A DNA stretch of 64,000 nt. Origin: an uncultured Poribacteria bacterium (GTDB lineage: Bacteria > Poribacteria > WGA-4E > WGA-3G). The stretch is taken from positions 1,478,439 through 1,542,438 of the forward strand of contig OX639992.1 of NCBI GenBank assembly GCA_951828515.1, in the 5' to 3' direction. The translations under genes and the position numbers were made by a program. The notes beneath the pieces were generated by a model that searched no databases, was not told the origin of the DNA, and worked only from the letters and a program-made list of their open reading frames with translations. Shown here piece after piece: positions 1 through 64,000 of this stretch; the stretch's first letter is position 1, and each line of letters opens with the position of its first letter.

Positions 1-395
1 TGGGGCCAGATCTCAGGAACACCCCAGTTGTATAGTGGTACTTGTGGTGGACGGACTGCATAGCAGAGATTGTGCACCGTTGAACCGCCAACACCTTTGC
101 CCTGCGAAATGACAATCGCGTTGTCGCGCGTGCACCGCAAACCGCTATCCCAGAAAAGGCGACGCAGCATTTCCGGTTCGTAACTGCCGAAACTGCTCGG
201 ATCGTGATTTTCGCCTGCCTCTAAAATAATTACCGATAGCCCGGCTTCAGCAAGTTCTTTCGCGACGACCGCGCCACCCGCGCCGGAACCGATAACGCAT
301 ACGTCAGCACGTTCCTGCCGTTGTAAACCTTTCTTCTTCAACCATGAGGGTCGGATATTGGCAGCATTTGAAAGCCAAGATTGTGATTTATTCAT
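1..395 (-). CDS. GMC-type FAD oxidoreductase, N-terminal part (cut by window edge)
   Basis: About 131 N-terminal codons are present and the rest lies left of base 1. The translation has a Rossmann FAD-binding motif VIGSGAGGAVVAKELAEAG (GxGxxG near residues 36-41) followed by Glu59, which would bind the ribose of FAD. The GKGVGGSTVHN segment is the usual GMC-family signature after the FAD motif. The enzyme probably oxidises an alcohol or sugar with FAD; the substrate cannot be told. The start ATG is at 395. An in-frame ATG at 416 lies inside an interspersed repeat, so 395 is preferred. No signal peptide is visible. Confidence 0.85.
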   Translation of the reverse strand, partial: MNKSQSWLSNAANIRPSWLKKKGLQRQERADVCVIGSGAGGAVVAKELAEAGLSVIILEAGENHDPSSFGSYEPEMLRRLFWDSGLRCTRDNAIVISQGKGVGGSTVHNLCYAVRPPQVPLYNWGVPEIWP

Positions 396-404
396 AGCGG
401 AATA

Positions 405-455
405 GCTGTCAGCCATCGGTTGTCGGCAGTCAGAAGAATAGCTGTCGGCTGACTC
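405..455. repeat. Short CTGAC-type interspersed repeat
   Basis: This stretch consists of variants of the words GCTGACTGC, GCTGATGGC and their complements (CAGTCAGC, GTCGGC). The same words recur at many gene junctions in the window, for example 10786-10851, 11119-11229, 17779-17906, 18633-18714 and 40447-40532. Copies usually contain the words in both orientations, so each can fold into an imperfect hairpin. Confidence 0.6.
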
Positions 456-1595
456 CTATTTTGTTAAGGAGCGGTAACGCCGATACGCCTGCTCCGCTTT
501 CACCTGTTCGCCAACCTGTCGATATGCATTCGCCAAGTTTCGGTACAGTTGTGGATTTGTTGTGTTAAGACGTGTTGCTGTTTCAAACTGAGGGATCGCC
601 TGTCGAGGTTTCTTTTGCATCATATAGATAATGCCGAGACTATTCCGGTATATCGCGCTCTCTGGGTGTGCTTCAACGAGACCGCCATAGACTTCAAGTG
701 CCTCTGGATAAGCCTCTGTTTGCAGGTAGATGTAACCGAGCAGTTCAGATGCCTTTTCATCATGCGGCGCGATGGTGAGACCTGCTTTAAGTTCCGCCGT
801 AGCCAGTTCCCATTCGGTTCTTTTCATAAATAGTTCTGCAAGCTCATAACGCGGTTGCAGGCGTTGCGGATCGTTATGAATCAAACGCTGCAGTGATACC
901 AATTGCTCCTCTTCGCGTGTGAGTTTCTCAAACATGCGGAGGGCAGCGCGTCCTTCGGCGACTTTCCCTGTACGGAGATAACAATTCCCAAGATTGAAAT
1001 GCGCTTTGGCATGCCGACTTGCGCGTTTAATAACTGCCTCAAAGTGTGGTATTGCTTGCGCGAAATCCTCTTTTTGGAAGTAGGCAAGACCGAGGAGGTA
1101 ACGGGCTTCACTATCCTGTACCAACTGTTTAAGGTGATGAATCGCATCGTCGATTCGGTTCTGTCGGAGGTATGCATCGCCTAAAAGCCTTCGTGCGCGT
1201 AAGTGGTCGGGCTGCAACTGCAGTGCGTGTTCCAAGGGTTTAGCTGCATCTTTAGCACTCGCCATGCCGATAAGGTATGCCTCGCCAAGGCGAACGTGTG
1301 CATCAGCGAAATCGGGTGAGAGAATAATCGCAGTCTGAAGCGCATCAATGGCTGGTTTCCATTGCGATTGTTTGCCGTAAATCACACCGAGTTGATAATG
1401 TGCTTCAGCGTGGGTCGGATCCAGTTCTACTGCTCGCTGAAACGCTGTAAAAGCCTCATGGTTTTTTCCTTGTGTGAGTGCCTGTAAGCCTACCTCATAG
1501 GCGTGTGTCGCTTCACTGGACTTGCCATCTTCTGCCCGCGCAAGGCATACGATTGATAGGAAAATTAGTAAAGAAAGGCGGAGCGAAAGTCCCAT
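456..1595 (-). CDS. Tetratricopeptide repeat protein, exported
   Basis: 379 residues. An N-terminal signal peptide (MGLSLRLSLLIFLSIVCLARA) is followed by about ten TPR units over almost the full length, recognisable by repeated A-x-x-x-G/A-x-x-Y/L and P-x-x-A/P motifs such as PTHAEAHYQLGVIYGKQSQW and PQLYRNLANAYRQVGE. TPR arrays are protein-binding scaffolds and this one should sit in the periplasm. No catalytic domain is seen. It lies between the GMC oxidoreductase and a long intergenic region. No clear Shine-Dalgarno sequence precedes ATG 1595, which follows an A/T-rich stretch. The partner is unknown. Confidence 0.9.
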   Translation of the reverse strand: MGLSLRLSLLIFLSIVCLARAEDGKSSEATHAYEVGLQALTQGKNHEAFTAFQRAVELDPTHAEAHYQLGVIYGKQSQWKPAIDALQTAIILSPDFADAHVRLGEAYLIGMASAKDAAKPLEHALQLQPDHLRARRLLGDAYLRQNRIDDAIHHLKQLVQDSEARYLLGLAYFQKEDFAQAIPHFEAVIKRASRHAKAHFNLGNCYLRTGKVAEGRAALRMFEKLTREEEQLVSLQRLIHNDPQRLQPRYELAELFMKRTEWELATAELKAGLTIAPHDEKASELLGYIYLQTEAYPEALEVYGGLVEAHPESAIYRNSLGIIYMMQKKPRQAIPQFETATRLNTTNPQLYRNLANAYRQVGEQVKAEQAYRRYRSLTK

Positions 1596-1739
1596 AGTTA
1601 AAAATAGGTTCTATGTATTAGTAGACGTTATTTTGTATTTATGATAGCATACTTCCACGTATCTATCAAGCCTCTATCAGAGTGCGGCTTGCAAGTCCAT
1701 CTATGAAGAAAGTTTTCTTAAGAACAATCTAAAGACAAC

Positions 1740-1856
1740 GCAGCCCGTAACATTGTCCCGTAAGCCTCTATAGGCTTGCGCTAGGAGGGCGGATATACGT
1801 GAAGGCACGTCACACATGAAACTCAGCTCACCGAACCGCAAGGAATAATTAAAAAG
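1740..1856 (+). promoter_or_regulatory. Leader element copy upstream of the PhyH gene
   Basis: A copy of the recurring leader element. GCCC (1743-1746) and GGGC (1787-1790) can pair and enclose a hairpin AAGCCT/AGGCTT (about 1762-1775). CGTG-AAGG-CACG follows near 1798-1809. The element ends with CCGCAAGGAATAATTAAAAA just before ATG 1857, and AAGGA is the only Shine-Dalgarno sequence for that gene. Confidence 0.6.
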
Positions 1857-2705
1857 ATGGAATTTGTTCAGTTGACGGAGACACAACGCCAAGAATTTGA
1901 GGAGAATGGTTACCTCATCGTGCGCTCAGCAATTGATGAAGAGATGATTCAACGTCTGACCGCAGCAGGCGATCGGCTCATGGAATCGTTTGAGTACCAC
2001 AACTATTACGCACATCAGCGGGACGGGTTGGTGCAAGAACCCGCATTTGCTGACCTGGCGACACAGTCGAAGGCAGTGCCATTGATCCTACAACTGCTCG
2101 GTACAAACATCCATATCACGAACACAGCACTTATCTACAAACACCCACAGGCACCTGAAAAACCTGACAACCGCAATTGGCATCGAGATGTCGGTGTGCA
2201 TCTGGACGTTGGGCACGCAGGTTGCCCGCGCGTCGGTTTGAAGGTAGGCTACTGCTTGACGGATTTCAGTATACCGAACTCAGGTGCGACGTGGTTTATC
2301 CGAAAGAGCCATAAACTGAGTGAACCGTTGGGTATCCGCGAAGGCGATGTTGATCCGCCTGTGTATGACGAACCGCTCCTCCACGCAGGAGATGCGTTTC
2401 TGTTTGAAAGCCGTATCTATCATGCTGCGGGACTGAACTTCAGAGAGAATATCTCTAAGGTTGTCATCTATGGGTACCATTATCGCTGGATTAAGCCGGA
2501 TTATTATCTGCGCTATTACAATGACAGTCTGCAACCGGATGAACCACTGGTGGAAAACTTAGACGATCTCGGCAGGCAGTTTCTCGGGGCATCCACAGAC
2601 ACACAAGGCAGGCGCGACCCGAACGGCGTACACTGGGCTGGTTCGGAATGGGCAACGGCGCACAATCTGAACTTGGAACAAGCCCCGCAAGTTGTGCCAA
2701 TCTAA
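1857..2705 (+). CDS. Phytanoyl-CoA dioxygenase (PhyH) family protein
   Basis: 282 residues of the Fe(II)/2-oxoglutarate dioxygenase fold. The facial triad is visible as H109-x-D111 in NWHRDVGVH and H189 in IYHAAG; R196 in NFREN is the likely 2-oxoglutarate anchor. The length is normal for the PhyH family. Such enzymes hydroxylate diverse small molecules and the substrate cannot be inferred. The start is fixed by the leader element ending at 1856. The oxidoreductase gene starts 22 bp downstream of its stop, so both are probably co-transcribed for catabolism or modification of a small molecule. Confidence 0.9.
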   Translation: MEFVQLTETQRQEFEENGYLIVRSAIDEEMIQRLTAAGDRLMESFEYHNYYAHQRDGLVQEPAFADLATQSKAVPLILQLLGTNIHITNTALIYKHPQAPEKPDNRNWHRDVGVHLDVGHAGCPRVGLKVGYCLTDFSIPNSGATWFIRKSHKLSEPLGIREGDVDPPVYDEPLLHAGDAFLFESRIYHAAGLNFRENISKVVIYGYHYRWIKPDYYLRYYNDSLQPDEPLVENLDDLGRQFLGASTDTQGRRDPNGVHWAGSEWATAHNLNLEQAPQVVPI

Positions 2706-2727
2706 AATAAGCAAAAGAGGAATAATC

Positions 2728-3756
2728 ATGAAAGAAATCAAGGTAGGTATAGTTGGGTGTGGTGGTATTGCTGGTGGCAAACACCTACCGGGTCACAAAG
2801 GTGTCAAAGGCGTTTCGATTATCGCGGCGTGTGACATCGACGAGACTCGCGCAAAAGCGTTCGCCAAAAAACACGACATTCCGCACGTTTTCAGTGATTA
2901 CGAGGAATTGGCGGCGATGGACGAGTTGGACGCGGTGAGCGTTTGCACACCGAATAACTTCCACGCCGGCCCCACTATCGCGGCGTTAAACGCCGGAAAA
3001 CATGTTATCTGTGAAAAGCCGATCGCTGCGAACGCTATCGATGGACAAGCGATGGTGGATGCACAGAAAGCGAGCGGAAAAGTCCTACAGATCGGGTTAC
3101 AATCTCGGTTTCGTGCGGAGGCGCGCACCCTACGTAAACTCTATGACGAAGGTTTCTTTGGAGATATCTACTATGCCCGTGCAATGTCGATGCGGCGGCG
3201 TGGAGTGCCTGCTTCACCGTCTTTTCTGAGTAAAGCCATCGCAGGCGGCGGACCGCTGATTGATATCGGCGTGCATATCCTCGATGTGTTGCTCTGGATG
3301 ATCGGTTCTCCGAAACCCATCGAGGCGTTCGGGATGACGGCAACGAAGTTTGGGCACAAAGAGAATGTCATCAACCCGTGGGGTAAATGGAATCCTGAAG
3401 ATTTTGAAGTGGAAGATTTCGCGATGGGGACTGTTCACTTCGAGGGCGGATTGACGGTGACTTTGGAAACCGCATGGGCATCGCATATCGAGAACATCGG
3501 CGGGACGTTTTTCATGGGAGACTTAGCCGGTGCGACTTATGAACCGCTTCAGATTTATCTGGATAAGAAAGATGAGATGGTGAATTACGCGCCAAAATTG
3601 CTCACAGGACTACCGAGTGAATTTGAATCGTTCCACACGGCTATTCGAGAAGGGTTGTCGTCCCCTGTCCCTGCTGAAGAGGTGTTGAACATTGCGAAAA
3701 TCTTCGATGCGCTCTATGAATCCGCACGGATAGGTCGTTCCGTCCCGATTGAATAG
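2728..3756 (+). CDS. Gfo/Idh/MocA family NAD(P)-dependent oxidoreductase
   Basis: 342 residues. The N-terminal Rossmann domain begins IKVGIVGCGGIAGGKHLPG, and the family motif CEKPIA (near residue 97) carries the conserved Lys-Pro of the active site. A C-terminal alpha/beta domain follows. These enzymes interconvert sugar or inositol hydroxyl and keto groups. ATG 2728 is preferred over an upstream in-frame ATG at 2692, which lies inside the preceding gene, because AGAGGA sits 7 bases before 2728 and the protein then starts directly at the Rossmann strand. It is co-oriented with the PhyH gene. The substrate is unknown. Confidence 0.93.
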   Translation: MKEIKVGIVGCGGIAGGKHLPGHKGVKGVSIIAACDIDETRAKAFAKKHDIPHVFSDYEELAAMDELDAVSVCTPNNFHAGPTIAALNAGKHVICEKPIAANAIDGQAMVDAQKASGKVLQIGLQSRFRAEARTLRKLYDEGFFGDIYYARAMSMRRRGVPASPSFLSKAIAGGGPLIDIGVHILDVLLWMIGSPKPIEAFGMTATKFGHKENVINPWGKWNPEDFEVEDFAMGTVHFEGGLTVTLETAWASHIENIGGTFFMGDLAGATYEPLQIYLDKKDEMVNYAPKLLTGLPSEFESFHTAIREGLSSPVPAEEVLNIAKIFDALYESARIGRSVPIE

Positions 3757-3760
3757 TGCT

Positions 3761-3785
3761 GTGGGCAGGCACAAGACCTGCCCCT
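3761..3785. terminator. Inverted repeat between convergent genes
   Basis: GGGCAGG (3763-3769) pairs with CCTGCCC (3777-3783) around a 7-base loop. It sits between the convergent oxidoreductase and queF genes and could act as a terminator for either side. It lacks a strong T-tract. Confidence 0.4.
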
Positions 3786-3791
3786 ACTAAT

Positions 3792-4196
3792 TTATGGGTG
3801 TGAAGGCTTCTGGTAACTTGCACGCACAACCGTTTTGATGCCGCCGCGGATGTTAAAATCACCGACAACTTCCGCCTTCCGCGGTTGGCAGGCTTCAACA
3901 AAATCCTCCAACACTTTATTCACGACATGCTCATGGAAGATACCGACATCTCGATAGGAAAGGAAGTACTCCTTTAACGACTTTAACTCAACACAGTGCT
4001 GGTCTGGCACATAATTGATACAAAGTGTCGCGAAATCCGGGAGTCCTGTTTTAGGACATACCGCAGTGAACTCCAAGTTGGTAATCTCGATTGTGTAATC
4101 TCGGTGGCTATACTGATTTTCCCATGTCTCAATTGTCGGTGTCTTCAGTTGACGGATATGGGTTTGTAAATCATCATAGCCGGTACTTTGGTTCAT
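3792..4196 (-). CDS. queF: NADPH-dependent 7-cyano-7-deazaguanine reductase
   Basis: 134 residues, the short single-domain QueF form. It reduces preQ0 nitrile to preQ1 amine in queuosine synthesis. The catalytic Cys47 is in FTAVCPKTGLPDF with Asp54 seven residues on. The family motif ELKSLKEYF (Glu70) and the FHE motif (His88, Glu89) are intact. A GGAG lies about 10 bases before ATG 4196. The later pathway enzyme QueG is encoded 4 kb away on the same strand but not in an operon with it. Confidence 0.95.
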   Translation of the reverse strand: MNQSTGYDDLQTHIRQLKTPTIETWENQYSHRDYTIEITNLEFTAVCPKTGLPDFATLCINYVPDQHCVELKSLKEYFLSYRDVGIFHEHVVNKVLEDFVEACQPRKAEVVGDFNIRGGIKTVVRASYQKPSHP

Positions 4197-4239
4197 TCAG
4201 TGTCTTCTCCCCATTATTGGCAGCCAGCGTATTGGAAAC

Positions 4240-4376
4240 TATCAGTATTGGGATGGAAGATTGGAAGACTGGAAGGTTGGGGTCCATCCTTCCCTTCTTC
4301 CATCCTTCCAGTCTCTTCGGATTGCTGATTAGGGAATCGCGAGCTGGAGCTCGCTCCTACAGCTGATTGCTGACCG
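4240..4376. repeat. Purine/pyrimidine inverted repeat plus single 30-mer variant
   Basis: A GGAAGATTGGAAGACTGG-type purine tract (about 4253-4283) is followed by its pyrimidine partner (about 4288-4315), able to form a long imperfect hairpin. A variant of the 30-bp repeat word, with GCGAGCTGGAGCTCGCTCC, follows near 4339-4358, then CTGAC-type repeat words. No gene is seen here. Confidence 0.55.
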
Positions 4377-7154
4377 CTACTTGAGAATCACCAGTCGGCG
4401 GGTGCGTTGGAAATCGCCAGCGGAAAACGTGTAGAAATAGATACCACTTGCGACTTTCGTTCCATACTGGTCTTTCCCATCCCAATAAGCGGCTTTCTCT
4501 TGGCTCCGATACCTACCGGGTGCCTGTAGCCCAATATTCAACTGGCGTACAAGCCCTCCACGGACATCGTAGATTTTCAGAATAACTTCTGCTTCCTCTG
4601 CCAAATCGTAGGGAAACCATGTCTCTGGATTAAACGGGTTCGGATAATTCTGGAGAATCGTCGTCTGTTTAATATATCCGAGCATCGAGAGCGCGTGTGA
4701 TGTCGGATCCACCGAGAAAGGAACATCCGCAGACCGGAATCCGAGATCAATTGGGTTATAGATAAACGCGGATCCTGAGTTATCACCGGCATTATCGCTA
4801 CCTGCGGCACCAACGATAGCAAAAGCACCTCTGATCGCAACAGATGCCCCAAACAGGTCCGATCGGCTTGTGCCGGCAGCCTCAATTCGGCGTTTCTCTA
4901 CCCAAGATAATCCGTCGAGCAAAAATGAGTAAGCTGAACCTCTGTCAATCTGTACTGATGGATCTCCATTCGGATCCGGCAACGGGTGATTATCTTTCCA
5001 TGCCCCGACGATAGCGGTATCTTCATGAATAGCGACTGCTGAACCGAACTCATCTCCAGTCTCGGCATCGGATGCGGTTAGTTTTGCCTGTTGTACCCAA
5101 GCATCTCGTGTCTCCACAAAAACATAAGCGGCTCCGAGGTCGGCAAGTCTTCGGTCCTCCTTAGGTGCACCGATAATAGCAATACCTTTAGTTAAATTGA
5201 CAGCGTAGCCGAATTCATCACCGATGCCAATATCATTTGGCATCAGCAGGAGGTCTTGCGTCCATGTGCCTCCACTACGTGTAAAGAGATAGACTGCGCC
5301 TGAATCTGGTCCCGCTGTGTCGCTCTGATGGGCACCGATGATGGCATTATCGCCATAGACAGAAACAGCAAAACCGAATAGATCCCCCGGTACAGCACCT
5401 CGGTGGGTGAGTTTCGCCTGTTGCGTCCAAGAGGCTCCATTCCGGACAAAGACATAAGCGGCACCGGTATCCACACCCACCCCGTCTTTCCCGTGTGCCC
5501 CGACGATAGCGGTATTTTCATGTATTGCCACGGTTGACCCGAACCGATCAAAGATTCCGATGTCGTCCCCGACTAACCTCGCCTGTTGAATCCACGCCTC
5601 GCCGACCTGTACGAAAATGTATGCTGCGCCAGATTCCGGTCCTGCCTGATCCACACCGGGCGCGCCAACAAGGACCGTTGCGCCATCCATCGCAACAGCA
5701 TTCCCGAATAGATCCCCAGCATTTGCGTTGTCAACGGTAAGTTTTGTGCGCTGCAGCCAGAGAGTACCGGTACGCTCAAAGATGTACGCGGCACCCGCGT
5801 TCGGTGCGATGTCATCGTCTTGTTGGGCACCGGAGACAGCGAAGTTCCCGCTTATCGCAACAGATACGCCGAACTGATCTTCTGAAGCGGTTTCACCATC
5901 ACTCAATTTGCCACTCTCTACCCACGAAGCATCTTCCCTTTGTTCAAAAATATATGCAGCCCCCGAGGATAATCCACCGGCGTTATGCCTTGGTGCCCCG
6001 GCGATTACTTCGTTTTCACCGATCGCAACAGCGAATCCGAGCTGGTCACCGGGACCTCTATCGCTTGCGACCAACTTTGTGTGTTGGTTCCAAAATGGAG
6101 GCTCATTTTGTGTAAAGACATAAGCAGCACCGACAACATCTTGTCCGACGTTGCCCCCTGTCGCACCAATGACAGCGATCTGCCCCTTAATATCAACAGA
6201 AACACCGAAAGCGGACGCGCCATCTGGATCAATGGGAATCATACGAAGACGGATGCGGTTTCTTTTTTGCTGCCATTCGATCCCTTCGCGCTTATAGATA
6301 TAAGCAGAACCACTACCTCTGTTCTTAGGTGAGGTTGCAATGGCAAAATCTCCATCAACATCGACTGCATACCCAAAGTTATCTTCCGCGTCCGTGTTGT
6401 TTCCGATAAGTTTCGCTTGAGGTGCCCATCCGAATTGGTTTCGGACGAAAATATAAGCAGCCCCGGCATCATTTCCGGCTTCATCCTCCCGAATCGCACC
6501 AATGATAGCGGTATCCGCATCAATTCCAACGGAGAAGCCGAAGTATGCGAAACTATCCGGGTCTGGGGCAATGAGTCTGGCTGTCTGATTCCAGATTTCT
6601 CCGGTCCTCTCAAAAACGTAGACGGAGCCACAATCTGCCAAAGGTTCGTTTGAACGGTGGGCCCCAACAAGAACGGTATCTCCATCAATCGCTACCGAGA
6701 TACCGAAATAGTCGCCACGCGTTTGGTTAGGTGCGACGAGCTTGGCTTGCTCTAACCATTCAGTCCCCCTTCGCCTAAAGACATACGCGGCACCTGAGTT
6801 CCTCCCGCCTCCATCTTTCCTTGGGGCGCCAGCAACGATGTAATCGCCACTCACCGCGAGCGTCGTGCCGAATCGGTCGCCGGACTCGGCATCGCTAGCG
6901 AACAGTTTTTGATGTTGAACCCATCCGGTTTCTGTGCGCAGAAAGACTTGAAGTGAACCCGTGTCTCTGCCAAAGTCGGTATCATCGTTCGGAACACCTA
7001 TTGCCGTATAATCACCACTCATGCCGACACTCGCACCGAGATTGTCTTGGAGGACAGCGGCACTCGTGTTGAGTTGCACCCGATCGGCACTGCTTTGCAT
7101 GACCCACACAATTCCGAAGAACAAGATCAGTATGGTTATCTGTAATTTTCTCAA
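4377..7154 (-). CDS. FG-GAP repeat surface protein with C-terminal FlgD/Por-type tail
   Basis: 925 residues, with a signal peptide MRKLQITILILFFGIVWVMQ. About 14 FG-GAP-like blades repeat the pattern FGxSVAI-x-GDxAIVGAxxxD followed by GAAYVF, about 55 residues each, suggesting two beta-propellers. The C-terminal 85 residues start LQNYPNPFNPETWFPYDL and end in GIYFYTFSAGDFQRTRRLVI, like the FlgD-Ig/T9SS-type sorting tails of many exported proteins. Likely displayed on or outside the outer membrane. The start is TTG at 7154, preceded by AGGGAAAGAGAA. Whether a type IX-like secretion system exists cannot be seen in this window. Confidence 0.9.
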   Translation of the reverse strand: MRKLQITILILFFGIVWVMQSSADRVQLNTSAAVLQDNLGASVGMSGDYTAIGVPNDDTDFGRDTGSLQVFLRTETGWVQHQKLFASDAESGDRFGTTLAVSGDYIVAGAPRKDGGGRNSGAAYVFRRRGTEWLEQAKLVAPNQTRGDYFGISVAIDGDTVLVGAHRSNEPLADCGSVYVFERTGEIWNQTARLIAPDPDSFAYFGFSVGIDADTAIIGAIREDEAGNDAGAAYIFVRNQFGWAPQAKLIGNNTDAEDNFGYAVDVDGDFAIATSPKNRGSGSAYIYKREGIEWQQKRNRIRLRMIPIDPDGASAFGVSVDIKGQIAVIGATGGNVGQDVVGAAYVFTQNEPPFWNQHTKLVASDRGPGDQLGFAVAIGENEVIAGAPRHNAGGLSSGAAYIFEQREDASWVESGKLSDGETASEDQFGVSVAISGNFAVSGAQQDDDIAPNAGAAYIFERTGTLWLQRTKLTVDNANAGDLFGNAVAMDGATVLVGAPGVDQAGPESGAAYIFVQVGEAWIQQARLVGDDIGIFDRFGSTVAIHENTAIVGAHGKDGVGVDTGAAYVFVRNGASWTQQAKLTHRGAVPGDLFGFAVSVYGDNAIIGAHQSDTAGPDSGAVYLFTRSGGTWTQDLLLMPNDIGIGDEFGYAVNLTKGIAIIGAPKEDRRLADLGAAYVFVETRDAWVQQAKLTASDAETGDEFGSAVAIHEDTAIVGAWKDNHPLPDPNGDPSVQIDRGSAYSFLLDGLSWVEKRRIEAAGTSRSDLFGASVAIRGAFAIVGAAGSDNAGDNSGSAFIYNPIDLGFRSADVPFSVDPTSHALSMLGYIKQTTILQNYPNPFNPETWFPYDLAEEAEVILKIYDVRGGLVRQLNIGLQAPGRYRSQEKAAYWDGKDQYGTKVASGIYFYTFSAGDFQRTRRLVILK

Positions 7155-7362
7155 TTCTCTTTCCCTCGCTGTTGAACATTACCTGATGCGCTGAACCGAC
7201 AAAAACAGGCATGAGTTGAAGTAATTTTTCTTGATTGGTAACGTTTTCCTTGTTTAATTAGTGACACAATTTGTAGACGAAAAAGGTGCATAATTTCAGA
7301 AAAACCTCAAAAATCCGAATTTTAATCTAAAATCTAACAGTGAACAGAATCGTCGGTCAACG

Positions 7363-7980
7363 TTAGTCTGATATGTTGAGTCGATAAATCTTTTTTGCTT
7401 TGTCTTCGCCGTACCATAACGCCGTGCCATCCCAAGTAAGCCCATGCGGTTCACTTGGACATGCGATGCTATTGAGCACCTCACCTGATTCGGGATGAAT
7501 TCGGTAAACGATATGGTCGTTTGTATCGGCGTTCCAAAGTGCCTCTCCATCCCATGCAAGCCCATGTGCGCGACCACCAGGGGTCTGAAGTTCAGCAAGG
7601 ATTTCGCCAGTTTCTGGACACTGTTTGATGAACCGACTCGTGTTCATGTCAACGCTCCAGAGGTGTTCGCTATCCCATGCCAACCCGTGTGGTCCTTCCC
7701 CAGGCGATGAAAATGTTGTGACTACCTCCAGTTCAGGAATCGTGAGTTTGTAGAAAGTTTGTTGCCATATACTATTATACCAGAGATGCTCGCCGTCCCA
7801 TTCTATGCCAGAACTGCCGGGATAGGAAGGCGTAAGCGTTAGTTCAACCTCACCGGTTTCAGGGTTAATTTTGTGGATAGGTCCAACCCCTTCAACACTC
7901 CAAAGCGATGTTCCGTGCCATGCGAGTCCATTTGTGCCAGCACCAGGGGCTGGAATATGATGTCCAGTTGTCTCACGCAT
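7363..7980 (-). CDS. Small beta-propeller protein (glutamine-cyclotransferase/SMP-30-like)
   Basis: 205 residues containing five or six repeats of GLAWDGExLWxxD (GLAWHGTSLWSVEG, GIEWDGEHLWYNS, GLAWDSEHLWSVD, GLAWDGEALWNAD, GLTWDGTALWYGE), each about 45 residues, as in YVTN/SMP-30-like propellers. No signal peptide is visible. GGGAGA lies about 11 bases before ATG 7980. No catalytic residues are recognised and the function is unknown. Confidence 0.8.
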   Translation of the reverse strand: MRETTGHHIPAPGAGTNGLAWHGTSLWSVEGVGPIHKINPETGEVELTLTPSYPGSSGIEWDGEHLWYNSIWQQTFYKLTIPELEVVTTFSSPGEGPHGLAWDSEHLWSVDMNTSRFIKQCPETGEILAELQTPGGRAHGLAWDGEALWNADTNDHIVYRIHPESGEVLNSIACPSEPHGLTWDGTALWYGEDKAKKIYRLNISD

Positions 7981-8029
7981 TTTTTTCGTGTCTCCCTTTT
8001 ATGGTTGTCGGTTATCGGTTAAGAGGGGC

Positions 8030-8095
8030 TTGGTTAGAAGAAGGGAAGGAGGGGTACCCCCACCCTTCCACTCTTCCAATCTTCCACCCTCGTGT
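8030..8095. repeat. Purine/pyrimidine inverted repeat
   Basis: GAAGAAGGGAAGGAGGGGT pairs imperfectly with the CCCTTCCACTCTTCC-type tract that follows. It has the same composition as the inverted repeat at 4253-4315 and lies between the propeller gene and queG. Confidence 0.5.
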
Positions 8096-8104
8096 TACCG
8101 ACAA

Positions 8105-9253
8105 CTACTCAAGCGCGTCCTGAATTTCAGTGATAACACCTTGATCGGTTTCAACGGTTAGTCGCGTTTGCAACGCCCGTTTGGCGGTTTCGCCACCGAT
8201 TTTTCCCAACGCCCAAGCGGCATGCCCCCGAACTAAAGGTTCGTGATCCGCTAATGCGCCTTCGAGTGCTGGAATAGCACGCCGTGACCCCCAATTGCCA
8301 ATGGCAACGAGGGCATTCCGTAAGAACCCTCGACGTTTCGCACGTTTGATTGGACTCCCTTTGAATCGTCGGCTAAATTCCTGTTGCGTCATACCAACAA
8401 GCGAAAGCAACTCAGGTGCGAGGTTCCCATCGCGCGGCTGAAACGCTGGTTCGGTTGTCGGCACCGCTTTACTGTTCCATGGACAGACCTCTTGGCAGAT
8501 GTCGCAGCCAAAAATTAAGTTACCGATCTTGGGACGAAGTGCCTTCGGTATGCTCTCCTTTAACTCGATTGTCAGATAAGAAATACAAAGCCGGGAGTCA
8601 AGCAGATTCGGTTCAATAATTGCGTCTGTCGGACACGCTTCAATACAACGTGTGCAAGTGCCGCAACTCCCACGAAGATCCGGCGTGTCGGATTCCAACG
8701 CGACACTGATGAGTACCTCCGCGAGAAAATACCAAGAACCGGACCGCCAATGAATCAAGTTCGTATTTTTACCGATCCACCCGATACCTGCTCTCTGTGC
8801 GTACTCCCTTTCAATAATAGGCGCGGTATCTACACATACACGGGTTTTCAATTCGCTTTCAGCGGTCTGCTTGATAAAAGTGACGAGTTCCAAGAGGCGT
8901 TCACGAATAAGTTCGTGATAATCATCACCCCACGCGTAGCGGGAGATTTGTCCGCGTCCCGGATCCTGTGCGAGTGCCTTCGGTGGATCAAGCGTATAAT
9001 AATTCATCGCGAGACTGATAACAGATTTCGCTTCTGCCAGAAGTCGACGGACATCTGTCTTAAGGGAAAGATGCTTTTCAAGGTAGTTCATCTCCCCAGC
9101 GTACCCGCTTTCTATCCACCGCCGATACCGTGCAATCGTTTCACTGTGCGCGGCGGGTGTGATTCCGACAAGTTCAAATCCCAGTTCGTTTGCGCGCGCA
9201 TGAATTTGCTTTTTAATTTTTCCTTGCGGTTCGGTGAGGTGGGTTTGATACAT
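8105..9253 (-). CDS. queG: Epoxyqueuosine reductase
   Basis: 382 residues. It reduces epoxyqueuosine to queuosine in tRNA using cobalamin and two 4Fe-4S clusters. Numbering from this start, the general-acid Asp is in VCVDTAPIIERE (near residue 142), and the ferredoxin-like cysteines are in CGTCTRCIEACP and CDICQEVCP plus a single Cys in RLCISY. HEAT-like repeats follow (PALEGALADHEPLVRGHAAWALG). The family core begins at KKQIHARANELGF. The upstream codons, from ATG 9253 (or ATG 9283), are read from a leader element, whose CCGCAAGGA lies downstream of these ATGs. The true start is therefore uncertain; no ATG occurs where other copies have it. Confidence 0.92.
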   Translation of the reverse strand: MYQTHLTEPQGKIKKQIHARANELGFELVGITPAAHSETIARYRRWIESGYAGEMNYLEKHLSLKTDVRRLLAEAKSVISLAMNYYTLDPPKALAQDPGRGQISRYAWGDDYHELIRERLLELVTFIKQTAESELKTRVCVDTAPIIEREYAQRAGIGWIGKNTNLIHWRSGSWYFLAEVLISVALESDTPDLRGSCGTCTRCIEACPTDAIIEPNLLDSRLCISYLTIELKESIPKALRPKIGNLIFGCDICQEVCPWNSKAVPTTEPAFQPRDGNLAPELLSLVGMTQQEFSRRFKGSPIKRAKRRGFLRNALVAIGNWGSRRAIPALEGALADHEPLVRGHAAWALGKIGGETAKRALQTRLTVETDQGVITEIQDALE

Positions 9254-9414
9254 AGAGTGCCTCTCCGTAGAACCGCCCTCCACTACGTTACGGGCTACTA
9301 TTCAGTTTTATCTTTATTTTTCTACCCATTAATTTTTCCTTGCGGTTCGGTGAGGTGGGTTTGATACATAGAGTGCCTCTCCGTAGAACCGCCCTCCACT
9401 ACGTTACGGGCTAC
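9211..9414 (-). repeat. Tandem duplication (116-bp period) of the leader element upstream of queG
   Basis: Bases 9214-9298 and 9330-9414 are near-identical copies offset by exactly 116 bp, including the linker that follows. On the minus strand each reads GTAGCCCGTAACGTAGTGG, then GAGGGCGG, then CTACGGAGAGGCACTC, then CACCGAACCGCAAGGAAAAA. GCCC/GGGC and CGTAG/CTACG pairings are possible. The gene-proximal copy runs into the queG reading frame. Confidence 0.8.
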
Positions 9415-9450
9415 TGTTTAGTTTTATCTTTATTTTTCTACGCAAATCAG

Positions 9451-9558
9451 CAGCCTGCAACAACGGCGCAGGGTTTTTGCTTGGGTGTTTCTGCAGGTTT
9501 AAGGAACGCCCTTGATAGTTGAAACGGACGTTATTCCTCCGCAAGGTAGAATTAAAAA
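9451..9558 (+). repeat. Leader element copy pointing into the 3' end of pheA
   Basis: Plus-strand copy: CAGCCTGCAACAACGGCGC, then GTTTTTGCTTGGGTGTTTC, then an AACGCCC/GGACGTT near-match stem (9504-9531), then CCTCCGCAAGGTAGAATTAA. The terminal TTAAAAA overlaps the stop codon of pheA (9552-9554), which is on the other strand, so this copy is not a leader for any visible gene. Confidence 0.6.
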
Positions 9559-10619
9559 GTCCCGCGCGGATAGGATCCGAGGACATTGACGCTCCGACAC
9601 AATTCTTCAAGCTGCTCAAGTGCCACGATGACGCGTTCGTCGGCAATATGACCCTCCATCTCAGTAAAGAAGACATATTCCCACGGTTTGACTCGCGACG
9701 GCAAAGATTCTAAATAATTCAGATTCAATTGCGCCGCCTCTAAAATACCCAAGGCTTGGTGTAATGCGCCAACCGTGTCCGGAATTGCGAAAAACAGCGA
9801 AGTCCGATCGTGCCCGCTCGGTTCTGGAATGCGCTTTCCGATCACCAAGAAACGGGTTGTGTTATCAGGCTCATCCATAATGGAGTTTGCGACGATTGGA
9901 ACCTGATAAATTTCGCTCGCAAGTTCACTTGCAATGGCAGCTGCTGACGGCTCTTGTGCAGCGCGTTGTGCCGCCTCAGACGTACTAATAACCTCAACCT
10001 GCTCAGCATCACTCAGATTTCGCCTTAGCCATGTCTTACATTGCGCGAAAGGTTGCGGATGTGAGTAGACACACCGAATTTCCGCGAGCGATGACCTTGA
10101 TAAAAGATGCTGTTTTATCGGTTGGAATGTCTCTGCGCAAATCCACAACGGCGTGCGTTGGAAGCGTTCCAAAACATCACGCACAGTACCTTGTGCTGAA
10201 TTTTCAACAGCCACCACACCGTAGTCCGCTCTACCAGATTCAACCTCAGTAAAAATGTCGGTCTGTGGGCGAACAGGGATAAACTCAGTTGACGTACCGA
10301 AATGAGATAGTGCCGCCAAGTGCCCGAAACTTCCAACCGGTCCGAGGAAGGCGACCCGCTCTGGATCCTGCAAAGATCGGGACGCAGATAAAATCTCGGT
10401 CCAGATCGCCTCAAGCGCAGCTTCAGGGAACTCACCGTGATTTCGTTCCTTCAAACGTTCAATAATCTGCTTCTGCCGATGCGGAACATAGACCTCTGCA
10501 ACGCCGGTTTCTGCTTTCACCGTACCGACCTGCTTGGAAATCTCAGCCCGTTTCTGTAGCAGTGCCAAAATTTGGTCGTCAATCTCGTTGATTTGGTCTC
10601 GGTACTTTGTTAAATCCAA
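9552..10619 (-). CDS. pheA: Bifunctional chorismate mutase / prephenate dehydratase
   Basis: 355 residues. It converts chorismate to prephenate and then phenylpyruvate in phenylalanine synthesis. The N-terminal AroQ-type mutase (residues 1-85) has DLTKYRDQINEIDDQILALL and RAEISKQVG. The dehydratase domain begins VAFLGPVGSFGHLAA and has the TTRFLVIG motif. A C-terminal ACT domain (ESLPSRVKPWEYVFF) is the phenylalanine feedback site. The start is TTG at 10619; the leader core CCGCAAGGAAAG lies directly upstream, at the spacing seen for ATG starts elsewhere. Confidence 0.95.
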   Translation of the reverse strand: MDLTKYRDQINEIDDQILALLQKRAEISKQVGTVKAETGVAEVYVPHRQKQIIERLKERNHGEFPEAALEAIWTEILSASRSLQDPERVAFLGPVGSFGHLAALSHFGTSTEFIPVRPQTDIFTEVESGRADYGVVAVENSAQGTVRDVLERFQRTPLWICAETFQPIKQHLLSRSSLAEIRCVYSHPQPFAQCKTWLRRNLSDAEQVEVISTSEAAQRAAQEPSAAAIASELASEIYQVPIVANSIMDEPDNTTRFLVIGKRIPEPSGHDRTSLFFAIPDTVGALHQALGILEAAQLNLNYLESLPSRVKPWEYVFFTEMEGHIADERVIVALEQLEELCRSVNVLGSYPRGTF

Positions 10620-10642
10620 TTTTTAGACTTTCCTTGCGGATT
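10620..10642 (-). promoter_or_regulatory. Leader-element core supplying the RBS of pheA (TTG start)
   Basis: On the minus strand ATCCGCAAGGAAAGTCTAAA precedes TTG 10619. Only the ribosome-binding-site end of the leader element is present; the upstream stem region is absent or replaced. Confidence 0.6.
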
Positions 10643-10661
10643 TTTAATTTTACCTTACCAA

Positions 10662-10710
10662 TCCCCCGCTAAAGCCCCTGCCTTTAGGTAGGGGATGTAA
10701 GCGGCGTAAG
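10662..10710 (-). mobile_element. Possible IS200/IS605-type end remnant (hairpin only)
   Basis: CCCCTGCC (10675-10682) and GGTAGGGG (10687-10694) pair around a TTTA loop, flanked by AAAG and GATGTAAGCGGC. This closely resembles the AAGCCCC-stem-TTTAG-stem-GGGGATG end of IS200/IS605/tnpB elements as I remember them. No transposase or tnpB reading frame is nearby, so at most an end fragment remains. Confidence 0.35.
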
Positions 10711-10851
10711 ACTTTAAGGTTTCCGTGTTCAACGCGAACTACAGGTCGCTCCTACATTTTAACCCGCCAAAATAGATTCCAGTGTTAATGGCAGTCAGCT
10801 GCCAGCAGCAAAGCGGGGTTTGCTGATCGCTGACCACTGACTGCTATTAAA

Positions 10852-11097
10852 CTAACTATCCAATTTCTTCATAGCGGCAATCATTTCTTCGTCTGAGGGA
10901 TTATTTTTCACCATATCAGTGAATTTCTCAGCACTTACCTCGTGTTCCTCCAGGAACAACTTATCTTGCGGTCACGGATAGATATATTCGCCGAGGATAC
11001 CCTGCAGTTTTGCATTGGCTTTATCACTAATTCTGGCTAACCATGGGATATCCCCAATAATCATATCCCGGTGCCGTGGTTTCCAATCGAGAGCCAT
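10852..11097 (-). CDS. Small DUF5069-like protein with in-frame UGA at codon 42 (candidate selenoprotein)
   Basis: Reading from ATG 11097, 82 codons run to TAG 10852 with one internal UGA at 10974-10972. The context is GEYIYP-UGA-PQDKLFLEEHEVSA. The frame continues sensibly on both sides (IPWLARISDKANAKLQGILGEYIYP; SAEKFTDMVKNNPSDEEMIAAM). From memory this resembles the DUF5069 family, where a Cys stands at the UGA position in a YPCPxD context. AAAGGAGGTGAT lies 4 bases before the ATG, a near-perfect anti-16S match, so translation initiation is likely. A hairpin follows the UGA at SECIS-like distance. Alternatives are a Cys-to-stop mutation or a sequencing error. Confidence 0.6.
10943..10958 (-). 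promoter_or_regulatory. Candidate bacterial SECIS hairpin
   Basis: On the minus strand TGTTCC-TGGA-GGAACA forms a 6-bp stem with a 4-base loop containing two Gs. Nineteen bases separate the UGA from the loop, within the spacing of known bacterial SECIS elements. Confidence 0.45.
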
Positions 11098-11118
11098 CTG
11101 TATCACCTCCTTTAATAG

Positions 11119-11229
11119 TTATTAGCCGTCGGCTATCGGCAGTCAGCTTTCAGCGGGAATGGTTGTCAACTATCGGAAACCGCCAGTAAATAGGTTTCTT
11201 GCCGATGGCTGACTGCTGATGGCTGATGG
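11119..11229. repeat. CTGAC-type interspersed repeat
   Basis: GTCGGCTATCGGCAGTCAGC at the left and GCCGATGGCTGACTGCTGAT at the right are roughly inverted copies, around GGTTTCTTGCC. A further copy lies at 10786-10851, downstream of the small UGA-containing gene. Confidence 0.6.
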
Positions 11230-14200
11230 TTATTGAGTAAGTTGGCGTAAAGTTTCCTTTAAAAGTCGCTGATACCGCCCATATTCCGTCCAATTCCCCG
11301 CGCGTAGTGCATCCTGTCCTTCATTGAAATAGCGGTTTGCTTGTTCAATGAGTCCTTGTACGGAATCGGGGTTAGAAATCCCTTCTACAAACTCAGTATC
11401 AGCAGCACCAATGTCATCAGTTGCCATTGTCGCAGCGGTAGTCTGGCCCCTTGTTCCCTGTCCGAACATCTTGACGAGTGCTTCCTCAAGAGTTTCACCC
11501 CATACGACTTCGTTCCCATATCCGATGACGACCCGCCTTAATTCGGGAATAGCGGTTTTTTCATCCTCGGATTGTATATAGATAGGCTCAACATAGAGTA
11601 GCGAGTTGTTCACCGGCAGAATCAACAGATTTCCGCGTAAGACGCGGGACCCCTGCGTATTCCAGAGACTAATCTGCTGTGAAATCTCCGGTTCTTGGCT
11701 AATAAAGTTCTCCACCTGCATCGGTCCCGCGATCTGCTTGCCTTTCGGGAATCGGTAAACGAGGAGTTGTCCATATTGGGGCAAATCACATCGGGCAGCG
11801 AGCCAAGCCGTAAGATTCGGTTTGTTGAGCGGTGTGAAAGGCAACATCAACATGAATTCCGATTGTTCCTGTCCGGGTAGTCTGATGACCACATAATAGG
11901 GTTCAACCGGTTGTCCATTTGCACCGGAATTTTGGGGGACTTGCTGCGGGGCAAAAGGACTTCTGGGTTGCGGAGGCGCAGAAGCCTGTCGCGTTTGGGC
12001 ATCCGTATTGTCATACAGTTCTCTGCCGATCTCCCATTTATCTTCCCCTGCGTAAAAGGTCACCGGATCTTTCATGTGATAATCCCGATAGACACGGGCT
12101 TGGATAAGGAACATGGATGTCGGGTACCGGATATGTGCCTTGAGTTCTTCCGGCATCTCCTCAAACGGCTTGAACAGGCTGGGGAAAATCTTTCGGTAAC
12201 ATTCGGCGATCGGATCCTGTTCTCGTTCCATAACGTAAAAATCGACAGTGCCGTCGTAAGCATCCACAACGACTTTAACAGAATTTCGGATGTAGTTTCC
12301 CCACGGTTCATTGTCTCGCTGTGCATTTGCAATCTGCCGTCTTCTCTCGCTGACGAATTCTCGCATTGAAACAGAATAAGGATACCGATGTGTGATAGTA
12401 TAGGCATCAATCATCCAAACCAATCTGCCATTATGGAGAATGATGTACGGATCCCCGTCGTATCGCAAGAAGGGTGCGATTTTTTGGATCCGATCTTTGA
12501 TGTTCCGTTCGTAGAGGATTCGGCTTGTCGATGAAATTTCACCGGGTAGCACGAAGTTAATTTCGTTATCGAATTTAAGCATATACACCATTTTCCGCCA
12601 GAAAGAGTTCAGTTGTACACCGCCCTTTCCTTGATATGCATATTCGGCGTATTGTTGCCCCTCCTGCGGATAGTCAAACTCAAGTCCTTGGCTCCGTTCC
12701 GGATGCACGATAACGTAGCGATCTGTGCGCTCACCATAATAGATACGGGGTCCCGGTATTTCACTAAACCGGTGCTGCCACTGCTCACTATAGTCAATAG
12801 GTGGCAATCCCTGAATATACATGTTAGGTTTGCCGTTCTCAATTTCGTTAACGGGACTCACAACGGCACCGTATCCGTGCGTGTAGGTATAGGTCTGCTT
12901 ATACCAGTCGTTTCTGATCTCGGCAGGCAGCTCATTGATATTGAGTTCTCGTCCAGAGAGCATGACCTGACGAATTTCATCATCAACGACATAGCGATCG
13001 ATATCGACATCGTTGAAATCATATTGTGTCCGCAATTCTTGGAGTTGACGGAAAGTTCTGCGCAAGGGTCGCCAATCCCAGAGACGAATACTATTGAAAA
13101 CAGAAGCGTTTTCGGGACTTCTTATGTCATCATAACTGAGTTGTTCTGTCAGCGGATATTCTTCTTCCGTCACAGTGTTCTCAGCCAAACCATAAGCTTG
13201 GAGTGTCGCTGTAATGTTGTAGTTGATATAGTCCGCCTCTAATACCTGTTTTCTGGGTTCAACCTGCCATCTTTGTATAGCGACCGGATAGACTTGTCCA
13301 AGAAAGCCAGCGATCAGAAACACAGCAAATCCACCAAAAGCGAGGGTGTTGCGTTGGAGGAAGATAGAAATGATGAAAATGAGAGCACACAGAATTGTAA
13401 GTCCAATCAAGAAGTACAATATAGGGAGTCGTGCTTTCATTGCGGCATATCCACCACCACCACGGACAACATCGTTTGTCGTGTAAAGCAGGTCAAACAT
13501 AGCAAAGCGGTAGTTCCATGCTCGGAATAGGAGTGTCAAACCTACAAGCGTGAACAAATGCGCTTTCACGTTGAAAGGTGGACGGAACCGAAACTGGCTG
13601 GTATCTCCCGTGACTAACCCGTGAAAAAAGTAGATGACGACTGCAAATATCGTCACTAACATAAAGATACCGAAAAGCGACCCACAAACATAACGTTCTG
13701 CTGGCATCCTGAAGACGTAGTAGGCGACATCCTTATCAAAGATAGGATCGCGGGCAGGAGACGTGAAGAACGCTTTCTGCCCCGGTTCTATCTGAACAGG
13801 CGTATTCAAACGGATGGCCCCCACATCACCGAGGTCCAAAATAGCTTCAACCCGTGCGTCTTGATTTGTTCCATTCACCTGGACGCTTATCTGATCCCCG
13901 ACTCTTATATTTTTCGCTTGGAGTTCGAGTTGAGAGACAGGAATCTCGGCAGAATTGAGGCTTTCTTCCACTGTAATAATAGGGGTGGCGGCACGGAAAG
14001 CGAGATTCTCGGCATTGGTGTAGCGTAGATAGACTTCCCACCGATCACTGGCGGCATAGCCCATCATGACGCTAAAAAGGACGGCGAGTAGTGTAAGTCC
14101 ACCGTAAATCAGTTTTCGCGTATCACCGGGGTTGTCTGTGGCACCGCCCATGAAATCTGCGCCACCCATAAAAGCAGGACTCAGATGCGCTGGCGTGAAT

Positions 14201-14424
14201 CGATAAATCAGGGCGATGTTCGTCACGAGGATTGCCAAATAGCACCCCCCAACAATCACACCAACGAAGATTTTTGTTGTGAGAATTTTAGTGTAAACGC
14301 TGAAGTAGTCTACCACCTTAAACCATAGGAAGTCGGGATAAAGGTTAACCCAGATGGCACCCAATCCGCCAATAACCGCGAGTACGGTGATAGTGATAAT
14401 AAAGCGTTTGGTTCGTGAATCCAT
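11230..14424 (-). CDS. UPF0182 family large membrane protein
   Basis: 1064 residues. The first 380 residues hold about seven transmembrane helices (for example FIITITVLAVIGGLGAIW and VGVIVGGCYLAILVTNIALI). A large soluble domain follows with the family's conserved stretches (YTHGYGAVVSPVNEI, PRIYYGERTD, GKGGVQLNSFWRK, RYDGDPYIILHNGRLVWMID, PFTPLNKPNLTAWLAAR). The C-terminal 70 residues are low-complexity and helical. The length matches the family, whose function is unknown. ATG 14424 is preceded by a leader element that gives the RBS. Confidence 0.93.
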   Translation of the reverse strand: MDSRTKRFIITITVLAVIGGLGAIWVNLYPDFLWFKVVDYFSVYTKILTTKIFVGVIVGGCYLAILVTNIALIYRFTPAHLSPAFMGGADFMGGATDNPGDTRKLIYGGLTLLAVLFSVMMGYAASDRWEVYLRYTNAENLAFRAATPIITVEESLNSAEIPVSQLELQAKNIRVGDQISVQVNGTNQDARVEAILDLGDVGAIRLNTPVQIEPGQKAFFTSPARDPIFDKDVAYYVFRMPAERYVCGSLFGIFMLVTIFAVVIYFFHGLVTGDTSQFRFRPPFNVKAHLFTLVGLTLLFRAWNYRFAMFDLLYTTNDVVRGGGGYAAMKARLPILYFLIGLTILCALIFIISIFLQRNTLAFGGFAVFLIAGFLGQVYPVAIQRWQVEPRKQVLEADYINYNITATLQAYGLAENTVTEEEYPLTEQLSYDDIRSPENASVFNSIRLWDWRPLRRTFRQLQELRTQYDFNDVDIDRYVVDDEIRQVMLSGRELNINELPAEIRNDWYKQTYTYTHGYGAVVSPVNEIENGKPNMYIQGLPPIDYSEQWQHRFSEIPGPRIYYGERTDRYVIVHPERSQGLEFDYPQEGQQYAEYAYQGKGGVQLNSFWRKMVYMLKFDNEINFVLPGEISSTSRILYERNIKDRIQKIAPFLRYDGDPYIILHNGRLVWMIDAYTITHRYPYSVSMREFVSERRRQIANAQRDNEPWGNYIRNSVKVVVDAYDGTVDFYVMEREQDPIAECYRKIFPSLFKPFEEMPEELKAHIRYPTSMFLIQARVYRDYHMKDPVTFYAGEDKWEIGRELYDNTDAQTRQASAPPQPRSPFAPQQVPQNSGANGQPVEPYYVVIRLPGQEQSEFMLMLPFTPLNKPNLTAWLAARCDLPQYGQLLVYRFPKGKQIAGPMQVENFISQEPEISQQISLWNTQGSRVLRGNLLILPVNNSLLYVEPIYIQSEDEKTAIPELRRVVIGYGNEVVWGETLEEALVKMFGQGTRGQTTAATMATDDIGAADTEFVEGISNPDSVQGLIEQANRYFNEGQDALRAGNWTEYGRYQRLLKETLRQLTQ

Positions 14425-14512
14425 ATTTTAATTATTCCTTGCGGAGGAATGACATGCGTTTGAACGTTAACGTGCCTTCCTCATATCCGCCTGCGCCGTT
14501 GTTGCAGGCTAC
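14425..14512 (-). promoter_or_regulatory. Leader element copy upstream of the UPF0182 gene
   Basis: On the minus strand: GTAGCCTGCAACAACGGCGC, then AGGCGG. GCCTGC and GCAGGC form a perfect 6-bp stem that replaces the GCCC/GGGC stem of other copies. It ends CTCCGCAAGGAATAATTAAA directly before ATG 14424. Confidence 0.65.
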
Positions 14513-14562
14513 GATTTTGGTGTAATGTTAACTGACAACTGACAACTGATAATTGACAACTA

Positions 14563-17500
14563 TTAAAAAGCTTGTCCGAGTCCGAGGTGGTATTTCATAC
14601 CGGGTTCAACGCTGGTTAGATCCGTATGCCATGCGGCGGCGAAGTCCACCGAAAACACACCGAGTTGCAAGCGAAGTCCAGCACCGATTGAGGCTTTGAC
14701 ATCGCCAAGGCGAACACCGTTTTCATCGCGAACAAATATTTTGAAAGGATTCTCCGGTCCATATTGCCAATCCGACCATGCGCCTCCTAAATCTGCGAAG
14801 GCTATGCCGCGTATCCCGCCGAGCGTCCACTGGACGGGCCACCCGAAATGAAGCACATCTATGAACGGGATACGGACTTCAAAATTGAGGAGTCCGATGC
14901 GTGTCCCGACCAACTCTTCATAATTATAGCCGCGTAGCGTATCAATCCCACCGAGATAAAAATAAGATCGATCACCACCGAAACTACCGCCGAGCAACAA
15001 TCGCGCCGCAATGGTAGATCGTCTGCCGACACCGAAATAGCGTCGCGCATCAAAAACAACATTTGTTAGCGACAATTCACTACCGAGTGCGGGGAAGGAT
15101 TGCTCAAGTTCAACACGGTACCGCGCCCCTGTATAAGGTGCCCACTCCCGCCACATCGTTGTATCTCCAACAAACGCAACGGAACCCATCGTGAGCAAGC
15201 CTCTATCGTCGTATGGATCCAAAGGCTCACGCGTTTGGAAGTTAAAGGAAAACGGCTTCGAGTACATCGAGAACTCAAAGTCGAGTCGATGGTACCTGTC
15301 AAACGGGTAATTGACATACGCGCCAAGCCCGGTAATCCGTTGCAGAATGCCCCGCCTACTCTGTATACCGCCCAAGATATGGTATTCATGATAGTTGTAA
15401 ATCACTGCACCAACATCAGTTCGGTGTGTCAAAAAACCGTATTGTGCGATAAAATCGGGTGCGAGGTAACTCGATTGGTTCATCACGCTCACCCCGATAC
15501 GATGGTTACCTAACATGTCACTGCCGACGATTTGCACTGTACTTCTTAGGATACCATCCGCACCGAAACTGAAATTCGGGAAGATAGCATCTAAAGCAAA
15601 AGAAGATTTCGTACTGTATTTTCGCTTGGCAACCCTATAATTTTCTTCTTCTTCCTTCGTCAAAATGACAGAGGGTTCCGACACGCTTGAAACCCCAATT
15701 TTTTCCTCAATCGTTTTGGCACTCTCCATGATACAAACATCGTACTTTCCATTCTGATAGGCACTAAACAGCAGATGTTTACCATCCGGAGCCAAGCTCG
15801 GATTGAAACAACCTGTCATCATATTCGTAAGACGGGTCAACTCAACGTCTAAAGGTCGAGAACCCATAGGTTCCGTGCTACCATTTCCAGTCGAGACGAC
15901 TTCTTCGTTGTCGGTACTCTCGGCTTGCTCTGCAGTGAGAGCTGTTCGGCTATCAGAGGAACGGTCCTCGGCTCTCGGTTCTTGACCATTAGCAACGAGG
16001 TTTTCTTGCTGATCGCTGACTGCTGATTGCTGATTGCTACCCGACTGATTGCTGTCCTTCTCCACGATTTCAAGTTTGTGTATATCGTAAATACTCTGAC
16101 GATCCGAACAGAAAAGAATCGATGTTCCGTCTGGTGTCCAGCTTGGACTGATAGCGTTATAGGTGCCATCGGTCAGTATGCGTTCCGTCCCTTGGCTAAG
16201 ATTTATCAGTACCAATCTATTTTTGGCACCTCGTTCGGACGCATAGACAATTTCCCCAGTTCTTGGGTGCCACGACGGATGCGTATCGTTAAAAGGATCG
16301 AAAGTAAGCCTGTCCACTTCACCCGTCAGCAATTCGATGACATAGAGATCCGTCTGTCCCTCTTTTAGTGCAGAAAAGACGATCCGTTCACCGCTACCAT
16401 CGTAGTCGGGTGAAGTGACGTTATCAAAATGCAACTCGAAGTACTGCGTCAGTTCCGCAGTCAAAATGTTGACTTCAAGGAGATAATTCGCATCGTGATG
16501 TTTGGCGATGAACGCGATCCTGTCCCCATCTGGTGCCCATGCGAGGCTTCTTCCAAATCCTCCGAAATCGGTTCGGATCTCCTCATATTTCTCACGAAAA
16601 AACTGCTTCGTGACACGCTCGATGCGTTCACCTGTTTTTGCGGACATGAGGACAATTTCCAGAAATCCGTCATTTCCCGTGACGTAAGCGATAAGATCGC
16701 CGCTCGGGGACCAGACGGGTTTAATGTTATGAGAATATCGAGATTCCTCTGTAAGGTTCTTCGATACCAGATCCGGCAATTCCCTGTGCTCAACGAGGGG
16801 CCAGTAGCGTTTTCGGACTGTCTGCCGCCACGCCTTATCAAATTCTTCGAGTTCTACCCCGAGAACCTCTCTGAAAACATGGTCGATGTCCTTTGTGCGA
16901 CTCTGTCGTAGTCCCTGCAAAATCTCAGCGATTTTTTCTCGTCCATAAGTCTCTGTGAGATACGCCACTGCCAATTGTCCCAACTTATATCCAACGAAGG
17001 GTGAACTGAGCCGGTTGAAATTGTGAAGCTGCGGTAGCGGCACAACATTATTATTCATGCTGGCATCGCGGACGACCATCTCCCCAATCGCATCATTGTC
17101 TTCTGCAAAATAGTCCGCCATCCCCTCTATAAACCAGATTGGCGGGGAATAGAGAAACTCACCACTATAGATACGGGCATGCGGTTTTTGATAAATAATA
17201 TCGTATTGGAAAATATGGATGAGTTCGTGAAAAATCACCTCTCGGAACGCTTCCAAGGATCCGGTGAAGGGTATAACGATACGGTGTTTAAAGAGTTCCG
17301 CGAAACCTCCAATGCCTTCGTGAAGCTCTTGGAGAATTATGTTGGTTTCCTGAAAGTCCTTGTGGGATTTGTAAAGGATGAGCGGTGTTCTGTCTTGCAA
17401 TTCATGTTCAAAATCTTCGCTGTGTTGCTCGTAAGCTTCTTCGGCGATCGCCGCCATAATAGGCACGAGTTTCACTTCACTTGGGTAGTAGTGAATATCA

Positions 17501-17625
17501 AAATGCTCTGTCCGATGAATGTGCCAATCGAAGCGTTGATCGGTAATCTTGTTTTTTCCAAAACTTTGAGACCACGCAACACAAGGCGATAGCACTTCCA
17601 ATATTATTGACAGGACGACAAGCAT
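14563..17625 (-). CDS. Metallopeptidase-like / TolB propeller / Omp85 barrel fusion
   Basis: 1020 residues from ATG 17625, starting with a signal peptide MLVVLSIILEVLSPCVAWSQ. A peptidase MA-like domain holds HELIH (HExxH) in FREVIFHELIHIFQYD. PD40/TolB-like blades follow (WSPSGDLIAYV, WAPDGDRIAFI, WHPRTGEIVYA, WTPDGTSILFC). The C-terminal ~370 residues are an Omp85/BamA-like barrel ending in Phe. It should sit in the outer membrane with a periplasmic enzymatic or binding part. The reading frame stays open to 17778, but 17655-17694 is CTGAC-type repeat and AAGG precedes 17625, so the shorter start is preferred. The same repeat interrupts the frame at 15997-16050. Confidence 0.85.
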   Translation of the reverse strand: MLVVLSIILEVLSPCVAWSQSFGKNKITDQRFDWHIHRTEHFDIHYYPSEVKLVPIMAAIAEEAYEQHSEDFEHELQDRTPLILYKSHKDFQETNIILQELHEGIGGFAELFKHRIVIPFTGSLEAFREVIFHELIHIFQYDIIYQKPHARIYSGEFLYSPPIWFIEGMADYFAEDNDAIGEMVVRDASMNNNVVPLPQLHNFNRLSSPFVGYKLGQLAVAYLTETYGREKIAEILQGLRQSRTKDIDHVFREVLGVELEEFDKAWRQTVRKRYWPLVEHRELPDLVSKNLTEESRYSHNIKPVWSPSGDLIAYVTGNDGFLEIVLMSAKTGERIERVTKQFFREKYEEIRTDFGGFGRSLAWAPDGDRIAFIAKHHDANYLLEVNILTAELTQYFELHFDNVTSPDYDGSGERIVFSALKEGQTDLYVIELLTGEVDRLTFDPFNDTHPSWHPRTGEIVYASERGAKNRLVLINLSQGTERILTDGTYNAISPSWTPDGTSILFCSDRQSIYDIHKLEIVEKDSNQSGSNQQSAVSDQQENLVANGQEPRAEDRSSDSRTALTAEQAESTDNEEVVSTGNGSTEPMGSRPLDVELTRLTNMMTGCFNPSLAPDGKHLLFSAYQNGKYDVCIMESAKTIEEKIGVSSVSEPSVILTKEEEENYRVAKRKYSTKSSFALDAIFPNFSFGADGILRSTVQIVGSDMLGNHRIGVSVMNQSSYLAPDFIAQYGFLTHRTDVGAVIYNYHEYHILGGIQSRRGILQRITGLGAYVNYPFDRYHRLDFEFSMYSKPFSFNFQTREPLDPYDDRGLLTMGSVAFVGDTTMWREWAPYTGARYRVELEQSFPALGSELSLTNVVFDARRYFGVGRRSTIAARLLLGGSFGGDRSYFYLGGIDTLRGYNYEELVGTRIGLLNFEVRIPFIDVLHFGWPVQWTLGGIRGIAFADLGGAWSDWQYGPENPFKIFVRDENGVRLGDVKASIGAGLRLQLGVFSVDFAAAWHTDLTSVEPGMKYHLGLGQAF

Positions 17626-17778
17626 CGGCAAGATAGCCTTCAGGGAAGAGGTTTCTTGCTGATGGAAACCGATGGCTGACCGCTGACCGTTATTCAGCCC
17701 GACTATATCGCCAGCGCGGTTTCTATACGTACCTTTTGCAAATAAAGTTCTGTTTTTACCGTCCTTCACACTATTCAC

Positions 17779-17906
17779 CGTCTTTTTGGCTATCGGCGGT
17801 CAGCACGGAAACCTCCAGTCTTTCCTTTCAGCCATCAGCAACAAGAGGCGTTAGAATTCTAATATCCCTCTTTTCTGACTGCTGACTGCCGATTGCTGAC
17901 TGCCAT
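17779..17906. repeat. CTGAC-type interspersed repeat
   Basis: Words such as CTATCGGCGGTCAGC, CAGCCATCAGCAA and CTGACTGCTGACTGCCGATT fill the gap between two same-strand genes. The two halves are partly inverted copies of each other. Confidence 0.6.
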
Positions 17907-18632
17907 TCAATTGACTAAATATCTATCTTCGTTCTCATAATGTGGAGAGATTTGGCGTGTAAATTCCGATACGGCACGTCTACCAAGTTCCCTAATCGTA
18001 TTCGCTTGGGGTCCAACCTGTGAGAAAATGAACGACCCGATGGTATGCGCCTCAGCAGTGCTTCTTCGGTAAGACTCATCCCAAACCACCTCTTCGGTTT
18101 CAACATCAACAATCATTACACGGAGCGAGAGTAGATAGGTTTTCTGCATGTAATCTTGATAATCCAAGACGTAGCGTTGCCGTTGTACGGAGTAGCGTTC
18201 CCCATAATAACGTCTTGGACGACTATCGGCATAGAATCGGAAACTTCCGATGATAACCGCTTTTACTTCAAAGTACTCACCGAACTCACTCAAGTGCTTT
18301 GTATTAGAAAGCCAATCTTCTTCCACGGTCTCGCCAGTGAGCAGCCTCGCTGTTTCTTGTGTGCTGACGACCTCAAAATGTTTTTGGCGTGCTAAACCCC
18401 TCCGAAGTATTGAAGCGATCTCCTCGCCGATCTCTGGAGGTAGTTTTTCGTTCCGTTCTATCTGTTTCTCGCTGATAAACGGTAAAACGGCGAAGTTGGA
18501 GTAGCGAGTAATGTCGATTTCAGATTGGACCTTCACCGGAATAGAGACACGCGTCACAGCATTGCCACATCCACAAAGCGTTAAGACTCCTAATAGGATT
18601 CCTATTCTTTTCGCTATCTGCATATTAGTCAT
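17907..18632 (-). CDS. Lipoprotein, CsgG/GNA1162-like
   Basis: 241 residues with a lipoprotein signal (IGILLGVLTLCGCG, acylated Cys about residue 24). The body has a fold pattern like CsgG/GNA1162-type assembly lipoproteins: FAVLPFISEKQIERNEKLPPEIGEEIASILRRGLARQKHFEVVS, AVIIGSFRFYA, LLSLRVMIVDVETEEVVWDES. These bind cell-surface or secretion machinery at the outer membrane. It is encoded just downstream of the TPR lipoprotein gene and upstream of the Omp85 fusion, separated only by repeats, so the three are probably one transcription unit. The exact role is unknown. Confidence 0.75.
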   Translation of the reverse strand: MTNMQIAKRIGILLGVLTLCGCGNAVTRVSIPVKVQSEIDITRYSNFAVLPFISEKQIERNEKLPPEIGEEIASILRRGLARQKHFEVVSTQETARLLTGETVEEDWLSNTKHLSEFGEYFEVKAVIIGSFRFYADSRPRRYYGERYSVQRQRYVLDYQDYMQKTYLLSLRVMIVDVETEEVVWDESYRRSTAEAHTIGSFIFSQVGPQANTIRELGRRAVSEFTRQISPHYENEDRYLVN

Positions 18633-18714
18633 CAGCCATCAGCACGGGTTGCTACGCAACCCTTTCGGCTATCAGCAAGAAACCTCTTTCCTGACGGGAA
18701 CCGACTGCTGACCG
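18633..18714. repeat. CTGAC-type interspersed repeat
   Basis: CATCAGCCATCAGC and CGGCTATCAGCAAG at the left and GACTGCTGACCGCTAC at the right, around GGGTTGC-TAC-GCAACCC, a small perfect hairpin (18648-18664). Confidence 0.6.
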
Positions 18715-19119
18715 CTACTCCGTAGGTAGTGGTTCTTCTAACTGCGGTGCATCTTCATCGTCCCCTCCACTTCGCCGAAGATGTATACGGCACCGCCGAT
18801 AGTTGAGTCTGTAGTATTTATTATTTGGTTCTAATTCTGCTGCGCGCTGGTAAGAGGCGATAGCCTCCTCCATGTTCCCGAGTGCCTCGTAAGCCACACC
18901 GAGGTTATTATGTGCTTTAGCGTCCTCTGGATCGATACTGACAACCTGCTTCCACCGGAAGACGGCTTCATTCCAGAGCTGCGCCTGTGCCGCTTTGATT
19001 GCGAATCGATTGTAAGCCTCAGTCCGCGTAACATCACCGAATCCAGCACATCCGCAAAGAATTATGCACAGGAGAATAGCGATAGACGCGAGTTGACTAT
19101 ATCTTAACACGTGTATCAC
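18715..19119 (-). CDS. TPR lipoprotein
   Basis: 134 residues. The signal sequence with lipobox IILCGC puts the acylated Cys near residue 24. Two to three TPR motifs follow (AHNNLGVAYEALGNMEEAIASYQRAAELEPNN), then an acidic C-terminus (GGDDEDAPQLEEPLPTE). The start is GTG 19119; the upstream Shine-Dalgarno sequence is weak. First gene of the probable unit with the CsgG-like lipoprotein and the Omp85 fusion. Probably an outer-membrane-attached scaffold. Confidence 0.85.
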   Translation of the reverse strand: MIHVLRYSQLASIAILLCIILCGCAGFGDVTRTEAYNRFAIKAAQAQLWNEAVFRWKQVVSIDPEDAKAHNNLGVAYEALGNMEEAIASYQRAAELEPNNKYYRLNYRRCRIHLRRSGGDDEDAPQLEEPLPTE

Positions 19120-19292
19120 CCCAAAATTTCATGATATTGGTATACAAGCCACATCGTATATATTACACCGTATCCACCTTTCGCGTCAAGAGAAAAATCG
19201 GGCATTTCGGGACTTTGCGTTTTCACGAAGACTAAATCCGAAATATGGTCACTTCGTTTTCAGCGTTCGTTGAAATTCCCTTCGTCTTGCTT

Positions 19293-19428
19293 TATAGTAA
19301 AACCCATAATTAAGTTTACACTCTGTAATGCGGCGAGGTTAGGGGGAAACGCCCTATCAAAAACACCTCGCCAGCAATGTGGGTTTTGTGTTTTCAAGAG
19401 CGTGCAAGTATTTTCGGGCTTTACTATA
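19293..19428. mobile_element. MITE-like element with TATAGTAAA termini, 136 bp
   Basis: The left end TATAGTAAAACCCATAATTA and the right end CGGGCTTTACTATA are imperfect inverted repeats over about 27 bp, and TA at each end fits target duplication. The interior holds GGCGAGGT...ACCTCGCC. A near-identical copy lies at 23058-23194. The rest of the gene-free region 19120-19700 shows nothing recognisable. Confidence 0.7.
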
Positions 19429-19700
19429 AAATGGATTGATTTGGTAGGATCTGAAATCAGTCTGCATCTATGCAGAAACGGAAGCCATCGGTAAGAGCCT
19501 CTATGTCTGTGATGCAACATGACACATCACATCATTTAGGGACGTTCGCCAGCAGGAGACAGGGCAGGTTCATCTACGGTCACTGACTCCGAGTTGGCTC
19601 AGTTGTCTCGTTCGCACAACCTATCCCGTATATTCAAAGAAATAGAAAACGCTAAACACTTATTTTACCCACATAGTCCATAGTGAAGAAAAAAGGCATA

Positions 19701-20075
19701 TCAGACAAGCAGGATCTCCTCCATAGCGAGTATCTGCGGCAGTGTTGCTACACCCGCGATATCCCTATCAAAGAGGAGTTTTGCATACTCGCCTGACTTC
19801 GGATGGTTATCATATAGGACGGATGAGGCGGTTTTCAGTGCTTCAAAAGCGGCATCAGGATCGGTCTCTTTGAGTTCGATGTATTTATTGAGATGTTCCC
19901 TGGAGGTTACTTCCCGTGCTTTTAATGCTTCTAACGGGTCATCTGCCCCTGCGACTTCCTCCGGTGGAACTTCGGGAGCCAGTATAGGTTCTTCTGTGTC
20001 CGTATCACTGCATCCGAGAAATCCAATAAAGACCGCCACGACCATTACGAGATATACATGTGCTCGGTATTTCAA
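19701..20075 (-). CDS. Small lipoprotein, hypothetical
   Basis: 124 residues. The signal peptide VYLVMVVAVFIGFLGC has a lipobox GFLGC (acylated Cys near residue 22), followed by an acidic, proline-rich linker and a helical body (DPLEALKAREVTSREHLNKY, DPDAAFEALKTASSVLYDNH). The start is TTG 20075 with GAGGAGGG six bases upstream. No known domain is recognised. It lies downstream of the efflux adaptor gene on the same strand but 470 bp away. Confidence 0.75.
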   Translation of the reverse strand: MKYRAHVYLVMVVAVFIGFLGCSDTDTEEPILAPEVPPEEVAGADDPLEALKAREVTSREHLNKYIELKETDPDAAFEALKTASSVLYDNHPKSGEYAKLLFDRDIAGVATLPQILAMEEILLV

Positions 20076-20299
20076 CTTTTTCCCTCCTCATGTGCAGAAC
20101 GTAAAAAATGCGTAAGCTCTACAAGAACTTTCTATACGCGCCGCCACTATCAATACGTCTATGCCTAAAAGACTGGAATTGTTAAATACACATCCCATTA
20201 AATAACACAGTTACAGAGTTTCCTTTCTCGGAAAAACGCTTGATACTCTAATTGTTGTTTAATTTAGAATTTTTAATTGATTTAAGTTGTTTAAGGCAC

Positions 20300-20398
20300 A
20301 TTGTGAAGAGGCGAGGTTAGAAACCTCGCCAGCGGTGAGGGGATGTATTCTCATCCGCTGTTCCCTGCAATGCCTATATATTTTTAGCATTCACCATA
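20300..20398. mobile_element. Degenerate MITE-like element
   Basis: GCGAGGTT-AG-AAACCTCGC forms a perfect inner hairpin near 20314-20331, followed by GGATGTATTCTCATCC and the right end TTCACCATAAA. The right two-thirds nearly matches 27605-27686. The left terminus is not clear. The rest of the gap 20076-20542 shows nothing recognisable. Confidence 0.5.
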
Positions 20399-20542
20399 AA
20401 CGGCTCTGATACTCCTAAAGAAAACCTTGAATTTCGGCAGGGATATGTGTATAATTTACATACACTTTACGTTCCTTAAACCTTAGATCTTATGAAGGTA
20501 AAACAATAGACAAGGAATACAACTTAGCATGTTTAGCTTGAC

Positions 20543-22513
20543 TTACTTCTTCTCTTCCTCTGATTTCTCTTGTCCCTTTGTCAATTCTTGCATGGAAGGC
20601 ACAAAAACGCGGTCTCCTTCCTTTAAACCATCGGTGATTTGAAAGTGGGTGTTATTGCGCTGTCCGATTGTAATGTGGGTTTTGACCCCTTTCTGCTCTT
20701 TGTCATCTTTACTGGATTCCCCTGTATCTAACATAACAAAATACTGCCGCTCGCTACTCACTTCGGCTTCTATATTGGGGAGTATATTTCCTTCCGAGAT
20801 AACAATTGAGATCTCTATCGGACCGGTCTTCAAGCCCTTCTGCGCCTCTTCGACTAATATTTCAAGACTACCGCGGGGTTCCTCTGGGTCAATCTGACCG
20901 ACCCGTCCATCGAACTCCTTTCCGATTAAATTTCGGATTTTGAGCTCCTGACCCGTCTGAAATTGTCCAAGATCCGCTGGATTTACCTTCGCTTTAACAG
21001 TAAAAACCTTTGGACTCAGTACGGCGGGTATTGGAAGTTGGAGGATATCGGATTCTTCAAACACAATAATATCAACGTCCGCAGACATACCGGGCAGTAG
21101 TTCGGCGGGCGAACCGATGACCTCTACATCTACCTCAAAGGTGATGACAGAACTCTGGTTCTGGGGACCGCGCGGTGTCGCACTCGGTGAAATCTCGCTG
21201 ACTCTCCCCGGAAAAATACGACCCGGATAACTATCAACGCTGATTTCAGCGCGTTGCTCTTCCTTTATTTTTCCGATTTCGACCTGATTTATCTGGGTCC
21301 TCACAATCATCTGATCGAGGTCAGCAATACGCATAATCGCATCGCCACGTGAAAAAGCGGAACGACCCGATGTGATAATTTCTCCCTCTTCCACAGTGAG
21401 GCGTGTAACCGTACCAACTATAGGCGCTATGACTGTCGTCCATGCGTAACGCTCGTGTTGAGATTCCAGTTGACTTTGTGCTTGGAGCAAACTCGCCTCT
21501 GCACCGACTCTGGCATGACGGGTTAATTCCTTTTCTTCTTCAGTCGTTTCTTCCAATTGACGGAGCCGTGTGCGAGCATTCTCGAATTCCGCTTCCAATT
21601 GTTTTTTTCGTGCTTCTTCCGAGTCTTTAAGGGTCAGAACATTCTTTTTATTGAGTTCAAGGGTTGATTCTCGACTTGAAATCGCTTCATTTCGGACATT
21701 GATATTTTCTTCTTGAGAATTAACGGTTTCCTGTTGGGACTCTACCTCTTTCTGTGCGTTTTCATACTGCGATCTCGCCCCAGCAAGTTGATTTTGTGAT
21801 TCTTCTAATGTTCGTTTTGAAACTAACTTCTTGTCAAACAGTTCTTTATTTCGATTGTATTCGGACTCTGCTGTTTCGAGTGCTACCTTCGCCGATTCGA
21901 CAAGGGTTTCCGAGCGATCAAACATTAGTTTTGCTTGTGATAAAGCGATCTCAGCCTGTTTTAAGCCGATCTTATCTCGATTGAGGTCAATTTGTGTGGT
22001 CGCTACCTGCGTTTCTGCTTCGGTAATCCGTTGCTGTGTCGTTGCAACGAATGAATCTAAAGTTGCCTGTGCCATCGCAACAGAGTTGCGTGCTTGCGCA
22101 AGACCACTTTCTTGCTGTTTTTCAGTAATTTGAATTTGGAGTTCCGCTTGCTGGAGTTGGGCTTTTCGAGCATCTCGGTTCGCTGCTGCCTGTTTCCTTT
22201 GTTCCAAAATTTGCTCATCATCAATTCGGAGCAAAGGATCTCCTAATTCAACTACGTCTCCCTCATCGACGAAAATCTCAACGATCTCGCCTTCCACGTT
22301 TGACCGGACATCCACCTCAAGGAAGGAGCGCAGATTACCGGACTCGCGGACCCGAACGAGGAATTCGCCGCGACGCACAATTTCTTGTTTATCCTCGGCT
22401 GCTTCCTTAGCTTTCCCGAAACTGAAATTCATCCGAGTCGCGCCGATTGCCCCAACAGCAATAACAACCAAGGCAACGACTCCGATGATAATCCATTTCT
22501 TTTGAATCTTCAT
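20543..22513 (-). CDS. RND/ABC-type efflux periplasmic adaptor (HlyD/MacA-like)
   Basis: 656 residues. An N-terminal membrane anchor (KWIIIGVVALVVIAVGAIGA) is followed by a biotinyl-lipoyl-like half (NVEGEIVEIFVDEGDVVELGDPLLRIDDEQI), an unusually long alpha-helical hairpin of about 260 residues rich in Gln, Glu and Ala, the second lipoyl half (APIVGTVTRLTVEEGEIITSG), then beta-barrel and membrane-proximal domains. It should link an inner-membrane pump to a TolC-type channel. No pump gene is adjacent, and only a stub of a tolC-like gene lies directly upstream. ATG 22513 is preferred over ATG 22570, which lies inside the stub. Confidence 0.88.
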   Translation of the reverse strand: MKIQKKWIIIGVVALVVIAVGAIGATRMNFSFGKAKEAAEDKQEIVRRGEFLVRVRESGNLRSFLEVDVRSNVEGEIVEIFVDEGDVVELGDPLLRIDDEQILEQRKQAAANRDARKAQLQQAELQIQITEKQQESGLAQARNSVAMAQATLDSFVATTQQRITEAETQVATTQIDLNRDKIGLKQAEIALSQAKLMFDRSETLVESAKVALETAESEYNRNKELFDKKLVSKRTLEESQNQLAGARSQYENAQKEVESQQETVNSQEENINVRNEAISSRESTLELNKKNVLTLKDSEEARKKQLEAEFENARTRLRQLEETTEEEKELTRHARVGAEASLLQAQSQLESQHERYAWTTVIAPIVGTVTRLTVEEGEIITSGRSAFSRGDAIMRIADLDQMIVRTQINQVEIGKIKEEQRAEISVDSYPGRIFPGRVSEISPSATPRGPQNQSSVITFEVDVEVIGSPAELLPGMSADVDIIVFEESDILQLPIPAVLSPKVFTVKAKVNPADLGQFQTGQELKIRNLIGKEFDGRVGQIDPEEPRGSLEILVEEAQKGLKTGPIEISIVISEGNILPNIEAEVSSERQYFVMLDTGESSKDDKEQKGVKTHITIGQRNNTHFQITDGLKEGDRVFVPSMQELTKGQEKSEEEKK

Positions 22514-22515
22514 GG

Positions 22516-22668
22516 CTACTGTCTCGCATTGCGCATACTCGTTGACTGTTCTAAGCCTATTTGGATGCATTGCTCAAGTGTCAAAGACTGGGTTAAATCA
22601 ACTTCGGTGGCAGGTTCTTGCGCACTTACGCAAAGAACGGCTGCAAATTGAACGGTGAGTATGAATTT
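22516..22668 (-). pseudogene. N-terminal stub of a TolC-like outer membrane factor
   Basis: Fifty codons read KFILTVQFAAVLCVSAQEPA, then a linker, then SLTLEQCIQIGLEQSTSMRN, then ARQ and TAG at 22516. This is a signal peptide plus the first helix of an outer membrane efflux protein (LTLEQCIQIALEQS-type motif). The rest of the TolC domain is missing: the adaptor ATG comes 2 bases after the stop. The 5' end is cut by a MITE-like element at 22669, so no start codon remains. Most likely a deletion remnant of a former tolC-adaptor operon. Confidence 0.6.
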
Positions 22669-22797
22669 TATAGTAGAGCCCGTAATTACTTATACACCCT
22701 TAGGAGAAGAGTCGGGAATCGGAGTTCCCTCCTACAGGGTTCATGAAGCAGGACGCGGGTTTTCCAAAATGTAAACTTATTTTCGGATTTTACTATA
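22669..22797. mobile_element. MITE-like element, 129 bp, with internal 30-mer word
   Basis: The ends are TATAGTAGAGCCCGTAATTA and TTTTCGGATTTTACTATA. The interior carries AGTCGGGAATCGGAGTTCCC, the word of the 30-bp tandem array at 28951. A near-identical copy is at 44209-44336. It abuts the tolC-like stub. Bases 22798-23057 show nothing recognisable. Confidence 0.7.
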
Positions 22798-23057
22798 AGA
22801 GCAAACTTCGGAAACCTACACGGCGCGCTCCTTTGAACTTTGAGTAAATAATGAACATAACTTTCCCTTGAATCATTAACAACTCCTTTTCTAACAGGAA
22901 GTTTTGGGAACCCATGAGTTTCGCCAAAAACTTATTATTACGTGAGTTTGATAATAAAATGTGAGTTCGCTTTAATCACTTTTCATCTTCAACCGAGCTA
23001 TGTGGGAGTGCCAACCGTATTTGCTACAAAGAGGAGAGTGTAGGTTCACACATAAGA

Positions 23058-23194
23058 TACAGTAAAACCCATAATTAAGTTTACACTCTGTAATGCGGCG
23101 AGGTTAGGGGGAAACGCCCTATCAAAAACACCTCGCCAGCAATGTGGGGTTTTGTGTTTTCGAGAGTGTGCAAGTATTTTCGGGCTTTACTATA
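23058..23194. mobile_element. MITE-like element, 137 bp
   Basis: The left end TACAGTAAAACCCATAATTA has one mismatch to the usual TATAGT terminus; the right end is GGCTTTACTATA. It is almost identical to 19293-19428 throughout, implying recent spread. Confidence 0.7.
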
Positions 23195-23206
23195 ACAGAG
23201 TTTGCG

Positions 23207-25603
23207 TCAAAATTTGTATGTCGCGCCGAAAGTGAAGTTAAAAGGGAACCGCACGGGACTCTTATACTCTGGGGAGTCCACATCTAAGGGGAGTCCTTCA
23301 AAGTCAGCATTCTTGAATTCTTCGACGAATTTGTCTGGGAAACTGAACTGTATCGCGTTTTTGCTGTTGTAGACGTTCCAGACTTCAATGAACTCCGTTA
23401 CAGGGATGCCCCATTGCGTTCTTTTACGGCTCAGCCGGAGATCTAAGCGGTGATACGCCTGAAACGCAGCGGGTGCAATCGCCCCTGCGACATCGGAGAG
23501 AAGTGGATGCATACCGAGCGTGACGGGGTCCTGAATCATCAGGAGTGTGCTCAGAGGAACTGCGGCAGTGCCGCTGACATATTGCCATTTTGCGCCAATA
23601 TCGTTTGTGGGTGTTCGACTGTAATTGGCAACGAGGCTGACGATGTGTGTATTGTCAAAGAGAAACGGTTTGTGGGGTGCATTGGGTGTCTCGCGTCGCT
23701 CGGCATGGGTGTATGCGTAGGAAAGCCACCCGAAGAACTTTTCGCTCACACGGTGTCGCAGGAAGAGCTCTGCCCCGTTTACAAAGCCTGTGCCTTGATT
23801 GAGATATGCAGTTGCAATCGGTGTATCCATATCATCAAACAGTGCATCGACATTAATAGACCGAGTGACCAATTTTTTCAGGTCTTTATAATAAAGTGCG
23901 AATTTGAGTTCGGTTTGTGGTGAGAGCGCGTGTTCTAATTCCATGACATAATGCTCGGCAATACTCGATTTTAGGTCCCTGTTTCCATTCGATTTTAGGA
24001 TTTGATATGCGAATGGACTCTGTTCGTATCGACCGTAGGCGAACCGGAGCGTGGACGTTGTGGGCAGTGTGAGACTAAGACTACCGCGCGGCTGAATTGA
24101 GAGTTCTTCCGTCAAATTGAGATAATCCAATCGCACACCAAGGGCAATCGACAGAAAGGATAGCGGATCGTAGCGTGCTTGTAGGTATCCTTCTGCCTGC
24201 TGGAAGCCGTAATGGAATGGGTCGAATTTCTCTTTCCAAACGAGTTTCTCATCATCGGAACTGATGTTCTCTGGAAGAACGGTGTGTGTGGAACTTTCGG
24301 CTGGACTGAAGGCGAAAAGGAATCCTGGCTCAAGTTGGAGTTTCGGTGTGAGTTTGTAGGAGAGGTCTTCGCGAAGGGTATACGTTGGAACATTGACTTG
24401 GACTGAGTAGATGAATTTTTCGCTTGGCGAGGCATCGTCTTGGCTTGAACCGCCACCGAAATTGATATTTAGGAAATTATAGGAATGTGTAAGCGAGAGA
24501 TGGGATGTGAGTCTATCCGTGAGATGCGAGCGGAGGTGGATGCCTTCTGCTTGAAAGCCGTTCTTGAAATATGCGGAAGAACGTGATGTTTCTTCTGATC
24601 CGGTGTCGGAGAAGTCGAAGTGATCTGTCGCGCCGATGCCATTGAGGGTTAGGCGATGTTTTTCGGTGAGTTCGTAAGAAAATTTGAGTTGATAATCTGA
24701 CCAAGTGGGGAATGTCGAATCGAAGAAAAGCCCGAGTATGTCATTATAGGTTGTGAACTGTCCGGCGATGGATGCGTATCCTTTTTTTCCGACTTGGGTT
24801 TCAAAGAACCCATACGGCGATATAAAGTTGAAGTCCAAGACACCTGCCCGCTTTTTATTTAAACGTTCACGCGTTCGGATGTCAATAACCGATTGTGAAT
24901 CTAACCCGAATTCTGCACCGTAGCCGGCTGCGTACACAAAGATGTCCTCAATACTATCCGAATGCGTCGTTGAAAAGAATCCACCAAAGTGAAACGGATA
25001 ACTGAGCGGGGTTCTGTCGAGATAGATCCGTGTATCACCCGGCGCGCTCCCACGGATATGGAGTGCACGGAGAAAATCGTTGGGGACACCGATGCCCGGT
25101 AGTGTTGTGATAGCTCTGAGCGCATCACGCCCAGCACTTGGGATCTGGAGGAGTTCGCTGCCTCGCATCTCTTTACGGCTGATCGTTGGAGGCAGGCGTT
25201 GTCCTTCCACAACCACTGTTTCGAGTTGGACAGTTGTTCCAACGTGTATTTTCACCTGCGTGGTATCACCGGCTGTGACCTCTATTTTCGCAGTCGTCGG
25301 TGTCTTGGACGCTGGATGCAGAATCGACAGGGTATAGGTGCCGGGTGCGATACCGGTAAACTGAAAGTTCCCGGATGCGTCGGTTCTCGTAGACACATCG
25401 ATTTCGACGAAGCGCACTTCTGCCGAAGTTAAGGGTGTGTCGGTGTCATGTAAGTAGACAGTGCCTCCTACATCACCAGTCGTCGGCGAGACGGGCTGTC
25501 GAGTGCTATCGGACTTGCCTTTTTGAGCAGTATCTGTTTCGGTAAACACAGATAATGGCAGCATGAGCCCTATAAACAAGACGGAATATAAGCGTAATTT
25601 CAT
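23207..25603 (-). CDS. TonB-dependent receptor with N-terminal carboxypeptidase-regulatory domain
   Basis: 798 residues from ATG 25603, which gives a proper signal peptide (MKLRLYSVLFIGLMLPLSVF) and has AAAGG upstream. A CarboxypepD_reg-like beta-sandwich (GGTVYLHDTDTPLTSAEVRF to TTQVKIHVG) is followed by a plug domain (LHIRGSAPGDTRIYLDRTPL) and a 22-strand-type barrel ending in FTFGATYKF with terminal Phe. It should import a large ligand across the outer membrane; no ligand can be inferred. It lies 135 bp downstream of the sigma-factor fusion gene on the same strand, suggesting that this sigma factor controls it. Confidence 0.9.
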   Translation of the reverse strand: MKLRLYSVLFIGLMLPLSVFTETDTAQKGKSDSTRQPVSPTTGDVGGTVYLHDTDTPLTSAEVRFVEIDVSTRTDASGNFQFTGIAPGTYTLSILHPASKTPTTAKIEVTAGDTTQVKIHVGTTVQLETVVVEGQRLPPTISRKEMRGSELLQIPSAGRDALRAITTLPGIGVPNDFLRALHIRGSAPGDTRIYLDRTPLSYPFHFGGFFSTTHSDSIEDIFVYAAGYGAEFGLDSQSVIDIRTRERLNKKRAGVLDFNFISPYGFFETQVGKKGYASIAGQFTTYNDILGLFFDSTFPTWSDYQLKFSYELTEKHRLTLNGIGATDHFDFSDTGSEETSRSSAYFKNGFQAEGIHLRSHLTDRLTSHLSLTHSYNFLNINFGGGSSQDDASPSEKFIYSVQVNVPTYTLREDLSYKLTPKLQLEPGFLFAFSPAESSTHTVLPENISSDDEKLVWKEKFDPFHYGFQQAEGYLQARYDPLSFLSIALGVRLDYLNLTEELSIQPRGSLSLTLPTTSTLRFAYGRYEQSPFAYQILKSNGNRDLKSSIAEHYVMELEHALSPQTELKFALYYKDLKKLVTRSINVDALFDDMDTPIATAYLNQGTGFVNGAELFLRHRVSEKFFGWLSYAYTHAERRETPNAPHKPFLFDNTHIVSLVANYSRTPTNDIGAKWQYVSGTAAVPLSTLLMIQDPVTLGMHPLLSDVAGAIAPAAFQAYHRLDLRLSRKRTQWGIPVTEFIEVWNVYNSKNAIQFSFPDKFVEEFKNADFEGLPLDVDSPEYKSPVRFPFNFTFGATYKF

Positions 25604-25738
25604 GGATGGATTTACCTTTAGAATCGATGTGTAAGGGGTGTAAACGTACGTGAATGGCTGGAAATCGACAATATTAGCGTCTAAATGTTGTGCGTATTGC
25701 CAGTACAATCATACGGGTTTGCAGATAATGCTGAAATC

Positions 25739-27295
25739 TTACGGTTTCTGAAAAATCGTCTCGTCTAATGCGGTATCAATCTCTGTTTTTGTAACGGCGT
25801 AATTGACCGTTAGCGCACCATTCCCAATGAAGATTTCGTAGGAATTGGGCAACATTACACCTTCATAATCCGTGTAATCGTCGTAGTGAAGGATTGTGAT
25901 AGCATTTTTGGCATCCAGGCCAGTATAGATGGTCTTTCCCCCGACGAGTAGGTTGGAAGCCTTATCGATATAGAATACATCTTCTGAGTCAATAACCCGA
26001 ATCACTGAGCATTCCTTACCTCGGAACAGTTCATCTTCAGCGTGTTGAAATACGTTGCTGCCATGTTGTTCGTAGATTGCCTGCAATGGATGTATATAAG
26101 TTGTGCTTTTGGCACGCCCATATTCTGTTTCTGGGAGGATTGTCGGGCTGTTTCCCATAACGGATTTCCAACCTTCTGTGCCATTCCAGATGGTGATCTC
26201 ACGGAAAAGTTCACCGAAGTCGAGTTTAGTATACGATTTTTTTCCAACGACTGTTGCTATTTCAACGCTACCTGATTCGTTCACGGGTTGTCCATTCCAT
26301 TGCGTCAGTTGTGCGTCGCCGGAACGTTGGACGTTCCGAATTTCTGAGAGCCGTGCGAGACCGCCAATGGCATTAAAGTGTGATTCAAGAATATCGTTAA
26401 GTTTCATGCCTATCCCACTCCTTTTATGGGTACCGTCGGTATTTCCAAACTGATTTCGCACATCCGGCTTCGATCTGAGATCGAGAACAATAGGCGCGTC
26501 AATGATTTCTACTGTCATCTCGGAAGTAGCATCAAAACTGTAAGGCTGCTGGAAGCGTGCTAAGTATTGGTTGCTGATCCCCAACATCATTACAACGAGG
26601 AGAGCCGTTGAAGTGGCGATTGCCCAGGGTACTATCGGTGGGTTGCCCCCGGTAGGCGGTAAGGGTTTGATACGCGGGATTTCACGCATGATATTCTCGG
26701 TTAAATTGGGGGACAGTTGGAAACTGCCGAGTGCCTCTCGAATCATGGGTTCGTACTTCTTTAAACGTTCCCGCGCACGGTGGACACGCGTCGCAACGGT
26801 ATTGACGGATACGCCTAAAAACTCACTTATCTCTGCGTAGGTCATTTCACCGAAGTAGTAGAGTGTGATAACAGTGCGATCGCTTTCCTTCAGTTTCGCC
26901 AGTAAGTTTTTGACGAGTTCGCGTTTTGTTTCCGCTGCGCTTTCTGCCTGTTCTGCGGCGACATGTCTCGAATAAGTACTCCCCTCTGCCATTGCTATAT
27001 CTATCTCCTCCAAAGGTTGCGTTTGGGGCCGTTTCTTGCGGAGCCACGCCAGGCAGCGGCGGTTGGCGATGACATAAAGCCACCCCGGAAACTGGCTTGG
27101 ATCTTTCAGTTTCGCCAATTTCCGATAGACCTGTAGGAACGTCTCCTGCGTAATATCTTCAGCGATATGGAAATCCCCTACTTTCCGCCATGCAAGCGCG
27201 TGAACCCGCTTCTGGTACTTTTTAACCAAGCACGCAAAAGCAGCGTCATCGCCCTCAAGGATACGTTGAATCAGTTCAGCAGTGTTGTTTCTCAT
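25739..27295 (-). CDS. ECF sigma factor fused to a transmembrane segment and a LolA-like periplasmic domain
   Basis: 518 residues. Sigma-2 (about 15-85) has ALAWRKVGDFHIAEDITQET and WLYVIANRRCLAWLRKK. Sigma-4 (about 130-182) has RTVITLYYFGEMTYAEISEF and VNTVATRVHRARERLKKY. One membrane helix (VPWAIATSTALLVVMMLGIS, about 222-242) follows, then a C-terminal domain resembling outer-membrane lipoprotein-sorting/LolA-like folds (LESHFNAIGGLARLSEIRNV, NGTEGWKSVMG, LHYDDYTDYEGVMLPNSYEI). The sigma region should be cytoplasmic and the tail periplasmic, so the protein would be tethered to the membrane. ATG 27295 has AGAGG six bases upstream. The TonB receptor gene follows. Confidence 0.88.
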   Translation of the reverse strand: MRNNTAELIQRILEGDDAAFACLVKKYQKRVHALAWRKVGDFHIAEDITQETFLQVYRKLAKLKDPSQFPGWLYVIANRRCLAWLRKKRPQTQPLEEIDIAMAEGSTYSRHVAAEQAESAAETKRELVKNLLAKLKESDRTVITLYYFGEMTYAEISEFLGVSVNTVATRVHRARERLKKYEPMIREALGSFQLSPNLTENIMREIPRIKPLPPTGGNPPIVPWAIATSTALLVVMMLGISNQYLARFQQPYSFDATSEMTVEIIDAPIVLDLRSKPDVRNQFGNTDGTHKRSGIGMKLNDILESHFNAIGGLARLSEIRNVQRSGDAQLTQWNGQPVNESGSVEIATVVGKKSYTKLDFGELFREITIWNGTEGWKSVMGNSPTILPETEYGRAKSTTYIHPLQAIYEQHGSNVFQHAEDELFRGKECSVIRVIDSEDVFYIDKASNLLVGGKTIYTGLDAKNAITILHYDDYTDYEGVMLPNSYEIFIGNGALTVNYAVTKTEIDTALDETIFQKP

Positions 27296-27439
27296 CAAAT
27301 GCCTCTAAAAAGAAAGTGCTTTATTTTGTCGTATATTATAGTGACGCGGCTTGAGGGTAAAAACTTACACAATTCTACAAAAAGTGGGATCTTTATGCAA
27401 AATATTGGTTGGAAGGGGTGTATAAAGTTTTTGCATAAA

Positions 27440-27690
27440 GCTTAAGAGTCGGGAATCGGAATTCCCTCCTACAAGAAACATCGGGTAGGAGCGATCTCCG
27501 AATCGCGACCTTCAACAAAATATTTACACACCCGTTGGAAGAGTTGTCTAAAAAAACAGAAAGATAGAAAGGGGCAAGGTGTTTTTGATAGGGTGTTTCC
27601 TGCAGAAGCCTCGTCAGCGGTGAGGGGATGTATTCTCATCCGCTGTTCCCTGCAATGCCTATTTATTTTTGGAGTTCACCATAAATGCTC
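27440..27690. repeat. Cluster of single 30-mer words and a degenerate MITE-like element
   Basis: AGTCGGGAATCGGAATTCCC (near 27446) and GGTAGGAGCGATCTCCGAAT (near 27485) are single copies of the palindromic word family. Bases 27573-27686 repeat the element at 20300-20398, including GGATGTATTCTCATCC and the end TTCACCATAAA. No gene is seen between 27299 and 27791. Confidence 0.5.
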
Positions 27691-27791
27691 TTATTCACTC
27701 ACAGTATAGACTTGAAAGGAATGTCTGAATCTGCTAAACTTTAAGTCTCGGACATCGTGACAAAATTTATACGCAACAAGGAGAATATTGA

Positions 27792-28892
27792 ATGGCTAAT
27801 ACGACTCCACTTCGGACGGTGATTGTTGGGTGCGGTATGATAGCCGCGGGAGGCTACCAACCGCGTTGCCAAGCGTACCCAAATCGTATTGAATTGGTTG
27901 GTTACTATGACCAAGATGCGGAACGCGCCGCAGCATTGGCGGAACGCAATGGCGGACACGTCTACAAATCGCTCGACGAAGTCCTGAACGATCCAAACGT
28001 AGAAGCGATTGTGAATTTGACGATTCACATCTCACACTATCCAGTTTCATTAGCGGCACTGAAAGCAGGGAAACACGTTTACTCTGAAAAACCGATTTCT
28101 ATCCGAACCGACGAGGCAAACGAGCTGGTAGAAACGGCGGAAGCAATGGGGTTGAAACTGGCGTGTGCGCCCTCGGCGATTCTCGGCTACGTTCAGCAGA
28201 ACGTCTGGCAACGGATTCGTGAGGGTGAAATCGGTGATGTGATTTCCGCGATCGGGAACTTCGGGGGACCTTTGGAACACTGGCACCCGAACGCAGATGC
28301 TTTCATCATGCATGCGGGTCCCTTTCGAGATGTCGCACCTTACCCACTCACTACGATGACGACGATGATCGCTCCAGTCAAAACGGTGCATGGTTTCGCA
28401 CGAGTTGCTGTCCCAAAACGGATGCTGCACCAGGGACCCCGGAAAGGGACTGAGTTTGAGGTCCATGAGAAGGATCACGGATTTGCTGTGCTTGAGTTCC
28501 AGAACGGGGCACATGGACTCATCTACCACAGTTTTACTGTCTCTTCTGGGATTCCGCCTTACGAAATCCATGGTACGGCAGGTGGGTTCTCGCTTCAGGC
28601 ACACGACGACGGACGCGGTATCCAAAAGTTCACACCGCAGGACCGGTGGCAAGATGAACCCTCGCCACCGAAAGCCTTTACCGGATTAGATTGGGGCAAA
28701 GGGGTTGCGGATTTCTCGGATGCAATCAGATCTGACCGGAACCCGCGCTGTAACGGCGCGCAAGCACGGCACGCATTAGAGGTATGCGAGCGGATCATCG
28801 AATCCTCTGATGCGAGGAGACCTATCGATGTCGAGAGCCGTTTCCCCGCGCCACCGCCTGTTGGCGATGTCGCACCGTGGGAAGATGCTTAG
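27792..28892 (+). CDS. Gfo/Idh/MocA family oxidoreductase
   Basis: 366 residues. The Rossmann domain begins VIVGCGMIAAGGYQPRCQAY; the family motif is YSEKPISI (Glu-Lys-Pro near residue 98). The C-terminal domain carries GLIYHSFTVSSG and ends in a proline-rich tail (RFPAPPPVGDVAPWEDA). AAGGAGAATATTGA precedes ATG 27792. It is a single transcription unit, flanked by repeats, and only distantly like the oxidoreductase at 2728. The substrate, probably a sugar or sugar acid, is unknown. Confidence 0.93.
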   Translation: MANTTPLRTVIVGCGMIAAGGYQPRCQAYPNRIELVGYYDQDAERAAALAERNGGHVYKSLDEVLNDPNVEAIVNLTIHISHYPVSLAALKAGKHVYSEKPISIRTDEANELVETAEAMGLKLACAPSAILGYVQQNVWQRIREGEIGDVISAIGNFGGPLEHWHPNADAFIMHAGPFRDVAPYPLTTMTTMIAPVKTVHGFARVAVPKRMLHQGPRKGTEFEVHEKDHGFAVLEFQNGAHGLIYHSFTVSSGIPPYEIHGTAGGFSLQAHDDGRGIQKFTPQDRWQDEPSPPKAFTGLDWGKGVADFSDAIRSDRNPRCNGAQARHALEVCERIIESSDARRPIDVESRFPAPPPVGDVAPWEDA

Positions 28893-28920
28893 CACTATAG
28901 GACTGTCTCAAGTGACGCAG

Positions 28921-29187
28921 GCATCGCGAGCCGGAGCTCGCTCCTACAAGAGGTCGGGAATCGGAGTTCCCTCCTACAAGAGGTCGGGAATCGGAGTTCC
29001 CTCCTACAAGAGGTCGGGAATCGGAGTTCCCTCCTACAAGAGGTCGGGAATCGGAGTTCCCTCCTACAAGAGGTCGGGAATCGGAGTTCCCTCCTACAAG
29101 AGGTCGGGAATCGGAGTTCCCTCCTACAAGAGGTCGGGAATCGGAGTTCCCTCCTACAAGAGGTCGGGAATCGGAGTTCCCTCCTAC
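28921..29187. repeat. Perfect 30-bp tandem array (8 identical-phase units plus one variant)
   Basis: Units of exactly 30 bp begin at 28951 and repeat through 29187, each AGGTCGGGAATCGGAGTTCC followed by CTCCTACAAG. A variant unit with GCGAGCCGGAGCTCGC stands first at 28921. The units are identical apart from the last, which ends at the stop codon of the neighbouring minus-strand gene. GGGAA/TTCCC inside each unit can form a short stem. There are no spacers, so it is not a CRISPR array. Because 30 is divisible by 3, a spurious frame reading GIGVPSYKRS repeats crosses it. Confidence 0.95.
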
Positions 29188-31880
29188 CGAAGCGTTAGCA
29201 TGTTGATGAAAAGGCGATACGCACCCGCTACACCTGCTGGAAGCTGCCTATAAAAAGCGTAAGCGGCATAGGTGTAAGTGCCTTGTCCGTATTTCGCAGT
29301 GAGGAATCCGCCGTGTTGGGGTTCCTGCTCACGGTCGTTGCATGTGAGGAGTGCCTGATAGTTTGTGTCCCATTCGGTAAGGAATTTAGAACCGCGCTCC
29401 TCAACCCATCCATCGAAATCAGCCGCTGTAATCTGATTCGGATGTTGGAAGATCGGGTTATCTGGCATTAAAATGGTTACCTGTGCATCCTCTTCGGAGA
29501 CCTCCTCCGGTCGTCTGCCCATCGTATAAGGATAGGGACCAAAAGGCGCGGCATCAAATTCTGGGGTCTGATATTGAACGATGAGGTTGCCACCTTTATG
29601 CACGTAATCGAGGAGTCTGCTGTTATAGGCAATCAGATCCCGACGAACGGCATACGCTCGGATACCAACGAGAATCGTCCCAAACCGATTCAGATCACCG
29701 GTGCGAAGTTCCTCTCTATCCAACATCTCCACGTCGATACCGATTTGTTGTAGTGCCTCAGGTACCCTGTCGCCTACCCCCATGATATACCCAACGCTCA
29801 AATTCGATGGGACTTTGAGCGGGATGCTGCGAAGCGTCATGACAGCAGGGTAATATAGGTGTCGCGGTTCAAGGTCTGGATGATCAATCGCCTGATAGCC
29901 AGTCGTATACTCTTCGCCCTCATACTTCGCTATCGCTTGAATTGCGTAGTCTGTGCCGGCTTCAACATTCTTGGCAGATACCTGGAAAGTAAACGTTTTG
30001 CTTGCACCTTCGTGCGTAAAAGCGAAAGGTGCATCCTCAGGTGATGATTGCCATCCATCTGGCAGTTTGAGTGAAAGTGTCCCCTCTGCCTCACCCTTTA
30101 CGTTATTTAGCATCTCCACTGTTGTGGTAAACGTTGCTTCCCCACCTGCCATAGCAGATTCAGAGATTGGAATAACGCCGATACGCGGTGAAACAGATAG
30201 ACTGATAGCAGGGGCAACCGTTAGCAAACGTCGTCTTTCCCCCCACGGTCTATTAATTGAAACCGTTTGGGCAGACTGCGTCAGTGTAAAGTCCACCCCA
30301 TCTACACGATAGGTTATAACACCATTGACCTCAGGTAATGCGAAAGGGAGGAAGCGAGATTCTGGACGCTTCAGTGTATAGACAGCATCGTGATACTCAG
30401 AGGCACGGGTCCAATAAGGCTGCGTGTAATCTGCATCCCCTGCCACCTCCACCTCAAACACAATAGAGATGGGTTCGTTCGTCTGTATAGACATTATTCC
30501 TTTTCGATCCGAATCCTTCTGGACGCGATGTACACTCCAGCCTTCAGGAGCATGGAGCGAGGCATTGACGAACTTAGCGGCAATCGGAGCGGGATTCACC
30601 ATTCGCATTCCAATCGAAAATTTTTGACCGGGAATTGCGACGGCAAAGGTTTCAGATGAACGAGTTTCTGCTGTGGATTGAACCAGCACTTCTAAAGACA
30701 AACCGAGGGCATCGTTCGCAGCGGTCATAAATTCCTGTTCTTTATTCCGAAGCAGGAAAAGAAGATGCAACTGAGTGTTATCATCAAGGTCTATACGCTG
30801 GACGTTTTCGATCAAGCCACGCACCGTTTTTAACCCGCTTGCGAGATGCGGAACGACTGTCCATGGGTGGCGGGCATCATAATTGCGTATTGCGGCATCA
30901 ACGCTTTCCTGAAGTTGTGTGAATTCTGCGTCCAATGCAGATGTATCCGCTAACTTCGCCATGCCCGTAAGGGTCGTGTCAATCCCGTCAAAGAGACTCT
31001 CTTCAGGTTTCCCTTTCTCGGCGGTTAAGGTCGTATCCACTAAGCGCAATTCCGCAACGGCAGAGCCTTTGGAGGCGCGTGTTTGTCCGGCACCTTGTGA
31101 ACGTTGGAAACTGAGTCCTTGGCGTGCAATTTGAGCATAAGAGAGTCCCAATAAAGCATTGTATTCGCCTGTATCGATTTTTAGCACGGGTGTATCGGGA
31201 GTTTCGGTGGTATTGCGCCGCCATCTGGAGCGCGTGATATAGAGTTTCTTGGGTTGCCACGGTTGTAGTCCGGCTGCGAGGTGCTCCGGGAACCGATTCA
31301 CATCGCCTGCGACACGGAACGCCTCTAAAGTCACGACTCCAGATGCTTGATGGTGTCCGTGCCCATCTTGACGGTTGCCTTGAAACCGAGAGATGATAAC
31401 ATCTGGACGGTAGAGACGGATGAGGCGAACCATATCCTCCAAAAGCATCTGATAGTCCCATTTTTCCAGCGTTTCATCGAGTCGCTTGGAATACCCGAAA
31501 TCGACAGCACTGCTGAAAAAGAGGTCAATTCCATAGTAGCGCACAGCCGCGAGATGCTCCTCGGTTCGTATGATACCCAGTGCGTCAAACAATTCGGGTC
31601 CGATAAGGTTTGCCCCGCCCTCACCACGCGTCGTGGAATATAATCCAGTTCTGACACCGCGTGCGCGACTGAGCCACGTCAACAACGCGCCATTTTCGTC
31701 GTCAGGATGCGCGACGGTATGTAAAACGGTGGCAGTTGTCTGTAGGCGTTGTAAGGCGCGCCAAGTCTCTGAAGCGTTGGTTGCGCCCGCCATTTCTCCA
31801 GTGTCTGCCATTGCCATATTCCCCTCTACTATTCCGAACACCGCAAAAGCCAAAATTGATACTACGATTTTTTTTACCAT
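29184..31880 (-). CDS. PIG-L-type deacetylase with C-terminal NEW3/ThuA-like domains
   Basis: 898 residues from ATG 31880 (GGAG about 10 bases upstream), with a signal peptide MVKKIVVSILAFAVFGIVEG. The N-terminal PIG-L/LmbE domain has the zinc motif AHPDDE (58-62) and DGHGHHQASG. A central beta-sandwich region resembles NPCBM/NEW3 domains (MLNNVKGEAEGTLSLKLPDG). The C-terminal ~200 residues resemble a glutamine-amidotransferase/ThuA-like fold (LNRFGTILVGIRAYAVRRDL, HKGGNLIVQYQTPEF). Likely a periplasmic or exported N-deacetylase acting on glycans. Its stop codon coincides with the edge of the 30-bp array. Only 74 bp lie between its start and the isomerase stop. Confidence 0.85.
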   Translation of the reverse strand: MVKKIVVSILAFAVFGIVEGNMAMADTGEMAGATNASETWRALQRLQTTATVLHTVAHPDDENGALLTWLSRARGVRTGLYSTTRGEGGANLIGPELFDALGIIRTEEHLAAVRYYGIDLFFSSAVDFGYSKRLDETLEKWDYQMLLEDMVRLIRLYRPDVIISRFQGNRQDGHGHHQASGVVTLEAFRVAGDVNRFPEHLAAGLQPWQPKKLYITRSRWRRNTTETPDTPVLKIDTGEYNALLGLSYAQIARQGLSFQRSQGAGQTRASKGSAVAELRLVDTTLTAEKGKPEESLFDGIDTTLTGMAKLADTSALDAEFTQLQESVDAAIRNYDARHPWTVVPHLASGLKTVRGLIENVQRIDLDDNTQLHLLFLLRNKEQEFMTAANDALGLSLEVLVQSTAETRSSETFAVAIPGQKFSIGMRMVNPAPIAAKFVNASLHAPEGWSVHRVQKDSDRKGIMSIQTNEPISIVFEVEVAGDADYTQPYWTRASEYHDAVYTLKRPESRFLPFALPEVNGVITYRVDGVDFTLTQSAQTVSINRPWGERRRLLTVAPAISLSVSPRIGVIPISESAMAGGEATFTTTVEMLNNVKGEAEGTLSLKLPDGWQSSPEDAPFAFTHEGASKTFTFQVSAKNVEAGTDYAIQAIAKYEGEEYTTGYQAIDHPDLEPRHLYYPAVMTLRSIPLKVPSNLSVGYIMGVGDRVPEALQQIGIDVEMLDREELRTGDLNRFGTILVGIRAYAVRRDLIAYNSRLLDYVHKGGNLIVQYQTPEFDAAPFGPYPYTMGRRPEEVSEEDAQVTILMPDNPIFQHPNQITAADFDGWVEERGSKFLTEWDTNYQALLTCNDREQEPQHGGFLTAKYGQGTYTYAAYAFYRQLPAGVAGAYRLFINMLTLR

Positions 31881-31954
31881 AAGATGGATTCTCCAAGAAA
31901 AAATGTGTCTCAATTGTCTGAATCAGGATTTTCAGGATTAAAGGATGACCAAGA

Positions 31955-32773
31955 TTATAGAGCACTTCGAAGCATTACCACGCTCTGTGGAACACCGATG
32001 TGTGCGTCGGCTTTCCCTTCAAATTCGATGGATACGTACCCCTGAAATCCGGTATCTTTTAGAATATTACCTATTTTAGCATAATCCAAATCTAACGTAT
32101 ACCATTCACCACCACCGTAATAAGTCTTCGCATGGACAAGCACTGCTTCATCTGCAATCTGTTCCAGTTTTTGGTATGGATTTGAAAGGAAATTCCCGCA
32201 ATCCATTGTCACCTTCAGCCAGTCTGAGTCGATAGCAGAGACGATACGATTAACACCTTCAGGCGTGCATGTCAGTCCCCAATGGTTTTCGAGTCCGAGG
32301 ACGACTCCGTATTTCTCAGCATCCGGGAGACAATTTTCGATGGCGGCAATTACCCATTCAAACGCCTCGTTTTCTGTGTGTCCGGGGAGTGCCGGTTCTT
32401 GCCCTTCGGTTTTCATTAATTCATCGAAAGAGGGAACGGTGCCCCAACGTCCTGAGTTGAGACGAATTGAGGGGATACCGAGTTCGTGTGCTAATCGGAT
32501 GCAGTGGATAGTGTGATTGATATTTTTTTGCCGTGTTGCCTCGTCTGGCGAAACGAAGCCTTGATGGATGGAGAGTGCGTACAGATCAAGTCCGTGAACA
32601 AAAGCGAGTCTTTTCAGTTTTTGAAGATACGGATTCGCTTCGGATGCCATCTGTTGATGTAAGATTTCAACGCCGTCGAGTTCGAGCCGTGCGGCTTCTT
32701 CGATGACGTGCTCAATTGGCACCCGTTCGGGTTTGAAATGCCAATAAGAATACGTGGATACACCGAGTTTCAA
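31955..32773 (-). CDS. Sugar phosphate isomerase/epimerase (xylose isomerase-like TIM barrel)
   Basis: 272 residues. TIM-barrel family features: KLGVSTYSYWHFKPERVPIE at the start, GLENHWGLTCTPEGVNRI (metal ligand Glu), TMDCGNFLSNPYQKLEQIAD and YVSIEFEGKAD at the end. These enzymes use a divalent metal to epimerise or isomerise sugars, often beside oxidoreductases. The start is TTG 32773 with GAGGTGAT just upstream. Upstream of the PIG-L gene and possibly co-transcribed with it. Confidence 0.9.
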   Translation of the reverse strand: MKLGVSTYSYWHFKPERVPIEHVIEEAARLELDGVEILHQQMASEANPYLQKLKRLAFVHGLDLYALSIHQGFVSPDEATRQKNINHTIHCIRLAHELGIPSIRLNSGRWGTVPSFDELMKTEGQEPALPGHTENEAFEWVIAAIENCLPDAEKYGVVLGLENHWGLTCTPEGVNRIVSAIDSDWLKVTMDCGNFLSNPYQKLEQIADEAVLVHAKTYYGGGEWYTLDLDYAKIGNILKDTGFQGYVSIEFEGKADAHIGVPQSVVMLRSAL

Positions 32774-32862
32774 TTTATCACCTCAGTTAGAGTGTTTGTG
32801 CTTTTTATGATAGCATAACTCGGCATGCAATATCCACTTTTTTGATGGATTATCGGTTAGTA

Positions 32863-32912
32863 ATTGTCTGAATCGCGGATTGTCGCGGATTTCACAGATT
32901 TCGCGGATTTTT
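32863..32912. repeat. Short direct repeats of TCGCGGATTT
   Basis: AATCGCGGATTG, GTCGCGGATTTC and TTCGCGGATTTT lie within 45 bp. A related motif, CTGAATCAGGATTTTCAGGA, lies at 31918-31937 upstream of the PIG-L gene. Confidence 0.5.
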
Positions 32913-32969
32913 TATTCACCACTGCCTCTGCCACTCACCGCTCTAAATCTGCCACCATCTGCTATATCG

Positions 32970-33992
32970 TCAACGCTGCTTGAGTCTGCCCCACAGCGTT
33001 GTTTGCCTTTCTGTGCTCGGTGAAACGGGCAAGAATGCTTCCGGCACCCACGCTGGGTACAAATCCAGGGACAACTCATTTGCGACTTCAATGGGTTCTC
33101 TGAGTCCACCTGTAGCCTTTACGAGATGAATGGCACTGTCTCCAAAGACTTCATCAACGCGGAGTCTTTCACCAGGTCCCGGTACCCGGACTATCCTTTT
33201 GAAAGCATAGGCGATCCATTGTCCATCAGGTGACCATGCGGGAGAGCTTGCCCATCTGCCTTCGCCCAATCGCGTCAGCTGGCGAAGGTTATTCCCATCT
33301 ATATCAATGACAAGGATATTCTTTTTATTTCCAAAACTCGTAGTAGCATAGGCAACCTGTTTGCCATTGGGAGACCATGTGCATCCTGATAATGCATTCT
33401 CTGCCAGTTTTCTCAACCGTCCACCATCGGCAGTCATCACATAGAGCAAAAAATTGCCCGCATTATGCTCCGGTCCTCGATAGGAGTTGAAGGCGATCCA
33501 TTGGCTGTCTGGCGACCACGTGGGATTCCCATTATCTCCTTTTTTTGTCAACTGCTTCAGATTTGAGCCATTTACATTAATTCTATAAATTTGCCGATCC
33601 CCGGTTCGATCAGAGACGAAGCCAACCCACTTCCCGTTAGGCGACCAAGCAGGAGAGTAGTTCAGGCTTGGGTGATCTATCAATCGACGGAATTCCTTGC
33701 TCCGGAGGTCGATTAGGTGGATAGCGGTTTTCCCTATTTCTCTGGATACATAGGCAAAAAAGCGTCCATCAGGTGACCAAGCGTGTTGACCCCCTTTTTT
33801 TGCTTGATTGGTGTCAAGTTTTCGTAGATTCTGACCTGTGCTATCAATGAGATAGAGATCAGCAGTTCCTTCGTGTTCGGAGATAAAAGAGAGTGCCTGA
33901 ACTCTGGCTTGTGCATTTTCGGTCAAAAGGCTACTGCTTACGAACCACGCGATACCTAACATTACATAAACCTGTATCTGTTTCAGTGCCAT
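32970..33992 (-). CDS. TolB-like PD40 beta-propeller protein, exported
   Basis: 340 residues. A signal peptide (VMLGIAWFVSSSLLTENAQA) is followed by five to six PD40 blades with WSPDGRFFAYVS, WSPNGKWVGFVSDRTGD, WSPDSQWIAFNSYRG, WSPNGKQVAYATT and WSPDGQWIAYAF. Likely a periplasmic protein-interaction or sensing propeller. GGAGG lies 6 bases before ATG 33992. It starts 21 bp after the stop of the selenoprotein-N-like gene, so the two are probably one operon. Confidence 0.88.
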   Translation of the reverse strand: MALKQIQVYVMLGIAWFVSSSLLTENAQARVQALSFISEHEGTADLYLIDSTGQNLRKLDTNQAKKGGQHAWSPDGRFFAYVSREIGKTAIHLIDLRSKEFRRLIDHPSLNYSPAWSPNGKWVGFVSDRTGDRQIYRINVNGSNLKQLTKKGDNGNPTWSPDSQWIAFNSYRGPEHNAGNFLLYVMTADGGRLRKLAENALSGCTWSPNGKQVAYATTSFGNKKNILVIDIDGNNLRQLTRLGEGRWASSPAWSPDGQWIAYAFKRIVRVPGPGERLRVDEVFGDSAIHLVKATGGLREPIEVANELSLDLYPAWVPEAFLPVSPSTERQTTLWGRLKQR

Positions 33993-34013
33993 GAGAACCT
34001 CCTTCCTTTGGGT

Positions 34014-35687
34014 TTACCCCTTCACTGCCTCTGCCACCAACTGCTCTAAATCTACCTCCCTGCCTTTGGGGGAGATCAACTTGTGGGTAGCTTCATGGGC
34101 AATCAGCTTACCATCCCTATCGATAAGCCACCGCGCTGGAATAGAACGAACATCATACTGTTGCGCGAGGGGACTTTGGCGTTCCAGTCCAGTGTAAATC
34201 TGCCGCCACGAGATGCCATTTTCCTGAAGGTAGTTGCGCAACTTCGTTTCATCGGTGTCAAGACTGACCCCGATGATGTCAAATCCCTGATCTTTATAGG
34301 TATCGTAAATCTCCTTGACTTTCAGCATCTCTCCGATGCAGAAACCATTCCAGACCGCCCAAAAATCGAGTAAGACGAATTTCCCATGATATTGCTGGAG
34401 CGAAATGGGTTTGCCGTCAAGATCTGTTGTAGAAAAATCAGGCGCAGGTTTTCCAAATTCTTCATAGGCATTGGCAAGCCTACGCGATAGACCGTGCTTT
34501 CCAACTTTCTTCGGTTTTTGTGCCGCAACTTCCACACCCACAGATGACTTGAGCATCTCCAAATATCGGGGTATCCGCTCACTGTGAGGTAGGCGATAAT
34601 CCGGATGAAATAAATGCTTACTGGGGAGATGCTCAATCATTTCCAATTCGGGGGTCAGCGTTAAGATATCCACAGAATCGGAATAATGCTGTCGGAGTTT
34701 CGTCGCCAAAACGCCCGCTGCTGCCCCTTTAGCACCTGTTTGTATCTCGGGCAACTCTCTCAACAGGACCCAGACGTTCACAAAGTACGTGTTGAGCAAA
34801 TTGATAATTTTCGGTGAGGAGAGCGGACCCGCTCTCAAGGCTTTGCCCGTCCCTCAGCAGGACTCATCGTCGAGGGCACCGAATAGAAGGACTGCATGAA
34901 TCGGGCGATTCGATGCTTTCGCGAGTTCAACCGCATCTTCAATCGGAGTCCACTCAACTTCAGCAAACTTGTAGAGTGCGTTTTGAAACTTCTTATCGGC
35001 TTCTTCCTCGGTGATGGCTACCTCCCAAACAATCGATTCTGGTTGCATCTCCGATACACTACAGAGTTCCATACGCGAAACAAACCCTATATCGTGAGTT
35101 TTAAAAGCACCGATATCTACATTGCTATTGCGGTTGGGAAGCGATAGCGTAAATTGGCAAATCGTTCCGCTGTCACGATTGATTATCAGATGCCCAGCAA
35201 ATTGTGCTGGCATCAAGTAGGCATCAATTGACGCGTCCAGTGTAAAGCGCGCGTGGATTCGGAAAACGATGTCAGCATATTCAGACGAAAGTGCCCGTAA
35301 GCACGCCTTCGCATCCTCCTGATCGGATGGAGTGGAGCCATAACGTGGAAGTCTCATTGTTGCGCTGGGGTGAAACTGGCGAAGTAACGGGAGAATCTCC
35401 TCCGGATCCAAGTCCCAAACATCTCCCACGTTAACAGTTGATGGCGGCAGAAAGACTTGGAAGTCCGCCGTGTTGTAGTTCTTCAGCGCATGTGCGGGTC
35501 CGGGATTGAACACCTCCAACCACTGTTCCCACGTCATATCTATCGGTTCTTTCCACTGTTCCTTGGCTCGATTAAACTTTTCTTTTGTCGATCGATGCAA
35601 GTTATTCGCTGTATTTTCAATCGGATCCCAATGTGCTTCTATCTGCACACCTGCTGGACTGCGAAGAGTGTTGCTAAAGTCTATCAC
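34014..35687 (-). CDS. Selenoprotein N-like protein fused to a TlpA-type thioredoxin domain (in-frame UGA = Sec278)
   Basis: One frame of 557 residues from GTG 35687 (AGGAGG upstream) to 34014, with a UGA at 34856-34854. The context FGALDDESC-UGA-GTGKALRAGPLSSPKIIN matches the SC-Sec-G motif region of animal selenoprotein N (ALDDQSC-U-GSG), and the frame continues with conserved-looking sequence (LLNTYFVNVWVLLRELPE). A near-ideal bacterial SECIS hairpin follows the UGA. The last ~170 residues are a TlpA-like thioredoxin (KPAPDFSTTDLDGKPISLQQ, GFDIIGVSLDTDETKL), but the active site reads WAVWNGFC, lacking the first Cys. Redox function is therefore expected at Cys277-Sec278. Without recoding it would be two truncated proteins. 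Confidence 0.88.
34819..34836 (-). promoter_or_regulatory. Bacterial SECIS element of the selenoprotein N-like gene
   Basis: On the minus strand GAGAGCG-GGTC-CGCTCTC is a 7-bp perfect stem with a GGUC loop, the same loop sequence as the E. coli formate dehydrogenase SECIS. The loop begins 24 bases after the UGA, inside the usual 16-37 base window. Confidence 0.85.
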
Positions 35688-35720
35688 TATCTTATTTTTC
35701 CTCCTGTTGTTGGAACGATT

Positions 35721-35836
35721 TATGGTGAAGTATACAATTACTTAGACATTATAAGACGAGGTTAGGAAACCTCGCCAGCGGCGGTGAGGGATCTGCTCAC
35801 CAGACAACCATCCACACATTTTCGGACTTTACCATA
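35721..35836. mobile_element. MITE-like element, 116 bp, with TATGGT/ACCATA termini
   Basis: The left end TATGGTGAAGTATACAATTA and the right end TTCGGACTTTACCATA carry the same A-to-G/T-to-C change, so the inverted repeat is kept. The interior has CGAGGTTAGGAAACCTCG. It lies immediately upstream of the selenoprotein gene. Bases 35837-36010 show nothing recognisable. Confidence 0.6.
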
Positions 35837-36010
35837 ACCCAAGTTACCACTTTTTCATTCACATAGCACTCCGCTGGAGTACAGAGGCTTGACGACACGA
35901 TTTTCTATAGACATATCACCCCTACGGGGTGTGAAGAAACACTTTTCATTAAAAAATCTTAAACACCCAAAACCTATTAGGCAGCAACTTGGGATACCAA
36001 AGTAAACATC

Positions 36011-38347
36011 CTATTGGTTTGTGGATTTGCCCTTGAGTGCTTCCACTACAAGCGGTTCTAAATCTTCACCTCTCGCCTTATGCGAAATTAATTTGCCATC
36101 TCTGTCAATAAGCCACGGTGCTGGGACACCCGTAATTTCATACTGCTGTGCGAGTGGATCGTCCTTCCATACTGCACCACTGCAAATCTGTCGCCACTGG
36201 ATATCGTTCTCTTTAAGGTAGTCCCGCAGTGCCGCTTCCTCATCATCAAGACTGACACCGATGATGTCAAACCCCTGGTCCTTATAGGTATTATAGACTC
36301 TTTTGAGATTCGGCATTTCGTCAATGCAGAAACCACACCACACTCCCCAAAAGTCGAGCAAGACAACTTTTCCACGATAGCCCTGAAGCGAAATCGGATT
36401 CCCATCAAGGTCGGTTGCTGAAAAGTCTGTCACAGGTTTTCCCCACAATTCGTACTTGGGATCAGCCTTGCGGTCATACACGTCGGCGAGTTCAATATTT
36501 CCTAACTTCCTATGAATGTAAGCAAGTCTCCAGAGGATAGGTTCCGCGTCTGGATGCTGCTGCTCCGCCTCCTTAAAAATCTCAAGCAGATCCTCATATC
36601 GCTCGGTCCTCACAAGCACATCAAACAGCACTCGATAAGAATCAAGGTCTGTTGTCATGTGTGACTTGAGACGCGCAATGAGGGCATTTGCAGATTGTTC
36701 GTTTCCTACTTTGGTATAGAGTCCGACAAGCCGTGGATAGATCTCAAAGAAACGAGGGTCATCCGGGTGTCGCTCAAGTGCCTCTTCAAAAGCAGCGATA
36801 GCCGCTTCGTGGCTACCATACATATCTTCTGGCGTGAATTCCCAAACATGAGATGAAGGATATACCTTAAAGGAAAAACTTAAATTTAGGCAGTCAAAGG
36901 GTTGATTTTCATGATGCCGACAACGGACAAGCGGTATGGCATCACCATACACTTCGCGTTGTTGAGCTTTCTCCTCTCGGTATTCGGGGTGGAACTGGTA
37001 GCCATAACTCACGGGCATTTTTGGGTCTGCATTGTGAGAAAAGATTGGCTTGCCACTCCCTTCATCTGCCGGACACAACAGGCTTGCATTTGACAGATAT
37101 TTCGGATGAAGCTCCGAGAGCCACTCAGGAAAATTACCGTGTTCTTTCTTATAGGTTTCAATCGCCTTGCCAATTTCGACCAGATGTTGCTTGCAGATTC
37201 CAATGTTTTTGTCAGCCTGCGATGGCTTTGTAGTTTCATCAGAACGATTCTCGTTCGGTATTGATTGAGACATGGATACCTCCTGAATTTGCTGGTTGAG
37301 TGTTTCCTCTGGGTTAACCGCTTGTGCCAAACGTATGGCACCCATCGGGACGGCAAAACAGATGAAGACGAGCAGTCCAATTCCCGCGGTAACTTTCGTC
37401 ACAGGATGCCGATTCAGATTTTTGGCGAGAACAGTTCGGAGTCGTCCTTCAATCTTTGAAGAACGCGCTATCGCCACAGCCGCTCTCGAAGTCACCTTTG
37501 CAATTTTCACGTTGCGTGTAATATCAAGCAGATGTTGCGCGTAGTCGGTTGATCGATACCCAGCGTTTAGTACATGGTCGTCGCATGCTTGCTCTGCTTC
37601 TATCCGCATCCGATACGTCGCAAACCACACAAGCGGATTGAACCAGTAGACTGCGCACGTTGTCTGTGCAATCGTTTGCACCACCCAATCCCATCGTTTG
37701 ATATGCGCCAATTCGTGGAGCAGAACAGCACGGAGCCGCTCAATTTGCCAATGATTTGCATCAACCGGTAGCAAAATCACAGGATGTAAAAAACCCCACA
37801 CCATCGGTACTGTCATCCTGTTGCTGAGACGGACACTGGCGCGTCGACTCCAATTAGATCGTAACTCCTCGGCAGCACGGCTAAAGTTGCTACCACGAGC
37901 AGAGATATGCCAGACAGCGCCGATTCCGACAACCAAACGGATAAGAAGAAACAGACCGACCCCTGTCCAGACTATTGCTATCCAGTCAGTCCAATATAGT
38001 GTAGTAAAGGGAGCACTCTGATCGGTCCCGGGATCGGGTTGCGGTGGCGTCAATGTAATTGGTATAGACGACACCGACTCTGTTGACAATTGGATCGGTG
38101 CCCTTGAAACGGGTATTTCCGGGAGGATATCGAGTTCCCACTTTGGGAGCACGAGCGAAAGCAGCGGGATGATGAGGCATCCGACGATCGCCATGCTCCA
38201 GACGAAACCGCGCATCGCCGCCGATCTGCGACGGAGGCAGAACGCGAATACACCCGCAACGGCGAAAATCACGAAACTTTTCATCGTCGTGTCCGCGAGA
38301 AATTTCAGCAATGGGTCTGCATAGAGTGCCTCAACAAATCGGATCAT
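36011..38347 (-). CDS. BlaR1/M56-family sensor peptidase fused to TPR and TlpA-like thioredoxin domains
   Basis: 778 residues. The N-terminal M56 (BlaR1/MecR1) part has four predicted membrane helices (about 24-38, 50-66, 119-146, 321-338) and the zinc site HELAH (211-215) with Glu251 in RIEAEQACDD. A linker resembling pseudopilin-like (DUF1559) segments follows (ICKQHLVEIGKAIETYKKEH, CPADEG), then TPRs, and a TlpA-like thioredoxin with WCGFC (Cys671, Cys674). It replaces the usual beta-lactam-binding sensor domain. It overlaps the blaI-like gene by 4 bp (ATGA). Probably senses periplasmic redox or envelope state and cleaves the repressor. Confidence 0.88.
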   Translation of the reverse strand: MIRFVEALYADPLLKFLADTTMKSFVIFAVAGVFAFCLRRRSAAMRGFVWSMAIVGCLIIPLLSLVLPKWELDILPEIPVSRAPIQLSTESVSSIPITLTPPQPDPGTDQSAPFTTLYWTDWIAIVWTGVGLFLLIRLVVGIGAVWHISARGSNFSRAAEELRSNWSRRASVRLSNRMTVPMVWGFLHPVILLPVDANHWQIERLRAVLLHELAHIKRWDWVVQTIAQTTCAVYWFNPLVWFATYRMRIEAEQACDDHVLNAGYRSTDYAQHLLDITRNVKIAKVTSRAAVAIARSSKIEGRLRTVLAKNLNRHPVTKVTAGIGLLVFICFAVPMGAIRLAQAVNPEETLNQQIQEVSMSQSIPNENRSDETTKPSQADKNIGICKQHLVEIGKAIETYKKEHGNFPEWLSELHPKYLSNASLLCPADEGSGKPIFSHNADPKMPVSYGYQFHPEYREEKAQQREVYGDAIPLVRCRHHENQPFDCLNLSFSFKVYPSSHVWEFTPEDMYGSHEAAIAAFEEALERHPDDPRFFEIYPRLVGLYTKVGNEQSANALIARLKSHMTTDLDSYRVLFDVLVRTERYEDLLEIFKEAEQQHPDAEPILWRLAYIHRKLGNIELADVYDRKADPKYELWGKPVTDFSATDLDGNPISLQGYRGKVVLLDFWGVWCGFCIDEMPNLKRVYNTYKDQGFDIIGVSLDDEEAALRDYLKENDIQWRQICSGAVWKDDPLAQQYEITGVPAPWLIDRDGKLISHKARGEDLEPLVVEALKGKSTNQ

Positions 38348-38733
38348 GATGAAGGGTCTCCTTTTTTCGCTTGCTCAATGAGTTGGCTTAAACGGTCAAG
38401 CTCCTCATCCGAGAGATCAGCGTCGGAAATCAATGTCATGACCGTCTTCTCAATGGACTTATCAAAAAACGTCTGAAAAATCTGTTTGAGTGCGGAACGT
38501 CCCGCCAGATGGCGTGGTTGCATCGGACGGTAGATGTAGCGTCTGCCTTTTTTCTCGTGGGTGAGATACCCCTTCTCCTCCAAAATCCGCAACAGTGCTC
38601 GAACTGTAGAGTAACTTGGTGGGTCGGGAAGGTCTTCAAGAACATCGGCAACGGAAACGCGACCGCGTTGGTAGACAATATCCATGATTTGACGCTCCCG
38701 GCGACTCAGTTTGATGTTTCGGTAATCTTCCAT
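38344..38733 (-). CDS. BlaI/MecI-family transcriptional repressor
   Basis: 129 residues. Winged-helix domain LSRRERQIMDIVYQRGRVSV, then YSTVRALLRILEEKGYLTHE, with the C-terminal helical dimerisation region (SALKQIFQTFFDKSIEKTVM). AGAGGTGACAAA precedes ATG 38733. It overlaps the M56 gene, the classic repressor-sensor pair. Two inverted repeats in its promoter are likely its own operators. Confidence 0.93.
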   Translation of the reverse strand: MEDYRNIKLSRRERQIMDIVYQRGRVSVADVLEDLPDPPSYSTVRALLRILEEKGYLTHEKKGRRYIYRPMQPRHLAGRSALKQIFQTFFDKSIEKTVMTLISDADLSDEELDRLSQLIEQAKKGDPSS

Positions 38734-38755
38734 TTTGTCACCTCTTTTGGTGGTG

Positions 38756-38814
38756 TGCTAATATTTTAGCATTTAGAAGAAATTGTGTCAAGTAAAAATG
38801 CTAAAAATTTAGCA
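38756..38814 (-). promoter_or_regulatory. Sigma-70-type promoter of blaI-like gene with two operators
   Basis: On the minus strand TTGACA (38791-38786) and TAAAAT (38768-38763) are separated by exactly 17 bases. TGCTAATATTTTAGCA (38756-38771) covers the -10 region and TGCTAAAAATTTAGCA (38799-38814) lies just upstream of the -35; both are TGCTAA-N4-TTAGCA palindromes, centres 43 bp apart, about four helical turns. This fits co-operative autorepression. Confidence 0.8.
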
Positions 38815-39015
38815 TAAATTAATGGAAGTCCGATTTAAATACGACTAAAGTTTGAATAATTTCGGTGAGACTCAGGACACGCAGGCTCGATTTACGCAAT
38901 AGATTATGTCAGCGGTCTTCGAATAAATATGACTTGACTCGAAAAGAAAAACACTACGTATAAGTGTCGGGTAAGAAAACATGACAAAGAATTTGAATAA
39001 GAAAGATACCAAATC

Positions 39016-40446
39016 TTAGACTTCAACGCGCACAAAAGCGAGATACGCACCCGCGAACAATACTGCAAAAAATAGGAGTAATAACAGAATGTCCGTAGCT
39101 GCAGCGGTGTAGGCACCCCTGAAACTGATGTGATCTTCAAATTTTGGAATTGATTCAAAGCGCACTGGCTTTTGTGAGGTGCCCTCCTTGGAACCGATTG
39201 CGTGTGGACTCTCTGAATCCGCATGATCGGTTTCGATGAGAAACGCCATGAATTCATCGGCATATCGGCGCACTTGCTTCAAGAATTGAACATGCCGTGT
39301 GAAACCGGTCCCAGCAAGAGATTCAATGGCGTATCGGACACTTGACGCAGGCGATATACGGGTTATGGATCTCGCGAGTCGAATTTGAGCAATTTGAGCG
39401 TCTAAGTGCTCCTCGTTCAATCTCTCGTTGTCTCTTGCATCCTCAGTGAGGTATTTCGACCACAATAATGTTCCCTCCGTTGCTGGAATCTCTCGCGAAG
39501 GTATTTTGCGCCCAAGTTCGTCGTACTGTTGATAAAAATTGTTGGACAGATGCTGCCGACGGGCGGCGAGTTCGTTACGGGTCATTGTCGGTTGTAAGCC
39601 ACTGGTAAGCGCGCCGGTTGTAGAGGGCAGCAGGACGACCCAAACAACCCAAATTAGTAAGAGAATCGTGAGACTCGATGACGAATTGCTCACGCGAGAG
39701 GATATGAGTAGCCCCAGTCCAAGGAAGATTGACACGTAAACAAAAGCGATGCAGATAATGACTCCCAATCGTCCGCACTCGCTTGCTCCCAGTGGAATAC
39801 TTCCCGACGTATAAAGTAGAAAAAGGTTAATTAACGCGGCAATTAAAAAAGGGATACTGATAGTTAGCAATGCTGCCAGAAACTTGCTTACCAATACGGT
39901 GCTGCGTGAAACACTATTGGAGAGTGTCAAGCGCAAGGTGCCTCGTTCTCGGTCCGAAGATATCGCGTCGAAAGTAAATAGGATGGCAATCAAACTCAGC
40001 ACGATAGAGACGATAGTATTCCAATCAACATTTGTATAATCCGGCATAATATTCCATAGGTTTGGATCGGATTGCGGGTATTCCATTCGCCATAGCGTTC
40101 TGATTGAAAAACGACTCGATATTAAGAACAGACCTCTGCCAACTCCGTCAGCGGATTCAGGTATAAATGTTTCACCACCGTCCGCACAAAAGGAGAGTGG
40201 AGAAGATTTTTTATAGAGCCTGCCGGGTCCTTCCGTAAATAGGTTATAAACACTGTCCGCGTTGGATCTCATTTTATCCAAAGACGCTGAAACCTTTTTT
40301 TGATATGCCGTTGATTGCGCCTCGTATTCGCCAAGATACCCAATTGCGTTGACGAGCATCAGTGCGATAAACAATACCGTTGTAAAGGCAAATCGCAGAC
40401 TGTTCAGATGGTCGTAAAGTTCACGCTTTGTAATGTGCCAAATCAT
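39016..40446 (-). CDS. ABC-2-type transporter permease
   Basis: 476 residues from ATG 40446, where MIWHITKRELYDHLNSLRFA is the usual permease start. The frame is open to 40485, but that part is CTGAC-type repeat; neither start has a clear Shine-Dalgarno sequence. One N-terminal membrane helix, a ~110-residue extracytoplasmic loop, a cluster of about five helices (IVSIVLSLIAILFTFDAISS, FLAALLTISIPFLIAALINL, LTILLLIWVVWVVLLPSTTG), a second soluble loop and a final helix (DILLLLLFFAVLFAGAYLAF). The DAISSDRERGTLRL motif is typical of ABC-2 permeases. Pairs with the next gene; no ATPase gene is adjacent. Confidence 0.85.
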   Translation of the reverse strand: MIWHITKRELYDHLNSLRFAFTTVLFIALMLVNAIGYLGEYEAQSTAYQKKVSASLDKMRSNADSVYNLFTEGPGRLYKKSSPLSFCADGGETFIPESADGVGRGLFLISSRFSIRTLWRMEYPQSDPNLWNIMPDYTNVDWNTIVSIVLSLIAILFTFDAISSDRERGTLRLTLSNSVSRSTVLVSKFLAALLTISIPFLIAALINLFLLYTSGSIPLGASECGRLGVIICIAFVYVSIFLGLGLLISSRVSNSSSSLTILLLIWVVWVVLLPSTTGALTSGLQPTMTRNELAARRQHLSNNFYQQYDELGRKIPSREIPATEGTLLWSKYLTEDARDNERLNEEHLDAQIAQIRLARSITRISPASSVRYAIESLAGTGFTRHVQFLKQVRRYADEFMAFLIETDHADSESPHAIGSKEGTSQKPVRFESIPKFEDHISFRGAYTAAATDILLLLLFFAVLFAGAYLAFVRVEV

Positions 40447-40532
40447 TTTATTAGTTGTCGGTTGTCGGCTATCGGCTGTCAGCAAGAATGGCTGTAGGTT
40501 TCTTTGCCGACTGCTGATTGCTGAGTGCTAAT
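40447..40532. repeat. CTGAC-type interspersed repeat between permease genes
   Basis: GTCGGCTATCGGCTGTCAGC at the left and GACTGCTGATTGCTGAGTGC at the right form a long imperfect hairpin around GGTTTCTTTGCC. It fills the whole gap between two co-oriented permease genes and displaces the RBS of the downstream one. Confidence 0.6.
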
Positions 40533-42044
40533 TTATACTTCTTGCCGCACGAAGATTAAAAATGTTGTCATAAACAGCACAACGTTAATGAGTAGCAGAC
40601 ACGCAATGTCACCGCTTGCGTGCTGTATGCCCTTCCATATATCCCTCCGACGATAAGAAAACCGTGGTAAATCGTTCCAATCGACTTCTCCTTGGTCAAC
40701 AGCGAACCATTTCCGAGAAGAAAAAGCCTTCTTATCATAGAAATAATCGATAATCGTTTGCCGATACCGCTGGACTGCTGTGATAAAATCCTCAATACCG
40801 TGGAAATCTGTTCCTGCCCACGCCTCGGTTGCGAAGTCATACATCGCTGTCGGTGAGAAACGCATCAGATTTTTCGCCACATTCGCTTTGTGAACGTAGA
40901 CTTGATCCAAAGCTTTTTGTCGAATTTGCCACGTCCTTTCTGCTGCGCGAATTCGTCGCGGCTCCGAGAATTGAAAGTAAGCTTTGACATGAGGCATCAG
41001 GGGTTCTGCCTCTGGCTTGATGCGAATACTGCGAATTTCTGCCTTAGAATACTTGAGCGTCGTCGGATCTGAAATATGAGGAGCCCCCCAACTTCCTGAA
41101 TAAAGTATATTGTCATTCAAGTCTTCCCCTTCAATTGCATCGTTCCTTAAAAAATCCATTCGCTCTCTTTCAAAACTTTCCCAGATCTGCTCAATTTCAC
41201 GATAAGAGGATTTCAATTGAGAAGGGGTCTGCCAAAGCCGATTGACCGAGAATACAATGAGACTTGGATAGATAAGGACCAGGGTGCTCCATATCACCAT
41301 TGACACCATGAGGGCAGTCGCGGTTCGGCGTGTGATTGCCGAGATTAACAATCCTATAAGATAAAAAGCGGAGAGATATATGATTGAGGTAAGTAAAATA
41401 CCACCAATCCGGAGCCAATCATCTCCCGTGAGCAAAATCGACCCAGATACAGAAAATAGCATGAGTGCGAGTAGCAAACTCATGACTACAGGAAGCGTCA
41501 GACAAGTCAGCGCACTGATATACTTTGCCAGCAGAATAACGGGACGACTGACGGGGTTTGCCATCGTCAAACGGAGCGTGCCTGCTTCCCGTTCCCCAGC
41601 GATTGCATCGTGGGCGAAAAGCAGTGCCAGTAAACTGAGAATTACCTGAAAAATCAGAACTAAATCGACGCTGGAAAACAGGTTGAGGAAAGGATTATCG
41701 GCACTGTGTGATAGGGTATCCCAAAGGGTTGGAACAAGGGTATGCCTGACAGTGATAGAGTTGCCGATCCGTCGATCTAAACCTGCATTGAAAATGCTCA
41801 GTGGGTTGGGGGGTCGGTCTATGCGAATTCCTCCATCTATCTCCGAATAAGTCCTTGTTCTTCTTAAAAACCTCTGACGGTGTTCCTTCACTGCGGTATC
41901 GTAACTGGTCAGACGGCGTTCGTAATCGGCAATTAAGACAACGGTATTCGCAACCACCAACGACAGTGTAACGACCATCGCAACGAGAAACCGAAAGGTC
42001 ATAAGGTTGGCGAGCAATTCTCGCCGAACGAGAATCAGAAACAT
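40533..42044 (-). CDS. ABC-2-type transporter permease
   Basis: 503 residues with the same architecture as its neighbour: start MFLILVRRELLANLMTFRFL, membrane helix (VAMVVTLSLVVANTVVLIAD), soluble loop, helices (DLVLIFQVILSLLALLFAHD, YISALTCLTLPVVMSLLLAL, ALMVSMVIWSTLVLIYPSLI), second loop and a last helix (IACLLLINVVLFMTTFLIFV). The motif HDAIAGEREAGTLRL matches the neighbour. AGGTGG precedes ATG 42044, only 11 bp after the stop of the sigma-factor fusion, so the three genes look like one operon. The transported substrate is unknown. Confidence 0.87.
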   Translation of the reverse strand: MFLILVRRELLANLMTFRFLVAMVVTLSLVVANTVVLIADYERRLTSYDTAVKEHRQRFLRRTRTYSEIDGGIRIDRPPNPLSIFNAGLDRRIGNSITVRHTLVPTLWDTLSHSADNPFLNLFSSVDLVLIFQVILSLLALLFAHDAIAGEREAGTLRLTMANPVSRPVILLAKYISALTCLTLPVVMSLLLALMLFSVSGSILLTGDDWLRIGGILLTSIIYLSAFYLIGLLISAITRRTATALMVSMVIWSTLVLIYPSLIVFSVNRLWQTPSQLKSSYREIEQIWESFERERMDFLRNDAIEGEDLNDNILYSGSWGAPHISDPTTLKYSKAEIRSIRIKPEAEPLMPHVKAYFQFSEPRRIRAAERTWQIRQKALDQVYVHKANVAKNLMRFSPTAMYDFATEAWAGTDFHGIEDFITAVQRYRQTIIDYFYDKKAFSSRKWFAVDQGEVDWNDLPRFSYRRRDIWKGIQHASGDIACLLLINVVLFMTTFLIFVRQEV

Positions 42045-42055
42045 GGTATTACCAC

Positions 42056-44134
42056 CTAATCCGACAGGAGTGCTTCAATCATCCAAATTAACGGCTGACC
42101 GCCGATGAGATCCAGACCTATAAAACTATACTGCCAATTTCCGTCTTTATCAATCAAGATAAAAGAAGGGATTCTTTCAATCTGATACGTCTTCTTCACC
42201 TGCCGATGCGGGTCAAGTAGAACGGGCCAGGGGGGTTGATACTGCTCTAAAAACTCCCGAACTTTTTGAGGGGCTTCACCATCAGTGATGCTCCAGATGA
42301 CGACATCATCAACGTTGCTGAATCGCTCGTAGACCCCTTCAACTTCCGGAATCACTATGTCGCCCCCATACAATGAGACTCCAACATCAAGCAACACAAC
42401 CTTACCAGACATCACCGATAATGTGTAGGTCTCACCTTTCAACGTTTTCAAACGAAAATCCGTTGCTTTCTTATTCAATCCGTTGCCGATGAGTTTCTGA
42501 CGGATCTTTTTAAGATCAGCATCTTCTCGAATCCGGTATTCCGCTTCAGTGTCCTTGAGGAAAGTCTCAAGCGCATCGGTAGTTTCTCCGCGTTTTATTT
42601 GACGATAGAGGCGTTCCAAGCCCTTCCGACTTTCCACCCGAGGCATAGGCACAAAGTGTGGGTCGGCGAAGTCATAGTAATGCCTTACCTTCTCAAGGCG
42701 AGGCATAGGGGCAAAATATGCATCGGCGTAGTAACGCCTCGCTTTCTCATAGTCTCCCATTCCTTCCGCTGACCGTCCCAACATATAGAAGTAATTTATG
42801 CTATCCTCATTGAATCTTGCCCAGAGGGATTCCAAATAATCTGGAGCGTTTGCGACAAGCCCAGCATGCGATTCTCTCCATCGTTCTTGCTGGAGGTAGA
42901 TTTCACAGCGCAAGCGCGAGATGTTCTTGTGCTCATCTTCGACAGATCCGTTGTTGTTTTCAACAAGCCACTTCTGTTCTTCTTCCTCTCCTAATCGGAT
43001 TTCAGCGCGCTCTAAAGTTTCCAACGCTTTGTCCAATCGGTTGTTAAACTTCAGTCGATATTTAACCGCTGCGGTATAAGCCCAACCGAACCACTGCTGT
43101 GTCTCCTGGCAATAAGAGAGATGTGTCTTCAAACATCCGTCAATAAGTTCATTAAGCTTGTCATCATTCGCCAGAGAACGATCCGCTTCTGCTAACCGTA
43201 GTAGTTCTTTATACGCTGACCAATACCAGGATAATATTGGGGCGTTCGAGACAGTAAATTCATCAATGACACGCTGATTATAGTGCCATTTTTGATGGGC
43301 ATCTTCGCTCCGTTCAGCTAACCCAAACAACGCTGCCAGATAAACTTCGGTTTTAGGGTGCTGTAACATCTTACCAAACAGACTGTCAGGGACATTCTTT
43401 GCACGACCCGGAAGTTCCATATATCCCCAGTAGACAGTGTTTAACAACTCCTGAGTTTCTGGATGTTTCCTCAGCAGCGTTTCGATTTCAGGGAGAACCT
43501 TCTTCCTTGCGTCCTCCTCTGAAAACGTTTCGGCTATGCGTCTCCATCGAGAATGATAACTTTCTAAATCCACAATCAATCCCTCCTGATCCACCTGTAA
43601 ACGCTTTCGCGCTCGATGCAGCCGACTCCTAATCGTGTTCACGGGTACATCTAAGAATTCGCCAATTTCCTTTGCTGGCATTTCACCGAGATAGTAAAGC
43701 GTCATCACCGTGCGTTCACCCTCCGGCAGTTTTTCCAGAAGTTTTTCGACGATTTCATAACGACGTTCGGTCGCTTCTGATTCTCGCTGTTCCGATACAT
43801 ACCGCTCATAGGTTAAGTTATCTATTTCTTTCACAGATGCGTCATTCAGTGATTGCAGCGCAGGTCTTTGTTTTCGCATCCAAGCAATACATAGCCGATT
43901 CGCAATGACATAGACCCATCCAGCAAATTGATTGGGATCTCTGAGTGTCGAAAGTTTTTCGTATGCCTGGAGGAAGGTGTCTTGTGTAATTTCTTCAGCA
44001 TAGTGAAAATCTCCGATCTTCCGCCACACAAGGGCATGAACGCTTTTTTGATACTTCCGGACTAAAGTGTTGAATGCTTCGCTGTCGCCTGACAAAACTT
44101 TGCGAATCAACTGAACATCATCTTCTCTTTCCAC
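42056..44134 (-). CDS. ECF sigma factor fused to TPR-like and degenerate thioredoxin domains
   Basis: 692 residues. Sigma-2 (about 15-85) has ALVWRKIGDFHYAEEITQDT; sigma-4 (about 126-180) has RTVMTLYYLGEMPAKEIGEF and VNTIRSRLHRARKRL. About 330 residues of helical TPR-like repeats follow, then a TlpA-like thioredoxin fold (GKVVLLDVGVSLYGGDIVIP, PWPVLLDPHRQVKKTYQIER, IPSFILIDKDGNWQYSFIG) with no CxxC. No membrane helix is seen, so it should be cytoplasmic. The start is GTG 44134 with GGAGGG six bases upstream. It leads an operon with two ABC permeases, which it may regulate. Confidence 0.88.
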   Translation of the reverse strand: MEREDDVQLIRKVLSGDSEAFNTLVRKYQKSVHALVWRKIGDFHYAEEITQDTFLQAYEKLSTLRDPNQFAGWVYVIANRLCIAWMRKQRPALQSLNDASVKEIDNLTYERYVSEQRESEATERRYEIVEKLLEKLPEGERTVMTLYYLGEMPAKEIGEFLDVPVNTIRSRLHRARKRLQVDQEGLIVDLESYHSRWRRIAETFSEEDARKKVLPEIETLLRKHPETQELLNTVYWGYMELPGRAKNVPDSLFGKMLQHPKTEVYLAALFGLAERSEDAHQKWHYNQRVIDEFTVSNAPILSWYWSAYKELLRLAEADRSLANDDKLNELIDGCLKTHLSYCQETQQWFGWAYTAAVKYRLKFNNRLDKALETLERAEIRLGEEEEQKWLVENNNGSVEDEHKNISRLRCEIYLQQERWRESHAGLVANAPDYLESLWARFNEDSINYFYMLGRSAEGMGDYEKARRYYADAYFAPMPRLEKVRHYYDFADPHFVPMPRVESRKGLERLYRQIKRGETTDALETFLKDTEAEYRIREDADLKKIRQKLIGNGLNKKATDFRLKTLKGETYTLSVMSGKVVLLDVGVSLYGGDIVIPEVEGVYERFSNVDDVVIWSITDGEAPQKVREFLEQYQPPWPVLLDPHRQVKKTYQIERIPSFILIDKDGNWQYSFIGLDLIGGQPLIWMIEALLSD

Positions 44135-44157
44135 GCGAGTCCCTCCTACGAAATAAA

Positions 44158-44423
44158 TACAGTAAAACCCGTAATTACTTATACACTAAAAGATGGGCGA
44201 GGATACTTATAGTAGAACCTGTAATTACGTATACACCCATAGGAGAAGAGTCGGGAATCGGAGTTCCCTCCTACAGCGGGCCGGAAGCAGGGCGCGGGTT
44301 TCCCAAAATGTAAACTTATTTTCGGATTTTACTATAAAGGAAACACCCCAGCAAAAACACCCTCGTCAGCGGGGGTGGGGTGTTTGTTCCCTGACGAACT
44401 GTAAACATATGGATTTTACTATA
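44158..44423. mobile_element. Nested pair of MITE-like elements
   Basis: An outer element begins TACAGTAAAACCCGTAATTA at 44158 and ends GGATTTTACTATA at 44423. It is interrupted at 44209-44336 by a complete 128-bp inner element (TATAGTAGAACC to TTTTACTATA) carrying the 30-mer word AGTCGGGAATCGGAGTTCCC. Joining 44158-44208 to 44337-44423 gives a 138-bp element of the usual plan. The inner one matches 22669-22797. Confidence 0.7.
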
Positions 44424-44558
44424 AACAATGCGATACTGTTCACACTATCACGCTATTGTAGTGTTAAGACGCGATTTTGGACAGGAAACATTGCATTACA
44501 TGAAAAAAAATTGGATTTTTTAGGAATTATGCTGAGGAAATTGTTGTTGGGGAAGAAT

Positions 44559-44675
44559 TATAGTAAGACCCATAATTAAGTTTACACTCTATAATGCGGC
44601 GAGGTTAGGAAACCTCGTCAGCAATGTGGGTTTTGTGTTTTCAAGAACGTGCAAGTATTTTCGGGCTTTACTATA
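44559..44675. mobile_element. MITE-like element, 117 bp
   Basis: Ends TATAGTAAGACCCATAATTA and CGGGCTTTACTATA; interior GGCGAGGTTAGGAAACCTCG. Same family as 19293-19428, but lacking the GGGGGAAACGCCC insert of that copy. The remaining bases of the gap 44135-44809 are covered by the nested pair and a terminator-like hairpin. Confidence 0.7.
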
Positions 44676-44727
44676 ATTGGGCTTTATGTTCAGGCCGCTG
44701 GGAAGCGAACTGGGTTGCAATATGTAA

Positions 44728-44766
44728 GGGCTGTTTAGCCACCGTTAGAGGGTAACCAAACAGCCC
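44728..44766. terminator. Terminator-like inverted repeat downstream of the DUF4159 gene
   Basis: GGGCTGTTT (44728-44736) pairs with AAACAGCCC (44758-44766) around a 21-base loop. It lies about 45 bases past the stop of the minus-strand DUF4159 gene. No long T-tract follows. Confidence 0.45.
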
Positions 44767-44809
44767 CAACAAAGTGCGAGGTTAAAAACCGCGCTTAGAT
44801 ACAAAAATC

Positions 44810-46288
44810 CTATTCAAAACCGCTGACTTTCGCAGCTTCAGGTGCGCTCGTCGGCAGTTCCTTCTGGGCTAACGTATCTTCAGGCACATAACCGGAATAG
44901 TCAGAAATCTGACCGTGCGTCAACGCATACACCACAACGTTCGTCATGAAACGATAGACACCGGGTGAATAGTGGACACTACGTGTCGGGAGACTGACAG
45001 ACTCCATTGCGCACATGTAGTCACGACGCACCATGATAACCGATAATTTTTCACCGACGGAGATACCTTCGAGGAAGTTCCGTTTCGGCGGACGTGTGCC
45101 CCACCAGAAGATGTCGTATCCGACAGGTGGACCACCCATTTCATAGAAGTTATCGTAAATCTCGTGCTCGTTAGCAATACGTTCAATCTGATACTCAGGC
45201 ATGACATAGCGCATCTGTGCGAGGAAGAGACGAATCATCGCTTGTGCAGGTGCGTTCACACCGCAATCGTCAAAGACAAGGAATCCACCTTTTTCAACGA
45301 GAAAACGACGCATACCCGCGGCTTCAGTCTCGGTGAGACGGCTATCCATTTTACCACCACCATACTGCCGTCCGAGCAAGTTACGAGAACGGGTGAGTGA
45401 CGGATCGTGTCCTGTCATAAAGACGAAGGGTGTTTTGAAGAGGTTGGCATCAGTAAGTTTCAATGCGCCACCTTCAACGTTCATGTCGGTTTTGATTTTC
45501 GTACGTTCGTTGAGCCACTTCGTCAATGCGTTGAGAGAAGAAGCATCAGCCCACCAGTCAGAGAGACTGTGGCGGATCCGTGTGAAACGGAAGACGCCTC
45601 GGATGTCCTTACCTTTACCAATGACGCGCCCACCGGGTTCACCTCTGGGCAGGGGTGGCACTTCAACGTTACCGAGGGTGATGTTTTCAACGACATCGCC
45701 GAGGGCATCGCGTGCGGCACCGACGTTTTCAACCATTGCGAGTCCAGGCGGACGTTCAAAAGCGACTTTCACCTGTACGACACTCCCTGCGACACCACGA
45801 CCGATATTAGCCGGTCCAGCGGAGGGGGCAGTTGCTACGGGTGCGGAGAACGCTAAGGCACCGGGGGCATCCGAAACAGGGAGATCGGCGTGTGTTACAA
45901 CTGTCGGCACGGGTGCGTTCGGCGTAACCACTCTCGGTACATTCGGATTAATCGGTGCGTCCACTCTGACGGTTTGGTTTGAAAATTCGAGTACTGTCTG
46001 GGGTTGGAAACTTGACTTAGCAACAAATGCAGTCGTTACACGCGGTTGCACTTGAACCTGTTCAACGATGACGGTGTTCCGTGTTGGAACCGTCGGCTTA
46101 ATAATAGGCTTTACAACGGGTTTCCGTACCTTCGGCTTCGGTGGCTCCTTGGGTTGGAGCACTTCAGCACCCACGAGATCTTTGAACTGTTCAGTCTGCG
46201 TGACAAGATAAATGCCAGCAATGAACGCTATGACCGCGTGAAGTACCAATGAAGTCATAAAGGCACCTGAGGTTCTTTTTGCACTCAT
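44810..46288 (-). CDS. DUF4159 protein with N-terminal membrane anchor and proline-rich linker
   Basis: 492 residues. An N-terminal anchor (FMTSLVLHAVIAFIAGIYLV) and a TonB-like Pro/Lys-rich stretch (PKEPPKPKVRKPVVKPIIKP) are followed by a long low-complexity linker. The C-terminal ~270 residues are DUF4159 (FRFTRIRHSLSDWWADASSL, FVFMTGHDPSLT, FLVEKGGFLVFDDCG, VYRFMTNVVVYALTHGQ). DUF4159 proteins often accompany MoxR/VWA gene clusters. The anchor resembles that of the VWA protein at 52302. Function unknown. Confidence 0.88.
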   Translation of the reverse strand: MSAKRTSGAFMTSLVLHAVIAFIAGIYLVTQTEQFKDLVGAEVLQPKEPPKPKVRKPVVKPIIKPTVPTRNTVIVEQVQVQPRVTTAFVAKSSFQPQTVLEFSNQTVRVDAPINPNVPRVVTPNAPVPTVVTHADLPVSDAPGALAFSAPVATAPSAGPANIGRGVAGSVVQVKVAFERPPGLAMVENVGAARDALGDVVENITLGNVEVPPLPRGEPGGRVIGKGKDIRGVFRFTRIRHSLSDWWADASSLNALTKWLNERTKIKTDMNVEGGALKLTDANLFKTPFVFMTGHDPSLTRSRNLLGRQYGGGKMDSRLTETEAAGMRRFLVEKGGFLVFDDCGVNAPAQAMIRLFLAQMRYVMPEYQIERIANEHEIYDNFYEMGGPPVGYDIFWWGTRPPKRNFLEGISVGEKLSVIMVRRDYMCAMESVSLPTRSVHYSPGVYRFMTNVVVYALTHGQISDYSGYVPEDTLAQKELPTSAPEAAKVSGFE

Positions 46289-46421
46289 TCGTTATTACCT
46301 CCAAGGGATATTTGCGTATCCTAAGAAAAAACAAAAGTTGTTGATGCAGGGATATGTGCAATTTCCGTGCCAATGCGAAAAACATTGAATTGGCTATAAA
46401 TCCCTGCATCGAGTGTGTTAA

Positions 46422-46475
46422 ACTGCACAAAAAGGGGCAGTCTTTTTCAGCACTGCACAAAAAGGGGCAGTCTTT
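46422..46475. repeat. Two direct 24-bp repeats, 30-bp period
   Basis: ACTGCACAAAAAGGGGCAGT followed by CTTT occurs at 46422-46445 and 46452-46475. Each copy can fold as ACTGC/GCAGT and is followed by T-rich sequence on the plus strand. It lies between the NTF2-like lipoprotein and DUF4159 genes, both on the minus strand. Confidence 0.7.
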
Positions 46476-46501
46476 AGCAACCGTGTGCACCAAAATTGGA
46501 C

Positions 46502-47179
46502 TTATTGGGCTGGGACTTTGTCGGCATCTGCCGTAAAGAAGCGACCTGCATCCTTAAGCCGGGGTTTACCTTTGTGAAAGCCAAAGATACCGAGGTTATT
46601 TTCAGTGCTGCTATCCAATTCGTGGATCTTCCATCCATCCTTTTCCTCTTTCGTCAGATAGAGGTGCGTTTCCCCTGGAAACGAGCCTTTGTAACAATTG
46701 TAGCCGATAGCACTCGCTTCAATTTTGCTACCTTTATAGCGAATCCAGAAATCCTTCAACACATCGTCCCGTCCCCATTTGGAACCCTTTGTGCCGATAC
46801 CGATCCACAGACCTTCGATAGCGACTTTAACATTTGTCCAACCGAAGGCGATTGGCACAGGTTCATTTCCGGCAAAGATTGTTCCGAAGGCAACCTTGCC
46901 GTCATTCGTCCGGAAAGTCTCTCCAATGGCTTTGAGATCGTTGTCGTTAAAGGCTTCGTAGAAGGCACTATAGACCTCTTGGATTGCTGCTTTTTCTGCT
47001 GCGAAATCGATTGGGGGTCTCGCAGCCACTGCTGGCGTATCAGAACTCGTGGATGAGGAGCTTTCTGTCGGCTTTTCAGCGGATTCCTCTTCGGTGTCGC
47101 CACCGCATCCTACAATGCCGACGCTCATGATGCCTACTGCGAAAAGGACAAACACGAGCCACGTTAATCTCGATTGCAT
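46502..47179 (-). CDS. NTF2/SnoaL-like lipoprotein
   Basis: 225 residues from ATG 47179, which has AAAGGAGG upstream and starts a lipoprotein signal (WLVFVLFAVGIMSVGIVGCG, acylated Cys near residue 25). A Glu/Ser/Thr linker follows, then an NTF2-like fold (IQEVYSAFYEAFNDNDLKAI, VLKDFWIRYKGSKIEASAIG, THLYLTKEEKDGWKIHELDS). Such domains bind small ligands or act as immunity or accessory proteins. A consensus promoter lies about 165 bp upstream. The frame is open further to 47287, but that part lacks signal-peptide character. Confidence 0.85.
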   Translation of the reverse strand: MQSRLTWLVFVLFAVGIMSVGIVGCGGDTEEESAEKPTESSSSTSSDTPAVAARPPIDFAAEKAAIQEVYSAFYEAFNDNDLKAIGETFRTNDGKVAFGTIFAGNEPVPIAFGWTNVKVAIEGLWIGIGTKGSKWGRDDVLKDFWIRYKGSKIEASAIGYNCYKGSFPGETHLYLTKEEKDGWKIHELDSSTENNLGIFGFHKGKPRLKDAGRFFTADADKVPAQ

Positions 47180-47343
47180 TTTTCCAAATTCCTCCTTTAG
47201 ATTCATTACATTGCTTGCAAACAAGGGTTGCAAGCCTATTGCATCCAAAAATTGTGGTTTCCAGTTCCCTAAATACGCATAAGGCAAGAATCAGCCACTC
47301 GAAGACTAAGACACATTTTCTTCCGTGGATGCTATTGTGGGAT

Positions 47344-47372
47344 ATTATAACCCCTTTAGAAAAATATGTCAA
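47344..47372 (-). promoter_or_regulatory. Perfect-consensus sigma-70-type promoter
   Basis: On the minus strand TTGACA (47372-47367) and TATAAT (47349-47344) are separated by exactly 17 bases. It points to the NTF2-like lipoprotein gene and predicts a 5' leader of about 155 bases. Confidence 0.8.
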
Positions 47373-47399
47373 GTTAATTCGTCACTGTTGTTGGACCAT

Positions 47400-47454
47400 T
47401 TAGTTTTAAGTTTTGTTCGTTTTGGCAATCCAATATGAAATGTTTAAAACTAAA
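47400..47454. terminator. A/T-rich inverted repeat past the glycosyltransferase gene
   Basis: TTTAGTTTTAA (47400-47410) pairs with TTAAAACTAAA (about 47442-47452) around a 31-base loop. It overlaps the stop region of the glycosyltransferase gene and lies upstream of the next promoter. Confidence 0.35.
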
Positions 47455-48622
47455 CGACCTTATTACTATTGATGCGTGTCTGCTGCTTAACACCAAATCT
47501 CTCAACTTTTGGCACATACGCAGTTGCTTCAAGAGTCTGCATCACATCAGCAACCTGAATTTCGGACATACACCCGGCTTGTCCGAATCGACAAGTCGTT
47601 CCCAAACAGGGGCAGTCCGACCTCCGCTGAATCGTCTGACACTTTTCACCTACCGGACCGAAACGAGTCGGATCTCCGGGCCCATACAGTCCAATGGTCT
47701 GCGTGCCAACGGCTGCGGCGAGATGCATCGGACCGCTATCGTTGCCGATAAACACATTACATGTGTGCAAGATCGATGCCAGTTGTATCAGGGTCGTTTT
47801 GCCAGCAATATTGATAGCCTCTTCTCGCATGCGTGCCTGAATTTCGGTGATTATCGGTATTTCATCTTCCACACCGACATACAGAATCTGTGCACGTTTT
47901 TGGGCAATCAGCCAATCCGCTAATTCTGCAAACCGCTCAGGCATCCACCGTTTTAGTACAATCGGAGACCCAGGATGGATAGCAATTAGCGGACGTTGCC
48001 TCTCAATCTGACATGTAGCAAGGAGATTAGATGCCCATTTTTTATCTTCCGCTGTTACTGAAAAGATAGCGGTCTGTACGGGCGTGGGGATGTCTGCTTG
48101 CCTTAAGACATCGAGGTTACGTGTCGTTTCATGGATTCCACTGAATTGTGCAAAACCCACTTTGTTCGCAACTTGTAGAGCGGCACGACTGAAGCGTTTC
48201 GGCGTGAGCCGTAAGAACGCAAACCAGACCATTCGCCAATCACTACGGAGATCCACCATCAGATCGTATTTTTGGCGGCGTAACTCGCGGTAGAGCTTAA
48301 ACGTTTCTCTCGGCGATGTCGGCTGCCCTGTACGGCAAAAAGCGGGTGAATTGTATTCTATAACCTTATTGACCTCAGGATGCCTCTCTAAAACGACGCG
48401 ACTCCATGCCCCAGTGAGCGCGTGCAACTCAGCGTTCGGATACGCCCGACGGAGATTGGAAAACACCGGTGTTGCTAACAGGACATCCCCAAGATGATCA
48501 AGTTTGATAACGAGGATCCGTTCAGGTGTGAAATCCTTCGGAAACCAACGTTTCCGATAAAAGAGCCACTGCACGGCAGCTGAAGCGATTAAAGTGAGAA
48601 TCTCGATCGCGTTCTGAAACAT
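47450..48622 (-). CDS. Glycosyltransferase family 9 (heptosyltransferase-like)
   Basis: 390 residues. GT-B fold with ILVIKLDHLGDVLLATPVFS (catalytic Asp region), VDLRSDWRMVWFAFLRL, IAIHPGSPIVLKRWMPERFA and FIGNDSGPMHLAAAVGTQTI, all typical of ADP-heptose:LPS heptosyltransferases. A hydrophobic N-terminal stretch may contact the membrane. Probably adds a sugar to a cell-envelope polysaccharide. The C-terminal ~35 residues have a CxCxxxxC-type cluster (DCPCLGTTCRFGQAGC), seen in some GT9 members. No other LPS gene is adjacent. Confidence 0.92.
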   Translation of the reverse strand: MFQNAIEILTLIASAAVQWLFYRKRWFPKDFTPERILVIKLDHLGDVLLATPVFSNLRRAYPNAELHALTGAWSRVVLERHPEVNKVIEYNSPAFCRTGQPTSPRETFKLYRELRRQKYDLMVDLRSDWRMVWFAFLRLTPKRFSRAALQVANKVGFAQFSGIHETTRNLDVLRQADIPTPVQTAIFSVTAEDKKWASNLLATCQIERQRPLIAIHPGSPIVLKRWMPERFAELADWLIAQKRAQILYVGVEDEIPIITEIQARMREEAINIAGKTTLIQLASILHTCNVFIGNDSGPMHLAAAVGTQTIGLYGPGDPTRFGPVGEKCQTIQRRSDCPCLGTTCRFGQAGCMSEIQVADVMQTLEATAYVPKVERFGVKQQTRINSNKVV

Positions 48623-48741
48623 CTTTTTGCAGTTTACCGCATTTGTGGGGATTTGTCAAAAGGAATTCCGTCCAGTAAATCCGATTTCAAAGTCCGGGGA
48701 AAGAAACTATACCTCAAAAAAGAATGAACGAATTCGTATCC

Positions 48742-48770
48742 TTGACCGTTTTGTCAGAAAATGTTATCCT
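48742..48770 (+). promoter_or_regulatory. Probable sigma-70-type promoter
   Basis: TTGACC (48742-48747), 17 bases, TATCCT (48765-48770), about 95 bases before the start of the cytochrome-like lipoprotein gene. Confidence 0.45.
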
Positions 48771-48869
48771 TATCTTCAATTGGCCAGAAGCAATATGTCT
48801 CCGTCGATATCCTTAATCCTAATTGGAAAATCTCACAATTTTTATAACTTGATTAGAAGGGAAACCCAC

Positions 48870-49529
48870 ATGAGTGTAAATATACAAAAATTTTTCTTAC
48901 TCACTATCGGATTTTTGCTTTGTATGCCTGGATGTGCACGCGATCGCAGTAATCTCCTAATGCCCGATCACATATCGTCGCCGATGGACATTCACGAATC
49001 TGTTGATACCGTTGAAGCTTCCGTTGAACAGAGCATTCTGCCTATCCTCACGGCGAGATGTGCGCTTGCTGGATGTCACGTCGCCAATGGTCCTCACGGT
49101 CTGGATTTCAGAACATACGAATCTTTTGTAGCAGGAGGCGAACACGGTCCTGCATTCATCCCAGGGAACGCAGAAGAGAGTGAAGTCGTTGAGGAGATCG
49201 TTTCCGGTAGAATGCCCCCTGGTGGACCGCCACTGACGGAGGCTGAAATTCAATCATTCGTTGATTGGATTAATCAACAAGAAGCCCAAGACGATGTCAT
49301 TCCACAAGAACACGGCGACGAGCATGAGGATGCCCATGAGGAAATGGATGTCGGTCATGAGGAAGAAGATGAACATGTTGACATAGATGATGTTCATGAC
49401 GAGGACATGGACGACGAGCATGATGACATGGATGATGAGCATGATGACGATGACGACGAACACGACGATGATGACGACGATGATAACGGGCATGATGATA
49501 ACGGACATGACGATGATGACGATAACTAA
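48870..49529 (+). CDS. Cytochrome-c-like lipoprotein with Asp/His-rich tail
   Basis: 219 residues from ATG 48870 (AAGGG upstream), with a lipoprotein signal (LLTIGFLLCMPGC). The next ~110 residues resemble planctomycete-type cytochrome c domains: ILPILTARCALAGCHVANGP has a C-x4-C-H haem-binding pattern, GLDFRTYESFVAGG follows, and MPPGGPPLTEAEIQSFVDWI may give the distal Met. The last ~80 residues are almost only Asp, Glu and His in imperfect repeats (EHDDMDDEHDDDDDEHDD), a likely metal-binding tail. Probably anchored to the outer or inner membrane in the periplasm. Confidence 0.85.
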   Translation: MSVNIQKFFLLTIGFLLCMPGCARDRSNLLMPDHISSPMDIHESVDTVEASVEQSILPILTARCALAGCHVANGPHGLDFRTYESFVAGGEHGPAFIPGNAEESEVVEEIVSGRMPPGGPPLTEAEIQSFVDWINQQEAQDDVIPQEHGDEHEDAHEEMDVGHEEEDEHVDIDDVHDEDMDDEHDDMDDEHDDDDDEHDDDDDDDNGHDDNGHDDDDDN

Positions 49530-49562
49530 CACTCATGTCAATGTCTTCGTTGTTCAAAACGC

Positions 49563-49593
49563 CATAGAGGCTGGTTCGGAACCAGCCTCTATG
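49563..49593. terminator. Perfect 14-bp hairpin
   Basis: CATAGAGGCTGGTT (49563-49576) and AACCAGCCTCTATG (49580-49593) around CGG. It lies about 35 bases past the stop of the Asp/His-tail gene. No T-tract follows directly. Confidence 0.55.
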
Positions 49594-49645
49594 CTTAGCC
49601 TACCTACCTTCTTTCAATTCTATGAAACGGAAATACCAGACTCAT

Positions 49646-49675
49646 TTGCATTCAGCAGATAGATTCTGATATACT
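49646..49675 (+). promoter_or_regulatory. Possible promoter of the PEP-synthase-like gene
   Basis: TTGCAT (49646-49651), 18 bases, TATACT (49670-49675), about 40 bases before ATG 49717. Confidence 0.4.
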
Positions 49676-49716
49676 ATTTCCACTCGCTTCTACCCTTCAC
49701 AAACCCATTTAAGCGC

Positions 49717-52275
49717 ATGCAATTTATCAAATATTTCTCAGAGATTGACGATGCCGACTTGCCTCATGTCGGCGGAAAAGGATTGAACCTCGGAAAGCTG
49801 ACGAGGGCTGGGTTTCCAGTGCCGAATGGTTTTTGCGTCACTACGGATGCGTATCGATTCTCTGTTGAAGGTCTATCAGAACAGAATGAGAGTAGCGTTA
49901 AAGATATTGGGCTATCACCAGAACTCGTCGCAGAAATCCACACGGCACGAGAAAAATTGCAGACAGCCACAGTCGCAGTGCGTTCCAGTGCCACAGCGGA
50001 GGATCTGGCAGAAGCGAGTTTCGCCGGACAACAAGATACGTTTCTGAATGTAACATCCGATGAACTTTTAGACGCGCTCAAAGCATGCTGGGCATCACTC
50101 TGGTCGGAACGCGCCATCGCCTATCGGCAGACGCAGAAGATCCCTGATGAAGGGTTAGCAATGGCGATCGTCATTCAAGAAATGTGCGACGCAGATGTCT
50201 CCGGTGTCCTTTTCACGGTCGCTCCCTTTAATGAGAATGCCTCGATTATTGAATCGAATTGGGGATTAGGTGAGTCGGTTGTATCTGGTGCTATCACGCC
50301 TGATAGTTTTCACGTATCGCGTGAAACAGGCGAGATTTTGGAGAGAAACATCGCTACGAAATGCGAAATGGTAACCGCTACTGGCGTAAGTGTGGTCCCC
50401 TCTGCCCAGCAGGATGTCCCAAGTCTAACGGACGTACAATTAAAGGAACTCACGCAACTGGGTATGCAGGTCGAAAGCCACTATGAGCAACCGATGGACA
50501 TTGAGTGGGCACTCGCAAACGGACAGTTTGTCCTGTTGCAGTCCCGCTACATCACCATCCCCCCCAAATCTACCACACATCTTGAACGGGCATATTCCAG
50601 TCCGGAAGTCGATAAAGAAAGCGTTGAGAAAGTCCGTCAGGAGGAAATCCAGATATTGGAAGCATGTGCCGAAGAACACGGGACAGTTTGGTGTCATCAC
50701 AACCTTGCGGAGGTGCTACCGGCTCCACTCCCGATGACGTGGGCAATTATGAAGGAATTTATGTCGGGTGCCGGTGGGTTAGGTAAAGCCTATCGAGGCT
50801 TAGGGTTTTATCCAAGCGAGCGGGTTCATCATGAGGGGATTCTCGAACGGATATGTGGACGGATTTACGTCAATTTAAACCGCGAGGCGGAACTCCATTT
50901 TGAGGGTTTCCCCTTCGCTCACGATTTTAACGCTTTGAAGCACAATCCACAAGAAGCGATGTATGCCCAAGCACAAACCGATATTACGCGGAGTACCCCC
51001 TCATTTTGGTTGAAACTGCCGCTCCATATCATTCGTATGAGCAGAGCAGAAATGCGCCTACGTCAGTGTCGCTCTGATTTCGCTCGATTGTTAACCGAAG
51101 AGGTCTTCCCAGCGTTTCAGGAGGAAGTAGAAACAGAACAAGACATTTCCTATTCAGACCTAACGGATGCCGAATTAGTAGCGAAGTTTGAAGAATGGCG
51201 CGCCAAAACATTAGACGAGTTCGCGCCGAAAGCCCTGACCGCTACACTCCTTGCAGGATTTTCACTTCAACGATTGGAGGCAGCACTTCAGAAATGCTTG
51301 CCTGACACAGAAGTAAAAACTTTCGCGAGCAGGCTTATTAGTGGGATTTCTGGTAATCTCACCGTTGAAACCAACGGAAAATTGTGGGAAGTGGCAACAG
51401 GGGACTTGTCCCTTACCGATTTCCTAAAAGATTACGGACATCGAGGCGTCGACGAGTTTGAATTAGCGCAGCCCCGCTGGCGCGAAGATACCACTTATCT
51501 TGAACAGATCATTGCATCTTTCCGGCAAAAGAACACTGAATCCGCTTCTTCCAAGAGTGACGGTGCGCAACAACAGATAGTGCAACGTGAGTCGGCAGAC
51601 AAGGAACTCGCCACACGACTCGGAAATAAAACGGGTTTAAGAAAGCAGATTGAGAGTGAACTGGACTTCACGAGAACTTATATGCCTTTCAGGGAGACAG
51701 CGAAATTTTACCTGATGCTCGGCTATGAACAGATCCGACGTGCGCTCCTTGAATTGGATCACCGTTATCAACTCGATGGCGGCATCTTCTATCTCGTACC
51801 TGATGAATTACGACAATTAACAAACGGTGAAGTCCTCAGTGATGCAATCACTACACGCAAAATGAAGCGTGAACTGGCACTTCAGATTGAGGCACCGGAT
51901 GTCATTTTCAGCGATTCGTTGGATCAGATTGGTGCATCGATGCCAATTGATGCGGTGGATACATATACAGGGGTGGGCGTTTCGGCAGGCGTTGCGACCG
52001 GACACGCCCGCGTGCTTTTGACACCGTCAGATGTGCACCCATCCGACAGGGATTACATTCTGGTATGTCCGTCAACCGATCCGGCATGGACACCGCTTTT
52101 TCTGCACGCAGCGGGACTGGTGATGGAGCGCGGTGGGGTTTTGTCACACGGTGCAGTCGTTGCCAGAGAGTATGGCGTGCCTGCGGTCGCGAACATTCCG
52201 AGCGCGACACGTCGTATCACTGACGGACAGACACTCCGCGTTGATGGAAATCAAGGGACGATCTCAATTTTGTAG
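49717..52275 (+). CDS. Phosphoenolpyruvate synthase / rifampicin-phosphotransferase-like protein
   Basis: 852 residues. The N-terminal ATP-grasp domain has LPHVGGKGLNLGKLTRAGFP, VRSSATAEDLAEASFAGQQD, NWGLGESVVSGAITPDSFHV and DIEWALANGQFVLLQSR. A helical middle region follows. The C-terminal swivelling phosphohistidine domain has TDPAWTPLFLHAAGLVMERG and GGVLSHGAVVAREYGVPAVA with the phosphorylated His near residue 811. Lacking a separate PEP/pyruvate barrel, it looks more like the rifampicin-phosphotransferase architecture (ATP-grasp, middle, His domain) than true PpsA. The substrate is uncertain. The VWA gene begins 27 bp downstream. Confidence 0.87.
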   Translation: MQFIKYFSEIDDADLPHVGGKGLNLGKLTRAGFPVPNGFCVTTDAYRFSVEGLSEQNESSVKDIGLSPELVAEIHTAREKLQTATVAVRSSATAEDLAEASFAGQQDTFLNVTSDELLDALKACWASLWSERAIAYRQTQKIPDEGLAMAIVIQEMCDADVSGVLFTVAPFNENASIIESNWGLGESVVSGAITPDSFHVSRETGEILERNIATKCEMVTATGVSVVPSAQQDVPSLTDVQLKELTQLGMQVESHYEQPMDIEWALANGQFVLLQSRYITIPPKSTTHLERAYSSPEVDKESVEKVRQEEIQILEACAEEHGTVWCHHNLAEVLPAPLPMTWAIMKEFMSGAGGLGKAYRGLGFYPSERVHHEGILERICGRIYVNLNREAELHFEGFPFAHDFNALKHNPQEAMYAQAQTDITRSTPSFWLKLPLHIIRMSRAEMRLRQCRSDFARLLTEEVFPAFQEEVETEQDISYSDLTDAELVAKFEEWRAKTLDEFAPKALTATLLAGFSLQRLEAALQKCLPDTEVKTFASRLISGISGNLTVETNGKLWEVATGDLSLTDFLKDYGHRGVDEFELAQPRWREDTTYLEQIIASFRQKNTESASSKSDGAQQQIVQRESADKELATRLGNKTGLRKQIESELDFTRTYMPFRETAKFYLMLGYEQIRRALLELDHRYQLDGGIFYLVPDELRQLTNGEVLSDAITTRKMKRELALQIEAPDVIFSDSLDQIGASMPIDAVDTYTGVGVSAGVATGHARVLLTPSDVHPSDRDYILVCPSTDPAWTPLFLHAAGLVMERGGVLSHGAVVAREYGVPAVANIPSATRRITDGQTLRVDGNQGTISIL

Positions 52276-52301
52276 GCAGCCTCTTGGTAGGGAAACGAAA
52301 T

Positions 52302-53384
52302 ATGCTGTTACTCGATACCTATTCAGATAAACTCCAGCAGAAGCGTAGAAAAACCCGGCGTGCCTTTCTGGTTTCGTTGGTTCTACATACCATTGCGACG
52401 GGAATTATAGGTCTCAGTTATATTCAGTGGTATCGACCGATGCAACCTTCGGAGCCGCTTACCTCGGAAGCCATCTCCGTGACATCTCTTCAGCGTTTTC
52501 ATGTGAATAGTACGCGCAAACGTTCTATGCCAACCACACGACGGTCAACACCGACGCGTTCAAAGACCTCGCCAACTCTGAATCAAAACGTTGCGAAACT
52601 GGTGCATTCAGCACCGCCAACCGCTTCCAGTGCATCTATTCCCGTGCTGAGGACAGACGCTCGGTTACCAATGGCTGAGACATCTCTGCGCGAGCAGACC
52701 ACAGAGACCCTCGCATGGAAAACGATTGCGACTGCAAATGCGCAAGCTCCGACAATCGCTCCTAAACCCAAGACCATCCAAGGAGAAACTGCGCTGAACA
52801 CAGGGATAGATAATAGCCCTGCGCAACCGATTGACCGAGACGCACGGATGGGGGAGGCATTAGAAGGTATCGCGGAGAGCATTACTGACGGTAAAACCGA
52901 AACTGCTGTTGACCTCGTTTTTCTACTTGACATTAGTGGGAGCATGATAGATAATATCCGTGCAGTCGGCAGACAGCTCAATCGGATGGTAACGGTGTTT
53001 GAAGAGAAAGGTATTGATTTCACTCTCGGGATCGTTATTTTCAGGTATCTTGAAGGCGATACGATTATCCATCCACAAACGCGAGATAGCGAGAAATACA
53101 AACGGCTGTTAACTTCACACGTTGTCGCCGCTGCTGGAGATGAGCGAGCACACAATGCGATCATAAAAACAATTCGTCGTGTCAATTTCCGAGAAGGGGT
53201 GAACCGCCGATTTATTCTTGTCACTGATGAACCGAGTAAAGGGTCTTATACACTACCAGAGGTATTAGCACAGTGTTTTCAGAACAATATCATCGTAGAT
53301 GTCATCGGTATTAATCATACCACACATAGAGCGTTAACGACGAAAACTGGAGGACTCTGGTATCCCATTCCAATACAGGAGTAG
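52302..53384 (+). CDS. VWA-domain protein with N-terminal membrane anchor
   Basis: 360 residues from ATG 52302, with AGGG upstream. An anchor helix (AFLVSLVLHTIATGIIGLSY, about 21-40) is followed by a Ser/Thr/Pro-rich linker and a von Willebrand A domain with intact MIDAS (DISGS, Asp210-Ser212-Ser214; FILVTDEPSKGSY). It should bind proteins through a metal ion in the periplasm. The anchor is similar to that of the DUF4159 protein at 44810, so the two may act together. Just downstream of the PEP-synthase-like gene and probably co-transcribed with it. Confidence 0.88.
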   Translation: MLLLDTYSDKLQQKRRKTRRAFLVSLVLHTIATGIIGLSYIQWYRPMQPSEPLTSEAISVTSLQRFHVNSTRKRSMPTTRRSTPTRSKTSPTLNQNVAKLVHSAPPTASSASIPVLRTDARLPMAETSLREQTTETLAWKTIATANAQAPTIAPKPKTIQGETALNTGIDNSPAQPIDRDARMGEALEGIAESITDGKTETAVDLVFLLDISGSMIDNIRAVGRQLNRMVTVFEEKGIDFTLGIVIFRYLEGDTIIHPQTRDSEKYKRLLTSHVVAAAGDERAHNAIIKTIRRVNFREGVNRRFILVTDEPSKGSYTLPEVLAQCFQNNIIVDVIGINHTTHRALTTKTGGLWYPIPIQE

Positions 53385-53416
53385 CAGTCAGCAATCAGCA
53401 ACAGCGGTCAGAGGAA
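53385..53416. repeat. CTGAC-type interspersed repeat
   Basis: CAGTCAGCAATCAGCAACAG and GCGGTCAGAGG follow the VWA stop codon directly. Confidence 0.55.
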
Positions 53417-53453
53417 TAATTTTCAACTCAGAGATTTAGTTTTAACGAAAACT

Positions 53454-53540
53454 TAGCCCGTAACGAAGTGGAGGGCGGATCTACGGAAAGGCACTTCAAA
53501 TACTAATTTCACGTCAGTTAACCGCAAGGAAATTAAAAAT
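53454..53540 (+). promoter_or_regulatory. Leader element copy upstream of an isomerase gene
   Basis: TAGCCCGTAACGAAGTGGAG, GGCGGATCTACGGAAAGGC, then AACCGCAAGGAAATTAAAAA directly before ATG 53541. GCCC/GGGC can pair. It is close to the copies upstream of queG. Confidence 0.65.
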
Positions 53541-54305
53541 ATGAAATGGTCATTGAACACCTATCAAACCTGCCAAGAGTGGGAACTCGGACGCATACTT
53601 GACACCGCTGCCACTACCGGCTATCACGGTGTCGAATTGTTGATGGATTACAAGCAGAAGCACGGATTCGAGTGGGATACGCCAAGAGAGGCTTGGGACG
53701 GACTCAAGGCACAGGTCGATGCAAGCGACGTTGTTATTTCTTCACTCACGAGTTGCCAAAATTTCCACTCCGAAAACGCCGACGACCGTGAGGAGACCGT
53801 CCGACGTGTTACACGCGTGATTGACATGTCGGAATTCATGGGCTGCGATCATGTCCGAGTGCTCGGCGACCGATATACCGAGGAAAACCGCGACGCTATT
53901 GTTGGTTACGTCACTGATGGCCTGAAGGCACTCGGTGCTTACGCGGCTGAAAAGGATATTACTGTCTCTATTGAGATGCACGGTTCATTCACAGACCCAG
54001 ATTCAGCAATGGAAGTCATTGAAGGCGTGAATCTCCCCAACGTTGGCTTTGTTTTCAATTCGCAATTCATCGGTTGCGATGCGGGAAGTATTGACCCCCT
54101 CTTTTCGCGTGTCGGTTCACACATTACTGCCGTGCATACGCACCGGGTGGAAGAACCAGAGACGTTTGATCTTTACCGGCAGATGTTTCGATGGCTCGAT
54201 CGCACCGGTTTCTCAGGCTACATATCCAATGAATGTGCTTATACAGGTCCCGACCCAGAGAAGGTGCTCGCCCTCTACGTAGGAATTTTCAAGGCATTTG
54301 TTTAA
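53541..54305 (+). CDS. Sugar phosphate isomerase/epimerase (TIM barrel)
   Basis: 254 residues. Family features: GVELLMDYKQKHGFEW, VDASDVVISSLTSCQNFHSE, DITVSIEMHGSFTDPDSAME (metal ligand Glu), VGFVFNSQFIGCDAGS and SGYISNECAYTG. A metal-dependent isomerase or epimerase of unknown sugar. The leader element gives the RBS. The next gene starts 2 bp after its stop, so translation is probably coupled. First gene of a three-gene operon (isomerase, FG-GAP, AlkP-type). Confidence 0.9.
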   Translation: MKWSLNTYQTCQEWELGRILDTAATTGYHGVELLMDYKQKHGFEWDTPREAWDGLKAQVDASDVVISSLTSCQNFHSENADDREETVRRVTRVIDMSEFMGCDHVRVLGDRYTEENRDAIVGYVTDGLKALGAYAAEKDITVSIEMHGSFTDPDSAMEVIEGVNLPNVGFVFNSQFIGCDAGSIDPLFSRVGSHITAVHTHRVEEPETFDLYRQMFRWLDRTGFSGYISNECAYTGPDPEKVLALYVGIFKAFV

Positions 54306-54307
54306 AA

Positions 54308-55669
54308 ATGGACACTCGACAACCAGCACACCTTTATAAACGGGTCGCAATCCCAGACGCATTTCTGAATGAAACAGCCGGAAACGCGTGGGGTGGCGAT
54401 ATCCGAATCGGTGATCTGACGGGCGACGGAACAGTTGACTTACTCGTGTACAAATCGCTCGGTGGCATTCATCCTTGTTTCCTCGGCGCGTTCACACTCG
54501 AAGGCGAGCCGCTATGGTCAGTCGGTGACAAACATCTCGAAATCAGCGATGCCGATGCAAAGGATACTACTTTAACGACTCTCTCACCCGATCGACCCGG
54601 TCCTGTCGTTATCCACGACATAGATGCCGACGGACAGGCAGAGGTCATCTGTTTCTGGGTAGATACGGACGCTCGAGAAGTAAGTAAATGGGATCTGTCC
54701 GCAATTCGTCTAATGATTTTAGACGGGGCAACGGGTGCTGTCAAACACACCCTCGCGCCGGATGCGTTGTGCCAGTGTAATGCGTACGCTGAAGAAGAAA
54801 TCCATATCTCCAACTACGTCCATCAACGATTGATGATCGCCAACCTCTGCGGAAACGCACAGCCACAAGATTTCGTTGTGAAGGTGGGTGTAAATCTGCT
54901 CGCTTTTAACCATAAATTGGAGCTGCTCTGGCAGTATACCGATGAGTGGTTTCGCTATCCGCAGCACTCTGCATACATCCCAGCTGTCGGCGACTTTAAC
55001 GGCGACGGACTCGATGAAGTCAACGGTGGTAATTTCGGGCTTGCCGCCGACGGAACGGTTCTCTGGAATCACTTTTTCGGCGATAACATGGACTCGGTTT
55101 TAGTTTCCGAATGGAATGGCAAGAATCGGGCTATCCTCTCTGGCGGCGGACAGGTAGTTGATGCCGAGGGCAATCCAATCCTCTCACTCGGTTTTGATGT
55201 TGTGCCACATGGCCAAGAGATCCGATGTGGCAGACTATTACCAGATACTTCTGAGAACGCCTTGGTCGTCCGTTACAACGGACATCACACAGACCTGATG
55301 ATAGTAGACAACAACGGGCAGATTAAAAACAGGTTCAATGTCGATGAAACACCGAACAATACAGGTTTGGAGGTTATCCGCTGGCATGGCGACGAAACCT
55401 GTGAACTGATTTATAGTCCGACTGCGCTTTACGATAGCGCGGGAGATAAGGTGGTGACGTTTCCTGAATTACCGCCACCCAGCGGTGGAAAAATGGGTTG
55501 GTATCACTGTTTTCCGGCGGATGTCTGTGGCGACACACGCGAAGAGGTTATCCTCTACGACCCATATAGCGATGCCGTCTACATCTACACACCTACCCCT
55601 TTTCAACCCGACCTGTTCAGTGGATATCAGCATACCGAGCGGCAATATAACACCCGTTTAATGGATTGA
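54308..55669 (+). CDS. FG-GAP/VCBS-like propeller protein (rhamnogalacturonan-lyase-like)
   Basis: 453 residues from ATG 54308, immediately after the preceding stop; the frame is open upstream but inside the isomerase gene. FG-GAP-type calcium motifs: GDLTGDGTVDLLVYKS, DIDADGQAEVICFW and GDFNGDGLDEVNGG. The blade pattern is like rhamnogalacturonan lyase YesW-type propellers. No signal peptide is visible, which is unusual for such propellers. Middle gene of the operon. Enzymatic activity cannot be shown; a carbohydrate-binding or lyase role is an inference. Confidence 0.82.
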   Translation: MDTRQPAHLYKRVAIPDAFLNETAGNAWGGDIRIGDLTGDGTVDLLVYKSLGGIHPCFLGAFTLEGEPLWSVGDKHLEISDADAKDTTLTTLSPDRPGPVVIHDIDADGQAEVICFWVDTDAREVSKWDLSAIRLMILDGATGAVKHTLAPDALCQCNAYAEEEIHISNYVHQRLMIANLCGNAQPQDFVVKVGVNLLAFNHKLELLWQYTDEWFRYPQHSAYIPAVGDFNGDGLDEVNGGNFGLAADGTVLWNHFFGDNMDSVLVSEWNGKNRAILSGGGQVVDAEGNPILSLGFDVVPHGQEIRCGRLLPDTSENALVVRYNGHHTDLMIVDNNGQIKNRFNVDETPNNTGLEVIRWHGDETCELIYSPTALYDSAGDKVVTFPELPPPSGGKMGWYHCFPADVCGDTREEVILYDPYSDAVYIYTPTPFQPDLFSGYQHTERQYNTRLMD

Positions 55670-55672
55670 AAT

Positions 55673-56938
55673 ATGCAGAAAAATGTTGTTAATAAATTTC
55701 TACTTATCTCGATTGATTGCTGGCGGTTCGATGCCCTCAGTCGGACGAATCCCGCTTTCAACACGCCGAAGTTCGATCTGTTGACGCAGGATTTCTCACT
55801 CGCTGAGAAGTTTTTCGTAACCGCGCCTGCGACCCGCCCCTCCCATACCTCCTATTTTACAGGACTTTACCCGTTTGAACACGGGGTCTATGGGCAAACC
55901 TACCTTAAGATGTTTGAGGATATCCCAAACCTGTTTCAGATATTTAATGATGCAGGTTATCATATTACGGGACGCTCCGAACGTCCGGACGTGTTCCGCT
56001 TTCTCGATTTTGAACCATTCATCACATCGGTAGATCCGAAAGCGACGGCGCAACACCTCGGTGCACTTGAGGACTTGATTTCACAACTCAAGCAGCCTTC
56101 AGATGTGCCGCAATTTTGCTTTTTGCATTTCTGGTATACACACGGCGGTTACGGTATGAGCGGGATCCCGGGTGCACCGAGTCTCAAATCACTCGTGGAT
56201 CGTGGTAGGATAGATGAGGCATTGCGGTTCTATTACGCCGCTGCGACGCATATACTCGAATTCAAGTTAGTTGAAATTCTGAAGCAACTCCAACTCTCAG
56301 ACTGGGCGGTTTTCATCTTCGGTGATCACGGCGAAGGTATCTGTGAGGAAATTACCGATCACGGTGGTACGCTCAATCAGAACGTGTTACACGTGCCGCT
56401 GTTGGCGCATATCCCCGGTGTGACGAATCTGGAATTTCCGAACCCACCGATTTCAGCGATCGACCTATTCCCGACGATTACAAATCTGGCAGGCATCGAT
56501 GTGGACTACCCAGGATACGGACGAGACCTATTGTCTCCATCGGAAATTGACGAAAATCGTTTAGTATTGTCGGAGTTGGACAGTCTCTACGGTGTCGGAT
56601 TCCTCAGTCGGGACAACTTAGAGATGCCGCATCACCGCGTAACCTCTCGGACGACCGTTGATAACGTGGAAATTGGCAAGTATTCAGAAGGCGTGCGGCT
56701 CTGGTCGCTGACGGATGGTGAGCACCTCTATCGTGAAGATGAACAGACGGGTGAGTTTGTGTATCGGCATGTCCTGAGCGGTGAGGATCTCGCCTGTGAG
56801 GATCCAGATCGTTTCCGTGATGCTTATGACGAGATTTTGATGAATTCCAATTATCAGCATCTACTATCGCAAGAATCCACAGATGAGGAGACGGAGATTT
56901 TGGAAGGCAGGTTGCGGGATCTGGGATACGTTGAGTAG
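55673..56938 (+). CDS. Alkaline-phosphatase-superfamily protein (sulfatase-like, no FGly Cys)
   Basis: 421 residues. AlkP-fold motifs: LLISIDCWRFDALSR (metal-binding Asp), FVTAPATRPSHTSYFTGLYP (nucleophile loop), FGDHGEGICEEITDHGG (metal His and Asp) and HVPLLAHIPG. In sulfatases the nucleophile loop is [CS]-x-P-S-R; here it is Thr54-R-P-S-H, so the formylglycine residue and the following Arg are absent. A phosphoesterase or phosphonate-hydrolase-type Thr nucleophile is more likely than sulfatase activity. It starts 3 bp after the preceding stop. Confidence 0.85.
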   Translation: MQKNVVNKFLLISIDCWRFDALSRTNPAFNTPKFDLLTQDFSLAEKFFVTAPATRPSHTSYFTGLYPFEHGVYGQTYLKMFEDIPNLFQIFNDAGYHITGRSERPDVFRFLDFEPFITSVDPKATAQHLGALEDLISQLKQPSDVPQFCFLHFWYTHGGYGMSGIPGAPSLKSLVDRGRIDEALRFYYAAATHILEFKLVEILKQLQLSDWAVFIFGDHGEGICEEITDHGGTLNQNVLHVPLLAHIPGVTNLEFPNPPISAIDLFPTITNLAGIDVDYPGYGRDLLSPSEIDENRLVLSELDSLYGVGFLSRDNLEMPHHRVTSRTTVDNVEIGKYSEGVRLWSLTDGEHLYREDEQTGEFVYRHVLSGEDLACEDPDRFRDAYDEILMNSNYQHLLSQESTDEETEILEGRLRDLGYVE

Positions 56939-57064
56939 ATTGGCTGTCAGTTATTGGCTGTCAGTTGTTAGCAGAAAAGACTGTTTGCATAATTGGTTCG
57001 TCTAAAATGAGGTCAAGCCACGGTTGCGTGAAGATAGCGAGGTGGTGCCTCATGCCTGCATTTC

Positions 57065-57394
57065 CTATTTGTTAGCAAGAAAGACGCTTTCACTGTCGGG
57101 CTTGAAAGGGTTGTTGTTGACTAAGGGGATATTCCCTTTTTTTCGCTCAACGAGTTCCCATTCGCCTGTTTTCCAATGTTTTTCATAAGCATAGATAACG
57201 GGATGTGAACACCACTTGGGATCTTCAAATCCTAACCAGACCCGCTTTGCCTGCGGATGAATTTCATCACCTATGGAGGCAACAGCGTGCTCATGATTCT
57301 CAGACCAGATAAGGCACTGTTGCTTGGGTTCTGATGGATGTAAGTTTCCCAGTGTTTCTCCGCTCGGTCGTGTGAATAGATCCCTGTATCTCAT
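57065..57394 (-). CDS. Hypothetical protein
   Basis: 109 residues from ATG 57394, with GCGGAAAAG upstream. Sequence features: LFTRPSGETLGNLHPSEPKQ, VWLGFEDPKWCSHPVIYAYE. No signal peptide or known domain is recognised. It begins 16 bp after the phosphodiesterase stop and is probably co-transcribed with it. The frame is open to 57460, but that part overlaps the phosphodiesterase coding region. Confidence 0.65.
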   Translation of the reverse strand: MRYRDLFTRPSGETLGNLHPSEPKQQCLIWSENHEHAVASIGDEIHPQAKRVWLGFEDPKWCSHPVIYAYEKHWKTGEWELVERKKGNIPLVNNNPFKPDSESVFLANK

Positions 57395-57410
57395 CTTTTC
57401 CGCACTACCT

Positions 57411-57893
57411 CTACAGTTCGTGAATTGTTGCTTCAAGCGTTTCGAGATCGACAACGGCAACCGTCGCCTTCCCCGTTGTCCATCCGCCGGTTTCCCCAGG
57501 ATTGAGTAGAAGCGATTGCCCCTTTTGGATGTCTATCTGGTGAGTGTGTCCGTAGACGACGACATCGTAATCGCCACTTTTGGCGATTGGGATGGCAAGT
57601 TCAGGGTAATGCATCACGGCAATTTTTCTGTCGCCGAGCGATACACTCGCAAGGTTGGGATGCACCTCACCGATTGTCTCAAACCGTTGCGCAACGACGA
57701 TACGCTCGCCGTCATTGTTTCCGAAAACGCCGACAACGCGGCAGTTTAGATCGGCTAACGGGTCAATCGCAAACGGAGCAATGAAGTCCCCTGCATGGAC
57801 GACAAGATCTACACCGATTTCATTGAAAAGTACAACAGCGCGTTTGACATTCGGGATGTTATCGTGGCTGTCGGACATGACACCAAGTTTCAT
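57411..57893 (-). CDS. YfcE/MJ0936-type metallophosphodiesterase
   Basis: 160 residues. Calcineurin-like motifs are intact: SDSHDN (Asp-x-His), HAGDF (Gly-Asp), GVFGNNDGE (Gly-Asn-Asn-Asp), MHYPE and YGHTHQ. The family hydrolyses phosphodiesters such as cyclic nucleotides or nucleotide derivatives with two metal ions; the substrate is unknown. ATG 57893 is fixed by the leader element. The frame is open upstream to 58010, but that part is the leader element itself. Confidence 0.92.
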   Translation of the reverse strand: MKLGVMSDSHDNIPNVKRAVVLFNEIGVDLVVHAGDFIAPFAIDPLADLNCRVVGVFGNNDGERIVVAQRFETIGEVHPNLASVSLGDRKIAVMHYPELAIPIAKSGDYDVVVYGHTHQIDIQKGQSLLLNPGETGGWTTGKATVAVVDLETLEATIHEL

Positions 57894-58020
57894 ATTTTTA
57901 ACCTTCCTTGCGGTTAAATAACGTGCGTCTGAATTATCAAGCACGTTTCTTAAATCCGCCCTCCAAATGTAGAGCAAAGACAAATTATGCCATTTAAGGC
58001 ATAATTTCATTACGGGCTAC
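57894..58020 (-). promoter_or_regulatory. Leader element copy upstream of the phosphodiesterase gene
   Basis: On the minus strand: GTAGCCCGTAATG, then the hairpin AAATTATGCC/GGCATAATTT (10 bp), then GGAGGGCGG, then AACGTGC and GCACGTT (7 bp stem), then TTAACCGCAAGGAAGGTTAA directly before the start. Both stem positions seen in other copies are present. Confidence 0.65.
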
Positions 58021-58079
58021 GGTTTTGAGGTTAGACCTTACAAACCCTTATGATAACCCAAGTTATTACTGACAAGATT

Positions 58080-59360
58080 TTAGACAGGTATTGAGACAGG
58101 CACCCTGTGAATGACATTTCCAAGATAACCTTTCGGATTCCAAGGTTGTGTGAAAGGCTGTGCGGCACCGGTATCGTCATACGCGCGCGCCCATATTTCA
58201 TAGTAACCTCTGTTTGCAAAGGTGAGTTCGGTTTCCCAATGATACCACGCGTATCTGTTCGATGGTTGAATCAACTGGGTCGCTTGCCATTGAAGACCGA
58301 AATCTGTAGAGACGACAACCTTATCAATCTGGTTTTCGCCTGCCCACGCATGTCCTCTTATCTGTATTGGGATGCCTGCGCTAAATTTCAGATGCGGTTC
58401 GGGACGGGTAATGAGCGATTTAACCTGCCATGCGGTGGCGATACGCATATCTTCGACCGGTGGTTTATCACCGGGTGCTATTGGGTAAGCCGGAATACGA
58501 TAGGAATACCCACTCATTTTTTCGGAGTCGTGAACCTTATCCCGCACCGAAATACGGTTGAGCCACTTTTGCATCGCACTACCGATCCATCCCGGCACAA
58601 TCAGTCTTGCGGGGAATCCGTGGGCGGCTGGCAACACCTCTCCATTCATCTTCAAAGCGATGAGGGTGTGTTCGTCCATCGCTTTTTCAATCGGAATCCC
58701 TCGCGAAAAGGGTTCGCTTCCGTCATCGGGTATATCTCCACCGTAGTTTCCAGTATAGACAGCAGTTGGCTTCAAACCTGCGGCTTGCAAAACATCACGC
58801 AAGCGGGCACCCATCCACTCACTACAAGCAACCGCACCGCGTTGCCACGGGGTACCGCTAACCTTCGGTTCAAATAGGCTTCTCCCGTTTCCCGCACATT
58901 CCAATACCACTTCCATAGTGACTTGTGGAAAACGGGCAAGGTCATCCATGGACAGTGCCAGTTCTTTATGGACCTCACCCTCTATGACCAATTGCCACCC
59001 ATCGAGATCTTGTCTTACCGCTCGTTCTGGAATGCCACCGTTATTACGGACGAAATGTCGCGCTGTGGGCGTAACGTCGTCGTTGAGGAGGTGTGGTGCA
59101 AACTCCCCGTTAAAAGGACTCTCCGAATGGACGAGCATATCCGATTTCGGGAGTCCCGCCGCTTGCGCTTCCACCAAGACAATAGGTGTGAGTCCTCTGT
59201 CTAACAAGCCTCGGTCAACCGCTTCACATCCCGCGCCAAACATGCCCAAACTCACGAACAGAGCGCTCTTGCCTACCTTGGCAAGAAAGTCCCGTCTTGT
59301 TGTGTCAGGGACGGCTTCAAGCCAATCTGTAAAACCGAGTTCATGGGCTGTCTTTTGCAT
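58080..59360 (-). CDS. Sulfite-oxidase-family molybdopterin oxidoreductase, Tat-exported
   Basis: 426 residues. A twin-arginine signal (TTRRDFLAKVGKSALFVSLG, Arg22-Arg23) also has GAGC near 42-45, which could be a lipobox. The molybdopterin domain has the Mo-ligating Cys155 in VVLECAGNGR. The Mo-cofactor dimerisation domain follows (IQIRGHAWAGENQIDKVVVS, YEIWARAYDDTGAAQPF). It resembles SoxC/sulfite dehydrogenases more than YedY (dimerisation domain present), so it probably oxidises a sulfur compound in the periplasm. Next upstream on the same strand is the Rieske gene, but a terminator lies between them. Confidence 0.9.
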   Translation of the reverse strand: MQKTAHELGFTDWLEAVPDTTRRDFLAKVGKSALFVSLGMFGAGCEAVDRGLLDRGLTPIVLVEAQAAGLPKSDMLVHSESPFNGEFAPHLLNDDVTPTARHFVRNNGGIPERAVRQDLDGWQLVIEGEVHKELALSMDDLARFPQVTMEVVLECAGNGRSLFEPKVSGTPWQRGAVACSEWMGARLRDVLQAAGLKPTAVYTGNYGGDIPDDGSEPFSRGIPIEKAMDEHTLIALKMNGEVLPAAHGFPARLIVPGWIGSAMQKWLNRISVRDKVHDSEKMSGYSYRIPAYPIAPGDKPPVEDMRIATAWQVKSLITRPEPHLKFSAGIPIQIRGHAWAGENQIDKVVVSTDFGLQWQATQLIQPSNRYAWYHWETELTFANRGYYEIWARAYDDTGAAQPFTQPWNPKGYLGNVIHRVPVSIPV

Positions 59361-59508
59361 GGTTAGCGTTCCATTTTAGATTTACAAGAGGATTTTTTAA
59401 CCCGCTGAGGCACGATTTAGCGAACGCTTACAAACTTGCGAACGCCCTTCCTCAAAGGTCTACCCTATCGCTTCTAACATCTGATACTTTTTTCAAGAAA
59501 AAAGGAGA

Positions 59509-59550
59509 CGGGCTTTCGTCCTACCGCGAAAGCAGTGGGATTTCAGCCCG
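59509..59550 (-). terminator. Rho-independent terminator after the Rieske gene
   Basis: On the minus strand CGGGCT/AGCCCG encloses or competes with GCTTTCG/CGAAAGC (7 bp), followed by CTCC and six Ts. It lies about 35 bases past the Rieske stop. Confidence 0.55.
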
Positions 59551-59585
59551 AAATGTTAGAAACTGTTAAATCCGTTTGATCGATA

Positions 59586-61430
59586 TTAATCATCGTCGCG
59601 TTCGCTCAGCAATTCACCTCGAGCGAGACGTTCTGCGTTCTCAGTAGACCACAAAATGTTCTTCATCAACTTCTGAGCCGTGATGTAACGTGTCGCTGCC
59701 AATAGATGCATCCGTTGTTCTTCAAAATCGTCTGACAATTCGTAATGCCGGAAGGCGACTTCGAGGACCTGGAACATGTGGAGTTCAGCGTCTTCACGTA
59801 GCAGAATGTGTGCGAGCGTTTGTTTCAGTGCGCCAATGTCATGTCCTTCTTCGAGATACTGATTCACAAGGATTTCCGCCTCGTAAACCTTCTGGAAGTC
59901 GGCAAACTCTTGGAGTCGATCTAACATTTTGTCAGCAGAGTCGTAAGTTTCATCAGGTACCCGTTGCCCGGATCTCGGAACGCGGGCAGCAGGCATATTC
60001 AACCAACGTAGATATGCCAAATAAACGACCCCGTGAAAGATCCCGCGCAGGAGGTTAGCACTCGGTGTATACTGGAAAGCGTGATAAAGGGCGTGAGCGT
60101 ACGAGTAAATGTTCGCGACATCGTGCCAGTCCCCTTCATTTTTGAGATGGAACCGGGCAGTACGAACCGCTGAGGCGTAGGTCATCGCGCGACAGATATC
60201 GGTCGGCTTGACGCCGTTACGAATGTTCTCCTCAACTACAGCGACAATGGGTTCAAAGTCGTCACCGAGCAGTGTCTGTGTAAAGGCTGAAATATCCAGT
60301 TTTGCTTCGTTCGCTTGATTGTCTTCCCACATACTATCGAGTCTCTCAAAAACAGGCTCTAAGACAGGTACAGCGTCAGCCCATCGAGAGGTTTCTTCAT
60401 GCCGTGTTCTATCGACCAAATCAACGACAATCGGGCGCAAAATCTCGTGTGAGCCTTCCCATTTGACGTAATCCAATGCTTCAAACATCTTGTTGGCAAA
60501 ATCAAGAGCGTGTCCGTCGCCAGTGAAGTAAAAGTCTGTCGCTGCCGTGAATACGAAGTCAGCGATGACCGATTTATCGTAGCCCCGGTCATTAAGCGTT
60601 AGCAAAATGCGTTCCGCTGCGCCAGCGTGGCGTTTATCGATAAAATAGCGGAACCATCGCTTCAATGTTTCCAAGTCGTGTTCCTCGACCACTCTTGGAA
60701 AGGGTGCGCGATACGGACGTGAACTTCCGGTTGTTCTACGGCTGATCTGGCTTAATCCGTGCACGAGGAAGAGGTTATGGTCCTTTGGGTCAACGTCGTC
60801 CCATAGGTTCGCTGCGAGTGTGAGGATAGCAACACCTGACGACCAGCCCTCACTACTTTTATGTGCACCATAGTGGAGTCCCTGTTGAATAATCTCCTCT
60901 GGTGTCGCACTTGCATCACGAAGGGCTGTAACGGCTTTGGCGATAAAGAAGGTACTACGGTCCTTGAGTCCACGCTCAAGCGCGCGTTTGCCACGATCAA
61001 TGACTCGCCGTTTCGCTGCCTCTTGCTCACCCTTTGCCAATCCAACGTACAAATAGCCGTCATCCCGTGCCTCAACAGGAAACGCTTTCAGGTCATCGCC
61101 AAATGCCAAAAAACACGCCCCTGACTTGAGATCGAATTCCCAGTGATGCCAGTGGCAGATAAGCACCCCATCGCGGACACTCCCTTGGGACATCGGATAC
61201 CCCATATGTGGGCAACGATTGTCAACGGCGTAATATTTGTCACCGGACTTGAAAACAGCCAGATGCGTACCGTTGACATGAAAGGGTTTCCCTTCCAGTT
61301 CCTGAAAATCATCAGCAGGGCAGAGTTGGTGGTAGATAAGCTCAGTTTCTTCTAAAACCGCTGTTGGTAACGCTTCAACATGAATAGAACCGACACCAGT
61401 TTCTTCAGGGGTAGGGGTCGAAATATTCAC
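59586..61430 (-). CDS. Rieske [2Fe-2S] protein with large helical C-terminal domain
   Basis: 614 residues. The N-terminal ~130 residues are a Rieske domain with CPHMGYPM (Cys73, His75) and CHWHHWEFDL (Cys92, His95), close to NirD/ferredoxin-type Rieske proteins. The remaining ~480 residues are alpha-helical with no recognised domain (KRWFRYFIDKRHAGAAERIL, ANIYSYAHALYHAFQYTPSA, HILLREDAELHMFQVLEVAF). No signal peptide is seen, so it is probably cytoplasmic. GTG 61430 is preferred over ATG 61586 because GGGAGG lies 8 bases upstream. Function unknown; an electron-transfer or oxygenase-like role is possible. Confidence 0.87.
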   Translation of the reverse strand: MNISTPTPEETGVGSIHVEALPTAVLEETELIYHQLCPADDFQELEGKPFHVNGTHLAVFKSGDKYYAVDNRCPHMGYPMSQGSVRDGVLICHWHHWEFDLKSGACFLAFGDDLKAFPVEARDDGYLYVGLAKGEQEAAKRRVIDRGKRALERGLKDRSTFFIAKAVTALRDASATPEEIIQQGLHYGAHKSSEGWSSGVAILTLAANLWDDVDPKDHNLFLVHGLSQISRRTTGSSRPYRAPFPRVVEEHDLETLKRWFRYFIDKRHAGAAERILLTLNDRGYDKSVIADFVFTAATDFYFTGDGHALDFANKMFEALDYVKWEGSHEILRPIVVDLVDRTRHEETSRWADAVPVLEPVFERLDSMWEDNQANEAKLDISAFTQTLLGDDFEPIVAVVEENIRNGVKPTDICRAMTYASAVRTARFHLKNEGDWHDVANIYSYAHALYHAFQYTPSANLLRGIFHGVVYLAYLRWLNMPAARVPRSGQRVPDETYDSADKMLDRLQEFADFQKVYEAEILVNQYLEEGHDIGALKQTLAHILLREDAELHMFQVLEVAFRHYELSDDFEEQRMHLLAATRYITAQKLMKNILWSTENAERLARGELLSERDDD

Positions 61431-61646
61431 AAGGCACCTCCCGTTGTAGGTCCTTTGTCTCTCAGTACTGCTACAAGTATCAAAAAACCGTTTTTTGAAT
61501 ACAGGTGATAATTTATGGTAGATTTCAGAATTAATTGGACATTCAGAAAGACCTAATGTTCGTGAGTGTCCTTGGGACTGACCCAAACTAAAAGTTTATG
61601 CCACAAATAGGTCTCACCATTTATTGGTTCTACCATATTTTGTTTT

Positions 61647-61763
61647 TATAGTAAAGTCAACAATTAACTATACACCCACCGGAAGGCGAGGTTAGAAACC
61701 TCGCCAGCGGCGGAACGGTGCTTGTGTTTCTAAAGTGTGCACTTATTTTTAGGATTTACTATA
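61647..61763. mobile_element. MITE-like element, 117 bp
   Basis: Ends TATAGTAAAGTCAACAATTA and TTTTTAGGATTTACTATA; interior GGCGAGGTTAGAAACCTCGC, a perfect hairpin. It lies upstream of the Rieske gene and downstream of the DUF6807 gene. The rest of 61431-61861 shows nothing recognisable. Confidence 0.7.
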
Positions 61764-61861
61764 AAGTATAGGGGCACTCGCAGAAAATTGCAAGAGAATT
61801 TTAGGACAGAAAAACCCCCCTAAACGCCACCAAAACCGACTTATCAAAGGAATCGAACAAT

Positions 61862-62704
61862 CTACTCAAATAATGCTGCGTTAGGTTCGCCGCGATAGAG
61901 GACAACACGATACCGCAGATTCAAAGTTTCATCGGATGCAAGATGGAGTGGTTCGTAGTAGACAAGCGAAGGGTGGATTAAACAGTAGTTCTCTCGGTTG
62001 CGTACCCACCACGTCGTCGGATAACGAGGGTTATCAGGGTGATCGACAATAGCGACTCCATAAGTTTTGTCGTCAGTAGGGTGTTGTGAAGTGAAGCTAC
62101 ACCAACGGCTCTGCTTGCCGAAGATCTCCATCGGTTCGGTGCGTCCATCGGCATCCAACAGGTTTCCTGGTGTGATGATATTATCGAATCGGATCGCTAA
62201 ACCGCTATAGAATCTGCCGTCTGCACCGGGCTCACCGCGCCGCAGATCCAAAACGACTTCACGGTCATTCGGATGCAACGTCAACGATACGGAAATCTGC
62301 ATCGCATCCGCTGTCGGTGGATGAACGGTTATCTCCCGCTGCTCGGTTAGATGCGTCGTGCCTTGCCAGTCTATCCACGCGTTCTCAGTTACGAGACGCG
62401 CACTGCTGGCATCCGCAGTGTGTGAAACGATCCGCTGATGGACGATTTTGCCAAAGCCAGTCGGATCGCTACCGGGTGCCGGCTGTTCCCAAAAATTGAC
62501 TTCGTTGACCTTTTTCCACGCGACCCATAGACCTTGATGGTGGACGTGGTCACCAGGTTCGTTCATTGTGAGCGACGGGGCACCGGGTAGATTCAATGGA
62601 TGGCAAAAGGGACGGTTGCCGTCTTCAGGGAAATGGTAGCCTAAGACCTGTTGTCCGTCCCAAGCAATAGTCAAACTGTGTTGTGTCTGTGAGAGTGAAA
62701 ACAT
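61862..62704 (-). CDS. DUF6807 (PmoA-like) family protein
   Basis: 280 residues. The family signature is present: FCHPLNLPGAPSLTMNEPGD, HVHHQGLWVAWKKVNEVNFW, YSGLAIRFDN and RENYCLIHPSLVYYEPLHLA, with conserved His clusters. The fold is probably a beta-sandwich; members often lie beside oxidoreductases and isomerases of sugar catabolism. The name PmoA is misleading: no methane oxygenase is involved. ATG 62704 is preceded by a leader element. Activity unknown. Confidence 0.85.
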   Translation of the reverse strand: MFSLSQTQHSLTIAWDGQQVLGYHFPEDGNRPFCHPLNLPGAPSLTMNEPGDHVHHQGLWVAWKKVNEVNFWEQPAPGSDPTGFGKIVHQRIVSHTADASSARLVTENAWIDWQGTTHLTEQREITVHPPTADAMQISVSLTLHPNDREVVLDLRRGEPGADGRFYSGLAIRFDNIITPGNLLDADGRTEPMEIFGKQSRWCSFTSQHPTDDKTYGVAIVDHPDNPRYPTTWWVRNRENYCLIHPSLVYYEPLHLASDETLNLRYRVVLYRGEPNAALFE

Positions 62705-62814
62705 TTTTTAATTATACCTTGCGGAGAAATCAAGTGGGTTAGAACCATCAAGCTCATCTCTGAAATCTGAAGAAACACCCAAGCAAAAACCCCTCCGCTA
62801 CGCTTACGGGCTCC
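62705..62814 (-). promoter_or_regulatory. Leader element copy upstream of the DUF6807 gene
   Basis: On the minus strand: GGAGCCCGTAAGCGTAGCGG, GGGTTTTTGCTTGGGTGTTT, then CTCCGCAAGGTATAATTAAA before ATG 62704. The middle part matches the copy at 9451-9558 rather than those at 9211-9414, so modules are shared across copies. Confidence 0.65.
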
Positions 62815-62838
62815 GGTTACAAAAAATAACTTACGACA

Positions 62839-62928
62839 GCAGCTTGCAACAACGGCACAAGCGGACAGAAGAGAAAGAGCCTAATAAACAAACCCCTTGA
62901 TCCTAGCACCTTGCGAATCATTAAAAAT
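62839..62928 (+). repeat. Degenerate leader element copy, divergent from its neighbour
   Basis: Plus-strand CAGCTTGCAACAACGGCACA followed by AGCGG; GCTTG/CAAGC replaces the GCCTGC/GCAGGC stem of the copy at 14425. It ends GAATCATTAAAAA at the stop codon of the minus-strand isomerase gene. It does not lead into a gene. Confidence 0.5.
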
Positions 62929-62930
62929 CC

Positions 62931-63755
62931 CTAATTGAGGTAAGGGTTCACGACTTCGCGTTCAATCGCCAAACCTTCCCATTCATCATCACCGGGTCCG
63001 TCGTAGATGAGGGTATGGGGTCCGGCAAACTCTGCCTCTTGGGCAAGATCAAGGCATTGCACGTAGTCTTCCTTGTCCATCTCTCGCGGTGCAGCAAAAT
63101 GTGCCTTGGTGTGACACGACTCTGCCCACGCAGCGATCGCGGCGAGATCTTCATACTTTGTATCACCACGCCAGTTGCCGAAGTCGAGACATAGCCCCAC
63201 CTTACCGTCCAGCCCACCTAAAATAGTATTGACGTTTTCAGGCGTAGAAAAGACGGAGAACCAGTTTTCGCTCATCAAGCGGATGCCCGCGGTGTCAGCC
63301 CGGTCGGTGAGTTGTGCGAGGACATCACGGCTCTGTGCTACGGTTTCTGCGGAGGGATCGGCTTTACCCCCAATGACGCGTGCGCATCTCGCATCGAGTT
63401 CACCAGCAATATCGATCCACTTTTCAATCCATGCGATGTCGCGTTCTGCATCAGACGAATGGGTAATGTCACCATCGTCAATCAACAGAGAGAAAAGTTC
63501 AACGTCCGCAGTTGCGAGTGCGGCACGGAGTTCAGCGAGGTAGGTTTTCTCGACAGAAGGCAGATGGAAATGACAAATCTCTAAAGTGTGAATGCCGAAT
63601 TCGGCGACATGTGCGGGTAACTCCAGAAGTGAAATAGGTCCCTTGTTATGGGTTTCAATTGGGATTTGCATGCCGTGTGCGGGTCCGGTGAATCCGGGTT
63701 TTCCGAGTTGTCGATGCAAGCTCCACGTTGAGACTGAGAGTCGAGGTGTTGACAT
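62931..63755 (-). CDS. Sugar phosphate isomerase/epimerase (TIM barrel)
   Basis: 274 residues from ATG 63755 (GGAGGAG about 8 bases upstream). Family features: LSVSTWSLHRQLGKPGFTGP, FGIHTLEICHFHLPSVEKTY, LMSENWFSVFSTPENVNTIL (metal ligand Glu), GLCLDFGNWRGDTKYEDLAA and HTKAHFAAPREMDKEDYVQC. A metal-dependent isomerase or epimerase; substrate unknown. The frame is open to 63839, but the longer start has no RBS and adds sequence outside the family fold. Confidence 0.9.
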   Translation of the reverse strand: MSTPRLSVSTWSLHRQLGKPGFTGPAHGMQIPIETHNKGPISLLELPAHVAEFGIHTLEICHFHLPSVEKTYLAELRAALATADVELFSLLIDDGDITHSSDAERDIAWIEKWIDIAGELDARCARVIGGKADPSAETVAQSRDVLAQLTDRADTAGIRLMSENWFSVFSTPENVNTILGGLDGKVGLCLDFGNWRGDTKYEDLAAIAAWAESCHTKAHFAAPREMDKEDYVQCLDLAQEAEFAGPHTLIYDGPGDDEWEGLAIEREVVNPYLN

Positions 63756-64000
63756 AGTTTTACTCCTCCAAAATTCGCGATCAGGAGATCGCTGCGACAG
63801 GTGTATTTCACCTACCAAAAAATCTCTGAAATTTTTCAACTTCTTTTCAAAATAACAATTCGATTGCTGTTTGTGCCCTTCCTATTATTGGAGATCCCCC
63901 AGCAATTCGCCGTTTTCGTGAAATGCTGCGCGTTAATCATGAGTATTTCAGGCACAAGTCCCACATCAAGCGATGCTTTGACGATAGCGTTTTCTAAAAA
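63756..64000. other. Right window edge, no confident gene
   Basis: The AAATTCGCGATCAGGAGATC-type sequence just upstream of the isomerase gene is a small imperfect palindrome. A minus-strand frame is open from 64000 to about 63835 (ENAIVKASLDVGLVPEILMI, then FTKTANCWGI) without a visible start, and a plus-strand frame is also open (RRFREMLRVNHEYF). Neither can be assigned; one may be the end of a gene outside the window. Confidence 0.3.

Follow-up and report, generated by a model that had tools for sequence, protein, structure and literature searches.

The window analysed here is a stretch of 64,000 nucleotides from a Candidatus Poribacteria genome that consists of a single 5.85-Mb contig. On the minus strand of the window, a selenoprotein N (SelN)-like gene occupies positions 34014..35687. 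It begins with a GTG codon at 35687-35685, preceded by an AGGAGG 12 nt upstream, and runs down to 34014 as one frame for a 557-aa selenoprotein when its in-frame UGA is read through. The gene comprises two minus-strand ORFs (34854-35687 and 34014-34838) that share a frame and are joined at a single TGA (34856-34854). This codon, number 278, is the sole stop in the read-through frame; its context is ALDDESC-U-GTGKALR, and the putative selenocysteine (Sec278) lies in the motif SCUG. The initial annotation had described two frames meeting at one UGA (DDESC-UGA-GTG), and the uninterrupted 557-aa read-through bears this out. The coordinates given there also hold, but no strand was given with them, and the gene lies on the minus strand, not on the plus strand. 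The gene structure with an in-frame UGA is thus confirmed, and the same read-through frame is kept in 20 orthologues with the same architecture. The insertion of Sec at UGA278 in vivo is an inference for which there is no experimental evidence.

A profile search of the 85 Poribacteria genomes found the SelN domain in 65, with up to 17 copies in each. In a wider search of 387 genomes, in which five candidates were scored per genome, only these 65 matched, and none of the 302 genomes outside Poribacteria did. A separate pattern scan of contigs could not match a UGA codon, so relatives outside Poribacteria may escape it. No SelN relatives were found on viral contigs or plasmids. Within the phylum, SelN is limited to three families of one order, and the bacterial proteins fall into two classes at about 35% identity. 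The window genome itself carries eight SelN selenoprotein genes, plus fragments. Tandem arrays of SelN genes exist, with seven UGA-containing copies within 13 kb at one locus (L080) and four of the eight genes of the window genome in one cluster (3.616-3.625 Mb).

Nearly every SelN match listed contains exactly one stop, a TGA, at the same codon. In 149 homologous copies read from DNA, the Sec position is occupied by UGA in 145 and by Gly in 4. Cys homologues were sought among the same 149 copies and none was found, so that the exchange of Sec for Cys at position 278, which had been proposed as a check, is not seen and Gly is the sole replacement. The motif around Sec is SCUG in 83, SCUA in 30 and ACUG in 26 of the 145 UGA copies; the window gene has SCUG. 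The four Gly forms show that Sec can be lost. A fifth Gly form was seen at L165, and the tree of SelN places the Gly forms near one another. The Gly codons in these copies (L161-L165) are GGA or GGC.

The UGA is followed by a hairpin of the bacterial SECIS type (34819..34836, minus strand) with the stem GAGAGCG/CGCUCUC and the loop GGUC (34829-34826). The 7-bp stem begins 17 nt past the UGA (34836-34819), and the loop starts at nt 28, counting from the U of UGA. This stem and loop had been recognized correctly in the initial annotation, but the spacing, which was said to be identical to that of E. coli formate dehydrogenase, is not: in E. coli fdhF, the SECIS loop starts at nt 22, and the loop of the window gene is therefore 6 nt further from the UGA. 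The hairpin region matched no Rfam family. Single-sequence folding of this region was not significant (z -1.07) and for this reason was dropped as evidence for the hairpin. Folded in isolation, the RNA has its energy minimum (-17.3 kcal/mol over 48 nt) in a different structure, one that involves the UGA itself; the SECIS hairpin becomes optimal (-11.5 kcal/mol) only once the first ~12-15 nt, which would be covered by the ribosome, are left out. As single-sequence folding is unremarkable, the evidence for the hairpin rests on the comparison of homologues.

A perfect stem is present in 133 of the 145 UGA copies, against 4.6 expected given each protein and the codon usage of the family, and all 145 are at most one pair short of it. 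Nucleotides 27-32, around the loop, read GGGUCC, AGGUGU, AGUUGU or close variants, with RGKU nearly invariant (G28 and U30 are each found in 144 of the 145). Compensatory changes convert C-G to U-A (L077), G-C to A-U (L074 and L167; in L074, for example, at two synonymous third positions) and G-C to C-G (L061 and L152). Covariation was tested on 81 distinct sequences of the second SelN class with 500 shuffles, five measures and a control in which the register was slid. On four of the five measures, none of the 500 shuffles came up to the real structure, which also exceeded each slid register on all five; for the remaining measure, the number of pairs changed on both sides, 5 of the 500 shuffles reached the real count. 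The shuffle tests are inflated by relatedness, whereas the slide control preserves it. Two of the Gly forms, L162 and L163, retain the stem, but their loop has changed from AGUU/AGGU to AACU, as expected if recognition by SelB no longer matters. These two copies are a small natural control for the SECIS loop. Judging from the aligned homologues, the hairpin downstream of the UGA is under RNA-level selection beyond coding. A covariance check had been suggested at the outset, and both covariation and stem conservation were found; orthologues with a stop and no hairpin, which would have refuted the proposal, were not encountered, since UGA and hairpin are kept together.

Theoretically, the UGA could be a real stop, and the locus a split gene or pseudogene consisting of two separate ORFs. 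Standard ORF calling does yield two ORFs, and the downstream half offers a TTG of its own and holds a complete TlpA domain. However, a decayed or divided gene sits poorly with a single stop that is invariably TGA and falls on this codon in nearly all copies across 65 genomes, with the retention of UGA in 145 of 149 copies, with the selection on the hairpin, and with a similarity to animal selenoprotein N (SELENON) that runs across the UGA (see below). We therefore regard termination at this codon as highly improbable.

The window genome has the machinery required for Sec. There is one strong match to tRNA-Sec (78 bits), directly after the SelB gene, together with matches to SelA (594 bits) and SelD (359 bits). 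The absence of sel genes, which would have counted against the proposal, is thus not observed. The SelD match has its own in-frame TGA in the context CAG-U-ASK. This SelD (G000:C1:4977731-4978654; L176) is a selenoprotein in its own right (CAGUASK), and its UGA, too, is followed by a hairpin. Across the phylum, tRNA-Sec was found in 73 of the 85 Poribacteria genomes. It was without a match in 7 of the 65 SelN-positive genomes, probably owing to assembly gaps or strict filters. The arrangement of the SelN gene is the same as in other bacterial selenoproteins such as FdhF and SelD, in which the UGA is followed by a short stem with a G/U apical loop and decoding relies on SelA, SelB, tRNA-Sec and SelD.

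The relationship of the protein to SELENON was evaluated with a single animal sequence, a provisional version of one half of human SELENON that was not taken from a database. In BLASTP, the window protein aligns with this provisional sequence over 349 residues with 31% identity (167 bits, E 7e-51). A profile built from 20 bacterial copies scores the provisional sequence at 215 bits, while 1000 shuffles reach at most 4.4. The stretches FRIHAEF, PAQFTGH, NVD and GALDD-SCUG are shared, and they include the N-terminal part, which is not thioredoxin-like. In addition to the Cys-Sec pair, both proteins have a third conserved Cys, Cys129 in the window protein and Cys277 in the provisional human numbering, which is near-invariant in bacteria. 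The provisional numbering of Sec462 and Arg466 agrees with a published report (PMC12839072); Arg466, with Sec462, is the only position that was checked. Published variant positions by which this human sequence could be validated further were mostly not found. Human residues 315, 340 and 469, which are disease positions, correspond to Gly165, Asn189 and Arg285 of the window protein, all three of them completely or almost completely conserved among 73 bacterial sequences. The SC-Sec-G motif and SelN-like flanks noticed in the initial annotation are part of a much longer alignment, and the profile similarity to SELENON, whose absence would have refuted the proposal, is present, with the reservation that the human sequence is provisional.

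It might be argued that the protein is unrelated to SELENON and belongs to an independent thioredoxin-fold family that has converged on SCUG. The C-terminal part of SelN is indeed a common thioredoxin-like fold, and SCUG alone is short. Convergence of this kind would not account for a 349-residue alignment that includes the non-thioredoxin N-terminal part, nor for 215 bits as against the scores of the shuffles. Doubt about the kinship with SELENON remains only on account of the provisional human sequence, and we give an unrelated origin very little credence. We consider it very likely that the gene is a true bacterial member of the SELENON family, with UGA278 decoded as Sec within a selenol/thiol redox domain; the earlier reading of a bacterial SelN-like selenoprotein is supported.

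SELENON has been reported from animals and algae (PMC3473315, PMC7539508). The animal and algal proteins have the same SC-Sec-G context (GALDD-SCUG-GR/K..LR), a thioredoxin-like Sec domain and the conserved upstream Cys. They differ from the bacterial proteins in several respects. First, their SECIS is located in the 3'UTR, whereas that of bacterial SelN is in frame. Second, animal SELENON has an EF-hand and a membrane anchor, and the window copy lacks both: no EF-hand was detected in a Pfam scan (E<=1), and no N-terminal hydrophobic segment was seen by inspection. Some SelN paralogues do have such a segment, according to a crude hydropathy analysis. Third, bacterial SelN is multi-copy and is fused to TlpA, to an ECF sigma factor or to other C-terminal domains.

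The SelN domain of the window protein (residues 1-380; 34548..35687, minus strand) was delimited by alignments, an AlphaFold2 model and fold matches in the PDB. It is predicted to consist of a beta-rich N-terminal part and a thioredoxin-fold C-terminal part with Cys277-Sec278. The AlphaFold2 model of this domain alone, computed with 73 natural sequences, has a mean pLDDT of 92 and a pTM of 0.88. A first model, which included the TlpA domain, was discarded because its PDB matches were dominated by the poorly modelled TlpA domain. By sequence, SelN had no match in the PDB. By fold, the model matches DsbH-type thioredoxins, the ER protein Rp19, AGR3/AGR2 and the UAS domain. By inference from secondary structure, Cys277-Sec278 follow a central strand, at the place where the CxxC of DsbH/TXNDC12-type thioredoxins is located. 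The proteins of the DsbH, TXNDC12 (Rp19), AGR2-3 and UAS types share the fold of the Sec-bearing part of SelN. However, they contain CxxC where SelN has adjacent Cys and Sec, they are only about 11-23% identical to it, and the beta-rich N-terminal domain is additional in SelN.

The C-terminal part of the window protein is a TlpA/ResA-like (AhpC-TSA, Thioredoxin_8) domain (residues 412-529; 34101..34454, minus strand; Pfam 4.4e-20). It resembles the ResA/TlpA oxidoreductases, but its active site is degenerate (W446-N447-G-F-C450, or WNGFC), the first active-site Cys being replaced by Asn. The initial annotation had suggested that this domain could point to the redox partner of SelN, and it is conceivable that it is a reductase recycling SelN within the same polypeptide. 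The SelN-TlpA fusion is conserved in a single clade (support 99) of 20 genomes, and the second Cys of CxxC is kept. On the other hand, 20 of the 21 fusions have Asn or His in place of the first, nucleophilic Cys, meaning that ordinary CxxC chemistry has been lost, and the TlpA domain is missing from most SelN copies. The partner role is weakened accordingly and now seems unlikely. Since the first Cys is lost, the domain probably does not act as an ordinary disulfide reductase. Binding, regulation or monothiol chemistry is a more plausible role, the first two being our best guess. The next gene to SelN (36011..38347, minus strand) encodes a BlaR1-type M56 peptidase-TPR-TlpA protein (Pfam) with an intact WCGFC. 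By inference, it is a candidate electron donor, or else the source of the fused module.

A stronger clue to the function of SelN is provided by a second type of fusion. In L111-L114, one frame of about 700 aa encodes an ECF sigma factor, then a membrane helix, then a SelN domain with its UGA. The sigma part of the L111-type fusion matches Sigma70_r2 (3.8e-13) and Sigma70_r4 (1.3e-14); the ORF is at 1433-3538 in L111. These fusions form one clade, present in at least 4 Poribacteria genomes. Many other SelN copies carry a C-terminal domain of about 110 aa (DYTVVxIDTTAFxxGG..) without a match in Pfam, which is also the end of ECF-sigma-membrane-helix proteins encoded beside SelN. Among these SelN copies, at least some begin with a signal-like sequence. 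In the window genome, two ECF sigma-membrane-helix proteins (L169 6266-7591 and L171 10160-11503) have the C-terminal domain common to many SelN proteins. Based on the sigma part alone, 14 of 80 SelN loci have an ECF sigma gene no more than 2.5 kb away, four of these being the fusions, with no background rate available. A higher count of 48 of 80 was rejected as inflated, as SelN proteins themselves carry the C-terminal domain shared with the sigma proteins.

Beyond the adjacent peptidase gene, the minus strand of the window encodes a BlaI/MecI-type repressor (38344..38733; Penicillinase_R 1.4e-31), two transporter-like membrane proteins (39016..42044; recognized from their translations only, without a Pfam scan) and an ECF sigma-70 factor with a C-terminal redoxin (TlpA-like) domain (42056..44134; Sigma70_r4_2 3.7e-17, Redoxin 6.4e-12). 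A permease of the ABC-2 type (ABC2_membrane_2 matches), like the two transporter-like proteins, flanks the SelN locus L171. Modules of the sigma, transporter and TlpA kinds are seen repeatedly near SelN loci.

The gene structure, the conservation of UGA and hairpin, the Sec machinery, the family similarity and the fusions are established by these data, and a mechanism may be proposed on this basis. UGA278 would be decoded as Sec by SelB and tRNA-Sec with the help of the hairpin, which lies within the coding sequence just past the UGA. The Cys277-Sec278 selenylsulfide would then most likely reduce, or be switched by, disulfides or oxidants; this biochemistry is inferred without redox data. The near-invariant Cys129 may be a third redox residue. 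Poribacteria have multiplied the gene and placed the SelN domain in differing contexts: an exported form with the sigma-shared C-terminal domain, a cytoplasmic protein joined to a degenerate TlpA domain, as in the window copy, and the fusion of sigma factor, membrane helix and SelN. The last of these suggests a redox-sensing receptor, sensing itself being inferred, and a sensor function is an attractive idea for some members of the family at least. More specifically, extracytoplasmic SelN domains may be Sec redox receptors that control transcription through the membrane helix and the ECF sigma factor (L111-L114), an idea that we put forward only tentatively and hold to be rather less than an even prospect. 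If it were true, ECF sigma regulation would include a class based on selenoproteins, and this would suggest that SELENON is fundamentally a sensor of redox state and not an enzyme.

The origin of the bacterial genes raises the possibility that SELENON of a sponge host was transferred into a symbiont, its 3'UTR SECIS being replaced by a bacterial one. This is compatible with the gene being a genuine bacterial SELENON. Poribacteria are a phylum dominant in sponges (PMC3909097), SelN is present in a sponge genome (PMC3473315), and all named SelN matches are from Poribacteria, with none in the 302 genomes beyond the phylum. However, the bacterial family is deep, with its two divergent classes spread over three families of the order, and the data agree just as well with transfer from symbiont to host or with common inheritance followed by loss. 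Moreover, the only animal sequence in the tree is the provisional human one, on a very long branch. Transfer from a sponge is therefore possible and remains somewhat doubtful.

SelN is not listed among the 119 prokaryotic selenoprotein families of a 2026 inventory (PMC13188914), and it adds a family that this latest inventory is missing. We found no report of a bacterial SELENON in the open-access literature, although an earlier mention in subscription papers is not excluded; nor did we find an open-access paper combining Poribacteria and selenoproteins. What is new is the occurrence in bacteria of a family known from eukaryotes, together with its bacterial decoding, a large expansion and new fusions.

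Mutations in SELENON cause human congenital myopathies, and the chemistry of SELENON is still debated. The hundreds of bacterial Sec copies, with Cys never seen in those that were read, offer deep sequence variation for its study. Small soluble versions of SelN would be useful for structure determination and assays, and the sigma-factor and TlpA fusions hint at function. It is now possible to test directly where animal SELENON came from, including an exchange of genes between sponges and symbionts. Current annotation probably splits or truncates SelN genes. Elsewhere in the window, tandem 30-base repeats (SYKRSGIGVP) are present at ~28900-29200, between dehydrogenase-like and deacetylase-like genes.
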